DNA from: Aquiluna sp.
GTDB taxonomy: Bacteria > Actinomycetota > Actinomycetes > Actinomycetales > Microbacteriaceae
Assembly (NCBI GenBank): GCA_028144365.1
Contig: JAOGAX010000001.1
Coordinates: 45,872-109,871, forward strand
Direction of reading: 5' to 3'
Length of the DNA: 64,000 nt
This document shows, one piece after another, positions 1 to 64,000 of this stretch (position 1 is its first letter; each line of letters opens with the position of its first letter). The notes beneath the pieces were generated by a model. The model worked only from the letters and a program-made list of their open reading frames with translations, made no database searches and had not been told where the DNA came from. Both the position numbers and the translations under genes were made by a program.

Positions 1-254
1 TTTCGACAGGGATTCCTCTGACGAGCGCGAATAACCTGCAGGACACCAGCGCTTACGACCCATTCCAGAAGCAGCAGCTTGCTGTCATGGGAGAGGCAAA
101 GTACATCACTCAGTTCCTAGACCGCGACACCCGCCCTGACTTCGCTGGCCCAGTTGTTGGACCTTCGTTCCAGGAGTGGTTCCGTGACCCATCAAGCGTT
201 GACTCAATTCTTGAGTCCATGCAGTCACAGTGGGACGCACTACCTCCGCTATAA
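1..254 (+). CDS. Sugar ABC transporter substrate-binding protein (C-terminal end, partial)
   Basis: This is the last 83 or so codons of a reading frame entering from the left edge and ending in TAA at 252-254. The visible tail is polar and lacks membrane segments; it ends in WDALPPL. Two binding-protein-dependent permease genes follow on the same strand 26 bp later, so this is most likely the extracellular sugar-binding lipoprotein of the same importer. The family call rests mainly on context because the diagnostic N-terminal part lies outside the window. Confidence 0.7.
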   Translation, partial: STGIPLTSANNLQDTSAYDPFQKQQLAVMGEAKYITQFLDRDTRPDFAGPVVGPSFQEWFRDPSSVDSILESMQSQWDALPPL

Positions 255-280
255 GCAGAGGATAGCTAGCAACAGAGAGT

Positions 281-1204
281 ATGTCAGTAGAGACGGCGGC
301 GCCGCGCGGGGAACAAGTTGCTCGGCGCCGCCGCTTCTTTACGCGGCAGGACAAAATAACACTCGGGTTCTTCATCGGAATCCCAACATTTCTTCACGTA
401 GCGCTCGTATGGTTTCCAGCCATCGCCACCATCGGTCTCTCTTTTACCTACTGGACAGGTATCAAGATTGAGGACATTACCTGGGCCGGCCTCGCGAACT
501 ACGAAAACATTTTCTTCAACACCCCAATCTTTTGGGACGCGGTCCGCAACAACACAATTTGGATTCTCTGGTTCTTTTTCATAGCTACGCCATTGGGAGT
601 TTTGCTCGCTTACCAAATCGATCGCGAGATTCGCGGACACAAGCTCTATCAGTCTGCCTACTTCTTACCGGTGGTGCTTTCGCTCGCGGTGACAGGAATT
701 ATCTGGAACTTCTTGCTTCGTCCAGACGGATTCGTAAATGGTCTACTAGGCCTCCCAATCTCAGAGGCAATCTCCTTCTTTGGAGATGAGCGCTACAACA
801 TCTGGGTAATAATGATCATGGCCTCATGGCGCCACATTGGCTACATAATGTTGCTCTATTTAGCTGGACTGAAGGCTGTAGACGGAGCTCTCAGAGAGGC
901 CGCAACGATCGACGGCGCTACCGAGTGGCAGACTTTCCGCAAGGTTGTCTTCCCGGCAATGAAGCCTGTAAACATCATCGTCATCGTGATCACCATCATC
1001 GAATCCCTGAGGGCCTTCGACATGGTTTACATCATTTACGGTTCCTCGGGCGGACTCCCAATTTTAGGTGTCTTGGTATTCAATAACATCGCCGGTGAGG
1101 GAGCATCCATGAAGGGTGCGGCCTATGCCGTAATTCTTTTCTTGCTCTCGATTGTGCCGATTATCACCTATCTGCAGCAGCAGTTTAAGGATGATGTCCG
1201 ATGA
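281..1204 (+). CDS. Carbohydrate ABC transporter permease (MalF/UgpA type)
   Basis: This 307-residue inner-membrane permease has about six hydrophobic segments after a basic N-terminus. The cytoplasmic EAA loop that docks the ATPase is visible near residues 205-225 (REAATIDGATEWQTF, then FP and MKP). It would form the sugar channel together with the next gene. The ATG at 281 has a purine-rich AGAGAG stretch upstream. Its TGA overlaps the next ATG (ATGA), which indicates translational coupling. No ATPase gene is present, so the ATPase is probably a shared MsiK/UgpC-type protein encoded elsewhere. The transported sugar cannot be told from sequence. Confidence 0.9.
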   Translation: MSVETAAPRGEQVARRRRFFTRQDKITLGFFIGIPTFLHVALVWFPAIATIGLSFTYWTGIKIEDITWAGLANYENIFFNTPIFWDAVRNNTIWILWFFFIATPLGVLLAYQIDREIRGHKLYQSAYFLPVVLSLAVTGIIWNFLLRPDGFVNGLLGLPISEAISFFGDERYNIWVIMIMASWRHIGYIMLLYLAGLKAVDGALREAATIDGATEWQTFRKVVFPAMKPVNIIVIVITIIESLRAFDMVYIIYGSSGGLPILGVLVFNNIAGEGASMKGAAYAVILFLLSIVPIITYLQQQFKDDVR

Positions 1205-2103
1205 CGACCACTGTTAAGGTTCCGGAGCTACCTAAGCGTACGAAGAAGCTTTACGCCCAGGACATCAAAGACCGCTTTATTTCGATTTTCATCGGCATTT
1301 TTGCTGTGGTCTGGGTCTTCCCAATTGTTTGGACACTTTGGTCAAGCTTGAGGCCATACTCCGAAATACGTGCGGGAGGCGTGTTTTCTCCGCCACAAGA
1401 GCTTGGGGTGTTTAACTATGCCAGCGCTATCGACCGTATGGAGCTTCCGACGTACTTCACCAATACGGTGTTAATTACTTTGCCAGCCGTATTTCTTATT
1501 CTCTTGCTGGGCTCGCTGATTGCCTTTGTCGTCACAAGGTATTCATTCAAGTTCAATGTCGCAATGCTCTTGCTGTTCACTGCGGGAAACCTGTTGCCTC
1601 CCCAGTTGGTCTTCATTCCCGTTTTCAAGCTTTACCTGCTCCTTGGAGATCTGGTTGGTGACAGGCGCTTCCTCTATGACAATCACTGGGGAGTGATCCT
1701 TATTCACGTCGCTTTCCAAATGGGGTTTGCGACGTTCGTGCTCTCTTCCTACATGAAGACCATTCCCAAGGAGATCTCAGAGTCTGCAATGGTCGATGGT
1801 GCGAGCGTCTTCACTCACTATTTCAGGGTTATGCTGCCCCTTCTTAGGCCTCCGCTAGCAAGCCTTGGTGTGCTCATGATTACCTGGATCTACAACGACT
1901 TCTTCTGGGCGCTGGTCTTGATGTCTACTGACAATAAGAGGCCAATTACATCCGCACTCGGAAGGCTTACCGGTGAATTCGTGACGGACTATAACCTTCT
2001 TGCCGCCGGCGCGATGATTGCTGCCCTGCCAACGCTGATCGTATTCTTCGTGCTGCGAAAGCAATTTGTTGGTGGTCTAACTCTCGGCTCTACAAAGGGC
2101 TAG
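1201..2103 (+). CDS. Carbohydrate ABC transporter permease (MalG/UgpE type)
   Basis: This 300-residue second permease of the sugar importer has about six membrane helices. Its EAA-like loop reads SESAMVDGASVFTHYFRV near residues 197-214, followed by LP. Family length is about 270-300. The start overlaps the stop of the preceding permease by 4 bp, which confirms the operon. The gene ends at a TAG, with 72 bp before the next ORF. Together with the binding protein and the first permease it forms a CUT1-type uptake system; substrate unknown. Confidence 0.9.
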   Translation: MTTTVKVPELPKRTKKLYAQDIKDRFISIFIGIFAVVWVFPIVWTLWSSLRPYSEIRAGGVFSPPQELGVFNYASAIDRMELPTYFTNTVLITLPAVFLILLLGSLIAFVVTRYSFKFNVAMLLLFTAGNLLPPQLVFIPVFKLYLLLGDLVGDRRFLYDNHWGVILIHVAFQMGFATFVLSSYMKTIPKEISESAMVDGASVFTHYFRVMLPLLRPPLASLGVLMITWIYNDFFWALVLMSTDNKRPITSALGRLTGEFVTDYNLLAAGAMIAALPTLIVFFVLRKQFVGGLTLGSTKG

Positions 2104-2175
2104 TCGGGACATCTGTCTTAGAAATCGAATTTCCTCGCTTATGGTTGGGTAGGTAAGCAACCGAGGAGGCAGATT

Positions 2176-2574
2176 ATGGACTTTCAAACAGCGCTCAGGT
2201 CCTTCTGGAAGCGTTATCGAGACTTTAGGGGCCGCTCTAGGCGATCAGAGTATTGGTTCATCCAGCTGTTCTTGGTTGTCACTAACTTTTCCGTCGCAAT
2301 TATTGACCTGGCACTTATGGGTTGGGATGTCGACCGCTTCATAGCTAACGGTGGTGGCGGGATCGTTGGACTTGTCTGGATTCTTGTGACAATCGTGCCA
2401 GCACTTGCTGTGTTGGTTAGAAGGCTGCACGACACCGGAAAGAGCGGCTGGTGGGCTCTGGTTGGCTTACTGCCACTGGTTGGCGCTATCGTGCTGCTCG
2501 TATTTACTGTGACTGACTCGTCGCCAGGGGAGAATAAGTTCGGCCTTTCCCCTAAGGAAAGCTCGGACGCTTAG
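2176..2574 (+). CDS. DUF805 family membrane protein
   Basis: This 132-residue protein begins with the pattern of DUF805 proteins (FWKRYRDFRGRSRRSEYW near residues 10-27). Three to four membrane segments follow, along with the family's RLHDTGKSGWW motif near residues 83-93. These are inner-membrane proteins of unknown biochemical role, often linked to envelope stress. A clear GAGGAGG-like ribosome site (2163-2168) precedes the ATG. The TAG at 2572-2574 overlaps the TAA of the convergent P450 gene by 2 bp. Confidence 0.9.
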   Translation: MDFQTALRSFWKRYRDFRGRSRRSEYWFIQLFLVVTNFSVAIIDLALMGWDVDRFIANGGGGIVGLVWILVTIVPALAVLVRRLHDTGKSGWWALVGLLPLVGAIVLLVFTVTDSSPGENKFGLSPKESSDA

Positions 2575-3758
2575 CCTACGGCTACCGGCACGCTCTCATA
2601 ACCGCGGAGAACGAAGGTAGGTCTGCGGCTAGGTTCGGCTGAAAGTCGAAGGCCAGGGAACGTTTCGAGAAGCATAGGCAGCGAAGTTGTCATCTCCATG
2701 CGCGCTAGAGGTGCACCAATGCAAAAGTGAATGCCTGCTCCGAAGCCAATGTGGGGGTTTGGGGAGCGGCTTAGATTTAGTTCGTCAGCGTGCTCAAAAA
2801 CGGTTTCGTCTCGATTTGCACTTCCCAAGAGAGCCGCTATCTTCGCACCTTCAGGAACTATCACTCCGCCCACCTCGGTGTCCTCAGTGGCCGTTCGCTC
2901 AAAAAGATGAAGCGGAGCGTCAAACCTTAGGAACTCATCAACCGCAGTTTCGGCCATGGCCCTGGGATTAGCTACTAAGTCTTGCCACTGACTAGGGGCC
3001 TTCATGGCTGCCACCATGCCATTGCCAAACCCATTTACACTCGCCTCGTGACCTGCATTTAGCAGCAGCACGCAGGTGGCGATTAGCTCTCGTGCAGAGA
3101 GCTTCTCGCCTTCCTCTTCTACAAGTGCAAGCTCAGATATCAGATCGCTACCCGGGCTCTTCTTTCTATCTACCATCAGGCCATGCACATAAGCGGCAAA
3201 CTCATCGCTGGCTCGTCTGGCCTCTGCCCTCTCCTGGTCGCTTGGGGATGGCTCATACATCTTTACAATCGCCTGTGACCAGGGCCTTAGCAGGTGCTCA
3301 TCGCTCTCGGGAAAGCCCAGCAGTTCTGCTATCACCATCACAGGTAGGGGTTCTGCGAAGTCCGCGATTAGATCAAACTGACCTGTGTCACCAAGGTTTT
3401 CTTGAATGCGATCGAGGAGTCGTTTTGTGATGCGCTCGACATCTGGTCTTAGCTCCTCAATCCGCTTTGGGTTGAATGCCTTCATAACCAGTGAGCGAAG
3501 TCTGGCGTGTTTTGGAGGCTCTGAATCGAGGATTGAGTCTGCGTGAAGATAGTTGAAGGTCTCCCAGTCACTCTCTGGTTCCTTGGGACTAAAGATGCGC
3601 CCGAGCGTTCTGGTTCGCAGTACCTTGCTGGCGTCCTTGTATTTTGAGGCTAGAAATAGCTGGCTTTCTTCGTGCCAGACAGGACCCTCTTGCTTGCGCA
3701 GCTCCGCTAGCTGTGGGTAGGGATTCGCTACAAATTCGGGGTCGGTGAAACTAAACAT
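2571..3758 (-). CDS. Cytochrome P450
   Basis: This 395-residue soluble bacterial P450 would be a haem monooxygenase needing ferredoxin-type redox partners, which are not encoded here. The haem-binding loop FGAGIHFCIGAPLA carries Cys346. The K-helix ExxR is E275-R278 (EFLR). The I-helix oxygen-activation motif is AGHEAS (235-240), with Ser in place of the more common Thr. The start overlaps the end of the upstream nitroreductase by 8 bp, so the two are probably translated together. Substrate unknown. The pair lies downstream of the rhodopsin gene on the same strand. Confidence 0.93.
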   Translation of the reverse strand: MFSFTDPEFVANPYPQLAELRKQEGPVWHEESQLFLASKYKDASKVLRTRTLGRIFSPKEPESDWETFNYLHADSILDSEPPKHARLRSLVMKAFNPKRIEELRPDVERITKRLLDRIQENLGDTGQFDLIADFAEPLPVMVIAELLGFPESDEHLLRPWSQAIVKMYEPSPSDQERAEARRASDEFAAYVHGLMVDRKKSPGSDLISELALVEEEGEKLSARELIATCVLLLNAGHEASVNGFGNGMVAAMKAPSQWQDLVANPRAMAETAVDEFLRFDAPLHLFERTATEDTEVGGVIVPEGAKIAALLGSANRDETVFEHADELNLSRSPNPHIGFGAGIHFCIGAPLARMEMTTSLPMLLETFPGLRLSAEPSRRPTFVLRGYESVPVAVG

Positions 3759-4482
3759 CTTTGAGCTTGATGTCCTGAATTGGCAGCCGCTCTGCCTCGA
3801 AAGAGTTCACCTTGTGATCTGACGGGTAGCCAACTGCTATACCGCAGAGGAGTTTGTAGCCCTTTGGAATCTGGAACTGCTTTCTGATTGGGTCCGCCCA
3901 AAGGGCAACCGCTCCCTGCGCACAGGTTCCGAGTCCCCTGGCATGGGCACCAAGCATTAGGTTTTGCATAAACAGCCCGGCATCAGAGACCGAGTACTCA
4001 CCGAGGCCTTTGTGGGTGAAGATGAAAAGTTCAACCGGAGCACCAAAGAACTCATAGTTTCTTGCCCATTGAGCTTGCCTAGCGACGTGGTCATCACGCT
4101 TTATGCCAAGTAACCCGTAGAGCTCTGAGCCAACTCGCTGTTGTCTTGGGACAAGTTCTTTCGGGTAGGGACGGAAGACGCGGTAGTCGCTTTTGGGGAG
4201 TCCGAAGCGAGTGAAGAAGAGTTTGATTTTGCCCCAGGTGCCACCTCTCAGGGCCTTAGCTGCTGCCTCCCACCTGGCCAGAAGGTCTCTGCTTATCTGG
4301 TCACGCTTTTCACCGGTGGCAATCCCTACGAGATAGGGGCGGGTGTTGGACCAGGATGGTGCGGTCATTGCATCCCGGAGGAGCTCGTCGATGAGCTCTT
4401 GTGGGACAGGGGTCTCTAGGAAGTCTCTGGTAGTCCTGCGAGATGCGACGAACTTGGCCCAGTCGTCTCTAGATACAGCCAC
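3751..4482 (-). CDS. Nitroreductase family protein
   Basis: This 243-residue protein is of the FMN-dependent nitroreductase type. It opens with a SRRTTRDF motif near residues 14-21 and has the later family pattern GLGTCAQGA near residues 180-190, where dimer and FMN contacts lie. Such enzymes reduce nitro compounds, quinones or other electron-poor substrates with NAD(P)H. The start is a GTG with no obvious ribosome site, 9 bp after the stop of the 37-residue ORF upstream. It overlaps the P450 gene by 8 bp. The partnership with a P450 suggests a shared biotransformation, but the substrate is unknown. Confidence 0.88.
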   Translation of the reverse strand: MAVSRDDWAKFVASRRTTRDFLETPVPQELIDELLRDAMTAPSWSNTRPYLVGIATGEKRDQISRDLLARWEAAAKALRGGTWGKIKLFFTRFGLPKSDYRVFRPYPKELVPRQQRVGSELYGLLGIKRDDHVARQAQWARNYEFFGAPVELFIFTHKGLGEYSVSDAGLFMQNLMLGAHARGLGTCAQGAVALWADPIRKQFQIPKGYKLLCGIAVGYPSDHKVNSFEAERLPIQDIKLKDV

Positions 4483-4491
4483 AGAGGAAGA

Positions 4492-4605
4492 CTAGCGATA
4501 GTTTGCTAGGAAACTGGGGAATGCGGCTCCGATGATAAGCATCACTGGAACGGTGAGCGTTAGAGCAAGAATCTGAATCAGATCCCAATCAATCTTTTTT
4601 CTCAA
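4492..4605 (-). CDS. 37-residue single-pass membrane peptide downstream of actinorhodopsin
   Basis: This ORF runs from a TTG at 4605-4603 to a TAG ending at 4492. The ribosome site is AAAGGAG, about 6 bases upstream. The product has a basic start (MRKKIDWD) and one hydrophobic helix of about 20 residues containing many L, V, I and A, then SFLANYR at the end. It lies between the rhodopsin terminator hairpin and the nitroreductase gene. I do not recognise a family. It may be a small subunit or partner of the rhodopsin, or a leader peptide. A real gene is supported by the ribosome site and the sensible topology. Confidence 0.6.
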   Translation of the reverse strand: MRKKIDWDLIQILALTLTVPVMLIIGAAFPSFLANYR

Positions 4606-4628
4606 TTTGTCTCCTTTGGTAAAGAAAA

Positions 4629-4652
4629 GGGGCGCAGGTTTCCCCGCGCCCC
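4629..4652 (-). terminator. Intrinsic terminator after actinorhodopsin
   Basis: On the minus strand this forms a 10-bp stem (GGGGCGCGGG paired with CCTGCGCCCC, one G-U pair) with a GAAA loop, followed by TTTTCTTT. It starts 13 bases past the rhodopsin stop codon. It should end most rhodopsin transcripts; the 37-residue ORF begins right after the T-rich tract and would rely on read-through or a promoter of its own. Confidence 0.85.
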
Positions 4653-4665
4653 TATCCCTTGTGAA

Positions 4666-5424
4666 TTAGTCGCGGAACTCAGCCTTAGCGAATTCCTTGT
4701 CTTCCTCACCACTCTTGATACGAGCGATGGTGAAGATCATCAGACCGAAGAGACACTTCGCCAAAATGTCGGCGATGGTGTAACCGGTCTCACGAAGCAC
4801 GAAGCTGGTCTCGTCGAAACCAGTTGCGTTCATGTTTGCGATGAAGGCGATTGGGTAAACACCCCAGGTTGCGAGAAGAAGAAGACGTAGCTCCTTGATC
4901 TTGCGCTGTACAGCCTCGCTCTGACGCTCGAGGCTCTTACCGAGCTCAACGAACAGTACGTAGAGGATGTATAGGAATGGGATGGTCGATAGTAGACCCC
5001 AGACCGAAGGCGCTAGGCCCATGGTCATGCCAGAGTCTCCTGGGTAACCCAGTGCGATCATCAGGGCTGCTGCTGGTACTAGGCGGACGAGCAGTGAGCT
5101 CTGTGCCTGGCGAGCTAGCGCGAGAACTGCAACGGTCTCAACCAGTAGCAGTGGAACAGTTAGGAACCAGTCAACGTAACGGTAGCCAACGTTGTAGGAG
5201 GCTCCTGCTACTGCGTCTGGACCGAATGCGTGGACAAAGCTGTCGAACATTCTGAAGTAGTGGTAAGCGGCGATCGCCGTAACCGTTGCCGAGACCATGA
5301 CAGCCATGCGGTAACGGGGGAGAACACGCTCACGTCCTACGAGAAGAAAGGTGGTAGTGAACAGCATGCTCGCAATTCCAAGCGAAAGCATGTTGAAGAC
5401 TACGTTATAACCTTCTGTACTCAT
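4666..5424 (-). CDS. actR: Actinorhodopsin, light-driven proton pump
   Basis: This 252-residue, seven-helix microbial rhodopsin uses light to move protons out of the cell. Helix C carries the proton-pump triad D85-T89-E96 with proteorhodopsin spacing. The retinal-binding lysine is K223 (ADILAKCLFG). The conserved helix-B histidine is H55. Leu93 is at the spectral tuning site and predicts green absorption. Gly143 (VWGLLSTIPF) lies where xanthorhodopsin-type pumps have the small residue that opens a carotenoid-antenna pocket, so antenna binding is possible (inference). The ribosome site AAAGGA precedes the ATG. No retinal or carotenoid synthesis genes are in the window. Confidence 0.95.
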   Translation of the reverse strand: MSTEGYNVVFNMLSLGIASMLFTTTFLLVGRERVLPRYRMAVMVSATVTAIAAYHYFRMFDSFVHAFGPDAVAGASYNVGYRYVDWFLTVPLLLVETVAVLALARQAQSSLLVRLVPAAALMIALGYPGDSGMTMGLAPSVWGLLSTIPFLYILYVLFVELGKSLERQSEAVQRKIKELRLLLLATWGVYPIAFIANMNATGFDETSFVLRETGYTIADILAKCLFGLMIFTIARIKSGEEDKEFAKAEFRD

Positions 5425-5439
5425 TTATATTTTTCCTTT

Positions 5440-5459
5440 CGGCCTTTAGGTGTAGGCCG
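5440..5459 (-). promoter_or_regulatory. Hairpin in the rhodopsin 5' leader
   Basis: A perfect 6-bp inverted repeat (CGGCCT and AGGCCG, 8-base loop) ends 2-3 bases before the AAAGGA ribosome site of the rhodopsin gene. Placed there it could protect the mRNA or limit ribosome access. I could not settle on a promoter in the 140 bases upstream, although the stretch near 5500-5540 is AT-rich. Confidence 0.45.
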
Positions 5460-5567
5460 ACTCGGAAGCGAATCGAGGTCTTCGAGCAGCTTCTTCGCTG
5501 ACCTACACATAATTCAAACTACACCTATTCTGAGAAAATCCTGATAAATGTAACGTTTTGGTAACTG

Positions 5568-6038
5568 CTAATAACCAAGAACTAATTTTCCTGCGGCCAG
5601 CTCCTCCATGGAGCCCGTGAAGAAAAACCCAATGTATTGGGGGCCCTTGGGAGTGAGCGTCAAAAGTCCCCGCATGGATTCAACCCTTGAGCCGGCTTCG
5701 CTCCTGAGCTCGAACCAAAACTCCCTCGTCCCCAGTGCCAAACCATGATTTATTACCCGGAGCCGGGCGTTGACTCCAAACTCGTTTTCTTCAAGAACTA
5801 GCTCGTCGGTTACTTCGAGACCGCCTGCGATTCCCAAGTTCCCGCAGCTAGCAATTCCGCAGTAGGTAACGCTTTGAGGATCGAGTTGCTTGAGGGTTGC
5901 CCGCTGAGCGTCTAGCTCCAGCTGGCTACTCAGAGGAACCAGCGCCAACAGGGCAACAATTACACCAAGCCACATCGTGATCTGCTGACCCCTTGGGGTA
6001 GTTAGCCATGGTCTTTTCAAAGGAACCTCTTCGAACAA
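5568..6038 (-). CDS. Hypothetical single-pass membrane protein
   Basis: This 156-residue protein has a charged N-terminus of about 20 residues, one membrane helix near residues 21-38 (MWLGVIVALLALVPL) and an exported-looking domain of about 115 residues. That domain has beta-rich character and two cysteines (CGIASC, near 60-65) that could form a disulfide. No family is recognised. It is divergent from psuG and ends 143 bp upstream of the rhodopsin start on the same strand. Confidence 0.65.
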   Translation of the reverse strand: MFEEVPLKRPWLTTPRGQQITMWLGVIVALLALVPLSSQLELDAQRATLKQLDPQSVTYCGIASCGNLGIAGGLEVTDELVLEENEFGVNARLRVINHGLALGTREFWFELRSEAGSRVESMRGLLTLTPKGPQYIGFFFTGSMEELAAGKLVLGY

Positions 6039-6092
6039 ACAATAGTGATTTGCGGGCTAGGTGAGGGATTTAGACTCGGCTAGCCTTGTGGG

Positions 6093-7001
6093 GTGCAAGA
6101 TGCTGGAATCAAAATACATCCCGAGGTAGCGGCAGCAATCTCCGAGGGGGCAGCTGTTGTTGCCCTGGAGTCGACCATCATCTCCCACGGCCTTCCTCGT
6201 CCTCAGAATCTTCTTGCCGCCAGGGCCTTCGAGGAGCTCTTGCGAGCTCAAAACGTTGTGCCCGCAACCATTGCCGTTATTGACGGCACCCCAACCGTTG
6301 GCTTGGCAGAGGATGAGCTCGAGCTAATTGCTAACGAGGACATCCCCAAGGCATCGGTCAGAGACCTGCCAATTCTTCGGGCCAAGGGCCTAAGTGGCGC
6401 AACCACGGTTGCTGCCACCGCCTATCTGGCAGCCAAGGCGGGCGTGAAGGTCTTTGCAACTGGCGGCCTAGGCGGTGTTCATCGCGGAGCGAGTGAGACC
6501 TTTGATGAGTCGGCAGACCTCACCACCTTGGCCAGCGCACCGGTTGTTGTTGTAAGTGCGGGCGTCAAAAGTGTTCTGGACATCGGTGCAACGCTTGAGC
6601 GTTTGGAAAGCCTGAGCATCCCCGTGGTTGGCTATCGGACGGACATCTTTCCCGCCTTTTGGCTGCCAACCTCTGAGTTTTCTCTTGACTGGAGGGTGGA
6701 TGGTCCTGGGCAAGCGGCGGAGGTATTTAGGGCGTTGCAGGCCCAGGGGTCAAAGTCAGCACTCGTAGTCGCAAACCCCGTCCCCGTGGCAGAGGCGTGG
6801 GACAGGGCAGAGCACGACGCGGTTTTGGAGAAGGCCTTTGCGGCGGCCGATGCCCAGGGGGTTAGGGGCAAGGAGGTCACCCCGTTCCTCTTGCAGTTCA
6901 TCGTCGAGGCTTCCGGTGGTAGATCACTAGAAGTGAATCTCAGTCTGGCTAGGAACAATGTCAGCGTCGCAGGCGATATCGCCAGATCGCTCGCAAACTA
7001 A
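6093..7001 (+). CDS. psuG: Pseudouridine-5'-phosphate glycosidase
   Basis: This 302-residue cytoplasmic enzyme of the PsuG family splits pseudouridine 5'-phosphate into uracil and ribose 5-phosphate. Family signatures are visible: ALESTIISHGLPRPQN near residues 24-39, ATIAVIDGTP near 58-67, the glycine-rich KVFATGGLGGVHRGA near 118-132, and ANPVP near 223-227. The GTG at 6093 is chosen because the homology starts just after it. No ribosome site is visible, and a TAGCCT -10-like hexamer at 6081-6086 suggests a leaderless transcript. Its TAA overlaps the ATG of the kinase gene by one base. Confidence 0.93.
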   Translation: MQDAGIKIHPEVAAAISEGAAVVALESTIISHGLPRPQNLLAARAFEELLRAQNVVPATIAVIDGTPTVGLAEDELELIANEDIPKASVRDLPILRAKGLSGATTVAATAYLAAKAGVKVFATGGLGGVHRGASETFDESADLTTLASAPVVVVSAGVKSVLDIGATLERLESLSIPVVGYRTDIFPAFWLPTSEFSLDWRVDGPGQAAEVFRALQAQGSKSALVVANPVPVAEAWDRAEHDAVLEKAFAAADAQGVRGKEVTPFLLQFIVEASGGRSLEVNLSLARNNVSVAGDIARSLAN

Positions 7002-7831
7002 TGAAGCGGGTTGTGGTTCTCGGAGATGTCATCGAAGACATCATTGTCATCTCAGACTCAGCCCGTCAGCTGAACACCGATAACCCCTCAGAGATATCCT
7101 CCAAACCAGGCGGTTCGGGAGCAAACTTTGCTGTTTGGTTGGCGTCCTTGGGAGTGGAGGTGGAGCTGGTTGCCAGGGTCGGCGCTGCCGATCGAGCTCG
7201 GCTTACAAATTATTTTGAGACAAAGTTTGTGATCGCAAAATTAGAGCCCGATGAAAAACTCCACACCGGCAAGATTGTGGTTTTAGTAGAGGGAAACAAT
7301 CGCACCTTCTTCACCGACCGAGGCGCAAACGAGGGCCTAACCGCAAAGTCGGCCGATCTTTCAAAGACCGATGTGCTCTATCTTTCCGGCTATGCAGTGA
7401 TGTCAATGGGCATCCAGCGCACCCAGGAGTTGATTGAAAAAGCCGGCTCGGTTGGAGTCTTGGTTGCGGTGGATCCGGGAAGCAGAAGTTTCATAAGTCA
7501 GTTTGGTGCCCCAGAGTTCTTAGAGGCAATCTCAGGTTCTGACTTCATCTTTCCAAACGCTGATGAGTATGAGCTGCTCTCTAGGCATGCAAACCTGCAA
7601 GAGCTATTCCCCGAGGTAATCGTGACATCGGGTGATGAGGGCGCCGAGGTTTTGGGTATAGCGAAGTCGCCAGCTTTTGAGGTTGAGGTAATTGATTCGA
7701 CCGGTGCTGGAGACGCCTTCGCCGCGAAGTACCTCGCTCAACGGTTGAGTGGTCTCGAGGTTGTCGACGCCCTCAGAGATGCCAATGCCTTCGCAGCGCA
7801 GGCCGTTACCAAGCCCGGCGGTCAGCCATAG
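7001..7831 (+). CDS. PfkB-family kinase, probable pseudouridine kinase
   Basis: This 276-residue ribokinase-family protein has the N-terminal GGSGANFAVWLASLG substrate loop near residues 37-51 and the C-terminal DSTGAGDAFAAKY motif near residues 227-239, which holds the catalytic Asp and anion hole. Its overlap with psuG (TAATG) strongly suggests that it phosphorylates pseudouridine to feed PsuG (PsuK role). Family membership is certain; the exact substrate is inferred from context. It converges with the short ALDH gene 3 bp downstream. Confidence 0.85.
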   Translation: MKRVVVLGDVIEDIIVISDSARQLNTDNPSEISSKPGGSGANFAVWLASLGVEVELVARVGAADRARLTNYFETKFVIAKLEPDEKLHTGKIVVLVEGNNRTFFTDRGANEGLTAKSADLSKTDVLYLSGYAVMSMGIQRTQELIEKAGSVGVLVAVDPGSRSFISQFGAPEFLEAISGSDFIFPNADEYELLSRHANLQELFPEVIVTSGDEGAEVLGIAKSPAFEVEVIDSTGAGDAFAAKYLAQRLSGLEVVDALRDANAFAAQAVTKPGGQP

Positions 7832-7834
7832 CGG

Positions 7835-8686
7835 CTAATGCCCCTTTGGGTGCCAAACGGTCTTGACCTCCATTAGGTCCAGGATGTGCTGGAGGTTTCC
7901 CTTTGAGCCCTCTCTGAGGTATGTGCCGGGGCGAATGACTCGCTTCACGGTATTTGCCGCGCTTATCTCCAGCTCGGTGGGATTCGAGGTTCCCTCAAGG
8001 TCCACCGCGTTGACGTCCATGTGACCCACTAACCAGCTCGAGAGCTCGGCCTCTTTGCCGCTGAGGATGTTCACCACCCCACCAGGCAGGTCGCTGGTGG
8101 CCAGCACCTCACCGAGGGTTAGTGCCGGTAGAGATAGGTGCTCGCTGGTGACAACCACCACGGTGTTCCCCGAGACAATCGCTGGGGCGATGGTGTTCAC
8201 AAAACCAACCAGGGCCGAGCCCTGAGGAGCAAATGCTCCGACCACGCCAGTTGGCTGGTTGGTCGAAATGTTGAAGTAGGGTCCCGCAACCGGGTTCATG
8301 CTTCCTGCGACAGAGTCAATCTTGTCTGTCCAGCCGGCATGCCAGACCCAGGAGTCAATTGCTGCGCTGACCTCGGCATCGGCCTGCTTCTGGGTCTTGC
8401 CTGTGAGCGAGGAGATCTCGCTAACGAACTGTTCTCTTCGACCCTCCAGCATCTCTGCGATTCGGTAGAGGACCTGACCGCGATTGTAAGCAGAGGCTCC
8501 AGCCCAGCCTGGTTGTGCGGCTCTGGCGGCCTGCACTGCATCGCGGACATCCTTGCGGCTTGCGAGTGCGACGTTTGCGACATGGTTGGCTTTGGAGTCC
8601 TTGACCTGGTAGCTGCGCCCCGACTCGCTCCTTGGGAACTTGCCCGCGATAAAGAGCTTGTAGGTCTTCTTCACATCGAGTCTCAT
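7835..8686 (-). CDS. Short aldehyde dehydrogenase-family protein lacking the catalytic half
   Basis: This 283-residue protein matches only the N-terminal, NAD-binding part of aldehyde dehydrogenases, for example the PTGVVGAFAPQGSALVGF region near 140-157 and GVVNILSGK near 202-210. The usual ELGG glutamate and the GQxCxA catalytic cysteine segment are absent. The reading frame is intact with a normal end, so it is not simply a decayed copy. It starts immediately after the stop of the full ALDH gene (8687). A non-catalytic partner or regulatory subunit of that enzyme is a reasonable inference. Confidence 0.8.
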   Translation of the reverse strand: MRLDVKKTYKLFIAGKFPRSESGRSYQVKDSKANHVANVALASRKDVRDAVQAARAAQPGWAGASAYNRGQVLYRIAEMLEGRREQFVSEISSLTGKTQKQADAEVSAAIDSWVWHAGWTDKIDSVAGSMNPVAGPYFNISTNQPTGVVGAFAPQGSALVGFVNTIAPAIVSGNTVVVVTSEHLSLPALTLGEVLATSDLPGGVVNILSGKEAELSSWLVGHMDVNAVDLEGTSNPTELEISAANTVKRVIRPGTYLREGSKGNLQHILDLMEVKTVWHPKGH

Positions 8687-10114
8687 TTACTTACCTGCCT
8701 TCAGGTAGCTAAGGAGGCCCTGTCGGCCACCCTCACGGCCATAGCCGGATTCTTTGAAGCCACCAAATGGGCTGGTGGGGTCGAACTGATTAAAGGTATT
8801 GCTCCAGATCACTCCGGCGTTTAGTTGGTCGGCGAGCTTGAGCATCTTCGAGCCCTTCTCAGTCCAGATGCCTGCGGAGAGACCGTATTCGGTGTTGTTG
8901 GCCTTGGTCACAGCCTCTGCTGGTGTGCGGAAGGTTATGACGCTAAGAACCGGCCCGAAGATTTCTTCCCTGGCGACCGTGTTTGCCGGGCTTACGTTGT
9001 CGACAATCGCAGGGGCAAACCAGAAGCCATTTCTGGGTATCTTGCACTCGGGCTGCCAGAGCTCACCACCCTCGCTCACGCCCTTCTTAACGAGTTTTTT
9101 GATCTTCGCCAGCTGGTCGGCAGAGTTGATCGCACCGACGTCGGTGTTCTTGTCCATCGGATCGCCAAGTCTGAGGGTGTTCATCCTGCGCTTTAGCTTC
9201 TTGATGAACTCGTCGTGGATGGACTCCTGAATTAGCAGCCTTGATCCTGCGCAGCAGACATGGCCCTGGTTGAAGAAGATGCCATTAATGACGCCCTCAA
9301 TGGCCTGGTCGATAGGAGCATCATCAAAGACGATGTTGGCTGCTTTGCCGCCAAGCTCGAGCGTGACCTTCTTGTTGCTGCCGGCAACCTGCTTGGCAAT
9401 GATCTTGCCGACCTCGGTTGATCCTGTGAAGGCAACTTTGTTTACATCTTTGTGGCCAACGAGCGCAGCTCCGGTGTCGCCGAAACCAGTGACGATGTTA
9501 ACTACGCCTTCGGGAAGTTCTGCCTGCTGGCAAATCTCAGCAAAGAGCAGTGCGGAAAGTGGTGTGGTCTCTGAGGGCTTGAGGACTATCGTGTTGCCGG
9601 CCGCTAGAGCCGGGGCAATCTTCCACGCGAGCATCATCAGCGGGAAGTTCCAGGGAACCACCTGTGCCGCAACGCCCAAGGCTTGGGGATTGTGTCCGAG
9701 ACCTGCGTGGTCAAGCTTGTCGGCCCAACCTGCATAGTAGAAGAACCAAGAGACTGCGGTTGGAACATCGAAGTCGCGGGTTTCCTTGATGGGCTTTCCG
9801 TTATTCAGGGTTTCCGCTACCGCAAGTTCCCTGGCCCGCTCCTGCATGATTCTTGCGATTCTGTAGAGGTACTTTCCTCGCTCTGCTCCAGAGAGCTTGC
9901 TCCAAACCTTTTCGTATGAGGACCTTGCCGCCTTCACCGCAAGGTCGACGTCCTTGGCGGTGCCGTGGGAGATCTGTGCAAGCACTTCTTCGGATGCCGG
10001 GTTAATCGTTGGGTAAAGATTGGCGGCCTTAGTGAACTTGCCTCCGATGAAGTGGCCGTAGCTCTTTTGGAAGCTTGCGAGCTTGGCCTCCGGGGCGGGT
10101 GCGTAGTCGAACAT
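8687..10114 (-). CDS. Aldehyde dehydrogenase (NAD-dependent)
   Basis: This 475-residue full-length ALDH has VVPWNFPLMM near residues 152-161, the FTGSTEVGK nucleotide site near 229-237, the general base E253 in LELGGK and the catalytic cysteine C287 in GHVCCAGSR. GFKESGYGREGG lies near the C-terminus. It sits in a minus-strand operon deoC, ALDH, short ALDH. The context suggests oxidation of an aldehyde from deoxyribose breakdown, such as acetaldehyde. The specific substrate is inferred. Confidence 0.92.
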   Translation of the reverse strand: MFDYAPAPEAKLASFQKSYGHFIGGKFTKAANLYPTINPASEEVLAQISHGTAKDVDLAVKAARSSYEKVWSKLSGAERGKYLYRIARIMQERARELAVAETLNNGKPIKETRDFDVPTAVSWFFYYAGWADKLDHAGLGHNPQALGVAAQVVPWNFPLMMLAWKIAPALAAGNTIVLKPSETTPLSALLFAEICQQAELPEGVVNIVTGFGDTGAALVGHKDVNKVAFTGSTEVGKIIAKQVAGSNKKVTLELGGKAANIVFDDAPIDQAIEGVINGIFFNQGHVCCAGSRLLIQESIHDEFIKKLKRRMNTLRLGDPMDKNTDVGAINSADQLAKIKKLVKKGVSEGGELWQPECKIPRNGFWFAPAIVDNVSPANTVAREEIFGPVLSVITFRTPAEAVTKANNTEYGLSAGIWTEKGSKMLKLADQLNAGVIWSNTFNQFDPTSPFGGFKESGYGREGGRQGLLSYLKAGK

Positions 10115-10122
10115 TGTCTCTC

Positions 10123-11079
10123 CTAGTCCACGCTTACGTAGTCAGGACCCAAGTAGGTCTTAGTCAAAAGCTTCTTGCGCTGCATCAGCACGTCGTTGAG
10201 CAGGCTGGAGGCACCAAAGCGGAACAGTTCTGGAGTGAGCCAGCGCTCTCCCGCGGTTTCCTTCACAACTACTAGGTACTTGAGGGCATCCTTTGCGGTC
10301 CTGATGCCGCCGGCAGGCTTCACGCCAATTAGCTCGCCGGTCTGGTCAAACCAGTCCCGCACCGCCTCGAGCATTAGAAGGGTGATGGGTAGGGTCGCAT
10401 TGACCGTGACCTTGCCGGTGGAGGTCTTGATGAAATCTGCCCCAGCGAGCATTGCGAGATAGCTTGCGCGTCTGATGTTGTCATAGGTCTGCAGCTCACC
10501 AGTCTCAAGAATCACCTTGAGGTGAGCGGGCTTGCCCTTGGGTCTTTGGCAGGCTTGCTTCACTGCTTGAATCTGCTTGAAGACCTCTAGGTAGTTGCCG
10601 CTTAGGAAAGCGCCGCGGTCAATGACCATGTCAATCTCATCCGCACCAAATGCGACGGCATCCTTGGTGTCCTGAAGCTTTACCTTCATGCTGGCCCTTC
10701 CAGAGGGGAAGGCAGTTGCCACAGCCGCAACATAGATCTTGCTCTTTCCGAGTGCGGCCTTCGCATGAGGGACCATGTCTCCATAGACGCAGATGGCGGC
10801 CGGAGTTGGGCACTCGGGGTCGTCCATGTCAGGCGTCATGGCCTTTTGGCAGAGACTTCTCACCCGCTGAGGGGTGTCCATGCCCTCTAGGGTCGTTAGG
10901 TCCATCATCTTGATGGCCATATCCAAACCCCAGACCTTGCTGGTGGTCTTGATGGATCTGGTGGCAAGAGAGGCGGCTCTCGCCTCTAGCCCTACCTTGT
11001 CAACGCCTGGCAGCGAGTGCAGCCAGCGACTCAGGCTCTGGTTCGTAAGTCTCGAACCAACTATTTCTTCGGCTTGCAC
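10123..11079 (-). CDS. deoC: Deoxyribose-phosphate aldolase
   Basis: This 318-residue aldolase cleaves 2-deoxyribose 5-phosphate to acetaldehyde and glyceraldehyde 3-phosphate. The Schiff-base lysine is K218 in ADFIKTSTGK. The acidic FGADEIDMVID segment near 144-154 and a second lysine in VKPAGGIRT are also conserved. At 318 residues it is of the longer DeoC type with an N-terminal extension. It is first in the operon with the two ALDH genes; an 8-bp gap separates it from the first. Together they can turn deoxynucleoside sugar into central metabolites. Confidence 0.94.
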   Translation of the reverse strand: MQAEEIVGSRLTNQSLSRWLHSLPGVDKVGLEARAASLATRSIKTTSKVWGLDMAIKMMDLTTLEGMDTPQRVRSLCQKAMTPDMDDPECPTPAAICVYGDMVPHAKAALGKSKIYVAAVATAFPSGRASMKVKLQDTKDAVAFGADEIDMVIDRGAFLSGNYLEVFKQIQAVKQACQRPKGKPAHLKVILETGELQTYDNIRRASYLAMLAGADFIKTSTGKVTVNATLPITLLMLEAVRDWFDQTGELIGVKPAGGIRTAKDALKYLVVVKETAGERWLTPELFRFGASSLLNDVLMQRKKLLTKTYLGPDYVSVD

Positions 11080-11109
11080 AGATACTCCTAGGACTGAAAA
11101 AGCCTACCT

Positions 11110-11955
11110 CTAGGGCAGAAACTTCTGCCCGGTGAGCTCTTCACTTATTTCCCAGAGCCGCTTCATCAGCTCAAGGTCATTGGAGCGCTTTGAACCTTTG
11201 ATGAGGGCTGGCTTGCCCCAGGCTTCCCATTTGGGACCAACGAACTCCCCTCCTACAAAGCTTGCATCGGTTGCGGCCTTGATCTGGCTGCGCGATCCTG
11301 TCTGGGCGCTCTGGGCGAGAAAGTCGAAGCGGTTTGGGTAGTTAATTTGTAGTCCGGTGAGGGCCCAGCCGGGGTGGGCGGCAATTGACTGCACCTTCGA
11401 ACCAAGTTGTTTAGTCCTTAGGTCAAGCTCTCTGGCAAATAGCAGGCAGGCGAGTTTGGTGTCGGCATATCGCTGCCACCTGTCATAGGCATCTTTCTTG
11501 GAACCGCGGATCTCCTCCAGGGAATCGGCCCTGATTCTTCCTCTGCGGTGAACTACCGAGCTGAGAGATATCACTCTCGGTGAGGCCGACTGCTCAAGCT
11601 GCTCCCAGAGCAGTGAGGTGAGCAGGAAGTGACCGATGTGGTTGGTTGCCATCTGGGACTCAATACCCTCGATTGAGAGCGAAAAGTCAGGGCCCATCAG
11701 CCCTGCGTTATTCATGAGGATATCCACTGGATGGGTTATCTCTTTGGCGAACTCTCTGACCTGGTCAAGGTTTGAGACATCCAATACTCGCTCTTCGATG
11801 TGGGCATCGGGGTATTTCATTCGGAGCTGCTCGGCAGCTTCCAATAGGCGTTTCTCGCCTCTGGCCAGGAGCGTGATGTTGTGACCTGCTTCGGCGAAGG
11901 CCTCGGCGCTAGCCAGTCCTAGGCCCGAGCTGCCGCCGGTAATAATGATATTCAA
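11110..11955 (-). CDS. Short-chain dehydrogenase/reductase
   Basis: This 281-residue Rossmann-fold oxidoreductase has the TGGSSGLG cofactor motif near residues 6-13, NNAG near 86-89, a catalytic Ser in SLSSVVH and the YxxxK pair in YADTK near 162-166. It resembles retinol-dehydrogenase or protochlorophyllide-reductase-like SDRs. Its start overlaps the end of the tocopherol-cyclase-like gene by 4 bp, so both probably act in one pathway. Substrate unknown. Confidence 0.9.
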   Translation of the reverse strand: MNIIITGGSSGLGLASAEAFAEAGHNITLLARGEKRLLEAAEQLRMKYPDAHIEERVLDVSNLDQVREFAKEITHPVDILMNNAGLMGPDFSLSIEGIESQMATNHIGHFLLTSLLWEQLEQSASPRVISLSSVVHRRGRIRADSLEEIRGSKKDAYDRWQRYADTKLACLLFARELDLRTKQLGSKVQSIAAHPGWALTGLQINYPNRFDFLAQSAQTGSRSQIKAATDASFVGGEFVGPKWEAWGKPALIKGSKRSNDLELMKRLWEISEELTGQKFLP

Positions 11956-12938
11956 ATTCGAAGCAGCCTTTCGGTGTCCCCGAATACTTCCATGGCCCCC
12001 GATGTTGCTTTCGCCTCCAGCACTACCTTGCCCTTGATGCTGTGGCGAACCTCAAAGACCGCGTCCATGGTCTCCTCGACTCTTTGGTGCATTGCCTCTC
12101 TGAGAGGGGCATGAAGTAGTCCTCCGCGCTTGCGCTCGGCCTTTATCTCCAGCAGCCCGTCTGGGCCATCCACCCGCCAGGTGACATGGCTGTCGTCAAG
12201 AGTTAGCTCGAGCTCTTTGGAGCGGTTATACGTGGTCCAGCTGTGGAGCTTGCCAGAGTGGTGTAGTCCCATGATGAATCCGCGGAATGGTTTTGAGAGC
12301 CAGGGGATGATGGCCGCCGATGCCACAAGCGAAGCCTCTTTGTCGCTATCGAGGTGGTTTGAGTGGAGCCAGATGTAGCCGCTGGGGAAGTTCTTGCCCC
12401 AGTCTTTTTCTATGTAGCCCTTGGCACCTGCAAAGCTTTGCTGCTTACCCTCGACCTCTAGCTGTCCCTCGATGCTGTGGCCGAAGGAGACGATGCCGTG
12501 GAAGCACTCCATGAATGGCACCAGCCCATACCAGCCCATGATTCCTGGGCTTGCCAGGGTCACCGGCCAGGGCTTTAGCTCGCTGGTTATTTCTAACCTG
12601 CCCCTAAGCTGCGGTAGATCAAGCGTTGCACCTTTGGCGCTGAAATGATTTGGTCCAACGTGGACATCAAAGCTGTCGGCGCTCGCCCTGAACTCATGTA
12701 CCGGATAGACGTGGTACCAGCTTCGGCCTGTGGCGCCATCGAGCACCTGCACAAACGCCTCGTCGCGGCTCTCGCCGCCAAGACCGCGAAAGATTCCAGG
12801 TATTACCGCCCAGCGCTGGGACTGGTCTTGAGAGACAAACTTGAAGTACCAGCCCTCAAAGAAGTTCTTAGTTCTTCCCTCGCCGTGAAAGCCCTCTGGG
12901 TGTCTCACGCCTGTGATGTAGCTACTCAAGGAGCGCAT
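11952..12938 (-). CDS. Tocopherol cyclase-like protein
   Basis: This 328-residue protein resembles the tocopherol-cyclase family (PF14249), a two-part beta-sandwich fold. Typical landmarks are FEGWYFKF near residues 26-33, GWYG near 127-130 and GYIEKDWGKNFPSGYIW near 180-196. In plants and cyanobacteria the family closes the chroman ring of vitamin E. In bacteria without the rest of that pathway its role is not established. It overlaps the SDR gene by 4 bp. No other tocopherol genes are visible, so an isoprenoid or lipid substrate is only a guess. Confidence 0.8.
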   Translation of the reverse strand: MRSLSSYITGVRHPEGFHGEGRTKNFFEGWYFKFVSQDQSQRWAVIPGIFRGLGGESRDEAFVQVLDGATGRSWYHVYPVHEFRASADSFDVHVGPNHFSAKGATLDLPQLRGRLEITSELKPWPVTLASPGIMGWYGLVPFMECFHGIVSFGHSIEGQLEVEGKQQSFAGAKGYIEKDWGKNFPSGYIWLHSNHLDSDKEASLVASAAIIPWLSKPFRGFIMGLHHSGKLHSWTTYNRSKELELTLDDSHVTWRVDGPDGLLEIKAERKRGGLLHAPLREAMHQRVEETMDAVFEVRHSIKGKVVLEAKATSGAMEVFGDTERLLRI

Positions 12939-12994
12939 GGCTGACAGGCTAATACGGCGAGTAAACTAAAGCCAGTTTCGATCCGAGGTGATAA

Positions 12995-14203
12995 GTGCAA
13001 CCAGGCACTCGCCTCACCATACGCCTAGGCATCGCCCAGATAATTGGCTGGGGATCTTCCTTCTATCTACCTGCGATTTTGGCCGTACCAATCGCTCAGT
13101 CCCTGGGCATAACCACGGAGCTATTCTTTTGGGCCTTCACCATCTCGCTGCTTGTTTCTGGCCTATTGGGTCCCAGGGTAGGTAAGGCCATTGACCGCTT
13201 AGGGGGCAGGAAAGTACTGCCCCTTGGCTCGCTGGCGTTCGTGCTCGGCCTTGGGCTGCTCGCCACCGCCACCGAGCCCGTGCAGCTTTTTCTAGCGTGG
13301 ATCTTCATTGGGGTTGGCGGTTCGATGGGAAACTACGACGCTGCATTTGCCACTGCCGTTAACTTCTTTGGCAATAAGTCAAACCGAGTCATTGCGGGTA
13401 TTACCGTCTTCGCTGGTTTCTCCTCTTCGATTTCATGGCCTCTGACTACTTTGCTACTGGCCGAGTTTGGTTGGCAGTGGGCCGTCTGGTTCTGGGTGGC
13501 AACACATCTGTTGATTGGCCTTCCGCTGAACCTCACTATTCCTCGATCTGAGCGCAGGGATATTCCTGATATGACCGGGCCAATCCGCAAGATGGTGAAG
13601 AACAAGTTCCGCTTTGATTCGCTCCTTGTTGTATTTGCAATCATGTTTGCTCTCGAGGGCTTCATCGTTAGCTCGGTCAACACCACGCTTCCTTTCATGC
13701 TTGGGGAGCTTGGCGCATCGATAGAGCTTGCCCTGGTGGCCTCCATCGTGTTGGGCCCCTCACAGGTAATGGCGAGGGTCCTATTGCTGGCGCTTGGAAA
13801 GTGGGCAACGCCTATCCGGGTGGCCGCAATCTCGATAGCGGCTCACCCGCTAGGGGTAATGGCGATTTGGCTCTTTGGCACCAATGGACTCATGGCCTTT
13901 GTGATTCTTCACGGCATTGGGGTTGGGTTGAATCCGTTTATTCGGGGTTCGCTGCCGCTGTTGTTCTTTGGGGCGGATCGCTTTGGTCAGCGCCAGGGCT
14001 ACATCATGATGCTCAGCAAGGTGGTGTCGGCGCTGTCGCCAACTCTGCTGACACTGATGCTGCTTGCAAATCCGCAGCTCGCAATCATAGCCACCTTCAC
14101 CATGGGTGTGATTGCCTGCTTACTACTACTTTGGATTTATCTGCTCTTCAGGGCTAGGAACCCAAAGCATCCGGAGACCGGATCGATTCAGGAGATCAAC
14201 TAA
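12995..14203 (+). CDS. MFS transporter
   Basis: This 402-residue integral membrane protein has about 12 hydrophobic segments. A cytoplasmic GKAIDRLGGRKVL motif near residues 64-76 is the classic MFS loop 2-3 signature. It resembles the monocarboxylate/oxalate-antiporter-like MFS branch by overall pattern, but the substrate is unclear. The GTG start is preceded by GAGGTG. Its 3' end overlaps the convergent hydrolase gene by 8 bp. Confidence 0.88.
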   Translation: MQPGTRLTIRLGIAQIIGWGSSFYLPAILAVPIAQSLGITTELFFWAFTISLLVSGLLGPRVGKAIDRLGGRKVLPLGSLAFVLGLGLLATATEPVQLFLAWIFIGVGGSMGNYDAAFATAVNFFGNKSNRVIAGITVFAGFSSSISWPLTTLLLAEFGWQWAVWFWVATHLLIGLPLNLTIPRSERRDIPDMTGPIRKMVKNKFRFDSLLVVFAIMFALEGFIVSSVNTTLPFMLGELGASIELALVASIVLGPSQVMARVLLLALGKWATPIRVAAISIAAHPLGVMAIWLFGTNGLMAFVILHGIGVGLNPFIRGSLPLLFFGADRFGQRQGYIMMLSKVVSALSPTLLTLMLLANPQLAIIATFTMGVIACLLLLWIYLLFRARNPKHPETGSIQEIN

Positions 14204-14792
14204 TAAGGTCTTGGTCCCTGCCGGTTTCGATCCACTTCAATAGCCCAGGCCATTCTCCCCAGCCATCATCCAGTGAGAAGTGCCCAGCACCCGGGAAGAC
14301 AATTGGCTCAATCTCGAGAGCTGGTTTGTAGATCTCAACACCCCTTGGGAGCCAGCGGTCATTATCACCGGCAATTGCAGTGAGCGACCTAGACCACTTT
14401 CTTGCCTGGGGGGCGAGCATTGGGTTTGCAAGGTCCATTGGTTCACCCTCAATGCCTGGCGATTCGGATGTCATCTGAGGGTCAGGGGGTGCGACCAGTA
14501 GAACTCTGTCGAATGGCTTTTGGAAGACATCGCCCAGTGCTCCGTAAAGCCAGTTGATTGTTCCCAACGAGTGCGCAATGCAGATCTTGCTCTCTCCAGG
14601 AGCCTCATCCATCATGTTGCTCTCTTGCCTGAGGAGGTCCTGCCACTCGTGTGGCTTTGGGGTGTCGGGGTCTGGAAACTGCGGATACCAAACCTGGTGG
14701 CCCCTTGCCCTTAGCTCCGCTGCACTAAGCCGCATCCAGTGGCCTTCTGGTCGGCGGTTGGTCCAGCCGTGAAGGAAAAGAATTTTCTGCAT
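14196..14792 (-). CDS. RBBP9/YdeN-like alpha/beta hydrolase
   Basis: This 198-residue small serine hydrolase has FLHGW near residues 6-10 at the oxyanion site, the nucleophile elbow AHSLGT (Ser near 75) and a late GAGHFSLDDG with the catalytic His. The length fits the RBBP9/YdeN family of about 180-200 residues. The physiological substrate is unknown. It lies convergent with the MFS gene and upstream (in minus orientation) of no obvious partner. Confidence 0.87.
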   Translation of the reverse strand: MQKILFLHGWTNRRPEGHWMRLSAAELRARGHQVWYPQFPDPDTPKPHEWQDLLRQESNMMDEAPGESKICIAHSLGTINWLYGALGDVFQKPFDRVLLVAPPDPQMTSESPGIEGEPMDLANPMLAPQARKWSRSLTAIAGDNDRWLPRGVEIYKPALEIEPIVFPGAGHFSLDDGWGEWPGLLKWIETGRDQDLIS

Positions 14793-14829
14793 AGAACTAA
14801 ATTAGCCCAAGCTGGAGGGCCTTACGAAT

Positions 14830-16905
14830 CTAGTTGGAGAGCTTCATGCGCAGTGCATTGGCAACCACCGAGACCGAGCTAAAGGCCATTGCAACACCTG
14901 CGAGCATTGGGTTCAATAGGCCTGCTCCCGCGACCGGGATCAGCAAAACGTTATAGCCGAACGCCCAGCCAAGGTTTTGCAGGATGTTTCGGTAGGTGCG
15001 CCTACCAAGCCTTAGCGAGTAGGGAATCTTTCTTGGGTCGTCATCCAAAATCGTGATGGCACTTGCCGCCTGGGCTGCCTGAGCACCCGAGCCCATGGCA
15101 ATTCCAATATCTGCCTGGGCGAGTGCCGCGACGTCGTTGATGCCATCTCCTACCATTGCAAGCCTCTCTGTTTGACTTGCGAGGTATTCGAGTTTCCCCT
15201 CGGGGGTCGCACCTGCGAGGGCCTCATCGAGACCCAACTCGGTGGCAACAGCATCTACTCTTCGTTGGTTGTCTCCGGAGAGCATCGCGACTCTCAGCCC
15301 CATGTCGTGAAGTTCAGCGACAGTTTCCTTGGCACCTTCTCGGATGCCATCGCTTAGCTCCAAAAGCCCATGGGCCCAGCCCTCCCAGGCAATGACGACC
15401 AATGTGTTTGGTCCTGCCTGGCTGATTAGCTGATCTAGCTCGGCCTGGTTTTCGTAAGCACCAGGCTTTTCAACGCTTACCCTTAGGCCGTCTACGTCTC
15501 CCGCAACCCCGCGACCGGCTAGCTCCTCGATGTTTGTGGCAGTCTCTGAGCTGCCGCTGGCCGCGATGGCCATGGCAACCGGGTGCTTACTGCCTGCCTC
15601 GACAGCAGCTGCCTTGTTGAGAGCTTCCGAACCGTGCACTCCACCAAGACCGTGAGCGGCAACTATACGCAGCTTGCCATCGGTGATGGTCCCGGTCTTG
15701 TCGAAAACCACCTTCTTGATCTTTGCCAATAGCCTCAGCGAATCGGGGTTTCTGATGACCACAGACTTCTTGGTTCCAAGCGAGGTTGCAACAACCAAGC
15801 TCATCGGGACAGCGATTCCAAGGGCGCACGGACAGGCAATTACCAGAACCGCCACCGCCGCCTCAAAAGCTCTGGTGGTGTCGCCGAGTGCAAAGGCCCA
15901 AACAAGGTAGGTGAGGATTGATATCACGATGACGCTCGGAACAAAAAAGCTAGAGATTCTGTCGGTGAGTGATCCGAGCTGAGTCTTAGAAGCAGTTGCC
16001 TCTCGCACCAGATCGGCAATTCGAGAGAGCCTTGAGGTTCCCGCGCTTGCAGTCAGAGCAATCAAGACCTCGCCAGAAAGCACAGTTGCTCCGGCGCTTA
16101 GGTCCGCACCAGCACTCAGCTCCACAGGGAGGCTCTCTCCAGTGAGGGTCGAGTTGTCCACGGAGGCGAATTCGCTTACCAACTTGCCATCGGCAGGGAT
16201 GCGGTCACCTGCTACAACGGCGACCAGGTCACCTTTCTTGAGGGTGTGGGTGGGGACTTGCTCGCGGGTATCGCCTCGAATGACGGTTGCGCTGTCGGGT
16301 ATTGCGCTCAGCAGCGCCCGCACCGAATCCGTGGCACTTCGCCTAGCTCGAACTTCGATGAACCTGCCCAGCAGGACCACCGAGGGAACCACCGCGCTGA
16401 CCTCGAAGTAGTGGTGCATTGAGCCGGTTAGTACTAGGTAGACGCTGTAGAGGTAGGCGACAGAGGAGCCCAGCGAGACGAGGGTGTCCATCGTGGTGTC
16501 GCCGTGGCGGAGATTCTTGATTGCTGCTGCGTGAAACGGAAAGCTCACGTACAGGATCACCGGTGTTGCAAGTGCCCACACAAAATACTGCTGCCCTGGA
16601 AACTCAATGCCTGGAACCATGGAAAACAAAATGGCCAGCACCGAGAGGACCGCTCCGGTTAGGAGTCTTGGCCTTAGAGTCTTGAGCTCTTCTTTGCCCT
16701 CGCCGACTTTGTATCCGGCCGACTCAACCGCCTGCTTTAGCTCTTCCAGTTCGATCTGACCGGCGAACTGCAGGTGTGCCTTCTCGCTCGCAAAGTCGAC
16801 ATAGGCGGTAACGCCGTCGACCTTGTTGAGGGTTTTCTCGACTCTTCTTGCGCATGCCGTGCAGGTCATGCCCTCGATGTCGAGCTCGAGAAGGTTGTTA
16901 GCCAT
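14830..16905 (-). CDS. Copper-type P1B ATPase
   Basis: This 691-residue heavy-metal ATPase has one N-terminal metal-binding domain (GMTCTAC, C15 and C18), eight predicted membrane helices and the CPC ion site in IACPCALG. The phosphorylated Asp is in DKTGTITDG, the nucleotide motif in HPVAMAIA and the hinge in GDGINDVAALAQAD. CPC with this domain order fits Cu(I) export of the CopA kind. Its start overlaps the CopZ-like gene by 8 bp, in an operon headed by an ArsR-type regulator. Copper specificity is inferred from motifs. Confidence 0.93.
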   Translation of the reverse strand: MANNLLELDIEGMTCTACARRVEKTLNKVDGVTAYVDFASEKAHLQFAGQIELEELKQAVESAGYKVGEGKEELKTLRPRLLTGAVLSVLAILFSMVPGIEFPGQQYFVWALATPVILYVSFPFHAAAIKNLRHGDTTMDTLVSLGSSVAYLYSVYLVLTGSMHHYFEVSAVVPSVVLLGRFIEVRARRSATDSVRALLSAIPDSATVIRGDTREQVPTHTLKKGDLVAVVAGDRIPADGKLVSEFASVDNSTLTGESLPVELSAGADLSAGATVLSGEVLIALTASAGTSRLSRIADLVREATASKTQLGSLTDRISSFFVPSVIVISILTYLVWAFALGDTTRAFEAAVAVLVIACPCALGIAVPMSLVVATSLGTKKSVVIRNPDSLRLLAKIKKVVFDKTGTITDGKLRIVAAHGLGGVHGSEALNKAAAVEAGSKHPVAMAIAASGSSETATNIEELAGRGVAGDVDGLRVSVEKPGAYENQAELDQLISQAGPNTLVVIAWEGWAHGLLELSDGIREGAKETVAELHDMGLRVAMLSGDNQRRVDAVATELGLDEALAGATPEGKLEYLASQTERLAMVGDGINDVAALAQADIGIAMGSGAQAAQAASAITILDDDPRKIPYSLRLGRRTYRNILQNLGWAFGYNVLLIPVAGAGLLNPMLAGVAMAFSSVSVVANALRMKLSN

Positions 16906-17119
16906 TCACTGAGGCAAAACCAGTTGCCTGGTAGCCAGCCTCCTCGATAGCCGCAGAGAGTTGATCCTCGCTTACGCCTTCGGACTCGACCGTTGCTTTT
17001 CCGGCTGCGTGATCCACCTGGACATTGCTCACGCCCTCTAGGGTTGCCAGTTCGTTGGTCACGGTCATGGCGCAGTGGCCACAGGTCATGCCCTCGATGC
17101 TGATTTCAATCTTGCTCAT
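16898..17119 (-). CDS. CopZ-like heavy-metal-associated domain protein
   Basis: This 73-residue stand-alone HMA domain carries the metal site GMTCGHC near residues 9-15. Such proteins ferry Cu(I) to the ATPase. It overlaps the start of the P-type ATPase by 8 bp and the stop of the DUF4395 gene by 4 bp, so it is translated in the same operon. Confidence 0.92.
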   Translation of the reverse strand: MSKIEISIEGMTCGHCAMTVTNELATLEGVSNVQVDHAAGKATVESEGVSEDQLSAAIEEAGYQATGFASVNG

Positions 17120-17646
17120 TTTGTGGCTCCTTCTCTTTCATAGCTGCAGACGTCTCCTGAACATAGCTGGGGTTTTTCCTTGGCAAATCTTTGGTGCAGC
17201 CAGCAGCCAGCGCAGAAGCCAACCGCCGCCTCGGCAAATAGGAACGTCATGCAAAGCGCACACAGCCCAAGCACAATCTCGTCCCGCATGCCCAGCCAGC
17301 CCATCATGAAACACGCCAGCAGGACCATGCCAAAGCCAATGGCCCAGGCGGTCTGCTTTGGCTTTGCGTCCACCCACTCAGGCCTTTGGTTTCGGACCAT
17401 AAAGTCAGCAATGCGCAGGGTGGGTGAAAAACGCTGGCCGGCAAAGAGCCTGACGAACATCTCGAACATGAAGTAGGCGCCAAAGGCCCGAAGCAAAGAA
17501 AAGTCTGAGGTGAGAGCTGCGGTCATCCAGCCTGCAAATCCGAACACGAAGAGCAGTCCGGCACTCGCCCTGACGGCACGCTCATTGAATACCGGGTGGT
17601 CGTGTTCGCCGGTTATGACGCCGAAGGAGGTGTGGGTGACGCTCAC
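17116..17646 (-). CDS. DUF4395 membrane protein
   Basis: This 176-residue membrane protein has four or so hydrophobic segments. It shows DUF4395 features: a VFNERAVR start region, FEMFVRLFAGQRFSP near 61-75 and the cysteine-bearing GFCAGCW near 149-155. The function of the family is not known. Those cysteines and its position between an ArsR regulator and copper genes suggest a role in metal or thiol handling. It overlaps both neighbours by 4 bp. Confidence 0.87.
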   Translation of the reverse strand: MSVTHTSFGVITGEHDHPVFNERAVRASAGLLFVFGFAGWMTAALTSDFSLLRAFGAYFMFEMFVRLFAGQRFSPTLRIADFMVRNQRPEWVDAKPKQTAWAIGFGMVLLACFMMGWLGMRDEIVLGLCALCMTFLFAEAAVGFCAGCWLHQRFAKEKPQLCSGDVCSYEREGATK

Positions 17647-17978
17647 TCGAACAGCTCCGATATCTGGTTCCAGCGATCCTGATTTATTGAGTAGTGGACC
17701 CAGGTCCCCTTGCGCTCTGCGGTGAGAAGCCCGACCTCGGTGAGTTTCTTCATGTGGTGTGAGACGGTCGGCTGCGATAGTCCCAAGGGACCAGTTAGAT
17801 CACAGGTGCAGATGCTGGAGTTTTCACCCTTGTTTACCATCGCCAAAATCTGCAATCTGGTCGGATCGGCTACTGCCTTGAGCAGGCCCGCGATCTCCGT
17901 CGCCTTTGTTCTGGCCATCGGCTCTAGGCCAGGCGCAGGTGCACACTGCGAGATATCTAGTTGAACCTTCGTAACCAT
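17643..17978 (-). CDS. ArsR-family metalloregulator
   Basis: This 111-residue winged-helix repressor has a recognition helix around LSQPTVSHHMKKL. The CTCDL motif (C57 and C59) at the start of the DNA-binding helix matches the arsenite-sensing ArsR pattern. A further cysteine, C12, could be the third ligand. It is transcribed away from aqpS-arsC and towards DUF4395, the CopZ-like gene and the copper ATPase, which it overlaps by 4 bp at its end. It therefore probably controls both directions from the shared intergenic operator. Confidence 0.9.
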   Translation of the reverse strand: MVTKVQLDISQCAPAPGLEPMARTKATEIAGLLKAVADPTRLQILAMVNKGENSSICTCDLTGPLGLSQPTVSHHMKKLTEVGLLTAERKGTWVHYSINQDRWNQISELFE

Positions 17979-17981
17979 TTG

Positions 17982-18011
17982 TTCACCTATTCATAGATGG
18001 CTATCTATAAA
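17982..18011 (+). promoter_or_regulatory. Divergent arsR/aqpS promoter with ArsR-type operator
   Basis: An inverted repeat ATAGAT (17993-17998), 4-base spacer, ATCTAT (18003-18008) sits between the two divergent starts. On the plus strand it lies within a plausible promoter: TTCACC at 17982-17987, 18-base spacer, TATAAA at 18006-18011. A repressor bound here would block the aqpS promoter and, by position, the arsR promoter too. Confidence 0.6.
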
Positions 18012-18040
18012 CTACCAGAGCGTTACAGATAAGGAAACCA

Positions 18041-18709
18041 ATGCAATTCACCACTGCAGCCAAGCTGCTCGCTGAGTTTCTCGGAACCGCCATGATCGTC
18101 GCAGGTGTGATTGGCGCAGGTTTCATGGTCGCTACCGTGGGCGCGGGCTTCGCGCTTGGTCTAACCATGATCGCCGCGACGGTTGCCGCGGTGTTGTTTG
18201 TTTCGATCTCCATTTTGGGTCCGGTATCGGGCGCCCACTTCAACCCTGCTGTGACCATTGCCTTTCTACTGCGCAAAGCAATCAGTTCCGCAGCTGCTGC
18301 CGGCTACATCGCCTCGCAGGTTGTGGGGGCAATCTTTGGTGCAGTGGTTGCAAACCTCATGTTTGAAGTCCCTTGGCTAGAGATCAGTGCAACAGGCAGA
18401 TTCTCTGCGGGCACTTTCTTGGGAGAGGTTGTTGCCACATTTGGACTGGTTCTCTTGATTCTGCTTTTGGTGAAGTTTGAAAAATCGCACCTGATTGCCG
18501 CTTCGGTGGCGGCTTGGATATTTGCAGGCCACATCTTCACCTCTTCAACCTCTTTCGCAAACCCCGCGGTCACGATTGGGCGGGTTTTTTCTGATTCTGC
18601 CGCTTCGATTTCTCCCGACTCAGCTCTTTGGTTTGTACTCGCCCAGCTGGTTGGTATGGCGGTGGCACTCATGGTCTTTGTTCCACTAACGAAGAAAGTA
18701 ACTAGCTAA
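18041..18709 (+). CDS. Aquaporin/aquaglyceroporin-family channel (AqpS-like)
   Basis: This 222-residue MIP-family channel has six membrane helices and two half-helix motifs, HFNPAVT near 67-73 and FANPAVT near 170-176. Its TAA overlaps the arsC ATG by one base. The arsR-aqp-arsC arrangement matches AqpS systems, where the channel lets arsenite leave the cell after arsenate reduction. No ArsB or Acr3 pump is in the window. The ribosome site AAGGAAA precedes the ATG. Confidence 0.9.
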   Translation: MQFTTAAKLLAEFLGTAMIVAGVIGAGFMVATVGAGFALGLTMIAATVAAVLFVSISILGPVSGAHFNPAVTIAFLLRKAISSAAAAGYIASQVVGAIFGAVVANLMFEVPWLEISATGRFSAGTFLGEVVATFGLVLLILLLVKFEKSHLIAASVAAWIFAGHIFTSSTSFANPAVTIGRVFSDSAASISPDSALWFVLAQLVGMAVALMVFVPLTKKVTS

Positions 18710-19125
18710 TGTCCTCAACAGTTGCATCGGTCATGTTCGTATGTGTCCACAACGCCGGTCGCTCCCAGATGGCTCAGGGGTTTTTGCAGCACCTGGCCGG
18801 AGATCGCGTTGAGGTTCGCTCCTCCGGGACCATGCCCGGGGATCAGGTGAACCCAGCAGCAGTTGCGGCAATGGCAGAGCTCGGTATCGACATCTCGAGC
18901 GCAACGCCAAAGATCCTGACCGACGAGGACGTTCGTGCCTCTGACTACGTAATCACCATGGGCTGTGGGGATAAGTGCCCGTTCTACCCAGGCAAGACTT
19001 ACCTCGACTGGGTCCTTGAGGATCCTGCCGGCAAGGGTGTGGAATCAGTTCGGCCGATTCGTGACGAGATCAAGATCTTGGTTGAGAACCTGGTCGCAGA
19101 AATCGACGCAAAAGCCAAATCTTGA
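18709..19125 (+). CDS. arsC: Arsenate reductase, low-molecular-weight phosphatase type
   Basis: This 138-residue ArsC carries the P-loop C12-x5-R18 (CVHNAGRS) and further redox cysteines C86 and C90 in MGCGDKC. It reduces arsenate to arsenite with a thiol donor (thioredoxin or, in actinobacteria, mycothiol; not distinguishable here). It is coupled to the aquaporin gene by the TAATG overlap. The iron promoter -35 box overlaps its stop codon. Confidence 0.92.
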   Translation: MSSTVASVMFVCVHNAGRSQMAQGFLQHLAGDRVEVRSSGTMPGDQVNPAAVAAMAELGIDISSATPKILTDEDVRASDYVITMGCGDKCPFYPGKTYLDWVLEDPAGKGVESVRPIRDEIKILVENLVAEIDAKAKS

Positions 19126-19150
19126 CAAACTAGTTAGGTTTACCTAACCT
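19122..19150 (+). promoter_or_regulatory. Iron-transporter promoter
   Basis: A consensus TTGACA (19122-19127) overlaps the arsC stop. After a 17-base spacer comes TAACCT (19145-19150) as the -10 element. Transcription would begin near 19157, about 34 bases before the TTG start of the binding-protein gene. Confidence 0.7.
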
Positions 19151-19152
19151 CT
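19134..19152 (+). promoter_or_regulatory. DtxR/IdeR iron box
   Basis: The site TTAGGTTTACCTAACCT followed by CT matches 15 of 19 positions of the DtxR/IdeR consensus, with arms TTAGGT and ACCTAA. It covers the spacer and -10 of the iron-transporter promoter, so an iron-loaded DtxR-family repressor should block it when iron is plentiful. Confidence 0.8.
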
Positions 19153-19190
19153 TCAGGTAATCACCATTTATCCACCTGGGGAGACCTTCT

Positions 19191-20174
19191 TTGAAGCTTC
19201 GTGGCGCTCTAGCCCTAACCCTGCTTCCAATCCTGCTGCTCTCGGGTTGTAGTGTCGAGGACGATGCGCTCCTTGTCTACTCCGGCAGAAGTGAGGCGCT
19301 GCTTGGGCCACTAGTTGAAAAATTCGAGCAGGAAAGCGGCTTAGATGTTGAGGTTCGCTATGCAGGCAGTGCCGAGCTAGCGGCTCAGCTACTCGAGGAG
19401 GGAGAGAACTCTCCGGCCGATGTCTTCCTAGCCCAGGATGCCGGGGCACTCGGAGCTGCAGCAAAGGCCGGTCTTCTAACCGGCATCCCCGACGAGATTT
19501 ATTCTCTGGTTCCCTCCGGCTACTCGGCTGCGGACCAGAGCTGGGTTGGAGTTTCCGGCAGAGCCAGGGTCTTGGTCTTTGACCCAGGCAAGGTCAGCGA
19601 GCTTCCTGCGAGCATTTTCGATCTTGAGGACGCCTCTTGGCAGGGTCGTATCGGCATCGCACCAACAAACGCTTCGTTCCAGGCCTTCGTAACTGCAATG
19701 CGCATTCTCCATGGAGATGCAAGGACCCTTGCTTGGCTAGAGGCGATGAAAGTCAATGCGGTCATCTACGAAAAGAATGGCGCAATCCTTGAGGCCGTAG
19801 AGGCGGGACAGCTTGATGCAGGTCTGATCAATCACTACTACTGGTATGCGCGGGCTAAGGATGTCGGTCAAGCCCAGATGAACAGCAGGCTGGCACAGTT
19901 CCAGGCAGCTGATGCCGGAAACCTGGTGAACGTTGCAGGGGTTGGCATCCTGAACTCAACGGATGCTGCCGAGCAGTTTGTAAGTTTCTTGCTAAGCGAG
20001 ACTGGGCAGCAGTATTTTGCCCAGGAGACCAGGGAGTATCCGTTGGTGGAGGGCATAAGCCCTGCCGATGAGCTGACCCCGCTTGCGGATATCCCGACCC
20101 CAGCAATTGACCTGAGCGACCTCGACACCCTCGCTGAAACCCTGGAGCTAATTCGTCAGGCCGGACTGATCTAG
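19191..20174 (+). CDS. Iron(III) ABC transporter substrate-binding lipoprotein
   Basis: This 327-residue binding protein has a lipoprotein signal (hydrophobic stretch then LLSGC, Cys20). LLVYSGRSE near 28-36 and NHYYWYARA near 210-218 follow; this tyrosine-rich pattern is where FbpA/FutA proteins hold ferric iron. The TTG start is supported by a GGGGAGA ribosome site about 8 bases upstream. It is the first gene of an operon with permease and ATPase, behind a DtxR/IdeR box. Confidence 0.92.
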   Translation: MKLRGALALTLLPILLLSGCSVEDDALLVYSGRSEALLGPLVEKFEQESGLDVEVRYAGSAELAAQLLEEGENSPADVFLAQDAGALGAAAKAGLLTGIPDEIYSLVPSGYSAADQSWVGVSGRARVLVFDPGKVSELPASIFDLEDASWQGRIGIAPTNASFQAFVTAMRILHGDARTLAWLEAMKVNAVIYEKNGAILEAVEAGQLDAGLINHYYWYARAKDVGQAQMNSRLAQFQAADAGNLVNVAGVGILNSTDAAEQFVSFLLSETGQQYFAQETREYPLVEGISPADELTPLADIPTPAIDLSDLDTLAETLELIRQAGLI

Positions 20175-20180
20175 GACCTG

Positions 20181-21689
20181 ATGCAAAGACCCCCGATTGC
20201 GGCAGTGGCGCTTGGCCTATTGGCAGCGCTGGCGTCCCTCATACCAATCGGCTACCTGCTGCTTAGGCTCTTCGAAGGCTTTGAAGCGGCGCTCGCTGAG
20301 CTAGCTAGGGCTAGGACCCTAGAGCTACTTCTAAACACAATTGGACTCACCGTCAGCGTCTCCCTCACAGCGCTTGCAATCGGGGCGGTGCAGGCCTGGC
20401 TCACGGTTCGAACGAACCTGCCGCTTGCTCCAGTGTTTGCGGTCTTGGCAACTCTCCCGCTCGCGATTCCCAGCTATGTACTGGCCCTTGGTTACCTGAG
20501 CGTATTTCCCTGGTTTAGTGGTTTCTGGGCTGCTTGGTTCACTCTTTCCTTGGCCACATCGCCCTATGTCTTTTTGGCGCTGTCAGCTGCGCTGATTAGC
20601 TCCAACTTTGCTGCCGAAGAAGTGGCCAGGTCGCTTGGCAAAAATAGGTGGCAGGTAATCAAGAGCGTCACCTGGCCGCAGGTTCGCCCTGCTGCATTTG
20701 CCTCGGTGCTGCTGGTTGCGCTTTATACCCTCAGTGAGTTCGGTGCCATCGCGCTCTTGCGCTTCGACACTTTCACCAGGGCCATCTACAACGCCTATCG
20801 AGGCTCCTTTGACCGCACCAGCGCTGCCGCGCTGGCACTTGTGTTGGTCGCACTCACCCTGGTTGTCATTTATTTCGAGCGGCGTTATCGCGGTGATCGC
20901 TGGCAGGCCCCAACAGCTTCTGGCAGAAAGCGGCGAATTGACCTTGGCCGCGCAAGGATTTTGGCGGCAGTTGGCCTGGGAATTATTGGCCTATTTGGAG
21001 CGGGTGTTCCTGTGGTGTCGCTTATTGGTTGGAGCGTGAATCAAACAGGCTTTGATTTACTCCGGCTGGGGGAGCTGGTTGCCAGCTCGCTGGCTGTGGC
21101 AATAGCAGCGGGAGTTGTGATCGGAATCTTCGCACTTGCGATTTCGGTCTGGAACCTGAGGTATTCGAGCAGGCTCTCGGGAGCTGTTGACCTAACCGCC
21201 TGGGCTGCACATGCCCTACCTGCAGTGGTGGTGGCACTGGCGCTTGTTTACTTTGGTGCAAATCTTGTGCCCGGCATCTACCAGAGCATTTGGCTACTAC
21301 TTCTTGGCTATTTGATTCTGTTTTTGCCAAATGCGCTGGGGCTAGTTGGAACTCCCATTGCGCTTGTTCCCAGGAGCATTGAGGAGGTCGCTCGCAGTCA
21401 GGGGCTGAGCAAGAACGCGGCACTTACCAAGGTGGTGCTACCAATCGCGCTACCTGGGATCCTGGCGGGTGTGGCGCTTGCGTCCTTGACGGTGCTGAAG
21501 GAGCTCCCGGCAACGCTGCTACTAAGACCTAACGAGCTGGACACCTTGGCAACAGAGCTTTGGCAGGCAACCGAGGTGCTGGCATATTCCCAGGCTGCCC
21601 CCTATGCGCTAGCGCTGATTATCATTGCGGGGGTGCCCGCACTGGCGCTCAATGCCCAGGCAAGAAAACTGATTTCGGAGGTTAGCTAG
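20181..21689 (+). CDS. Iron(III) ABC transporter permease (fused double-length)
   Basis: This 502-residue membrane protein has about 12 helices and two copies of the permease domain, as in FbpB. The two EAA-type loops are visible as EEVARSLGKNRWQVIKSVTWP near residues 153-173 (split across the helix) and EEVARSQGLSKNAAL near 395-409. It begins 6 bp after the binding-protein stop and directly abuts the ATPase gene. Confidence 0.92.
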   Translation: MQRPPIAAVALGLLAALASLIPIGYLLLRLFEGFEAALAELARARTLELLLNTIGLTVSVSLTALAIGAVQAWLTVRTNLPLAPVFAVLATLPLAIPSYVLALGYLSVFPWFSGFWAAWFTLSLATSPYVFLALSAALISSNFAAEEVARSLGKNRWQVIKSVTWPQVRPAAFASVLLVALYTLSEFGAIALLRFDTFTRAIYNAYRGSFDRTSAAALALVLVALTLVVIYFERRYRGDRWQAPTASGRKRRIDLGRARILAAVGLGIIGLFGAGVPVVSLIGWSVNQTGFDLLRLGELVASSLAVAIAAGVVIGIFALAISVWNLRYSSRLSGAVDLTAWAAHALPAVVVALALVYFGANLVPGIYQSIWLLLLGYLILFLPNALGLVGTPIALVPRSIEEVARSQGLSKNAALTKVVLPIALPGILAGVALASLTVLKELPATLLLRPNELDTLATELWQATEVLAYSQAAPYALALIIIAGVPALALNAQARKLISEVS

Positions 21690-22718
21690 ATGCCGCTTCT
21701 TGAAATCAACGACGTCTCAGTGTGCTTTGGTGACACTGAGGTTCTTTCAGGTATCACGCTAGAGCTTGAGAGCAAGCAGCTTTTGGCCGTTCTCGGAGCT
21801 TCGGGTGCGGGCAAGTCGACTTTGATGAGGTTGATTGCTGGTTTTGATTCAGTTGGGGCAGGCTCGATAGTTCTCGATGGGGAAACCCTCAGTGACACCT
21901 CGAAGACGGTTGCTCCAGAGAAGCGGAGCATAGGCATTGTGCCGCAGGATTCTGCCCTGTTTCCCCACCTCAACGTAGGTCAAAACATCGGCTTCGGACT
22001 CTCTGCGCTCTCAAAAGAGGCGAGGGCCGAGCGGGTTGGCGAGCTGCTGAGATTGGTTCGAATGGAGGAGTTCGCGTCTCGGATGCCACAGGAGCTATCG
22101 GGAGGACAGGTGCAGCGAGTCGCCCTCGCCAGAGCGCTAGCCCCAAAACCTAAGCTCGTCCTACTCGACGAGCCCTTTAGCGCGCTCGATGCAGAACTCA
22201 GAGGTCAGCTTCGGGAAGAGGTTCGTCAGGTGCTAAGGGCTGAGGGCGCTACTGCGGTCTTGGTCACTCACGATCAAGAAGAAGCACTCTCGCTTGCTGA
22301 TCGGGTGGCGGTCTTGCGTGAGGGAAAGATCATTCAGGTGGGGTCACCCTCTGAGATCTATAACTCTCCAGCCGATGTTGGCATTGCCACATTCTTGGGC
22401 GAATCGGTGCTGGTTGATGGCAAGGTATCTGGCGGCAAGATCCTCACGGACCTAGGCAGCCTTAGTGCTTTGAATAACGTGGCCGAGGGGGCAACCGGAG
22501 TGGTCGCCATCAGGAGCGAAAACTTCTACCTGCAGCCAAACCCCACGGGTGATTCCGAGGTTGTGGGTCGGGTGTTCTTTGGGCACGATGCCCTTGTCGA
22601 GGTTCAGACGCCCAAGCTCAGAATCAGGGCCAGGTCTAACGGTCCCTTTGCGCCAGAGGTTGGTATGCGGGTGACGGTGTGGGTGCGTGGTGCGGTCAAT
22701 TTCTACCCATCCAGTTAA
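21690..22718 (+). CDS. Iron(III) ABC transporter ATP-binding protein
   Basis: This 342-residue ATPase has Walker A GASGAGKST near residues 36-44, the signature [15 protein letters not shown] near 135-149, Walker B LVLLDEP and the switch His in LVTHDQEEA. A TOBE-like C-terminal regulatory domain covers about residues 240-342, typical of FbpC. It follows the permease with no gap. It powers the uptake of ferric iron by the two preceding products. Confidence 0.92.
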   Translation: MPLLEINDVSVCFGDTEVLSGITLELESKQLLAVLGASGAGKSTLMRLIAGFDSVGAGSIVLDGETLSDTSKTVAPEKRSIGIVPQDSALFPHLNVGQNIGFGLSALSKEARAERVGELLRLVRMEEFASRMPQELSGGQVQRVALARALAPKPKLVLLDEPFSALDAELRGQLREEVRQVLRAEGATAVLVTHDQEEALSLADRVAVLREGKIIQVGSPSEIYNSPADVGIATFLGESVLVDGKVSGGKILTDLGSLSALNNVAEGATGVVAIRSENFYLQPNPTGDSEVVGRVFFGHDALVEVQTPKLRIRARSNGPFAPEVGMRVTVWVRGAVNFYPSS

Positions 22719-22756
22719 TTCACAGGTGGGCCTGTAACTGCGCTAGTAGTGTGGTG

Positions 22757-22815
22757 CCGTTATATACGGATTCTTAGGTTTTGCCGCTTTCGGATTGGTA
22801 TCGAGCCGACCTAAG
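22757..22815 (+). repeat. Inverted repeats upstream of the DedA gene
   Basis: Two structures lie in the 113-bp gap before the DedA gene: CCGT-tatat-ACGG (22757-22769) and a wider pair CTTAGGT (22773-22779) with ACCTAAG (22809-22815). Their role is not known; the outer repeat could be an operator or a leader stem. Confidence 0.3.
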
Positions 22816-22831
22816 AGAGCTGTGAAGTCGT

Positions 22832-23461
22832 ATGAATTGGTTTGACGCCCAGGCGATCATCGACTCATTCGGAGATTGGGCGGCAATTGCCATCTCAGTT
22901 GTGCTCTTCATCGAGACGGCGTTTGTGCCACTGTCCTTCCTGCCCGGCGACTCCCTACTCTTTCTCGGAGGGCTAGCGCTCTCAAACAGCGACAGCTTCT
23001 TACCCGACTGGTCGGGATTTTTAATTATTTGGTTTGGGGCTTTTTTTGGATCGCAGGTTGGCTTTTGGCTTGGAAAACTAACCGGGCCCATACTCTTTTC
23101 CAAAGATAGGAACTTCGTAATAAATCGTGCGAATCTAGATCGCACCCATGCGTTTTTTGCAAAATACGGCGCACGGGCTGTGATCCTTGCGAGGTTTATC
23201 CCAATTCTCAGGGCCTTCGTTCCAATGCTTGCCGGTATGTCAGAAATGAGTGCAGCGAAGTTCACGAGGCTCAACCTGATTGGAGCCACTACATGGGTCA
23301 TGGTGTTTCTCGTGCCGGGCTATTTGGTCGGCGGTATTACCGCGGTGAGGGAGAACCTCGAGATTGCTGTGCTGATAATTATCGTTGGCACTTTGCTTAT
23401 ACTTCCTCTCGAACTTTTGAGGGACAAAATTGCTGCTAAGCGACGAGCCCTAACCAAATAG
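22832..23461 (+). CDS. DedA-family membrane protein
   Basis: This 209-residue polytopic membrane protein has the DedA signatures FIETAFVPLSFLPGDSLLF near residues 28-46 and the RFIPILRAFVPMLAGMS segment near 128-144. DedA proteins act in envelope lipid homeostasis, including carrier-lipid flipping, with membrane-potential dependence. The start ATG is followed directly by homology. No partner gene overlaps it. Confidence 0.92.
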   Translation: MNWFDAQAIIDSFGDWAAIAISVVLFIETAFVPLSFLPGDSLLFLGGLALSNSDSFLPDWSGFLIIWFGAFFGSQVGFWLGKLTGPILFSKDRNFVINRANLDRTHAFFAKYGARAVILARFIPILRAFVPMLAGMSEMSAAKFTRLNLIGATTWVMVFLVPGYLVGGITAVRENLEIAVLIIIVGTLLILPLELLRDKIAAKRRALTK

Positions 23462-23496
23462 TCAGATTATTTCTCAACACTTCTACACTTAGTCAG

Positions 23497-24585
23497 ATGC
23501 GGAAACTAGCCCTCTTGGCGGCCTCGGTTCTGGTTCTCACCGGCTGCAGCGCCGAGCCCGAAGAGACAATTGCTCCGACCCCTACCGCCACCCAGACTGC
23601 GACTCCGACCCCTACCGAAGAGCCTGAGCCGGAACCAATTCTTGTGGCGGCTCCGCTAACTGGGGTTTTGTATGAAGAGGGCACCAACGCACTGCTTGAG
23701 CTTCCAGCGGTCTCAGCGAAGATCGACAACACCACTCCTGGCCGGCCACAGCTTGCTCTGAACTCGGCAGACATTGTTTATGTCACAAGGGTCGAGATCG
23801 GCCTTACTCGTTTGCTGCCGGTTTGGCACTCCAGAACCCCCGAGGTCATCGGCCCGGTTCGCTCGGTGAGGCCAGTGGATGCGGCAATTGTTGACCCCTT
23901 CAATGGCATCTTCGTTTACTCGGGCGGTCAAGCGCCTTTTAAGTCAGCCGCCAAGGCCACGGGCCTCATCATGAGCGATGAGGATACGGAGATGAATAAC
24001 GACACCTACTTCAGGGAGAAGTCCAGGGTCGCGCCATGGAACCTGTTTTTTGAGGCGGCCGAGTTGCAGCTGCTCTACTCGGTTGAGCAGCCAGCCCCGG
24101 CTCCTGGTTTTGAGTTTGATGCCATACCGACTGCCGTCACCGATGGCACACCCGTGGTTGGCCTTGGGGTGAAGTATCCGCAGATGCATTCTGAGTGGGA
24201 GCTGGGAACTGCGATGTTTGACTGGTCGGTCAACGAGGAGCCCGCGTGGCTTAGAACCCAGGATGGTTCCGAGCACACTCAAGAGGGCGGCGAGAGGGTT
24301 GTTGCCAAGAACGTTGTGGTCATGGAAGTTGCCCACGATCTGAGCTTTGTGGATCCAAAATATGGCGCTATTCCAAAGGCAATGCTGGAAAACAATGAGG
24401 GCATAGCCCACATCTTCTCTGACGGCTATTACCTACAGGCGGCCTGGTCTAAGGCCGAGAGTGGCGATCCGATTCTGCTTTCAACCACCGACGGCGGACC
24501 GCTAAAGCTAGCCATGGGTAATACGTGGGTAGAGATGATGGACGTTCCCAAGAGCAAGCTGACCATCACCGAACCAGAGGCATAG
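23497..24585 (+). CDS. DUF3048 domain lipoprotein (YerB-like)
   Basis: This 362-residue secreted lipoprotein has a signal with VLTGC (Cys18), a Pro/Thr-rich linker near residues 20-48 and two-part DUF3048 homology. Examples are SAKIDNTTPGRPQLALNSAD near 78-97 and the RSVRPVD motif. Molecular function is unknown. No ribosome site precedes the ATG. A TACACT hexamer at 23484-23489 ends 7 bases before it, so the transcript is probably leaderless. Confidence 0.88.
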   Translation: MRKLALLAASVLVLTGCSAEPEETIAPTPTATQTATPTPTEEPEPEPILVAAPLTGVLYEEGTNALLELPAVSAKIDNTTPGRPQLALNSADIVYVTRVEIGLTRLLPVWHSRTPEVIGPVRSVRPVDAAIVDPFNGIFVYSGGQAPFKSAAKATGLIMSDEDTEMNNDTYFREKSRVAPWNLFFEAAELQLLYSVEQPAPAPGFEFDAIPTAVTDGTPVVGLGVKYPQMHSEWELGTAMFDWSVNEEPAWLRTQDGSEHTQEGGERVVAKNVVVMEVAHDLSFVDPKYGAIPKAMLENNEGIAHIFSDGYYLQAAWSKAESGDPILLSTTDGGPLKLAMGNTWVEMMDVPKSKLTITEPEA

Positions 24586-24588
24586 CTT

Positions 24589-24732
24589 TTGCGCGGGGTC
24601 AAAAAAGCCGACCTTCCAAAAAAGGACTGTGAGCGCTGCGGCAGAGAGATGGTCTGGCGAAAGTCCTGGGCCAAAAACTGGGAGCAGGTCAAGTACTGCT
24701 CAGAGAAGTGCAAGCGGACTAAAGCTCTTTAG
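24589..24732 (+). CDS. DUF2256 zinc-finger-like small protein
   Basis: This 47-residue protein starts at a TTG with an AGAGG ribosome site (24576-24580) that lies inside the end of the DUF3048 gene, whose stop is 3 bp upstream. The product carries CERCGR and YCSEKCKR, four cysteines in two CxxC/CxxxC pairs, separated by the WRKSWAKNW stretch typical of DUF2256. It probably binds zinc; the role is unknown. Its last 14 bp overlap the convergent galU gene. Confidence 0.82.
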   Translation: MRGVKKADLPKKDCERCGREMVWRKSWAKNWEQVKYCSEKCKRTKAL

Positions 24733-25615
24733 AAAAGCCCTTTAGCCAATCTCTTAGGTCGTCCCCAATGTCCTCGCGGTCAACCGCAATTCTCAGGGTC
24801 GCCTTTATGAAGTCCAGCTTGTCTCCGGTGTCATAGCGTCTGCCGCGGAAGATAACTCCTCGAACGCCACCGGCAATCTCCGGGTGCTTTGCAGCATGCT
24901 GCAGAGCATCGGTGAGTTGAATCTCTCCACCTCTGCCGGGCTGGGTGTTTTCGAGAATGTCGAACATCTCGGGCCTGAGCACATACCTTCCTATTACAGC
25001 AAGGTTCGAGGGGGCCTTGTCGGCCTCTGGCTTTTCGACCAGGTCGGTCACCTCGACAACATCTCCGTCCTGCCTGCCAATGCTTGCCACTCCGTATTGA
25101 TGAATCTGTTCTTTCGGTACCTCCATGAGGGCGACTACGTTGTCGCCGGTTTCCTCGTGGAGCTTGAGAATCTGTGTTAGGCAGGCATCTCTTGAGTCGA
25201 TGATGTCATCGCCGAGAAGGACCGCAAAGCTGTTGTGACCGACGTGGCTTTTCGCTCTCAGGACTGCATGGCCAAGGCCGCGCGGGTCACCCTGGCGGGT
25301 GTAGTGGATGTCGGCAAGTTGGTTTGATGCCTGAACCGAGAAAAGCTTTTTCTCATCGCCCTTTTGGGAGAGAACCTGCTCGAGTTCTGCAACTCGGTCG
25401 AAGTGGTTTTCCAGGGTGTTCTTGTTGCGGCCGGTGATCATGAGCAAATCTGACAAGCCTGCCGAGACTGCCTCCTCAACCACGTATTGAATTACGGGCT
25501 TGTCGACAATCGGCAACATCTCTTTAGGCATCGCTTTGGTGGCGGGGAGGAACCTGGTTCCAAGTCCCGCGGCTGGAATTACCGCCTTGCGGACTAGGTA
25601 ACTGCTTTCAGACAT
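24719..25615 (-). CDS. galU: UTP-glucose-1-phosphate uridylyltransferase
   Basis: This 298-residue nucleotidyltransferase makes UDP-glucose. The nucleotide-binding start AVIPAAGLGTRFLPATKAMP near residues 11-30 and the KPVIQYVVEEA segment are diagnostic of GalU. The catalytic-site GDDIID near 129-134 is also present. UDP-glucose from it feeds the UDP-glucose dehydrogenase at 31222 and hence UDP-xylose at 40700. Confidence 0.95.
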   Translation of the reverse strand: MSESSYLVRKAVIPAAGLGTRFLPATKAMPKEMLPIVDKPVIQYVVEEAVSAGLSDLLMITGRNKNTLENHFDRVAELEQVLSQKGDEKKLFSVQASNQLADIHYTRQGDPRGLGHAVLRAKSHVGHNSFAVLLGDDIIDSRDACLTQILKLHEETGDNVVALMEVPKEQIHQYGVASIGRQDGDVVEVTDLVEKPEADKAPSNLAVIGRYVLRPEMFDILENTQPGRGGEIQLTDALQHAAKHPEIAGGVRGVIFRGRRYDTGDKLDFIKATLRIAVDREDIGDDLRDWLKGFSKEL

Positions 25616-25695
25616 GGCTAAAGCCTAGACTCAGTTTTCAGCAGATGCTCACCTTAGGTGTCTAAGATTTGCGTGAACTAGGGGAAGAAAAGAAC

Positions 25696-26985
25696 TTGGT
25701 TAGAAAAATCTTTGCGGCGTTATCCGTGGCCGTGCTCTCGGTCGTTGGCCTTGCGGCACCTGCGAGTGCAAATGTTGCTGAGCCTGCTTTTGACATGGTC
25801 AAGGTGAGTTCGGTTTGGGATGCTGGCCACACCGGATCTGGCGCGTCGATTGCCTTTATTGACCAGGGTGTCAACCTCACTCACGAGTACTTCCAGGGAC
25901 AGGTCATCGACGGCTTTTGCCTCTATGCCTCCTACACCAACAACTATTGCCCCAATGGCTCTAAGAGCCAGACCGGCTTGATCGCCGCATCCCAGCGAAT
26001 CGTCAATAACTTCCCTGTATTTGCAGAGAACCACGGAAACATGGTGGCCGGCATTGCCGCAGGCAAACCGAACAGCGTGGCAGCTGGCGGCATCGCTCCC
26101 GAGGCCAAGATTGTTATGGCAAACATCGACCTCACTCTCGAGGGCATCACCGCTGCCACCCGCTACATCTCAGACCGGGCAGCAGCCAACAACACTGTTG
26201 CAGTCTCGCTCTCCTTCGGTGGTCTGTTTTCAGAGATGCCTCGCAGCTGGCTGCTCTGTGACAACAACCCAGCACTTGCGGAGCTTGCGACATTGATTGG
26301 CGACATGAGGGACCGCGGAATCATTACCTTTGCGGCCGCCGGAAATACCCCCGTCCTTGACATCGCAACCTCGGTTTTCCCAAGTTGTTTGCAGGATGTG
26401 GTGGCGGTGGGATCGGTGAACTCCTTCGGAGAGATTTCTTGGTATGTAACCATGTCAGAAAAGATTGAGCTGCTCGCCCCAGACTTCACGCGCTCCGCGG
26501 ACACGCTCGGCTATCTGACTGGCTCGGGAACCTCGGCGGCAACACCCATGGTTGCTGGCGCTTTTACTCTTTTGAAGCAGGCATTTCCTGACAAGACGAG
26601 CGAGCAGGTGTTAGCCGCTCTGAAGGCCACCGGATCCATGGTCGATGACGTTATCCGCAAAGACATTCCAATGGTCAATGTCGCAGCCGCCTACAACTCG
26701 CTTGCCTCAGATACCAGCGCTCCAGAGACCCCAGAGGAAAACCTTGAGCAAAAGGTGACCATCGGAACCTTCAACGGCTATATCGCCATCTACACAAAGG
26801 GCTACGAGGGTAGAAGGCTTACCGCGAAGGTGGCAGGTCGTTGGCTAAAGGTTGACCCGATCACACTTGCCCCCGGCAAGAGCTACTCGCTCACTAAGCG
26901 CAATACCGGTGCTGGCTACCAAATAAGTGTCGCGGTTTATATCGACGGAGTGCTGAAGGCGGAGGACTCTGTTCTAACGCGCTAG
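25696..26985 (+). CDS. Secreted subtilisin-like serine protease with C-terminal surface domain
   Basis: This is a 429-residue S8 peptidase. The TTG at 25696 is chosen over 25669 because an AGGGGAAG ribosome site lies 8 bases upstream and a standard signal peptide (about 25 residues ending PASA) follows. The catalytic triad is D56 (AFIDQG), H113 (ENHGNM) and S280 (GSGTSAATP), with oxyanion N217. The last 77 residues (26752-26982) are a separate domain starting KVTIGTF, nearly the same as the C-terminus of the large surface protein at 34212. It could process or reside beside that protein (inference). Confidence 0.92.
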   Translation: MVRKIFAALSVAVLSVVGLAAPASANVAEPAFDMVKVSSVWDAGHTGSGASIAFIDQGVNLTHEYFQGQVIDGFCLYASYTNNYCPNGSKSQTGLIAASQRIVNNFPVFAENHGNMVAGIAAGKPNSVAAGGIAPEAKIVMANIDLTLEGITAATRYISDRAAANNTVAVSLSFGGLFSEMPRSWLLCDNNPALAELATLIGDMRDRGIITFAAAGNTPVLDIATSVFPSCLQDVVAVGSVNSFGEISWYVTMSEKIELLAPDFTRSADTLGYLTGSGTSAATPMVAGAFTLLKQAFPDKTSEQVLAALKATGSMVDDVIRKDIPMVNVAAAYNSLASDTSAPETPEENLEQKVTIGTFNGYIAIYTKGYEGRRLTAKVAGRWLKVDPITLAPGKSYSLTKRNTGAGYQISVAVYIDGVLKAEDSVLTR

Positions 26986-27750
26986 CACGAAGCGAACTAG
27001 GTTCGCAGGTCCTCCCAGCTCGCGCATTCTTCTAAGTCCAAATCCAAGGCGAACTAGCGGTGCTAGAGCACCAAAGACCCGGGTGAATACTGCCGCTCTT
27101 GCAACCCGGTCGCGGCTGGTGCCCCAGCCAGAACCCGAGGAGTCTTCTGGGTGAGTAGCAACTGTGATCGGGACAAACTCGGCTTTTCCGCCGGCCCTCA
27201 ACAGGTCTGCAATAAAGATGTATTCGTCGCCGAGATAGTTTTCGCTACCGGCTCCAAAGTTCTCGTCAAACACCACACCAAACTGCCTGATGGCATCGAC
27301 CCTGATGATCATCTCGTAGGTCGCTGCCCGGGCCGAGTTCCAAACGCTTAGCTTCGCGGCAGACTTTGGGTACTGCTTGCGAAGTCTTCCGCTGGGATCT
27401 TGAGCCTGAGCAAGGAGAAGAGAGAGCCTTGGGTTTTCATCAAAATACTTGATGGCCGCCTCAAGGCCGCTCTCGCCAAAGACGATGTCATCGTCGGCGA
27501 ATACCAGGTACTCGCTCTTTGCTAGCCAGATGGCCCGGGTGCGACTCTTTGCCACGCCAGTGGATTGAAGCTCCTCAGTGCTTACGTCCCGGCGACCTGT
27601 GAGCTTTGGAAAGTCTGCTAGCTGCCATTTTTTTTCGCCTGGGTTCTGAACCACAATCACGGTTTCCCAGTCTGGGCGCTCTCGAGGGGGCGTGATGTTT
27701 TGGATGCGCTCACGGAGGACCGAGTAGCCGATGGTGAGTTTTAGGCTCAT
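26974..27750 (-). CDS. Glycosyltransferase family 2-like protein
   Basis: This 258-residue protein of the GT-A fold has VIVVQNPG near residues 31-38 and the metal-binding acidic motif FADDDIVF near 84-91. A later GDEYIFIADLLRAGG near 177-191 resembles the acceptor-base region of GT2 enzymes. It lies at the 3' end of a minus-strand block with the membrane and pyruvyltransferase genes, with which it is tightly packed. It overlaps the subtilase end by 12 bp. Donor and acceptor are unknown. Confidence 0.8.
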   Translation of the reverse strand: MSLKLTIGYSVLRERIQNITPPRERPDWETVIVVQNPGEKKWQLADFPKLTGRRDVSTEELQSTGVAKSRTRAIWLAKSEYLVFADDDIVFGESGLEAAIKYFDENPRLSLLLAQAQDPSGRLRKQYPKSAAKLSVWNSARAATYEMIIRVDAIRQFGVVFDENFGAGSENYLGDEYIFIADLLRAGGKAEFVPITVATHPEDSSGSGWGTSRDRVARAAVFTRVFGALAPLVRLGFGLRRMRELGGPANLVRFVLAR

Positions 27751-28520
27751 TAGAAGCTGTTGGCCTTGGCCCTTGCAAAGCGCATCAGAGCCGACGACAC
27801 CGAGCTGAAGGTGGTGTTCTGGAGGCGAAGGCCTAGGAAGAACACGATGGTGTTGGCAAGGCTGATCTGGCCTTCGATGCTGAGCCAGATGAGAAGCGCG
27901 AATAGCACTACCACGCCGAAGCTCGCGAGCAGCGTGCCGAACTCTGCCTGCTGGATTCTGGTGCCCAGGCGCTCCGCGGGGGTGACTGTTTCTTTGGCCC
28001 TGCGTTTTTGAACAAACCCGCGTTGGGTATTGAACTGCCTAACGAACAGAACCCCCATCACCTGCAGCACGATCAAGATGAAGGCAAGGTTGATGGCTGC
28101 AAAGCCTGGGTTTAGAAAGAAGAAGAAGGCTGCGATTACAAACATCTGGGTTAGGAAGGACAATACGTTCACAAGCTCGAGGGCCATGGCCCACTCCCAG
28201 CTTTCGGTGTTTGCGGTCTTCTGGCGCTCATCTGCTCCAAAGGCCTTGTCAAAAAACTTGACCCGGTAGGTCTTCTGGAGGTAGTTGGCAATTCGGGTGG
28301 TGGCAAAAAGAAGTGCGAAGAGGATGACCGAGATAACTATCTCCGCCACCGGCATGCCGGCACCGGAGACCACCAGGTCGGTGAAGAGCTTTGCGACAAG
28401 CAGCTCGGTGACGGGGATTGCGGCGGCAATCAGTACTAGCAATATCAGCTGCCAGCGGTATTTGCCCTTGGGCACAAGTTGCCTGGATGACTTCCATAGC
28501 AATGAGGTCATGCGCTTCAT
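27750..28520 (-). CDS. ABC-exporter-type transmembrane protein without ATPase domain
   Basis: This 256-residue protein has six hydrophobic segments (about 23-45, 57-75, 118-135, 139-158, 195-212 and 217-230). The basic, helical linkers resemble an ABC exporter membrane domain, yet no Walker A, signature or Walker B follows. The frame ends normally, 1 bp overlapping the next gene, so there is no sign of a broken ATPase next door. It may pair with an ATPase encoded elsewhere, or be a diverged membrane scaffold for surface-glycan synthesis. Confidence 0.65.
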   Translation of the reverse strand: MKRMTSLLWKSSRQLVPKGKYRWQLILLVLIAAAIPVTELLVAKLFTDLVVSGAGMPVAEIVISVILFALLFATTRIANYLQKTYRVKFFDKAFGADERQKTANTESWEWAMALELVNVLSFLTQMFVIAAFFFFLNPGFAAINLAFILIVLQVMGVLFVRQFNTQRGFVQKRRAKETVTPAERLGTRIQQAEFGTLLASFGVVVLFALLIWLSIEGQISLANTIVFFLGLRLQNTTFSSVSSALMRFARAKANSF

Positions 28521-30271
28521 TTGAGCACCATCGCAATTGCCGCCTTAATGTGCCCCTCGACCTCGGAGATCTTTTTGCTTGGGACCTTGATGGTCTTGGT
28601 GAGTTTTTTGAGGTTTGTCCTTGAGAGGTCTGTTGGCAGCACAATCGGATTCATTACCTCGACGCCTGCGCCCAGTGCATAGTCCTCGTATTTGATCCCG
28701 CTGCCATGGACGTTTTCCTCGTAGCCCTCGAAGGTGACTAGCGCGCATGGGATGCCATAGGAGTGGCAGGTGATCATCACATGCATTGCTGAGGTGATCA
28801 CATAGTCATACTCGTTCAGCTTGGTAACAAACTCTTTGATGTCCTTAGGTCTAGACATCATCACCGAGAGCTCATCGATCTTGCTCGGTAGCTTGAGGTT
28901 TGCCGAGCTATGGGAGAAGTGCCTCACAAGCACACCCCTGCCATTAGTCTTGCCGCGCTTGACGCGATAGATCCTGGAAATCACTATCCCTGGGTCACCA
29001 AAGGATGTTACTTCCGGACCCTTGGACGCCCTAAGGGCTCTTGCGGTTAGGGGACCTCTGACCGAGACATAGTTTGCTTTGCGACTTAGCTGAACATCGT
29101 CTGTAGAGATGCCGGTTCCGACCACCACGGCGCTCGACTGAATGAACCTTCCAATCGAGCCAAGAGAAATTAGGTGGTTCTTGCCAGTTGGTTTGGTTGG
29201 CGACTGAATGATGACTCTTGCCTTTGAGTAGTGGGCAATAATTAGCGGTGATAGCCAGTCACCAAAGTTTCCCGGGAACGGCTTCGCCCACCACGTCAGC
29301 CTTATCGTCTTGGTCGACCTCTTACCTGAGTAGTGCGCGAAGGTTTCTGCTGCCTCAAGGTTTGCTGCCTCACCTTGAGAGGCAATGTATTTCTTGTTGA
29401 ATCTCTCTTTGGCAGATTTGTATAGCTCGAGGTCTCCCTTGATTGCACCACCAAGTATTTCCCCCATTGCCTTGGCTCGCTCAGGATCAATGCTTCTTGC
29501 TTGACCCGAGATTAAGACCCCGGTCACTCCGCTGGCATCGGCCATTCGCCTGAGGGGTCTTCGGATTACATCTGGAAGGTTGCGCTCAAGTTTTTTGGCC
29601 TGTTGCAGGGCTTTCCTCTTGAGACCAACCTGCTTGCCCCCACCATGCTGAACAACCTTGTTCTTGAACTCGGCGACGTTTCCTGAGCTGCCAAATACGA
29701 AGAAAGGCTGCCGTTGACCAAGTTCTAGAGGTGCTCTTTCTCGAACTATGTCCGTTGAGGGGATCATCTGGAAAGTGAGGTGTTTTGCGTTAGCACGCCA
29801 GGCCTCTTCCAGGAAGTAATCATCGGTTGCCTTGACTTCGGCTCGCTGCTCAAGCTCGAAGGCATCGGCAATTAGCTTTCTTGCCTGCAGGGAGGTCCCG
29901 AGGCCCCAGAAGCTTGGCTCCCAGAACCTAGTCCTGTTCCCATAGCCAATCTGAAGGGGTGAGCCGAAGCTGCGCTGGAAGCCGATCAGGTCAGCGGTTG
30001 AGTTAGCGATGTAGTCGGGGAGGTAGTTGATGCGGCAGTCAATGTCCACCCAAAAAACTTTTTTGGTTGGGTTTTTATCGCAGACACTTTTGATGAAACC
30101 GATTTTGCGCCTGGTGGTGTCGGCCCAGTCTTCGCCTGGGGCCTTTGTGATCTCTAGAAGCTCGTGGTCAATGCCAAGTCCGTCCAGCTGAGCTCTTAGA
30201 GCCTTAGCGTGGGAAGAGTAGTAATCGTCTGGAGTATAGAAACTGCAGACAATCAGGTCTTGGCTGGTCAC
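28517..30271 (-). CDS. Fusion of a glycosyltransferase-like domain and a polysaccharide pyruvyl transferase domain
   Basis: This 584-residue cytoplasmic protein shows two parts. The first 230 or so residues look like a nucleotide-sugar enzyme with a DID motif (76-78, FWVDIDCRI). From about residue 310 to the end it matches the polysaccharide pyruvyl transferase family, with GNFGDWLSPLI, a central VVGTGIS, SVRGPLTARAL and a late SAMHVMITCHSYGIP stretch. It probably adds ketal pyruvate to a surface sugar. It overlaps the membrane protein gene by 4 bp. Assignment of the N-terminal half is weaker. Confidence 0.78.
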   Translation of the reverse strand: MTSQDLIVCSFYTPDDYYSSHAKALRAQLDGLGIDHELLEITKAPGEDWADTTRRKIGFIKSVCDKNPTKKVFWVDIDCRINYLPDYIANSTADLIGFQRSFGSPLQIGYGNRTRFWEPSFWGLGTSLQARKLIADAFELEQRAEVKATDDYFLEEAWRANAKHLTFQMIPSTDIVRERAPLELGQRQPFFVFGSSGNVAEFKNKVVQHGGGKQVGLKRKALQQAKKLERNLPDVIRRPLRRMADASGVTGVLISGQARSIDPERAKAMGEILGGAIKGDLELYKSAKERFNKKYIASQGEAANLEAAETFAHYSGKRSTKTIRLTWWAKPFPGNFGDWLSPLIIAHYSKARVIIQSPTKPTGKNHLISLGSIGRFIQSSAVVVGTGISTDDVQLSRKANYVSVRGPLTARALRASKGPEVTSFGDPGIVISRIYRVKRGKTNGRGVLVRHFSHSSANLKLPSKIDELSVMMSRPKDIKEFVTKLNEYDYVITSAMHVMITCHSYGIPCALVTFEGYEENVHGSGIKYEDYALGAGVEVMNPIVLPTDLSRTNLKKLTKTIKVPSKKISEVEGHIKAAIAMVLK

Positions 30272-30293
30272 GGGTAAAAACTACCAGTAGGTG

Positions 30294-31235
30294 TTATCTG
30301 GCGCCCCGAGCCAGCCCCCACCAAAACCCGATGCCCCAGGCGTAGTGCATGGTTGGCAGCACAATCATTAGCCAGAGTCTGGTGGCTGGCTTTAGGTCGC
30401 CTGCGTTCATCGCGGCAAATGCGATCACCAACAAATACAAGGTCACCGGCAACCAGAAGATTGTCGAAAGCACTAATAGGGGCGGAATCCAGTAGCGGAT
30501 GGCTGACTCGCTAGGCGCCTCCCTTGTGAGGGCACCGCGCCAGATTCCTGTGTTGAAAAACTGTTTGGCTAGTGCTGGCCAGTTGTCTCTTGGGTAGTAG
30601 GTGACCTTTAGTCTCGGTTCGAACCATACTGTTCCGCCGGCCTCGCGAAGTCTCTTGTTGAGCTCCCAGTCCTGACCCCTTACCCACTTGGGATCAAATC
30701 CACCGACTTTTTTGAGCCAGCTCTTTTGGAAGCAGCCTAAATAAACACTGTCAACTGGGCCCGCGTTGCCGCCGAGGTGAAAAGCTCCACCACCTAGACC
30801 AATGCGATTGTTATAGCCGTAGGCAACGGCCTTTTGAAATTCGCTTTCGCCTTCTGCGACCATCATGCCGCCGACATTTGCGGCCCCAGTTTCTTGAAAA
30901 ACTTCTTGGGCAAGTGCCGCATAGCCTTCACAGAGTTTGCTGTGGGCATCGACGCGAATGACAGCTTCAAACTTTGCGGCGGCAATTGCGAGGTTGAGTC
31001 CCGTTGCAGTGTCGCCAGCTGGGTTTTCGACGATGGTTAGTTTTGTTTGGTACTTCTTCTTCAACTGGGAGGCAATGTCTTGTGTCAAATCTGTCGAGGG
31101 GGCAATAGCGAGAATCAGCTCACGACCTCCCTTGTGCTCTTGAGAGAAAACTGCCTCTACGGCTTCCGCTAGATGTTTTGCCTCGTTTCGCACCGGCATC
31201 ACGAAGCTGATGCCGATTTTTTTAGTTGTGGACAT
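30294..31235 (-). CDS. Membrane-bound family 2 glycosyltransferase (ExoA-like)
   Basis: This 313-residue GT2 has FVMPVRNEAKHL near residues 10-21, the IRVDAHS metal site and a RGQDWELNKRLREAG acceptor-side motif. Two or three hydrophobic helices at the C-terminus place it in the membrane. It resembles the succinoglycan enzyme ExoA by layout. The ATG at 31235 is chosen over an upstream one because the family homology begins there. The start overlaps the end of the UDP-glucose dehydrogenase gene by 14 bp. Confidence 0.88.
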   Translation of the reverse strand: MSTTKKIGISFVMPVRNEAKHLAEAVEAVFSQEHKGGRELILAIAPSTDLTQDIASQLKKKYQTKLTIVENPAGDTATGLNLAIAAAKFEAVIRVDAHSKLCEGYAALAQEVFQETGAANVGGMMVAEGESEFQKAVAYGYNNRIGLGGGAFHLGGNAGPVDSVYLGCFQKSWLKKVGGFDPKWVRGQDWELNKRLREAGGTVWFEPRLKVTYYPRDNWPALAKQFFNTGIWRGALTREAPSESAIRYWIPPLLVLSTIFWLPVTLYLLVIAFAAMNAGDLKPATRLWLMIVLPTMHYAWGIGFWWGLARGAR

Positions 31236-32535
31236 TGCGACCAAGGGCGATGAGTCTCCAACCGGCTGCCTGCCATGCAGCGACATCCAAAACATTTCGT
31301 CCGTCGATAATCAACTTGTTTGCGACCAGGTCGCCGAAAGAGGCTGGATCTATCGATTTGTATTCCGACCACTCTGTTCCAAGGAATATCAACTCAGCGT
31401 CCTTTGCGCCCGTCTCTATTTCCTTTGCGCGCTCAAGTTCGGGATAGCGATCACCAAGCGAGCCTAGAGCCATGGGGTCGTGAACCCTCACTTTCGCTCC
31501 CAGAGCTGAGAGCCTGAGGGCAACATCAAGAGATGGACTGTCCCTTAGGTCATCGGAGTCGGGTTTGAAAGAGATCCCGAGAACGAGAATCTTCTTGCCT
31601 TGCAGATCTCCGAGCTCCTGCTGTGCAAGCTCAACTACTCGGTCCCTACGCCTTAGATTCACCTCATCCACATTTCTAAGGAAGTCGACAGCTGCACCTA
31701 CCCCCAGCTCCTCGGCTCGTGACAGAAAACCTCGGATATCTTTCGGCAGACATCCGCCTCCAAATCCGACCCCACTCCTGAGAAACTTTTTACCGATGCG
31801 CTCGTCCATGCCAATTGCCTCGGCGAGATCGACGATATCAGCACCTGCAACCTCAGCAACTTCCGCCATAGCGTTGATAAAACTGATCTTGGTTGCGAGA
31901 AATGAGTTTGCTGCAACTTTTACAAGCTCAGCCGTTGGTACGTCAAGCGCAAGCAATGGCGTGCCATTGTCCAAGATGGGCTTGTACGCCTCTCGAAGCT
32001 TTTCCACCGCGGCAGAGTCCCACGAGCCCACAACAATTCGATCTGGATTGAGTGAATCCTCAAGCGCCGTGCCCTCACGAAGGAACTCCGGATTCCAAGC
32101 CACTATGACGTTGAAACCAGCGAGCTCGGACATCCTACCCCGAAGGACTTCAGCAGTTCCTACTGGCACGGTGGACTTTCCAACGACAATCGTGTATTCG
32201 GACACGACCCTCGCGAGCTCTTCGGCAGCGGCAAAAACGTGTGAGGTATCGGCAGCGTAAGAACCAATTTCCTGAGGAGTTCCAACACATAGAAAGTGCA
32301 GCTGACAAGATGCACTATTTCGATCATGTTTTTCTTGGAAACTGAGGTTACCTGTCTTAGTAACGTCAATAAGTGCCTCTTGAAGCCCTGGCTCGAAAAA
32401 TGGAACTTTGCCTGAGCTTAGGAGTTTAAGCTTCTCCCGGTCCGATTCAATTCCAATCACCTCATGGCCCAGTTTTGCCATTGCCACGGCATGCGTCACA
32501 CCAAGGTAGCCAAGTCCAATGACGCCAATTTTCAC
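31222..32535 (-). CDS. ugd: UDP-glucose 6-dehydrogenase
   Basis: This 437-residue enzyme oxidises UDP-glucose twice with NAD to UDP-glucuronate. It has the N-terminal GVIGLGYLG dinucleotide site near residues 4-12 and the catalytic cysteine in GFGGGCLPKDIRG near 256-268. VLGISFKPDSDDLRDSPS lies near 311-328. It takes GalU product and supplies the UDP-xylose synthase at 40700. It overlaps the ExoA-like gene by 14 bp. Confidence 0.95.
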   Translation of the reverse strand: MKIGVIGLGYLGVTHAVAMAKLGHEVIGIESDREKLKLLSSGKVPFFEPGLQEALIDVTKTGNLSFQEKHDRNSASCQLHFLCVGTPQEIGSYAADTSHVFAAAEELARVVSEYTIVVGKSTVPVGTAEVLRGRMSELAGFNVIVAWNPEFLREGTALEDSLNPDRIVVGSWDSAAVEKLREAYKPILDNGTPLLALDVPTAELVKVAANSFLATKISFINAMAEVAEVAGADIVDLAEAIGMDERIGKKFLRSGVGFGGGCLPKDIRGFLSRAEELGVGAAVDFLRNVDEVNLRRRDRVVELAQQELGDLQGKKILVLGISFKPDSDDLRDSPSLDVALRLSALGAKVRVHDPMALGSLGDRYPELERAKEIETGAKDAELIFLGTEWSEYKSIDPASFGDLVANKLIIDGRNVLDVAAWQAAGWRLIALGRNVHN

Positions 32536-32597
32536 GTCCCAAGCTTAGCGATTGGTCTTGGGCAAAAACTTTTCGTAACGAGAGCGCCTGTAGCACG

Positions 32598-32603
32598 TAT
32601 ATT
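32598..32603 (+). promoter_or_regulatory. Putative -10 element for the membrane-anchored sigma gene
   Basis: TATATT ends 8 bases before the ATG at 32612, and no ribosome site is present. That spacing implies that transcription starts at or next to the ATG (leaderless). A CGTAAC hexamer (32574-32579) lies 18 bases further upstream, which would be an unusual -35. Confidence 0.4.
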
Positions 32604-32611
32604 TGAATGTT

Positions 32612-34069
32612 ATGGACAACAAAAGGCGCTCCGAGCATCTAATTGGCCTGGAGAGCTCCCATGAAGTTCTCGAGGGTCAGCCCGACAATCTTGAGGTTTT
32701 GGGGCTCTTTGAAGAGGGCGAGACTCTGATCCTTCGTGATTGGACTGCTAGGGATTTCTCTCACGCTTATGTCCGTCTAAGGCCACACCTTGAGCGTCAC
32801 GCGGCCAGATACTTGAGAGACCCTTCACAGGTTGAAGAGGTTGTGCAAGACGCCTTTCTCTACCTCATGACTGCACTGCCAGAGCTGGACTCCGAAATTG
32901 GGGTGCTCAGATTCTTGAAGTGGAAGACCAAGATGTTAGCGCTGGACGTTATCAGGTTAAATTCCAAGTATTCAGTTTCCTCTATCCAGGACTTCGAGCT
33001 CGATCTTGAAATTGAGGGCCAGGATGAAGTCTCTTTGAGACTTGAACGGGCTGATGACGCATCCATTGTGAGTATGGCATTGTCAAAGTTGAGCCCAAGA
33101 CAACGCCAAGCGATTGTTGAGACGCAACTTCTCGAGAAGCCTGTCGAAGAAGTCGCATCAGAAATGGGGCTGTCAAATAATGCTTTCAGGCAACTTCTGC
33201 ACCGAGCTAGGGCGGCCTTCAAGAGTGCACTAGTGGGAGAGGCGGAGATTCGTGGCCTGCCCGTATCCGCCATCCTGTCGATTGCAGCACGAAAAGCCGC
33301 TCGCGAATCGGGAAAACTTATCGCAGGAGCTTCCGCGTTGATAGTGGCAATTTTTGGTCTGGCTTCGATTCCTCAGTCTCCTGAGGTTCCGACCGCTCTA
33401 AGTGAGAGAGGTGGCTCTCTGATTGCAGAAGCTCCTCGGTCACCATCCGGAATCGATCAGACAGGGCAATTCGACGAGGCTAATTCCGCTGACGTGCCAA
33501 GTGCCGGTTTGACAGAGGACACTGCAGCTCCCCTCATTCCCTCCGAAGAAGAAGCGGATCAGGATGTGAGGTCCAACGAGGCACAGCTGAGCCAGTCCTC
33601 CGGTCCTTCGTCACCAGCACCAGAACAGGAAGACACTGCAGAAATAGCCCTTGCCTCCGCGGTGGAGGAATTCCTCGTGCTGCAAACTTTTGATGTTGCC
33701 AGGGGTTATGAGGTAGATACTGGCGAGGAAGTAGTCATAAAGTCCGGTGGAATCACGGCGACATTCGGTATCGATTTAGATTCCGATAATCCAGTGCAGT
33801 TTGTCTATGTCACAGCGCAACTGCCGCAAGGGGAGGTTGTAGCCGTACCAACCAATGGGCTGTCAGTTGTCGAATCAAGCTCATTCGGACGCGTCGTCTC
33901 TTACGCTGCGACTGATTTCATTGTTGGAGACCTTCAAGGGGCCCACGGAAACGCCGCATCTGCTTCAACCCAGCTCCAAGGTTACGCACTGCTCCTGAGC
34001 TTCACTGATACAGAGGGCGTCACTATTGATGTCACTAACTTCTCATTTGAAGGCAAAACCAAAGCCTAG
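32612..34069 (+). CDS. ECF-type sigma factor fused to a membrane anchor and extracytoplasmic domain
   Basis: This 485-residue protein has sigma region 2 near 45-115 (QVEEVVQDAFLYL, then FLKWKTKMLALDVIR) and sigma region 4 near 150-205 (LSPRQRQAIVE, LSNNAFRQLLHRARAAF). A single membrane helix near 236-254 (LIAGASALIVAIFGLASI) follows. After it come an acidic Ser/Pro/Glu-rich stretch (255-345) and a folded-looking C-terminal domain (345-485). Most ECF sigma factors end after region 4, so this one is probably tethered to the membrane and senses the envelope directly. The gene for a large surface protein follows 142 bp downstream. ATG 32612 is preferred to TTG 32603. Confidence 0.85.
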   Translation: MDNKRRSEHLIGLESSHEVLEGQPDNLEVLGLFEEGETLILRDWTARDFSHAYVRLRPHLERHAARYLRDPSQVEEVVQDAFLYLMTALPELDSEIGVLRFLKWKTKMLALDVIRLNSKYSVSSIQDFELDLEIEGQDEVSLRLERADDASIVSMALSKLSPRQRQAIVETQLLEKPVEEVASEMGLSNNAFRQLLHRARAAFKSALVGEAEIRGLPVSAILSIAARKAARESGKLIAGASALIVAIFGLASIPQSPEVPTALSERGGSLIAEAPRSPSGIDQTGQFDEANSADVPSAGLTEDTAAPLIPSEEEADQDVRSNEAQLSQSSGPSSPAPEQEDTAEIALASAVEEFLVLQTFDVARGYEVDTGEEVVIKSGGITATFGIDLDSDNPVQFVYVTAQLPQGEVVAVPTNGLSVVESSSFGRVVSYAATDFIVGDLQGAHGNAASASTQLQGYALLLSFTDTEGVTIDVTNFSFEGKTKA

Positions 34070-34094
34070 ATTCTTAGGCCAAGCGCGTAACAAA

Positions 34095-34124
34095 TTGACC
34101 ATTTGTCCGCTAATGTTCTCTAGA
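34095..34124 (+). promoter_or_regulatory. Possible promoter of the surface-protein gene
   Basis: TTGACC (34095-34100) is followed after 18 bases by TCTAGA (34119-34124), a weak -10. It would give a leader of about 80 bases. A CGTAAC hexamer 4 bases before the TTGACC also occurs ahead of the sigma gene and may be an alternative -35. Confidence 0.35.
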
Positions 34125-34141
34125 GGCCTTGTGAGCTCCTG

Positions 34142-34198
34142 CTTGGTTGGAACTCGCACTGTCTCGAAGCGGCCTGAAAATCAGGTTGCTAAACCAAG
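34142..34198 (+). promoter_or_regulatory. Stem-loop leader of the surface-protein mRNA
   Basis: CTTGGTT (34142-34148) pairs perfectly with AACCAAG (34192-34198). Inside lies a second hairpin CCTGA-AAA-TCAGG (34173-34185). The outer stem ends just before the purine-rich AAGAAAGAGA ribosome site of the ATG at 34212. Stable leaders of this kind are common on mRNAs of very abundant surface proteins. Confidence 0.45.
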
Positions 34199-34211
34199 AA
34201 GAAAGAGACAC

Positions 34212-36914
34212 ATGTCTAAGAACAATGACACCAAAAAGGGTCTTGCTCTCGGCGCAATTTTTGGATTAATTGCAGGCCTGTTCTCGGCTATGCCAGCATC
34301 TGCTGCACCGAGCACTACCGCCTTCACTTTTGATCCAGCCGGAGCAGGCACCTCTTTTGTGACTTTCGTTGACGAGGACTTCACGATGTCAGTGCAGAGA
34401 GATATTTCTGTCATCTCGGCCACCGACTTCGCGACCCTCAAATACGACATCAGTTTCAACTCTGGCGTTTCGCACTCCTTTGAGGTGCTAGCTGGAACTG
34501 GATCTGCTGCTGTTGCAATGTCAGCATCGTCACAACTCGAAAACCTAACGGTTTACGGAGAGCAGCGTATTTACTACGGTGGCAACACCGTGGCCGCACT
34601 CAACGGTAACCGTCAGGTCAACACGTTCTCACAGTATGTGAACGACAATGACGACAACACCGTCCTTGCCACTCAGTCCTGGGTTGTGAAGCCTTCAAGC
34701 TTCAGCTCGACTATTGACAATCAGATCAGCCTTCGAATCATTGGTGAGAATGGCTTCAATCTGACCACGATGTCTGCAACTGTCGTTGCAACTGTCCGCC
34801 CGTTCCTTGACCTGAACAACAACAACAAGTGGGACTCGGCTAGCGAACCGTCAGCGGTGCAGACCGTGACTTTCGGCAGCTACGCGTCGCTTGCACCAAC
34901 CACATCTGTTGCGAAAGGTGTTGCAGGTGATAACCACGTGACAGCTTCGGTCACTCTTCCAGCAATGAACTATGGTCAGCTGGGAGGAAAGTTCTTTGTC
35001 AAGTGGACCTACGCGGGAATGAACTCAACGACTTCTGCCATCTCTCTCTCGGCAACAGCTGAGAGAACAATCACCGACGCTAACTACCTGACGGCCCTGA
35101 GTGCTTCTCTCGCGGTAACTGCTGCGCAGCTCGGAGCGTCTTGGAGTGCATCTGTTGGTTACGTCAAGGATGGGGTTGTGTTTACCACCATCGGCGAAGC
35201 TCTAGGTATTGACCAGGATTTTGTCAGTCGAACTTGGGGCCTTGGCACTTCTGCTGCGGTTGCGCGTTCGATTGATGACGTCGGAATTTACACATTCCCA
35301 ACTGCCAATCAAACACAGGCAGGTGCGGCTAGGCCTAACTCGACCTACGTGGTCACAGTGACGGCCCACACCGCATCAGCTGTCTCCGTATCAGCTGCGT
35401 CAATTAGACTCGACTTCTCCGGAACGGGTTTGACTGTGGACAAGACCCTGGCTGTCAATGGTGGAACACCATCGACGGGATCACATGGTCCGGTCACAGT
35501 AGTCACAGGTGCTGACGGAACAGCCACAGCAACCTTGGTTGCAAGTGGTTTCGCAGTCGGAGACACAATCACAATAACGGCGAACCAAGCAGGTACGGAT
35601 GCAGAATCCAGGACGCTGACTATGACGGCTCCAACCTGGACGCTCGAAAATGACGCCGACTTGAAAACTGCCACTCCTGGTAGCACCGTCAATGTCTCAG
35701 TTTCTGTCAAGGACCAATGGGATGTTCTCAGCACGCGGACTGACCAGCAGGTTTGGTTTACAAAGGGAGCACCGTTCGATGACGCCAACACTGTGTCAAA
35801 GGTAGCTGTGGTTAATGGTGTTGCGACTGCAGCGCTTGCTCTAACTCCAGCCACGCAAACGGGATCCTTCGCAGTAACTGCTGATCTTCGTACCCTAAAC
35901 CAGAACACTGGTAACTACGATGCGACGAACCACACTGATGATTCAGATGGTATGAACATCACTGTAACTGGTGCCGCGAACGCCTTCAGGACTGGCCTAG
36001 CAGCTAGCTACAGCGCGTCAATCTCTTATGGAACCGACCTTTCGTGGTCATCAACCATTGAGGCTGCCTACGTTGTAGTAACTGCATCAAGTGTCGTGGT
36101 TTCCGGAGCAGGTCTAATGTTCCGTGACGCCAACAAGTTGACTAGTACAGCCAGTGACTCTTTGACACTGGTCGGTACGTCAACGGCACGTGTTCAGTTC
36201 CAGGTAACGGCACGTATGGCGGGTACCTACACCGTCACCCTAACTGCAGGCTCTGCAACCACAACCTCTTTGATTGTGGTCAACCCAGCCCGCAGCGACA
36301 TGGGTACAACGATTACTTGGGACACCACTGCAATCTCAGCAGGTAGGACCAAGATTGTTGCTGGTACTCTCACCGACGCAAACGGTAACCCTGTTTACAC
36401 AGATGGTCCTGGTGGTGAAGGCGATGTTAACGACAGCGCTACAACCGCCTCGATTCTTGTCACCTATGCTGGCACTGCAGGTATCCCAGTTGGTTCGATG
36501 CCAACCGAGACTGATGCAGATGGAAAGTTTAGGATTTCGGTCCTGACCTCTGGTTCTGATGACGGTTCGTTCACTCTCACTGCTGTGTACAGTGCTGATG
36601 GAACTGCAACTGCAGCAGCTGACAAGGTGACGAGCATCAACACAATCACCGTTGGCGACAACGTTGAGGCTGTTGACCAAAAGATCACAGTTGGTTCCTT
36701 CAAGGGATACATCGCAATCTACACCAAGGGCTACATGGGCCAGAAGCTATCTGCGAAGGTAGCTGGCAAGTGGCTAGTAGTTGACCCAATCGCCGCATGG
36801 CAGGGCAACGACTACAGCCGCGCTGTGCGCCTCACTGGTGCCGGATACACCATCCTTGTACATCTGTACATTGACGGTGAGTTCGTAAGAAGCGAAACTA
36901 TCGTTACTAAGTAA
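34212..36914 (+). CDS. Large secreted surface protein with Ig-like regions (S-layer-like)
   Basis: This 900-residue protein starts at ATG 34212, where a ribosome site and a signal peptide (about 31 residues ending PASA) begin; the frame stays open upstream but that part has no secretion signal. The mature chain is Thr/Ser/Ala-rich and beta-like, with at least two bacterial Ig-like stretches (about 530-610 and 740-855). The last 77 residues (36681-36911, from KITVGSF) match the C-terminus of the subtilase at 25696. No LPXTG sortase motif is seen. Size, composition, structured leader and strong downstream hairpin suggest an abundant cell-surface layer protein; this is inference. Confidence 0.8.
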   Translation: MSKNNDTKKGLALGAIFGLIAGLFSAMPASAAPSTTAFTFDPAGAGTSFVTFVDEDFTMSVQRDISVISATDFATLKYDISFNSGVSHSFEVLAGTGSAAVAMSASSQLENLTVYGEQRIYYGGNTVAALNGNRQVNTFSQYVNDNDDNTVLATQSWVVKPSSFSSTIDNQISLRIIGENGFNLTTMSATVVATVRPFLDLNNNNKWDSASEPSAVQTVTFGSYASLAPTTSVAKGVAGDNHVTASVTLPAMNYGQLGGKFFVKWTYAGMNSTTSAISLSATAERTITDANYLTALSASLAVTAAQLGASWSASVGYVKDGVVFTTIGEALGIDQDFVSRTWGLGTSAAVARSIDDVGIYTFPTANQTQAGAARPNSTYVVTVTAHTASAVSVSAASIRLDFSGTGLTVDKTLAVNGGTPSTGSHGPVTVVTGADGTATATLVASGFAVGDTITITANQAGTDAESRTLTMTAPTWTLENDADLKTATPGSTVNVSVSVKDQWDVLSTRTDQQVWFTKGAPFDDANTVSKVAVVNGVATAALALTPATQTGSFAVTADLRTLNQNTGNYDATNHTDDSDGMNITVTGAANAFRTGLAASYSASISYGTDLSWSSTIEAAYVVVTASSVVVSGAGLMFRDANKLTSTASDSLTLVGTSTARVQFQVTARMAGTYTVTLTAGSATTTSLIVVNPARSDMGTTITWDTTAISAGRTKIVAGTLTDANGNPVYTDGPGGEGDVNDSATTASILVTYAGTAGIPVGSMPTETDADGKFRISVLTSGSDDGSFTLTAVYSADGTATAAADKVTSINTITVGDNVEAVDQKITVGSFKGYIAIYTKGYMGQKLSAKVAGKWLVVDPIAAWQGNDYSRAVRLTGAGYTILVHLYIDGEFVRSETIVTK

Positions 36915-36927
36915 CCGATTACTAACC

Positions 36928-36957
36928 GGTGTGGGCAGGGGAAACCCTGCCCACACC
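36928..36957 (+). terminator. Terminator hairpin after the surface-protein gene
   Basis: A perfect 13-bp stem (GGTGTGGGCAGGG and CCCTGCCCACACC) with a GAAA loop begins 13 bases after the stop codon. There is no T-tract on the plus strand, so it may stabilise the mRNA 3' end as well as stop transcription. It lies between convergent genes. Confidence 0.75.
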
Positions 36958-37015
36958 CATTTAATGCGGTCACATCATTGAGCAGTCTCGCAAGTCAGGG
37001 CCAGAAATTCTTCTG

Positions 37016-37999
37016 CTATGGCTTCTGGATGCTTTTCAAAACTCTTACTACGAATGCAACGAGAAGTTCTTTGACTTTGCCGGGGAATACATTCAGTAGG
37101 TTGTCAAGTCGAATGAGCATAAAATGCTCTATTGTCCGCAGCCGCCCCCATCTGATTGGAGATGACACCTCCGAAGACTTCCAAAGGTGACCCGCCAGGC
37201 GATGAAATCCTGAATTGGTAAATATCGACTCGGTCAACGTGTGCGTGGCCTTTGAATCATGTCCCACATTATTGATTAGTGGGAAAGATGGATTGAGGGT
37301 CAGATAATCATTGAGCCACTGATAGACTGTCCACTGAGCATCCCACATGTTGGGGTCCGCAATCGACTCCCTGATCCTTCGTTTCCAGTGGCGTCTGACA
37401 AATGGCGAGGCATTCGCCCTACTAACGGCTTTATCTATTTCTTCCTTCGAAAACGTCGACAACTGGACATTAAATCCTGACCAGCGGTCCGCCCAAGTTC
37501 CCCACCCCCAAGTGAGAGGGAACCGCGATGATTCGACATAGGCGCTGGCCCTTTTCGTCAGAACGTGCGCATCTGCAGCTACTGTGCCAATGGTTTTGTC
37601 GTTTCGGTGTGCAATGAGGGAGTGCGCCATATACGAATAAAGCCCCAAAGCAGGCATACAGTCATCCTCAAGCACTATGAGGGACTCATGCGTACTGAGT
37701 ACTTCTGTGACAGCCTGTTGGAGATGTTTTGCAATTCCTAGATTCACTGGTTGCTGCTCAAACACCAAATTGGTTTTTGGCCCTATCACTTTTTGAAGAG
37801 AAAATCTTAGAGATGTTGGCGACGCAGCTCCTTCTCTCCTCGGACCGTCAATAGAAATGACGATGCAACATGGGTTAGATGGCGCAAGTATGTCGACGAT
37901 CTTCGCGATTTCTGCAAATCTCCTAAATCCCAAAATCAGGACTGGAGGGTTGAACGAATTTCCGATGCATCCAGTCCCATTTCCCGGCAAAGACTTCAA
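37016..37999 (-). CDS. Glycosyltransferase, GNT-I-like nucleotide-diphospho-sugar transferase
   Basis: This 327-residue protein has LILGFRR near residues 21-27, the acidic metal site LEDDCMP near 107-113 and the diagnostic TWGWGTWADRW motif near 161-171. That motif is found in surface-polysaccharide glycosyltransferases of this type. It follows another likely glycosyltransferase gene by 8 bp on the same strand. Sugar donor and acceptor are unknown. Its sequence is more AT-rich than the ribosomal genes in this window. Confidence 0.82.
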   Translation of the reverse strand: MKSLPGNGTGCIGNSFNPPVLILGFRRFAEIAKIVDILAPSNPCCIVISIDGPRREGAASPTSLRFSLQKVIGPKTNLVFEQQPVNLGIAKHLQQAVTEVLSTHESLIVLEDDCMPALGLYSYMAHSLIAHRNDKTIGTVAADAHVLTKRASAYVESSRFPLTWGWGTWADRWSGFNVQLSTFSKEEIDKAVSRANASPFVRRHWKRRIRESIADPNMWDAQWTVYQWLNDYLTLNPSFPLINNVGHDSKATHTLTESIFTNSGFHRLAGHLWKSSEVSSPIRWGRLRTIEHFMLIRLDNLLNVFPGKVKELLVAFVVRVLKSIQKP

Positions 38000-38007
38000 T
38001 TCTGCAC

Positions 38008-39012
38008 CTACCGCCTGCCCCTGATCGTTCGCCTGCCCCTGATGATGAGTTTTTTGATTGAGGAAACTCTCAGGACGTCACTTGCGATATCTCTAGGCCA
38101 AGAGAGGAAAGCCCGCAATGAAAAACGAGCCTTGGCGTTACCACTAGCTACTTTGAGGGCTTGAGCCAGGAGATTAGACAGGTTGAAAAACGAAGTTCTC
38201 TTTGAGTGAATGTGTAGGCTATGAAGCTGCACCCATTCAGTACCTGAAGCCCGGCACAAAATTGAATTCTCAGTAAATTGCCATTCAAAAGTCTCAACAC
38301 GCATTAGATGCTTAGGTGATTTTTGGCCGTAGCGCTCGACTCCCCTGGCATTTCGCGGATCGTTTCCTAGGAGGTATACGCCAGCCGTAGCGGGGTCAAA
38401 TACTCCCTCTGAGCCAGCGGTTTCAGGATTCATCTCTAGATAAGTAATCTGCTCTGGATTATCGGAAGCAAACTTGCGAAGAGCCCTCATGTCCGAGAGC
38501 CCTGGGTTTTGGCAGTAGGCCGTTCGTATGCTTTGGCATAAAAAGCTTGTCTGCGCTGCTGACGGGGAGAATACCAAGCTCGCGACATCTTCCTCTTCGT
38601 CAATCTTTTGCCATGCCAACGTTTTCATCTGGTTGAAAAACATAGTTGGAAAAGTTGGCATGAGAAGAACGTCGGATTCCACGTGCAGAAGCGGTTCATC
38701 AGGAAATCTCAGATGGACCTCTTCTAGGGCCAATAGCCTCTCTAAGCTGACGTACCAAAACCCTTCACGAAATGTTGGGTCCAGTTTGCCAGCGGAGAAT
38801 AGTTCCTCAGTTTCCCGATTACGAACATATTCGTAAACCGACCACCCAACTACCGCATCGGAACTTAGGCGGGTGCCGCGCGAGACAACCAGCGTCTTCG
38901 GAAACTCGGGAAAAACCGACTGCAGATGTTCTAAATTGGAAATTAAGTATCTCGGGAGCCTTTTAGATAAGTGCACTAAAACTATGTGGAAAGAATCAAG
39001 ATCATTGCCCAT
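38008..39012 (-). CDS. Hypothetical protein, probable glycosyltransferase-like
   Basis: This 334-residue protein has no confident family match. It contains HVESDVLLMP near residues 110-119, similar to the acidic metal site of GT-A enzymes, but other signatures are lacking. The C-terminus is basic and ends in a doubled IRGRR created by an 18-bp tandem repeat in the DNA. It lies directly upstream of the GNT-I-like gene on the same strand and divergent from a DUF6492 gene, so a role in surface-sugar assembly is likely. Confidence 0.6.
   Translation of the reverse strand: MGNDLDSFHIVLVHLSKRLPRYLISNLEHLQSVFPEFPKTLVVSRGTRLSSDAVVGWSVYEYVRNRETEELFSAGKLDPTFREGFWYVSLERLLALEEVHLRFPDEPLLHVESDVLLMPTFPTMFFNQMKTLAWQKIDEEEDVASLVFSPSAAQTSFLCQSIRTAYCQNPGLSDMRALRKFASDNPEQITYLEMNPETAGSEGVFDPATAGVYLLGNDPRNARGVERYGQKSPKHLMRVETFEWQFTENSILCRASGTEWVQLHSLHIHSKRTSFFNLSNLLAQALKVASGNAKARFSLRAFLSWPRDIASDVLRVSSIKKLIIRGRRTIRGRR
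38012..38043 (-). repeat. 18-bp imperfect tandem repeat at a gene end
   Basis: CGCCTGCCCCTGAT occurs at 38012-38025 and again at 38030-38043, spaced 18 bp apart. It duplicates the codons for IRGRR at the extreme C-terminus of the preceding protein. This is a likely replication-slippage event. Confidence 0.6.
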
Positions 39013-39098
39013 GCGAGTACCTCATTCATCCCGTAAATTTAAGGATAACCGCAAAAGCTGCAAGGGAACCTTGTGGCAAGTCACTGCAAAGGAAGAAA

Positions 39099-40124
39099 TT
39101 GCTGATTTCCCTTCGGAATGCTGTTAGGTGGGTTGAACACCATGGCTACTGGAATCCTTGGGACTTAAATTCAAGTTGGTTTGATTCCTACTCACGAAAT
39201 CGAAAAATCGACAGGTTGCACAGGGCTCTTCTTCGCTTATTTCGTGTATCTGAGTCAACTCCTCAGAGACTATCTGCCATTGGCATTGTTGATGAAGATA
39301 ATCAGCTAAGTAGCTACAACCCTCCGAACCTCGACATCGTTGTTGTAGCTCACCCCAAAGACTTTGTTACGCTTCCCGTAACCATCTCGTCACTCATGCT
39401 TAATTCTGCGAATCCAATTCGTAAATTTGTGATTTACGTCCCCGAATTTGCCCTTGGTGAAGCCAGAAAATTGTCAAACGAAATCTCAAAGATCTACAAG
39501 AGAGACATTGATGTGATTTCGGAAAAAACACTTGTCACCGAAGAAACGATGAGAATTATCCGGGAGACGTATCACGAGAGGTCTGGCTGGCTGTTGCAGC
39601 AGATCTTGAAGCTGGAGGCTGTCTTGAAGGGGGACCAAACGCCCAAGCTAATCATTGACGCTGACACTGCGATTGTTTCTCGACAGCTTTTTTTGGACCA
39701 TGAAGGTCGCCAACTCTTGCACGTCAGCTCCGAGTGCCAAGCCTCGTATTATTCGTTTTTGTCCGAGCTTGCAGATCTGCCCACCCCTTTCAACAGCCAC
39801 GTGAATCACCACATGGTTATGCAAAGGGACATCCTGAATCAAATCATGATTTATCTCGGGATTGCTTCAACCCATGACCTGGTGAAAAGGGCTCTAGATT
39901 ATTGCGGTACTGATCCCACACTCACTGTGAGCCTGGATTACGAGTTTTATGGCCAGTTCGCCAGAGCGCTTGCTCCTGACAGAATAAGGCTTTCGAGGCT
40001 TTGCAATCTGGCCGTAAGAGATCTTCCGCCTACCCGAAAGACCCTCGACAAGCTCCTAACCACGACATCACGGAACTATAAGTCAGTGAGTTTTCACGCT
40101 TATCTTCGGGAAGCAGGGAGTTAG
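39099..40124 (+). CDS. DUF6492-like glycosyltransferase-type protein
   Basis: This 341-residue protein has a GT-A-like core: LDIVVVAHPKDF near residues 78-89, GWLLQQILKLEA near 163-174 and the metal-type LIIDADTAIV near 184-193. This layout matches proteins annotated as DUF6492. The TTG start is supported by AAAGGAAG just upstream. The gene is divergent from 38008-39012 and is followed after 3 bp by tadA. It probably acts in surface glycan synthesis; the substrate is unknown. Confidence 0.72.
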   Translation: MLISLRNAVRWVEHHGYWNPWDLNSSWFDSYSRNRKIDRLHRALLRLFRVSESTPQRLSAIGIVDEDNQLSSYNPPNLDIVVVAHPKDFVTLPVTISSLMLNSANPIRKFVIYVPEFALGEARKLSNEISKIYKRDIDVISEKTLVTEETMRIIRETYHERSGWLLQQILKLEAVLKGDQTPKLIIDADTAIVSRQLFLDHEGRQLLHVSSECQASYYSFLSELADLPTPFNSHVNHHMVMQRDILNQIMIYLGIASTHDLVKRALDYCGTDPTLTVSLDYEFYGQFARALAPDRIRLSRLCNLAVRDLPPTRKTLDKLLTTTSRNYKSVSFHAYLREAGS

Positions 40125-40127
40125 GAC

Positions 40128-40586
40128 TTGAACCTGCGCGAGATTGACAATCGGATGATGAAAGAGGCGCTAAGAGTGGCTCGGGATGCCCCAGAAGCAG
40201 AAATCCCAGTGGGAGCAGTTGTATTCACTGATGAAGGTAAGCTCGTGAGCTCTAGGCACAATCTTGTCGAGAACTCGCACGACGTCACTGCTCATGCAGA
40301 GATGCTTGTGCTGCGTGATACGTTTTTACTCTTCGAATCCAAGTACCTCACAGGCTGCACAATCGCGGTTACCTTGGAGCCCTGCGGGATGTGCAGCCTA
40401 GCGATTCGGGAGGCACGCATACCACGGGTGGTTTTTGGAGCGTTCTCACAGTCTCAATTTTCCAGTCGTTACGACCTACTTCGAGACTCTAGCTTGGGGG
40501 ATGTACCTGAAGTGAGAGGGGGCGTCCTTGAGGGTGAATGCTCGGAATTGCTTCGAGGGAAGTTCCGGTCTCTGAGAGAGAGGTAA
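40128..40586 (+). CDS. tadA: tRNA-specific adenosine deaminase
   Basis: This 152-residue zinc deaminase converts A34 to inosine in tRNA-Arg(ACG). The zinc and proton-transfer motifs are HAE near residues 52-54 and PCGMC near 85-89. A TTG start is used, 3 bp after the preceding gene; a later ATG at 40155 is possible but would trim the first helix. The tRNA-Ser gene directly downstream repeats an arrangement known in actinobacteria. Confidence 0.9.
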   Translation: MNLREIDNRMMKEALRVARDAPEAEIPVGAVVFTDEGKLVSSRHNLVENSHDVTAHAEMLVLRDTFLLFESKYLTGCTIAVTLEPCGMCSLAIREARIPRVVFGAFSQSQFSSRYDLLRDSSLGDVPEVRGGVLEGECSELLRGKFRSLRER

Positions 40587-40595
40587 ACTGTCAGA

Positions 40596-40685
40596 GGTGG
40601 CGTGTCCGAGCGGCCGAAGGTGCAACTCTCGAAAAGTTGTGTGGGTGAAAGCCCACCGTGGGTTCAAATCCCACCGCCACCGCCA
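40596..40685 (+). tRNA. tRNA-Ser (anticodon CGA)
   Basis: A complete class II tRNA with a long variable arm. The acceptor stem GGTGGCG pairs with CGCCACC, followed by discriminator G and an encoded CCA (40683-40685). The anticodon loop is CTCGAAA with CGA at positions 34-36, reading UCG. The T arm is GTGGG-TTCAAAT-CCCAC. Confidence 0.96.
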
Positions 40686-40699
40686 TTTCTGCCCAGAAG

Positions 40700-41626
40700 T
40701 CAGATGACTCTCTTGAAATAGTCGACGGTTAGAGCAATCCCCTCCTCAAGAGAGACCTGCGGCTCCCAGTCCAAGGTTGATTTAGCTTTAGAAATATCAG
40801 GACGACGCTGTGACGGATCATCAGAGGGCAGAGGCCTACTGACCACTTTGGAATTGGATCCAGTGGCGCGTAAAACAACGTTTGCCAACTCTGCTACCGT
40901 GATTTCGGTCTGGTTACCCAGATTGGTAGGCCCGCTCTCTTCGGGTAGCTCCATCAGCCTCAGGATCGCTTCGATTAGATCTGACTGGTAACAAAACGAG
41001 CGAGTTTGGTTACCATCGCCGTAAATCGTAAGATCTTCCCCTCGAAGAGCTTGAACTATGAAATTACTCACTACGCGCCCGTCATCGGCAGCCATTCGCG
41101 GTCCGTAGGTGTTAAAAATCCTCGCAACTCTGATGTCAACACCATGCTGCCTCTTGTAGTCAAAGAAGAGCGTTTCAGCGGCCCTTTTGCCCTCGTCATA
41201 GCAAGATCTCACTCCAATGGGGTTCACATTTCCCCAGTAATTTTCATCTTGAGGAGAAATTTTTGGATCTCCATAAACCTCAGACGTTGAAGCTTGAAAT
41301 ATTCGCACCCCAAGTCGTTTTGCCAACCCCAGCATGTTGACGGCACCGACAACATTTGTTTTCAATGTTTGTACTGGATCCCGCTGATAGTTGATAGGGC
41401 TTGCGGGCGATGCGAGGTTGTATATCTGATCTACCTCAACGAACAGTGGGAAGGTTATGTCGTGTCTTAGGACCTCGAGATTATTGTTTCCGGTCTGATG
41501 AGCAAGGTTTTTCTTTGAGCCAGTGAAAAAGTTGTCGACTGCCAACACCTCATGGCCCTTTTCCAACAACCGGTCCACCAAGTGGGACCCAAGAAATCCT
41601 GCGGCCCCAGTTACTAATATCCGCAT
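40700..41626 (-). CDS. UDP-glucuronate decarboxylase (UDP-xylose synthase)
   Basis: This 308-residue extended SDR makes UDP-xylose from UDP-glucuronate. It has [11 protein letters not shown] near residues 6-16, the catalytic Ser/Thr region STSEVYGDP and the family-specific [11 protein letters not shown] with the YxxxK pair. [11 protein letters not shown] follows. ATG 41626 is preferred over an upstream TTG at 41632. With GalU and Ugd in this window the whole route from glucose 1-phosphate to UDP-xylose is present. Confidence 0.9.
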
Positions 41627-41684
41627 TATCAAAGGCTACCAGCAACCCAAATCTCACTAGTCGAAAACCTCTAGGCTGTTGAGT

Positions 41685-42791
41685 GTGAGCTCAGAAATCT
41701 CCCCGGATAACTTCAAAAAGTTGGCGTCTCGATTATCAGATCTGCTGGACGGGTCAGAGCGAGATGAAATTAAATCTGAGCTCATGCGCCTAGATCGACT
41801 TGTATCTGCTCAGGATTTTTGGGCCGATAGGGCTAGTGCAGAAAAGCTGCTTGGCGAATTGTCTGTCAAGCGCAAACTGATTGAAGAAATAGAAGGCCTC
41901 GAGAAAGAAATCTCTGAACTAATGGTTCTCTGGCAACTTGCTCAGGAAGCTGAAGATTCGGAAGAAATAGCCTTTGTTTCGCAGGAGCTCAAATCCCTTG
42001 AGTCTCGAGTTGACAAGCTTCACGTAGATAGGATGCTCTCTGGCGAGTATGACTCTCGTTCAGCGGTGATGGCGATCAGGAGCGGGGCGGGCGGAGACGA
42101 CGCCACGGACTTCGCTGAGATGTTAATGAGAATGTATCTTCGCTATGCAGACTTAACTGGCATGAATGCAACCGTTTTGGATAGCTCTCAAGCAGAAGGG
42201 GCAGGTATTAAGTCGGCCACCATTAGGTTCGATGCTCCGTATGCGTTTGGCAAGCTCTCTGTAGAATCAGGCACTCATCGGTTGGTTCGAATGAGTCCGT
42301 TCAATGCGGCCGGGAAGCGACAAACCTCTTTCGCCGCAGTAGAGGTAGTTCCGCTGATCGAATCCTCGGATGAGATTGCGATCCCAGACAACGAGATTAG
42401 GGTCGATGTTTTCCGGTCGTCTGGCCCTGGAGGCCAGAGTGTCAACACTACGGACTCGGCTGTCCGGGTTACGCACATTCCAACCGGAACGGTCGTGTCA
42501 TGTCAGAACGAAAAGTCCCAACTTCAAAACAAAATTGAAGCGATGCGCGTCTTACAGTCCAGACTCTTGGAGTTTCGTCGGTTGGAAGACGAGGCCGAAA
42601 AAAGGAAGTTAGCGGGTGACGTTAAGGCTAGCTGGGGGGAGCAGATGCGTTCCTATGTCCTAGCCCCATACAGGATGGTAAAAGATCTTAGAACGGAATA
42701 CGAAGAGAATAACCCAGACAGCGTTTTCGACGGGAAGCTGGAGGGGTTTATTTCTGCCGGCATAAAGTGGCGGGCGCAAGAAAACAGCTAA
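41685..42791 (+). CDS. prfB: Peptide chain release factor 2
   Basis: This 368-residue RF2 releases proteins at UGA and UAA. The catalytic GGQ is in GPGGQSVN, and the stop-codon-reading tripeptide SPF is in RMSPFNAAGK, which separates RF2 from RF1. The frame is continuous, so the programmed frameshift of many prfB genes is absent. GTG 41685 fits a leaderless start after TAGGCT (41672-41677); TTG 41679 is the alternative. It precedes ftsEX-smpB as in other actinobacteria. Confidence 0.93.
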   Translation: MSSEISPDNFKKLASRLSDLLDGSERDEIKSELMRLDRLVSAQDFWADRASAEKLLGELSVKRKLIEEIEGLEKEISELMVLWQLAQEAEDSEEIAFVSQELKSLESRVDKLHVDRMLSGEYDSRSAVMAIRSGAGGDDATDFAEMLMRMYLRYADLTGMNATVLDSSQAEGAGIKSATIRFDAPYAFGKLSVESGTHRLVRMSPFNAAGKRQTSFAAVEVVPLIESSDEIAIPDNEIRVDVFRSSGPGGQSVNTTDSAVRVTHIPTGTVVSCQNEKSQLQNKIEAMRVLQSRLLEFRRLEDEAEKRKLAGDVKASWGEQMRSYVLAPYRMVKDLRTEYEENNPDSVFDGKLEGFISAGIKWRAQENS

Positions 42792-42845
42792 CACTCCACA
42801 CGCCTGAACCTTCGTTCCAGCCTCCCTACCTAGGCTTGGCTGGAG

Positions 42846-43568
42846 ATGATTCGATTAGACAACGTGACTAAGACCTACCGAGGGGCAGGTGCCTCCGCAC
42901 TGTACGAGGTTCAGCTGCAGATTGATCGCGGAGAATTCGTTTTCCTTGTAGGCGCCTCCGGTTCCGGCAAGTCGTCACTCCTAAAGTTGATGCTTCGCGA
43001 AGAGAAACCCGATTCAGGTGACCTGTTTGTGCTCGGTGAAAACCTCAGAACCCTCCCGCAACGCCGAGTAGCTTCATACCGCCGAAAACTTGGGGTTGTA
43101 TTTCAGGACTTCCGCCTGCTTCCAAACAAAACTGTTTTTCAGAACATCGCTTTCGCTCTTCAAGTAATTGGCAAATCCAGGGCCTTTATTGAAACCAGCG
43201 TGCCGGATGTGCTTCGACTGGTGGGGCTAGAGGGTAAGTTTTTCGATTTCCCAGCAGCGTTGTCCGGTGGTGAACAGCAACGTGTGGCTCTTGCTCGGGC
43301 TCTTGTGAACCGTCCAGAGCTACTGTTGGCCGATGAGCCAACTGGAAACCTAGACCCCGACAACAGCAAAGAGATCATGGGGCTCTTGAGCCGCATCAAC
43401 CTATCTGGCACGACCATTGTTATGGCAACCCACGACAGAGGAATCGTGGACCAGATGCAGCGCCGAGTGGTTGAAATACAAGCGGGAAGAATCGTTCGAG
43501 ATGCCGAGACTGCCAGCTACCGCGAGGTCCCAAGCGGTCCTGTTGAGCTTTCTGAGGATCAACCATGA
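42846..43568 (+). CDS. ftsE: Cell-division ABC ATPase FtsE
   Basis: This 240-residue ATPase has Walker [10 protein letters not shown] near residues 37-45, the signature [15 protein letters not shown] near 139-153 and Walker [14 protein letters not shown]. It partners FtsX to control cell-wall hydrolases at division. The start has no well-spaced ribosome site; TAGGCT 9 bases before the ATG suggests a near-leaderless transcript. Its end overlaps ftsX by 4 bp. Confidence 0.95.
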
Positions 43569-44479
43569 ACCTCTCTTTTGTCGCAAGGGAAGTCTGGGAG
43601 GGCGTCAGAGGTAACTTTTCCATGGTCCTTTCGATAGTCCTTGTCACATTCGTGTCACTAAGTTTTGTGAGCGTGGCTGCGCTGCTTCAGGTTCAGATCG
43701 GAAACCTAAAGAGTTATTGGTTCGACAAGGCACAGATTGCCATTTACCTTTGCAATGATTTTGAGAGTGAGTTGATTTGTCCGAGTGGGGCAATAACCCA
43801 AACTGAGCAGATTGCCGTTGCTGGCCAGCTTAAGTCCTCGGCGCTCGTGCCGTACATCGACACCTACTACTTCGAGAGCCAGGACGAGGCGTACCAAAGG
43901 CTTCTGGATGGTGGTGGTGAGCTCACCGCCGCGCAGTACTTGAACCCAGATCAACTAAATGCCACCTATTGGGTTTCGCTTGCGGACCCGGAAAAGGCAG
44001 CTTTGGTTGTTGAAGCCTTCGAGTCCCAGCCGGGAGTTGCAGCGGTTGCGGATCAGCGGAGCTATTTCGATCCGATAATTGGGCTTCTAAATGGTGCGAC
44101 ACTTGCGGCTGGGTCAATAGCGACAGTGATGCTCTTCAGCGCCGCATTGCTCACCACAACCACCATTAGGCTCAGCGCCTTCTCCAGGAGGCGGGAGATT
44201 GGCATCATGAGGCTGGTTGGGGCCTCAAGTGCATCTATACAGCTGCCGTTTATTCTCGAAGGGCTGATTGCTGCGCTTCTGGGCGGCGGCTTGGCAATTG
44301 GTTTGAATTTGTTCATCGTCGAAAACTACTTGACCGATTCCCTTGCAACTGAACTCGCATTTGCGAACTTTGTTTCTGCGACCGACGTACTCGCAGTGGC
44401 CCCCTATGTCTTGGGCCTCGGTGCTATTCTCGCTGTCCTAGCCTCGGGGATTTCTACCTTCAGGCATCTAAGGACCTAG
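43565..44479 (+). CDS. ftsX: Cell-division membrane protein FtsX
   Basis: This 304-residue protein has a short cytoplasmic start, one membrane helix near residues 20-42 and an extracellular domain of about 120 residues. Three C-terminal helices follow, with RRREIGIMRLVGAS near 206-219, the classical FtsX topology. It overlaps ftsE by 4 bp. The external loop transmits ATP-driven movement to a peptidoglycan hydrolase, not encoded here. Confidence 0.94.
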   Translation: MNLSFVAREVWEGVRGNFSMVLSIVLVTFVSLSFVSVAALLQVQIGNLKSYWFDKAQIAIYLCNDFESELICPSGAITQTEQIAVAGQLKSSALVPYIDTYYFESQDEAYQRLLDGGGELTAAQYLNPDQLNATYWVSLADPEKAALVVEAFESQPGVAAVADQRSYFDPIIGLLNGATLAAGSIATVMLFSAALLTTTTIRLSAFSRRREIGIMRLVGASSASIQLPFILEGLIAALLGGGLAIGLNLFIVENYLTDSLATELAFANFVSATDVLAVAPYVLGLGAILAVLASGISTFRHLRT

Positions 44480-44488
44480 GAGACACTC

Positions 44489-44962
44489 ATGCCACGCGAG
44501 CGTGGTCAGAAGCTCATTGCTAACAACAAGCGAGCTCGCTACGACTACTTCATAGACGATGTCTATGAGGCTGGCATTGTATTGTCCGGGACAGAGGTAA
44601 AGGCTCTTAGGCAGGGTAAGGCGTCGCTGACAGACTCGTATGCCGCTGTTAATGGGGGAGAGCTTTGGCTCGAGAATGCCTACATTCCTGAGTTCACACA
44701 AGGCTCCTGGACAAACCATGCTCCTCGCAGAAAGCGCAAGCTGCTTCTTGCTAAAAAGGACATTGCGAAGCTGGCGGGAAAGTCAAAGGAAACCGGCTTC
44801 ACCCTCATTCCAATCAGCCTCTATTTCAAAGATGGCTTTGCCAAGGTCGAAATCGGTTTGGCTCGGGGTAAGAAGGATTATGACAAGCGCGAGAGTCTGA
44901 AAGAAAAGGATGCGAAGCGGGAAATGGACAAATTCAGGAAGGCCGCGGCCTCATCGGACTGA
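44489..44962 (+). CDS. smpB: SsrA-binding protein SmpB
   Basis: This 157-residue tmRNA partner has [23 protein letters not shown] split over residues 13-35, followed by [10 protein letters not shown]. The C-terminal tail is lysine/arginine-rich ([20 protein letters not shown] region). It begins 9 bp after ftsX behind a CTAGGAG ribosome site. The tmRNA gene itself does not follow; gmd starts 34 bp later. Confidence 0.95.
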
Positions 44963-44996
44963 AAGACCTAAACTTGCAGTTGAGAGTGAGAAGTTC

Positions 44997-46007
44997 ATGA
45001 AAAAAGCACTAATTGTCGGCATCACTGGTCAAGATGGCTCGTATTTGGCCGAGCTCCTGCTTCAAAAGGGCTATGAGGTCCACGGGATTGTGAGGCGCTC
45101 TTCAAGTTTCAACACGGATCGAATTGATCACCTTTACCAAGACCGACACGTTGACTCACCAAAGCTGTTTCTTCACTACGGCGATCTTTCGGACGGGTCA
45201 CGCCTGGTGTCATTGATTGGTGACTTGAAGCCAGACGAGATTTATAACTTAGGTGCACAGTCACATGTTCGAGTGAGTTTTGACGAGCCTGAGTACACAG
45301 GAGACATCACAGGTCTTGGAACTTCAAGAGTCTTGGAGGCTGTTCGCTTAGCTGCGCCCGGAAGCAAGTACTATCAAGCTTCCTCTTCGGAGATGTTCGG
45401 TGCAACCCCACCACCTCAAAATGAATCAACCCCCTTCTACCCTCGGTCTCCTTATGGGGCGGCAAAGGTATACGCCTATTGGATGACGAAGAATTATCGT
45501 GAGGCCTACGGAATATTCGCAGTAAATGGGATCTTGTTCAACCACGAATCCCCTCGTAGGGGTGAAACTTTCGTAACTCGAAAAATAACCCGAGCAGTTG
45601 CAGCTATCAAAGCAGGGGTGCAGTCCAAGCTCTATCTTGGCAATCTAGACGCCGTGAGGGACTGGGGTTACGCACCCGAATACGTCGAGGGTATGTGGCG
45701 GATGTTGCAGCATGATGAGCCAATGGATTACGTCCTGGCAACTGGAAAGGCTGCGACAATCAAGGACTTTCTCACATCAGCCTTCTCACATGCGGATCTT
45801 GATTGGCAGGAATTTGTCGAATTTGACCCTAGATACCTTCGACCGACTGAGGTGGACGCGCTCATAGGTGATGCTTCGTTGGCGGAAACGGAGCTCGGTT
45901 GGAAGGCAAAGACCATGCCAGACGAGCTTGCGCGATTGATGGTGGATGCGGACATCAAGGCCCAAGCTCATGCCGGCTCACCTTGGATTGACACGCCCAC
46001 TTACTGA
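44997..46007 (+). CDS. gmd: GDP-mannose 4,6-dehydratase
   Basis: This 336-residue SDR converts GDP-mannose to GDP-4-keto-6-deoxymannose. It has [15 protein letters not shown] near residues 8-22, the NLGAQSHV segment, QASSSEMFG near 123-131 and the catalytic [10 protein letters not shown]. The ATG at 44997 follows a GAGAGTGAGAAG ribosome region and fits the family N-terminus; the frame extends further upstream without homology. Its TGA overlaps the fcl ATG by one base. Confidence 0.95.
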
Positions 46008-46966
46008 TGAGCGCATTTCCAATAGACCGCTCATTAAGGGTTTTCGTAGCCGGCCATAGGGGAATGGTCGGGTCAGCCATAGTCCGCAGGCTAATCGAGG
46101 CAGGATTTTCGGACATCGTCACAAGAAGCTCGAACCAACTCGACCTAAGAGACCGGACCAACGTCTTCGCCTTTTTTGAGCAGGAGCAACCAGAAGTTGT
46201 CTTTTTGGCAGCAGCTAAAGTCGGAGGAATCCTTGCGAACGACACCTATCCAGCCGATTTTTTGAGTGACAACCTGAGAATCCAACTTAATGTCATGGAC
46301 GCAGCACATGAATTCGGTGCCGAAAGACTAGTTTTCTTGGGCTCCAGTTGCATTTACCCTAAGTTTGCCGAGCAGCCAATCAGCGAAGATGCCCTCATGA
46401 CGGGGACCTTAGAGCCGACTAACGATGCTTATGCGGTTGCAAAAATTGCAGGTATCCAGCAGGTCAAAGCGATGCGAAAACAGCATGGTCGGCGCTGGAT
46501 TTCTGTGATGCCCTCCAATCTCTATGGACCTGGCGATAATTACGACCCAGTCGGATCTCACGTTTTGCCAGCACTCATTAGGCGCTTCATCGAAGCAAGG
46601 GACGCGGGTCAAGCTCAGATCACTAACTGGGGAACTGGCTCACCATTGCGAGAATTCTTGTTCGTTGAAGATTTGGCTGATGCTTGTGTGTTCCTCCTTG
46701 AGAACTATGACTCAAGCGAGCACATCAACGTCGGAAGCGGAGAGGACCTATCAATCAAGGATCTTGCCGCAATTATTGCCGAGGAGGTCGGTTTTACTGG
46801 CGAGACTCTTTGGGACGATTCAAAGCCAGACGGAACACCTAGAAAACTTCTCGATGTCTCGAAGATAAACGACCTCGGGTGGAGGGCAACGACGGGACTG
46901 CGTGAAGGCATTAGAGAGTCCATTCGAGACTTCGAATCACGACGTGCAGAGCTAACAAAAATGTAA
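46007..46966 (+). CDS. fcl: GDP-L-fucose synthase
   Basis: This 319-residue epimerase/reductase turns the Gmd product into GDP-L-fucose. It has VAGHRGMVGSAIVRRL near residues 13-28, FLGSSCIYPKFA near 107-118, and YAVAKIAG with the catalytic Y and K. PSNLYGPGDNYD follows near 170-181. Coupled to gmd by TGATG. L-fucose is probably part of the surface glycan. Confidence 0.95.
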   Translation: MSAFPIDRSLRVFVAGHRGMVGSAIVRRLIEAGFSDIVTRSSNQLDLRDRTNVFAFFEQEQPEVVFLAAAKVGGILANDTYPADFLSDNLRIQLNVMDAAHEFGAERLVFLGSSCIYPKFAEQPISEDALMTGTLEPTNDAYAVAKIAGIQQVKAMRKQHGRRWISVMPSNLYGPGDNYDPVGSHVLPALIRRFIEARDAGQAQITNWGTGSPLREFLFVEDLADACVFLLENYDSSEHINVGSGEDLSIKDLAAIIAEEVGFTGETLWDDSKPDGTPRKLLDVSKINDLGWRATTGLREGIRESIRDFESRRAELTKM

Positions 46967-47004
46967 AAGGTCACAAATTAGTAAAAAACCTGCGGAATTT
47001 TAAG

Positions 47005-47034
47005 TTGCGTAGCATAATTCTCCTCCTTTAGTAT
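47005..47034 (+). promoter_or_regulatory. Candidate rpoB promoter
   Basis: TTGCGT (47005-47010), an 18-base spacer and TAGTAT (47029-47034) form a plausible sigma-70-type promoter. It would give an rpoB leader of about 120 bases. Other start sites in the 198-bp gap cannot be excluded. Confidence 0.4.
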
Positions 47035-47164
47035 TGAGGTTTGCTTCCCTAACCCTGCCCGGCGATAAATATCGGTTGTCTGGCGCGATGCAAATTGTGG
47101 CTCGTCACGGTTTAGGTATGCGAATTTCCGCCCAAACCTAACAACTTCCCTAGGGGTATTCACT

Positions 47165-50100
47165 TTGGCTGCTGCGAAAAACGCTAAAACCACCAAGTCC
47201 GCAAACACATCAAGAACCGCTCAGAGGCCTTCATTTGCCAAGCACTCTGACCCGGTAGAGATTCCAGACCTACTCTCTCTTCAGACTGAGAGCTTCGACT
47301 GGCTAGTCGGTGCTCCTGCCTGGCGAGCAATCGCTGGCAAGGCTGCCAAGACCGGCCTCGACGAGGTCTTCGAGGAGATCAGCCCTATCGAGGACAGCAG
47401 CAACGCTGCCCAGGATGCAAAGATGGGTCTTTCGTTCTCTGACCCAGAACTATTTGACCCTCCCTACACTCCAGATGAGTGCAAGGAGAAGGGCAAGAGC
47501 TACACACAGCCGCTCTACATCAAAGCAGAGTTCACCAACTACCTAACCGGTGAGATCAAGTCTCAGACCGTGTTCATGGGTGACTTCCCGGTAATGACCG
47601 GCAAGGGAACCTTCATTATCAATGGCACCGAGCGCGTGGTTGTGTCTCAGCTGGTTCGCTCACCAGGTGTCTACTTCTCGGTGTCAACTAACACCACCGG
47701 AAACCTTGACGTTCGTAACAACAAGGCTCAGATCATTCCAAGCCGCGGAAGCTACCTAGAGTTTCTGACCGAGTGGGTCAAGGACGAGAGAAAGCCGGCT
47801 GCTCGGTTTGGACAGCCAATTCTGCAGGTGCAGGTAGACCGTAAGACCAAGGTCTCCGCAACTATCTTCTTGAAGGCCCTTGGCTTCACCAAGGACGAGA
47901 TTCGTGCAGAGTTCTCGGACATCAAGGCTGCCGTTGAGGCAAGCCCACTGGGCATGAAGTTTGACGAGGACATCATCGAGAGAACTCTTGAGTATGACGA
48001 GTCGAAGGTCTTTGCTAACCCAATCCTGAGCAAGGAGGAGGCGCTTCGTGAGGTCTACCGCAAGGTTCGCGGTGAGGCTGCAGGTAGTGAGGTAGCCGAT
48101 GCTTGGCTGCGCTCCACATACTTCGAGTCAAAGCGCTACAACCTCGCTCGTGTTGGTCGCCACAAGATCAACCGCAAGCTCCAGATCGAAGAGGAAGCCA
48201 ACATCACCACGCTTACGCGTGCCGACATTGTTAGCACCCTGAAGTACCTACTGCTCTTTGACCTAGTTCTTGCCAACAACGTTTCATCAAGCTCGCAGAA
48301 CGCAGAGTTTGCCATCAAGATGAACGGCAAGAAGGTAAACCTCTCGGTTCGCTCTGATGACATCGATGACTTCTCCAACCGCCGCATCCGCAGCGTTGGC
48401 GAGCTAATCCAGAACCAGGTTCGCATCGGCCTTAGCCGTATGGAGCGTGTGGTTCGCGAGCGCATGTCCACCCAGGACATCGAGGCGATTACTCCTCAGA
48501 CTCTTATTAACCTGCGCCCAGTTGTCTCTGCACTGAAGGAGTTCTTCGGAGCAAGCCAGCTATCGCAGTTCATGGACCAGAACAACCCTCTGGCAGGCCT
48601 CGCTCACAAGCGTCGTCTCTCGGCCCTGGGTCCTGGTGGTATCGCTCGTGAGCGTGCCCAGATGGAGGTTCGTGACGTTCACCCTTCTCACTACGGAAGA
48701 ATGTGCCCAGTTGAGACCCCAGAAGGTCCAAACATCGGTCTGATTGGATCTCTTACCGCCTTCAGCCGCATCAACAGCTTTGGCTTTATTGAGACCCCTT
48801 ACCGCACTGTGAAGAACGGTAAGCCATCAAGGACAGTTGAGTATCTTGATGCGGCTAGCGAAGACGGCAAGGTAATCGCAGGTGCTGACACACCATTGAG
48901 TGATGACGGCTCCCTCAAGGGCCCAAAGGCCTTCGCCCGCTTCCGCGGTGACATCGTTGAGGTGGACGCAGCGGATGTTGACTACATCGATGTCTCCCCG
49001 CGTCAGCTGGCTTCAGTCTCTACGTCTCTGATTCCGTTCCTCGAGCACGATGACTCCTCACGTGCCCTGATGGGTGCGAACATGCAGCGTCAGGCAGTTC
49101 CACTGCTGCGCGCAGACAGCCCATTTGTAGGTACTGGCATGGAGCGCATTGCTGCAATTGACTCCGGTGCCGTTGTGGTTGCTGAGGAGGCAGGTGTCGT
49201 CGAGGAGATTGACGCCGACGAGATCACAGTCCACAACGACAACAAGAAGCGCTCCACCTACCCACTTCGTAAGTTCGACCGCTCAAACCAGGGAACCGCT
49301 ATCAACCAGCGAGTAATCGTTGAGGTTGGTCAGCGCGTAGAAGTTGGAGATGTGCTTGCCGACGGCCCATCCACCGAGAACGGTGAGTTGGCTCTGGGCA
49401 AGAACCTGCTTGTGGCATTCATGCCATGGGAGGGCTACAACTTCGAGGACGCGATCATCCTGAGCCAGGAGCTTGTCAAGCAGGACACCATGTCTTCGAT
49501 TCACATCGAGGAGTATGAGGTTGATGCTCGCGACACCAAGCTCGGTGCCGAGGAGATCACCTCCGACCTACCAAACATTTCAATCGAGGCCCTAGCTCAG
49601 CTAGACGACATGGGCATCGTCCGTATTGGCGCAGAGGTTCGCCCGGGAGACATCCTGGTCGGAAAGGTAACGCCCAAGGGTGAGACCGAGCTTTCTGCAG
49701 AGGAGCGACTACTTCGCGCGATCTTCAACGAGAAGAGCCGAGAGGTTCGCGACACCTCTTTGAAGGTCCCACACGGCGAGGGCGGAACCGTCATTGGCGT
49801 CAAGGTATTTGACGCAGAGGACGGCGACGAGCTCGGAGCCGGCGTTAACCGCAGAGTCGTTGTTCACATCGCCCAGAAGCGCAAGATCACCGAGGGTGAC
49901 AAGCTTGCTGGTCGTCACGGCAACAAGGGTGTTATCGCCAAGATTCTCCCAGTTGAGGACATGCCGTTCATGGAGGACGGAACTCCTGTTGACATCGTTT
50001 TGAACCCGCTGGGTATCCCAGGCCGCATGAACTTTGGTCAGGTCCTTGAGACCCACCTAGGTTGGGCATGTAGGCAGGGCTGGGACGTCAAGGGCGTTGC

Positions 50101-50788
50101 CAAGTGGGCAGACGACATGGCTAAGAGCCTCATCAAGAGCCCTCCGGGAACCAAGGTCGCAACACCTGTGTTTGATGGTGCAACCAAGGACCAGGTTGCT
50201 GGCATCTTGGACCACACCCTGCCTAACGCCGATGGCCAGAGGCTCATCGATGGCACCGGTAAGGCAAGGCTGTTCGATGGCCGCAGTGGCGAGCCATACC
50301 CGGAGCCAATTGCCGTTGGTGTCAAGTACATGCTGAAGCTTCACCACCTGGTTGACGACAAGATCCACGCTCGTTCAACCGGACCTTACTCGATGATTAC
50401 CCAGCAGCCACTGGGAGGTAAGGCACAGTTTGGTGGCCAGAGGTTCGGTGAGATGGAGGTATGGGCCCTACAGGCCTACGGCGCCGCTCACACCCTCCAG
50501 GAGCTGCTGACCATCAAGTCCGACGACATCGCAGGCCGCGTTCGCACCTACGAGGCAATCGTCAAGGGCGAGAACATCCAACCGCCAGGAATCCCGGAGT
50601 CATTCAGGGTTTTGGCCAAGGAGATGCAGTCACTTGGTCTCAACGTCGAGGTAATCGATGACGAGGGCAGGGTTGTAGTGCTGAAGGACGAGGAGTTCGA
50701 GTCCGACCGCGCAGCCGAGGAGCTCGGCATCAACCTGAGCCGCAACGAGAACCTGTCCGCAGAATCCGACTTCAACACCTACCAGTAG
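47165..50788 (+). CDS. rpoB: RNA polymerase beta subunit
   Basis: This 1207-residue protein is the beta subunit of core RNA polymerase. The rifampicin region reads [13 protein letters not shown] then [13 protein letters not shown] near residues 460-490, with the usual resistance-linked D, H and S positions unchanged. [13 protein letters not shown] and the C-terminal [19 protein letters not shown] (split) are conserved. The TTG start has AGGGGTA about 8 bases upstream. Unlike many bacteria, rplJL do not lie upstream; fcl does. Confidence 0.97.
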
Positions 50789-50809
50789 ACCTAAGAGGAA
50801 CTAGAGAAA

Positions 50810-53800
50810 ATGTCAGTAAGAGTAGAAAACTTCAGTGCCCTTCGCGTAGGTCTAGCTACCAGCGAGGAGATTCGTTCTTGGTCATCTGGTGAGGTAAAGA
50901 AGCCAGAGACCATCAACTACCGAACCCTAAAGCCAGAAAAAGACGGCCTGTTCTGCGAGAAGATCTTCGGTCCCACAAAGGACTGGGAGTGCTCCTGTGG
51001 AAAGTACAAGAGAGTTCGCTTTAAGGGCATCGTCTGTGAGCGCTGTGGCGTAGAGGTCACCAAGAGCTCAGTACGTCGTGAGCGCATGGGCCACATCGAG
51101 CTAGCTGCTCCGGTAACCCACATCTGGTACTTCAAGGGTGTTCCATCACGCCTTGGCTACCTCTTGAACATGGCTCCTAAGGACCTAGAGAAGATCATTT
51201 ACTTCGCCGCCTACAGGGTCATGGAAATTGACCGTGAGCTTCGCGACGGCGAGTATGACCTAGTCCGCGAGGAGTACGTTGACCGCATTCGTGCCCTGGT
51301 TGCAGCCCGTAGCGAGGAGTTCGAGGCAGCAGCCTCCGAGGAAATGGCAGAGCTTCGTGAGCTTGGCCTAGAGCTGCAGATCTCAAACAAGTTCTGGGAG
51401 ACCCCACGCTGGATTGAGAAGCAGTTTGCCAAGAGCGTCGAGCAGCTAATCGACTCCGAGGAGAAGGACCCAGATGGGTTCTGGTCTGCAAAGTCGCTTG
51501 CTGTCGAGACTGACGAGGAGCAGGAGGACGCAGTCGTCCGCACCTCTGACGAGACCAAGAAGATTAAGAAGCTAATGGCGGACTTCAAGAAGAAGACCGA
51601 CAAGATCGTTCGTGAGTATGCCCGCTTAGAGCGCCCTGCCAACCTTCACAAGGAGCAGATCGCCTGGAGGATGTTCCTGACCGCCGAGGTTGGACAGCTA
51701 CTTCCAAACGACGTGATCTTCGATCACTTCGACTACTACTTCTCTGACTACGTAATTACCGAGATCGGTGCCGAGGCAGTTATGCAGGTGCTAGCCGCAT
51801 TTGACCTGACCGGTGCTGCGGCTGAGCTTCGTGCTGAGATTGCAACCACCAAGGGCTCAAAGCAGACCCAGGCCATCAAGCGCCTCAAGGTCGTCAGCAG
51901 CTTCGAGCAGTCGGGAACCCCGCCAACCTCGATGGTGCTATCGGTGCTGCCGGTACTGCCTCCGGAGATTCGTCCGATGGTTCAGCTCGATGGTGGCCGC
52001 TTTGCTACCTCTGACCTCAACGATCTCTACCGCAGGGTTATTAACCGCAATAACCGTCTGAAGAGATTCGTTGACCTAGGTGCTGTGCCAAAGACCATTT
52101 TGAACAACGAGAAGCGCATGCTGCAGGAGGCTGTCGACGCGCTGTTCGACAACGGCCGCCGTGGTCGTGCCGTTACCGGTACCGGTAACCGTGCACTCAA
52201 GTCGCTATCTGACCTTCTGAAGGGTAAGCAGGGCCGCTTCCGCCAGAACCTTCTGGGTAAGCGCGTTGACTACTCCGGTCGTTCGGTAATCGTTGTAGGT
52301 CCTCAGCTGAAGCTGCACCAGTGTGGCCTTCCAAAGCTGATGGCACTTGAACTGTTCAAGCCATTTGTGATGAAGCGACTTGTTGATTTGGGTCTTGCCC
52401 AGAACATCAAGAGCGCTAAGCGCATGGTTGAGAGAAGCCGCCCACAGGTTTGGGGTGCCCTAGAAGAGGTAATCAAGGAACGACCAGTTCTTCTAAACCG
52501 CGCACCGACCCTTCACCGCCTTGGAATTCAGGCCTTTGAGCCAGTACTGGTTGAGGGTAAGGCTATTCAGCTACACCCACTTGTCTGTGCTGCGTTCAAC
52601 GCCGACTTCGACGGTGACCAGATGGCCGTTCACCTACCGCTATCGGTAGAGGCTCAGGCTGAGGCGAGAATCTTGATGCTCGCATCAAACAACATCCTGA
52701 AGCCTTCCGATGGTCGTCCGGTTGCAACACCAACCCAGGACATGATCATTGGCCTATTCCACCTAACCGAAGAGGTCGAGGGTGCTAAGGGTGAAGGCCT
52801 AGCCTTCAGCTCGATGGCAGAGGCTCAGATGGCATTTGACATCCACGAGCTTGCAATCAGCGCCAAGGTCCGCATCCGCGTCGATGGAGAGCTTCGCGAG
52901 ACCACCTTCGGTCGCGCGCTGTTCAACGAGACCCTGCCTGAGAACTACCCGTTCGTGAACGAGCAGGTTGGCAAGAAGCAGCTCGGACAGATCGTCTCCG
53001 ATTTGGTTGAGATGTACTCGAGGACCGAAGTTGCCGCATCGCTTGACAAGCTCAAGGACGCTGGTTTCCACTGGGCCACCCGTTCGGGTGTCTCGATGGC
53101 TATCTCCGACGCTAACTTCGACCCGAAGGGCACCTTCGACAAGAAGCGCGCCGAGATGATCACCAAGGCCGAGAAGCAGCACACAAAGATTCAGGAAGCT
53201 TTCGACAACGGACTCAAGTCCGACCTCGAGCGTCGTGATGAGCTTGGTGAGCTTTGGTCCAAGGAGACCAAGGAGATCCAGACACTGTTGCAGGAGTCGA
53301 TCCCGCAGGACAACGCCATCTACAAGATGGTGACCTCTGGTGCTAGGGGTAACTGGCTACAGATTCGTTCCATCATGGGTATGCGTGGCCCGGTTGCGAC
53401 CTCTTCCGGTGACTTCGCACCGATGCCTGTGAAGGGTAACTACCTCCTGGGTCTAACTGCTCACGAGTATTTCACCAACGCGACCGGCGCCCGAAAGGGT
53501 AACGCTGACACTGCCATGAAGACTGCCGCCGCAGGTTACCTAACCCGTCGTCTAGTGGACGTGGCGCAGGATGTCATCATTCAGATTGAGGACTGTGGAA
53601 CATCAAAGGGTCTTGAGAAGGACCTTCTTGATGACGAGCAGGTCGAGCTATCGATTGTTGGTCGTACCAACCTCGCCGATGTCAAGGTCGGCAAGGATGT
53701 TTTGGTCAAGGCTGGCGAGAATATCGACCACGCAACCGTTCGCAGGCTCAAGGAAGCCGGAGTCGAGACCATCGTGGTTCGCGCCGTGCTTACCTGTGAG

Positions 53801-54988
53801 GCTGAGGCTGGAATCTGTGCAGCCTGCTACGGAGTATCCCTTGCTACTAACCAGGAAGTGAACGTCGGTGAGGCCATCGGTATCATCGCCGCTCAGTCGA
53901 TTGGTGAGCCTGGTACCCAGCTAACTATGCGTACCTTCCACACCGGAGGTGCTGCCGAGAACACCAAGAAGCAGACCATTCTGAAGTCAATTGGTGGTCA
54001 GAAGGTTCGTGTTGAGCGTCTGATCTCCTACGACATCACCCAGGGTCTAAATGGTGTTACGGACCTCCTAGAGGCTCGTGTTGGTTGGCGTCAGGCCGGC
54101 AAGGTTGCCGTTATGGCCTTCTGGGACGGCAAGGTTGACCTTGTTGAGAAGGTCTCCGCAACCGGTACCAAGAGCTATGAGGTCTTTGTTCGCCCACAGG
54201 GTGAGAAGGCGGAGAAGGAGGCTGAGGCGCTAGCCATGCAGTACAGCTTCTCCAGAACCGCTTCGAAGACCTTCAAGAAGCTAAGCCCGTATCTCCCAAT
54301 CACCACCGTTTCATCTGCTGATGACTTGTTGGTTGAGAAGGGCGAGATGGTTGAGGCCGGTGACTACCTGGTTGATGGAACCCCAATTCCTCACGAGGTG
54401 CTGATGATCAAGGGAAGCCGTGAGGCTGCAGCCGAGATCATCCGCGGTGTTCAGGCAATCTACGGCTCACAGGGCGTTCCACTACATGACAAGCACCTCG
54501 AGGTGATTGTTCGTCAGATGCTCTCCAAGGTCACAGTTATCGACTCTGGTGACACCGACATGCTCCCAGGTGAGATTATCGACCGCCAGAGGTTTGCAAC
54601 TAAGAACCGCGAGGCAGTATCTAAGGGTCTTCGCCCGGCAAGTGCTCGTCAGGAGGTCATGGGTATGACCCGTGCATCACTGGCAGCTCAGTCCTGGCTA
54701 TCGGCGGCCTCCTTCCAGGAGACCACCAGGGTCCTCACTCAGGCAGCTCTGGACCGCCGCGAGGACAGGCTCGTAGGTCTAAAGGAGAACGTCATCATTG
54801 GAAAGCTGATCCCGGCTGGTACCGGTATGGCTCGCTACCGCAACTTCGAGGTCGATGGCACCGAAGAGGCAAAGGCAGAGCGCTACCCGAACCGCATCTG
54901 GTCCGATGCTTCTTTTGAAGACGGTGACCTTGACTCTCAGGAGCTAAGCCTCTCCGTTGCAGACCCATTTGCAGTCGAAGAGAACTAA
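50810..54988 (+). CDS. rpoC: RNA polymerase beta' subunit
   Basis: This 1392-residue protein is the beta' subunit. It has the N-terminal zinc site CSCGKYK...CERCG, the catalytic Mg motif [12 protein letters not shown] near residues 600-611, and the second zinc site formed by [32 protein letters not shown] follows near 1028-1046. It lies 21 bp behind rpoB in the same operon, with a GAGGAAC ribosome site. Confidence 0.97.
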
Positions 54989-55006
54989 CAACATAAGAAA
55001 AAGTAT

Positions 55007-55036
55007 TTGACCGCCTCAAGCGGCTACAGGTATGCT
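55007..55036 (+). promoter_or_regulatory. Promoter of the rpsL-rpsG-fusA-tuf cluster
   Basis: TTGACC (55007-55012), 18-base spacer and TATGCT (55031-55036) give a good sigma-70-type promoter. Transcription would start near 55043, leaving a leader of about 115 bases before rpsL. That leader contains a possible CTTCGG/CCGAGG stem and could host autoregulation. Confidence 0.6.
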
Positions 55037-55157
55037 TGGCGAGGTTCATGCGAGAGCGTGTATCGGGCCGAAATCCTCTAGTCGCTGAGGGTGGGTCAAA
55101 GAAAATAACTTCGGTTTTCAGTTTTGTGCTGTGCCGAGGAACGAATAAGGAGTACTA

Positions 55158-55529
55158 GTGCCAACAATTCAGCAGTTGGTTCGCAAGGGTCGTAGCCCAA
55201 AGGTCTCAAAGACCAAGAGCCCGGCCCTGAAGGCTAACCCGCAGCAGCGTGGCGTATGCACCCGTGTGTACACCACCACACCAAAGAAGCCGAACTCGGC
55301 TCTTCGTAAGGTTGCGCGTGTCAAGCTATCGAACGGCGTTGAGGTAACCGCCTACATCCCGGGCGAGGGTCACAACCTGCAGGAGCACTCGATGGTGCTT
55401 GTGCGTGGTGGTCGTGTCAAGGACCTGCCAGGTGTGCGTTACAAGATCGTTCGTGGAGCACTAGACACCCAGGCTGTAAAAGACCGTCAGCAGGCTCGTA
55501 GCCGCTACGGTGCGAAGAAGGGTAAGTAA
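55158..55529 (+). CDS. rpsL: Ribosomal protein S12
   Basis: This 123-residue S12 has the [17 protein letters not shown] region near residues 43-59 and [11 protein letters not shown] near 86-96. The lysines changed in streptomycin-resistant mutants of other species (PKKPNS and RVKDLP) are present, so sensitivity is predicted. The GTG start lies behind a strong AAGGAG site. Its stop overlaps the rpsG ATG by one base. Confidence 0.97.
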
Positions 55530-55999
55530 TGCCACGTAAGGGCCCAGTAGCCAAGCGTCCAGTAGCCGTCGACCCTGTTTACGGCTCACCAGTTGTTTCG
55601 CAGCTGGTAAACAAGATTTTGCTAGATGGCAAGAAGTCTCTTGCCGAGAAGACCGTTTATGGCGCCCTAGAAGGCACCAACCGCAAGACCGGTGATGACC
55701 CAGTAGTTCTTCTAAAGAAGGCCCTGGATAACGTCCGTCCAACCGTTGAGGTTAAGTCCCGCCGTGTCGGTGGCTCCACCTACCAGGTTCCGGTTGAGGT
55801 CAAGACCCACCGTGCAAACACCCTTGCAATGCGTTGGTTGGTTCAGTACGCACGTCTACGTCGCGAGAAGACCATGACCGAGCGCCTAATGAACGAGATC
55901 TTGGATGCCTCCAATGGTCTTGGTGCAGCTGTGAAGCGTCGCGAAGACACTCACAAGATGGCCGAGTCCAACAAGGCATTTGCTCACTACCGCTGGTAA
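55529..55999 (+). CDS. rpsG: Ribosomal protein S7
   Basis: This 156-residue S7 nucleates the head of the 30S subunit. It has the basic start [22 protein letters not shown] near residues 28-39 and the [16 protein letters not shown] segment near 75-90. Length matches the family. It is coupled to rpsL by TAATG. Confidence 0.97.
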
Positions 56000-56007
56000 T
56001 CCAGCAA

Positions 56008-56045
56008 CATCCGCAAGGTTTTGCTTCGCCAAAATCCTACGGATG
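56008..56045 (+). promoter_or_regulatory. Hairpin between rpsG and fusA
   Basis: CATCCG pairs with CGGATG at the base, AGG with CCT in the middle and TTTTG with CAAAA at the top around a CTTCGC loop, giving about 14 paired bases with small bulges. It has no T-tract, so it may be an RNA-processing or regulatory element that tunes fusA relative to rpsLG. Confidence 0.5.
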
Positions 56046-56081
56046 AACTATTTCACCAACTAGTCACTTTCGGAGGACACC

Positions 56082-58184
<2,103 letters not shown>

Positions 58185-58287
58185 GACAACTTACTCGTAA
58201 GTGGCTAAGATAGAAAGACTGTAAACCCCAAATCAGAGTCGGCCTCCCGGTCGATGATTTACTACGGATCCATCAGGAGGACCCATA

Positions 58288-59478
58288 ATGGCTAAGGCGA
58301 AATTCGAGCGCACAAAGCCGCACGTCAACATCGGAACCATTGGTCACGTCGACCACGGTAAGACCACTCTGACTGCGGCAATTACTAAGGTGCTGCACGA
58401 CAAGTTCCCATCACTAAATGACAGCTACGCATTCGACCAGATCGACAACTCCCCAGAGGAGAAGCAGCGTGGTATCACCATCAACATCTCCCACGTGGAG
58501 TACCAGACCGACAAGCGCCACTACGCACACGTAGACGCTCCAGGTCACGCTGACTACATCAAGAACATGATCACCGGTGCCGCACAGATGGACGGCGCAA
58601 TCCTCGTGGTTGCTGCTACCGACGGCCCGATGCCTCAGACCAAGGAGCACGTGCTTCTTGCTCGCCAGGTTGGTGTTCCTTACATCGTTGTTGCCCTCAA
58701 CAAGGCTGACATGGTCGATGACGAGGAAATCCTTGAGCTGGTTGAGGTTGAGGTTCGTGACCTGCTGAACCAGTATGAGTTCCCAGGTGACACAGCTCCT
58801 GTAGTCCGCGTATCAGGTTTGAAGGCCCTTGAGGGTGACGCAACCTGGGGTGACGCTGTTGCCAAGCTCATGGAGGCTTGCGACGAGAACATTCCAGAGC
58901 CAGTGCGCGACACTGACAAGCCATTCCTTATGCCAGTTGAGGACGTCTTCACGATCACCGGTCGTGGAACCGTTATCACTGGAAAGGTTGAGCGTGGTCA
59001 GGTCAACGTGAACGACGAGGTCGAGATCGTTGGTATCCGCGATAAGCAGAAGACCACCGTTACCGGTATTGAGATGTTCCGTAAGCTGCTCGATTACGCA
59101 GAAGCCGGCGAGAACGTAGGTCTACTTCTTCGTGGCACCAAGCGCGAGGACGTCGAGCGTGGACAGGTTGTCTGCAAGCCAGGCAGCATTACCCCTCACA
59201 CCAACTTTGACGCCAACGTCTACATCCTTTCCAAGGATGAGGGTGGCCGTCACAACCCGTTCTACACGAACTACCGCCCACAGTTCTATTTCCGTACCAC
59301 TGACGTAACAGGCGTTATCAGCCTGCCATCGGGTACCGAGATGGTTATGCCTGGCGACACCACCGAGATGAGCGTTGAGCTGATTCAGCCAATCGCCATG
59401 GAGGAAGGTCTCCGCTTCGCGATCCGTGAGGGTGGCCGCACCGTAGGTGCCGGTACCGTCACAAAGATCAACAAGTAA
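58288..59478 (+). CDS. tuf: Elongation factor Tu
   Basis: This 396-residue EF-Tu delivers aminoacyl-tRNA. It has [14 protein letters not shown] near residues 19-32, [12 protein letters not shown] near 81-92 and NKADMVDD near 136-143, with Ala where many species have Cys. It is preceded by a consensus AGGAGGA site and closed by a strong terminator. A separate promoter in the 103-bp gap is possible; TAAGAT at 58207-58212 is a candidate -10. Confidence 0.97.
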
Positions 59479-59496
59479 GTTCGTACGTAACTAGCT

Positions 59497-59524
59497 AAAA
59501 CCCCCTGGGAAACCAGGGGGTTTT
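59497..59524 (+). terminator. Rho-independent terminator after tuf
   Basis: A perfect 12-bp stem AAAACCCCCTGG paired with CCAGGGGGTTTT around a GAAA loop, with the T-run at its end. It closes the rpsL-rpsG-fusA-tuf transcription unit 19 bases after the tuf stop. Confidence 0.93.
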
Positions 59525-59880
59525 GCTTTACCCTCTGCGGCCCCCTTTTTCCCAGAAAAAACTTGCATTGGCCCCTTGTACTGTGGCATCATTGTCAGGT
59601 TCCAAAGCGCGAGGTAACTCGCCCACTGCAGGATGCGTGCACAGATTCTGGGCCGGCCGCAGATAGAGCAAAAACTTAACTGAAATCTAATTTGGTTTTC
59701 TCGCGTGGTCTTTCCACGCGTAATGCCTAAGTCAGGTTTCGGCAAGAGCCCTAGAAATAGGGCGTTGACAGCAAAACAGTGCATCAGCATCACGGTGGTC
59801 AATGAGATTTGCGATTTGCAAATTTAGTTGGCCCCTAAAACACGTGTCTGGAAACAGTCACAAGACGGAAGCGAGTCAAA
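59525..59880 (+). promoter_or_regulatory. Structured leader region of the S10 ribosomal operon
   Basis: This 356-bp gap holds no convincing gene. It contains three hairpins: GCGAG-GTAA-CTCGC (59609-59622), CGCGTGG-TCTTT-CCACGCG (59702-59720) and GCCCTA-GAAA-TAGGGC (59748-59763). Promoter candidates are TTGCAT near 59564 and TTGACA at 59765-59770, neither with a clear -10. An upstream start would make a long leader, as expected for autoregulation of the operon, possibly by ribosomal protein L4. Confidence 0.55.
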
Positions 59881-60189
59881 ATGGCGGCTAACAAGATCCG
59901 CATTCGACTGAAGTCGTATGACCACGAGGTCATCGACGTCTCGGCGAGCAAAATCGTCGACACAGTCACACGCGCCGGTGCGAAGGTGGTCGGACCTGTC
60001 CCACTACCCACCGAGAAGAACGTGGTAACGGTTATCCGTTCCCCGCACAAGTACAAGGACAGCCGTGAGCACTTTGAGATGCGTACCCACAAGCGTCTCA
60101 TTGACATCGTCGACCCAACTCCAAAGGCCGTCGATTCGCTGATGCGCTTGGACCTTCCAGCAGACGTCAACATCGAGATCAAGCTTTAG
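59881..60189 (+). CDS. rpsJ: Ribosomal protein S10
   Basis: This 102-residue S10 also serves in NusB antitermination. It has [14 protein letters not shown] near residues 6-19 and the [21 protein letters not shown] stretch (split) near 54-74. It is the first gene of the S10 operon, starting after a GGAAGCGAG purine tract, with 11 bp to rplC. Confidence 0.97.
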
Positions 60190-60200
60190 AGGATTAGAAG

Positions 60201-60854
60201 ATGGCTGTAGAGACAAGAACAGTTACTGGACTGCTGGGCACCAAGCTCGGAATGACCCAGGCTTGGGACGAGAACAACAAGCTCGTGCCAATCACAGTGG
60301 TCGAAGCTGGTGAAAACGTAATTACCCAAATCAAGACTTTAGAGACCGATGGCTACACCGCCATTCAGGTCGCCTATGGCGCAATCGATCCACGCAAGAC
60401 CGATAAGCCATCCGCCGGACACTTCGAGAAGGCCGGCTCAACCCCACGCCGCTACCGCGCAGAGATTCGCACCGCCAACGCTTCTGACTTTACCGTCGGT
60501 CAGGCAATCGGTGTAGACGTCTTCACTCCTGGTAGCAAGGTAGATGTTGTTGGAACCAGCAAGGGTAAGGGCTTTGCCGGCGTTATGAAGCGTCACGGCT
60601 TCGCCGGTATTCACTCCTCACACGGTGCTCACAAGAACCACCGCAAGCCAGGTTCCATTGGTGCCGGTACCACCCCCAGCCGCGTTCTCAAAGGAAAGAG
60701 AATGGCTGGCCGCATGGGAACCGACCGCGTCACCACACTAAATCTCACCCTCCACTCGGTAGACCTTGAAAAGGGACTGCTGCTTATCAAGGGTGCCGTG
60801 CCAGGGCCTAAGGGTCAGCTGGTATTCGTCCGCAACGCGGTGAAGGAGAGCTAA
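60201..60854 (+). CDS. rplC: Ribosomal protein L3
   Basis: This 217-residue L3 is a primary 23S-binding protein. It has [15 protein letters not shown] near residues 10-24 and the long loop reaching the peptidyl-transferase centre, seen as [12 protein letters not shown] near 122-133. An AGAGGATTAGAAG region precedes the ATG. Its stop overlaps the rplD start by one base. Confidence 0.97.
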
Positions 60855-61501
60855 TGCCTACCGTTGACCTAATTGACGTAAAAGGAAAGAAGTCTGGCAG
60901 CGTAGACCTGCCTGAGGCTCTTTTCGACGCAACCACCAACGTTCCGCTGATTCACCAGGTCGTTGTTGCTCAGCTTGCAGCAGCTCGCCAGGGAACCCAG
61001 TCCACGCTTCGTCGTGGCGAGGTATCAGGCACCGGTAAGAAGCCTTTCAAGCAGAAGGGAACCGGTCGTGCGCGTCAGGGTTCCATCCGCATGCCTCAGC
61101 ACCGCGGTGGTGGAATCGTTCACGGTCCAAAGCCTCGCAGCTATGACCAGCGCACCCCTAAGAAGATGGTTGTTGCAGCTCTTCGCGGAGCTCTTTCCGA
61201 CCGCGCTCGCAACGGCAAGATCCACGTCATTGACCAGTTTGGAATCAAGGACACCCCTTCGACCAAGGCAGCCGGTGCATTCCTAAGTTCAATCTCGAGT
61301 GCAAAGAACGTGCTTGTTGTTCTGCACCGCGATGACGAGGTCAGCTACCTAAGCCTGCGTAACCTCCCAGAGGTTCACGTTCTGCCGGTTGACCAGCTAA
61401 ACGCTTACGACGTTCTCCACGCGGAGGACATCGTGTTCACCTCAGCTGCACTCGCAAGCTACGTAGAGTCAGCAGTTGCTACCGAGGAGGCAAGCGCATG
61501 A
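60854..61501 (+). CDS. rplD: Ribosomal protein L4
   Basis: This 215-residue L4 has the central loop [22 protein letters not shown] (split by the loop tip) near residues 54-75. In E. coli this protein represses its own operon; the structured leader upstream of rpsJ makes that worth testing here. It overlaps rplW by 4 bp. Confidence 0.97.
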
Positions 61502-61797
61502 GCAACCTAAACAAGGACCCACGCGACGTGATTGTAAAGCCAATCATCTCTGAGAAGAGCTACGCACTCATCGACGAGGGTAAGTACACCTTCGAGGTTG
61601 ACCCTCGCAGCAACAAGACTGAGATTAAGCAGGCTGTTGAGCAGATCTTCAACGTGAAGGTCGACACCATCAACACCCTCAACCGCCAAGGCAAGACCCG
61701 CCGCACCAGATTTGGCATGGGTAAGCGCAAGGACACCAAGCGTGCGATTGTGACCCTCAAGTCCGGTTCCATCGACATCTTTACCTACATCGGCTAA
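61498..61797 (+). CDS. rplW: Ribosomal protein L23
   Basis: This 99-residue L23 lines the exit tunnel and docks signal recognition particle and trigger factor. It has [14 protein letters not shown] near residues 9-22 and the basic loop [17 protein letters not shown] near 63-79. It overlaps rplD by 4 bp; 12 bp separate it from rplB. Confidence 0.97.
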
Positions 61798-61809
61798 GGG
61801 GATACGACA

Positions 61810-62643
61810 ATGGGAATTCGCAAGTACAAGCCAACGACTCCAGGTCGTCGCGGCTCTTCGGTCTCGGACTTTTCTGAGATCACCCGCTCGACCCCTGAGA
61901 AGTCGCTTCTCAAGCCACTGCCTAAGACCGGTGGCCGCAACTCCTCTGGCCGCATCACCACCCGCCACATCGGTGGTGGCCACAAGAGGCAGTACCGCGT
62001 CATTGACTTCCGTCGCCACGACAAGGACGGCGTGCCGGCAAAGGTCGCTCACATCGAGTACGACCCGAACCGCACCGCCCGCATCGCGCTCCTTCACTAC
62101 ATCGACGGCACCAAGCGCTACATCATCGCTCCAAACAAGCTCAAGCAGGGAGATGCCATTGAGCAGGGTCCAAAGGCTGACATTAAGCCTGGAAACAACC
62201 TGCCACTGCGCAACATCCCAGTGGGTACCGTTATCCACGCAATCGAGCTAAAGCCAGGCGGTGGCGCAAAGCTAGGCCGCAGTGCCGGAGCCGCTATTCG
62301 TCTGGTAGCCAAGGAAGGTAGCTGGGCACAGCTCAGACTGCCATCGGGCGAGATCCGCAACGTTGATGCAAATTGCCGCGCCACCATTGGTGAGGTCGGC
62401 AATGCAGAGCAGTCCAACATCAACTGGGGTAAGGCTGGCCGTAAGCGCTGGAAGGGTGTTCGCCCAACCGTGCGTGGTGTTGCCATGAACCCGGTTGACC
62501 ACCCACACGGTGGTGGTGAGGGCAAGACCTCCGGTGGTCGTAACCCTGTTACCCCATGGGGCCAGAAGGAAGGCCGCACGCGTAAGCCGAACCTTCCATC
62601 AGACAAGCAAATCGTTCGTCGTCGTTACGTCGGCAAGAAGTAG
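61810..62643 (+). CDS. rplB: Ribosomal protein L2
   Basis: This 277-residue L2 is needed for subunit association and peptidyl transfer. The C-terminal active-site signature [13 protein letters not shown] near residues 226-238 is intact, as is [19 protein letters not shown] (split) near 42-60. AGGGGAT lies upstream of the ATG. Confidence 0.97.
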
Positions 62644-62652
62644 GAGGGCTAG

Positions 62653-62934
62653 ATGCCAAGAAGTCTAAAGAAGGGCCCCTTCGTCGACGAGCACCTAATG
62701 AAGAAGGTGCGCGTACAGAACGAGGCCAACAGCAAGAACGTGATCAAGACCTGGTCGCGCCGCTCGATGATTGTCCCAGCCATGCTCGGACACACCATCG
62801 CGGTTCACGACGGTCGCAAGCACATTCCAGTTTTCGTCACTGAGACCATGGTCGGTCACAAGCTCGGCGAATTCGCTCCAACCAAGACCTTCCGTGGACA
62901 CGTGAAGGACGACAAGAAGGGTCGTCGCGGCTAA
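62653..62934 (+). CDS. rpsS: Ribosomal protein S19
   Basis: This 93-residue S19 of the 30S head has [13 protein letters not shown] near residues 3-15 and the C-terminal [17 protein letters not shown] near 71-87. AGGAGGG lies just upstream of the ATG, partly in the rplB stop region. Confidence 0.97.
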
Positions 62935-62961
62935 GGCCGGGACGGATAAGAGAGGAAACAG

Positions 62962-63333
62962 ATGGAAGCCATCGCTAAGGTGCGTAACATTCGCATCACC
63001 CCTCAAAAGGCTCGTCGCGTCGTCAACCTGATCCGCGGTAAGCAGGCCAACGAGGCCCTGGGTCTACTGAAGTTCCAGCCTCAGGCTGCTTCAGAACCCA
63101 TCTACAAGGTCGTCGCTTCGGCTGTTGCAAACGCAAAGGTAAAGGGCGAGAGCACCGGAGCCATTGTTGACGAGGACGACCTAGTTATTTCACAGGCTTA
63201 TGTTGACGAGGGAGTGACCCTGAAGCGCTTTAGACCGCGTGCCCAGGGAAGAGCATTCCGCATCAACAAGCGCACCAGCCACATCACCGTGGTGGTTGCA
63301 ACCCCAGACGAGCTAAGAAAGGCAGGCAAGTAA
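62962..63333 (+). CDS. rplV: Ribosomal protein L22
   Basis: This 123-residue L22 forms part of the exit tunnel. It has [17 protein letters not shown] near residues 11-27 and the C-terminal hairpin loop [18 protein letters not shown] near 90-107, where macrolide-resistance changes occur in other species. AGAGAGGAAA precedes the ATG. It is coupled to rpsC by TAATG. Confidence 0.97.
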
Positions 63334-64000
63334 TGGGTCAGAAAGTAAACCCCTACGGCTTCCGCCTAGGCATCACCACCGACCACCGCTCGCGCTGGTT
63401 CGCAGACTCCACTAAGAAGGGTCAGCGCTACAGCGACTACGTGGTTGAGGACGTCAAGGTTCGCAACTACCTGCAGGAGAAGCTGGACCGCGCAGGCATC
63501 TCAAAGATTGAGCTTGAGAGAACCCGCGACCGCATTCGCGTTGACATCTTCGCCGCTCGCCCAGGACTGGTCATTGGCCGTCGTGGTGCAGAGGCAGAGA
63601 CCCTTCGCACCGAGCTCGAGAAGCTCACCGGCAAGCAGGTCCTACTAAACATTCTTGAGGTCAAGAACCCAGAGGCCGACGCTCAGCTCGTCGCACAGGG
63701 CATCGCCGAGCAGCTTTCTGCTCGTGTTGCCTTCCGTCGTGCGATGCGTAAGGGCATCCAGGGTGCACTGCGTTCAGGCGCCAAGGGCATCAGGGTTCAG
63801 TGTGCTGGACGTCTTGGCGGAGCTGAAATGTCAAGAAGTGAGTTCTACCGTGAGGGCAGGGTTCCGCTGCATACTCTCCGTTCAAACATCGACTACGGCT
63901 TCTATGAGGCTAAGACCACCTTCGGTCGCATCGGTGTCAAGGTTTGGATCTACAAGGGCGACCTAACCGCTAAGGAGCTTGCTGCACAGCAGGCAACTCA
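63333..64000 (+). CDS. rpsC: Ribosomal protein S3 (partial, runs off the right edge)
   Basis: The first 222 residues of S3, starting [14 protein letters not shown]. The KH-domain loop VIGRRGAE near residues 71-78 and the [20 protein letters not shown] region (split) near 164-183 are present. It begins inside the rplV stop codon. The C-terminus lies beyond the window. Confidence 0.97.

Follow-up and report, generated by a model that had tools for sequence, protein, structure and literature searches.

A putatively overlooked small membrane protein encoded behind actinorhodopsin in Aquiluna

Some transporters and oxidases have small accessory subunits with a single helix, such as KdpF, CydX and AcrZ. 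Microbial rhodopsin pumps, by contrast, are treated as one-protein machines that suffice by themselves, and they are studied by expression without other native proteins. To our knowledge, no small accessory subunit has been described for a pumping rhodopsin, and our literature searches likewise revealed no small protein that partners a microbial rhodopsin. Here we analyze a short open reading frame (smORF) that lies behind the actinorhodopsin gene, actR, in Aquiluna. Like KdpF, CydX and AcrZ, its predicted product has fewer than 50 residues and one membrane helix and is tied to a large membrane protein. Unlike those subunits, smORF has a microbial rhodopsin as its neighbor and is a putative physical partner of it; similarity to the three proteins is undetectable.

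Searches of Pfam, NCBIfam and the PDB gave no significant sequence relative of smORF, and a scan of IMG/VR viral contigs confirmed none. Two weak matches were rejected. YkgR (NCBIfam NF041474) resembles smORF in size and in having a single helix, yet its best match (E 0.021; 4 of 13 members) fell below the family cut-off. The match to DUF7333 (Pfam PF24020), a family of unknown function, did not reach the gathering score (best E 0.018; 2 of 13 members).

The locus lies on the minus strand of the window, by which we mean the whole 64,000-nt stretch of Aquiluna DNA analyzed. Its features are as follows.

4666–5424, minus strand: actinorhodopsin gene actR (Bac_rhodopsin, PF01036), the constant upstream neighbor of smORF
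4618–4653, minus strand: hairpin with an interrupted U-tract, separating actR from smORF (a possibly leaky rhodopsin terminator)
4611–4617, minus strand: ribosome-binding site AAAGGAG (7 bases), 5 nt 5' of the smORF TTG
4492–4605, minus strand: smORF, encoding a predicted 37-aa single-pass membrane protein (TTG start at 4605–4603, TAG stop)
3751–4482, minus strand: nitroreductase-family gene, with a GTG start 9 nt past the smORF stop; a neighbor in part of the genus only
2571–3758, minus strand: cytochrome P450 gene; a neighbor in part of the genus only

A first-pass annotation had proposed an overlooked 37-residue frame here, with a good ribosome site, a TTG start, a basic N-terminus and one membrane helix, positioned just past the rhodopsin terminator. 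All of these features are borne out. The frame translates as MRKKIDWDLIQILALTLTVPVMLIIGAAFPSFLANYR, and TTG is its sole possible start codon. Ribosome sites equivalent to AAAGGAG are found at most related copies. The product has a basic N-terminus and a single hydrophobic segment (Kyte–Doolittle maximum 2.43), and AlphaFold2, run on 12 natural sequences, predicted one helix at residues 7–34 (mean pLDDT 87). Short length and a single membrane helix are what would be expected of an accessory subunit. A strong, GC-rich hairpin (4653–4628, minus strand) with a U-rich tail precedes the frame, which begins 60 nt past the stop codon of actR.

To follow the frame in other genomes, we took actR relatives from public genomes as well as from whole genomes covering the genus and the family, and searched for smORF homologues with a profile of the peptide. 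Of the 19 Aquiluna species genomes with readable actR and downstream sequence, 17 had a clear homologue directly 3' of actR; one further Aquiluna actR, at a contig end, is outside the 19 counted. Homologues are 35–38 residues long and 49–78% identical to the window's protein, except in the sister species L001, where the protein is identical. Eleven residues are invariant (K4, I5, D6, W7, Q11, L15, P20, G26, A27, P30 and Y36). The reading frame is free of stops in 16 of 16 copies, and each of the remaining five frames has stops in 11–16 of them. Codon-position entropy in these copies was 0.68, 0.31 and 1.30 bits for the first, second and third positions. Mean pN was 0.21 and mean pS 0.72, with pN/pS ∼0.1 in close pairs. 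Between the window and L001, 7 of 114 nt differ in smORF, all seven at third positions and synonymous; in the intergenic stretch the count is 12 of 60 nt. Because openness is frame-specific, variation falls at third positions and pN/pS is low, we conclude that smORF is under purifying selection and is almost certainly a translated gene. The first-pass annotation had called for more synonymous than non-synonymous change, as is seen here, and for conservation of the frame beside actR in close relatives. The latter holds within Aquiluna and fails in Rhodoluna, where actR has no smORF neighbor. We regard smORF as a new and putatively overlooked family of small proteins that is fixed behind actR in a single genus.

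We also mapped the window's neighboring genes in relatives. The order actR–smORF–nitroreductase–P450 occurs in about eleven species. In L003, L004, L006 and L088, actR–smORF sits in another location and the next genes are convergent. In L098 and L099, the upstream flank matches that of the window, and a convergent P-type-ATPase-like gene (named from sequence) follows smORF. None of these six has the nitroreductase or P450 gene behind smORF, and in six species smORF is the last same-strand gene. The reverse arrangement is seen in L005 and L018, the two Aquiluna species with actR but no adjacent smORF, where both nitroreductase and P450 genes are present. In L018, ∼2.5 kb of other DNA separates actR from the nitroreductase gene, at the place where smORF is missing. 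smORF is likewise missing from each of the three Aquiluna genomes in which no actR was detected, these genomes being just 50–70% complete.

An accessory subunit would be expected to stay beside its pump gene across species and rearrangements. smORF does so in 17 of 19 genomes and in at least three downstream neighborhoods: nitroreductase–P450, convergent DUF3817-like/aminotransferase, and convergent P-type-ATPase-like. The pair is kept although upstream neighbors also vary. Since smORF stays with actR when the surrounding genes change, it probably acts as a small helper to the pump. On the ActR tree, smORF-bearing genomes fall within one clade of 26 rows and do not form a single branch. Their distribution takes four changes, and a single origin is still compatible with the tree. 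No ActR alignment columns were found that separate smORF-bearing from smORF-less relatives.

The spacing between the two genes bears on expression. Where the gap is 60–105 nt, as at most smORF-bearing loci, a hairpin with a U-tract lies between actR and smORF. In L003, L004, L006 and L088, smORF starts 15–20 nt past actR, and a strong terminator hairpin comes after it. In the window, fewer than 25 nt separate the U-tract from the smORF ribosome site; no promoter of sigma-70 type was detected. The position of the hairpin would imply read-through. The simplest reading of these signals is that smORF would be reached by read-through of the actR hairpin, yielding less smORF product than rhodopsin.

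Taken as a whole, smORF probably serves the rhodopsin system in some way. Its most likely role, which we put forward tentatively, would be that of a small accessory subunit or an assembly or stability factor of actinorhodopsin. A physical accessory of ActR is likewise possible, a claim we make a shade more cautiously. The product would be an inner-membrane protein of 35–38 residues, with a short basic N-terminus in the cytoplasm and K-I-D-W at the interface. Its one helix would carry the invariant proline in the middle, and the C-terminus would probably lie outside. Its source would be the actR message, which would include smORF outright where the gap is 15–20 nt; elsewhere read-through would supply the protein, at a level below that of rhodopsin. 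We propose that it packs against the lipid-exposed surface of the rhodopsin pentamer and modulates ActR assembly, stability, carotenoid antenna or pumping rate. A narrower and more doubtful version is a dedicated, sub-stoichiometric single-helix subunit, supplied by terminator read-through, that in Aquiluna might adjust how the pentamer packs or how the carotenoid antenna binds. Conservation along one face of the helix is weak (overall p ∼0.08; uncorrected p 0.01 in the C-terminal half). Against an accessory role, actinorhodopsins outside Aquiluna do not have smORF as a neighbor, and possible distant relatives lie away from actR.

Published work on heterologous expression limits what such a partner could do. 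ActR of Aquiluna strain IMCC13023, whose genome (L015) carries smORF, pumps in E. coli on its own (PMC8113403). Rhodoluna lacicola ActR made alone in E. coli likewise forms stable pentamers and pumps (PMC11790970), and the closest PDB match to ActR, 9hfk, is a five-chain entry. Given that ActR pumps in E. coli without smORF, pumping cannot depend on smORF, which excludes a subunit that is strictly required; a modulatory partner is possible. Native IMCC13023 cells acidify more than E. coli with ActR alone, which the authors credit to carotenoid (PMC8113403). Should Aquiluna indeed keep a small protein dedicated to ActR, the native rhodopsin complexes would have escaped notice so far, and a protein might account for part of this difference between native and heterologous pumping. 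Cultured Aquiluna include IMCC13023 and KACHI24. Rhodoluna relatives are reported to be genetically editable (PMC11577799), so the partner claim is open to experiment.

Relatives beyond Aquiluna bear on a second reading, in which smORF acts in a wider light/pigment or membrane-stress response. It would then not touch rhodopsin and would be co-expressed with actR since light calls for both; its targets could be a carotenoid enzyme, a membrane protease or the respiratory chain. No smORF was found beside actR in Rhodoluna, Aurantimicrobium or other actR loci. Across 400 Microbacteriaceae and 395 class genomes, just one further short-ORF match passed, in the Rhodoluna genome G328. Here the peptide MKKLLRDFDWAALQALIAVVALPVMIIFGSFTIVIFNP lies at a locus other than actR, and the G328 actR (locus L012) belongs to the same rhodopsin clade. 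Two other matches were rejected: one from the 395-genome class search lies inside a 293-aa frame, and one in G466 is part of a long frame. In G021, which has no actR-linked smORF copy, MNTFGIAVLVGLVPVMIIIGALFMTPLLPYYAG is encoded at L163:5170 (plus strand) with a GGAGG ribosome site, after a DoxX-like gene and far from actR (C7). This looks like a displaced smORF copy. Four Rhodoluna genomes (G032, G454, G439 and G467) also have a small single-helix gene divergent from crtB.

L161:5258–5365: crtB-divergent small ORF
L162, near 4881: crtB-divergent small ORF
L166, near 1492–1605: crtB-divergent small ORF
L167, near 1486–1599: crtB-divergent small ORF

These ORFs, of two sequence types, are flanked by the carotenoid cluster on one side and by ilvD or a CorA-like gene on the other. 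Their peptides share with smORF a K-rich start, (W)D, ∼12 residues and P-x5-G at the same spacing, and like it they come from a pigment-related locus; they differ in their weak overall similarity, in the locus being another one and in their restriction to four genomes. They are possibly distant relatives. Against composition shuffles, the G328 and G021 peptides scored z 9–11 with the smORF family and the crtB-linked peptides z 3.2–6.6 (moderate support for the G467/G439 pair, weak for G032/G454), values that are optimistic because the peptides had been picked by search. The resemblance and the distant G328 and G021 loci speak for a light/pigment role. Yet homology of the crtB-linked genes is insecure, with genome E values of 0.014–0.02 for the smORF profile and a separate profile needed for G032 and G454. 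Moreover, most Rhodoluna and all examined Aquiluna crtB loci lack such a peptide, and in all 17 clear Aquiluna cases smORF is tied to actR. The tie to pigment genes is only suggestive, and we regard this reading as unlikely. Separately, crtB of G004 (L227, L229) is split, with three in-frame TGA codons (a frameshift, sequencing error or pseudogene).

Small size and hydrophobicity are also typical of toxin-like peptides, and a general membrane-stress peptide of this kind could hitch-hike behind actR, where the transcript is strong. Yet smORF is single-copy and has been kept vertically in one genus despite neighborhood changes. Its polar and aromatic motif is invariant, and it shows neither a link to mobile elements or phages nor a confirmed relative on viral contigs, making this origin improbable.

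The first-pass annotation had also raised a link to the downstream oxidoreductases. The same-strand nitroreductase start 9 nt past the smORF stop, and the shared order in about eleven species, would suit a membrane partner or a translational leader for nitroreductase/P450. The gene-order comparison largely rules this link out. Because smORF and nitroreductase/P450 occur independently (six species with smORF alone, two the reverse) while actR is the constant partner, we consider it very unlikely. A nitroreductase-operon leader peptide in particular was rejected, as smORF does not always precede nitroreductase.

One might also read the region as non-coding, whether simply untranslated or acting as a cis RNA element at the actR 3' end. 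This idea draws on the adjoining strong hairpin and is hardly credible given the third-position variation, the wholly synonymous differences from L001, the conserved ribosome sites and the single open frame.

On the other side of actR, directly upstream, the window encodes a 156-residue protein (5568–6038, minus strand) that has a single hydrophobic segment at its N-terminus and matches no Pfam family. Most Aquiluna keep a protein at this position, and its sequence is ∼32–45% identical beyond the closest relative.
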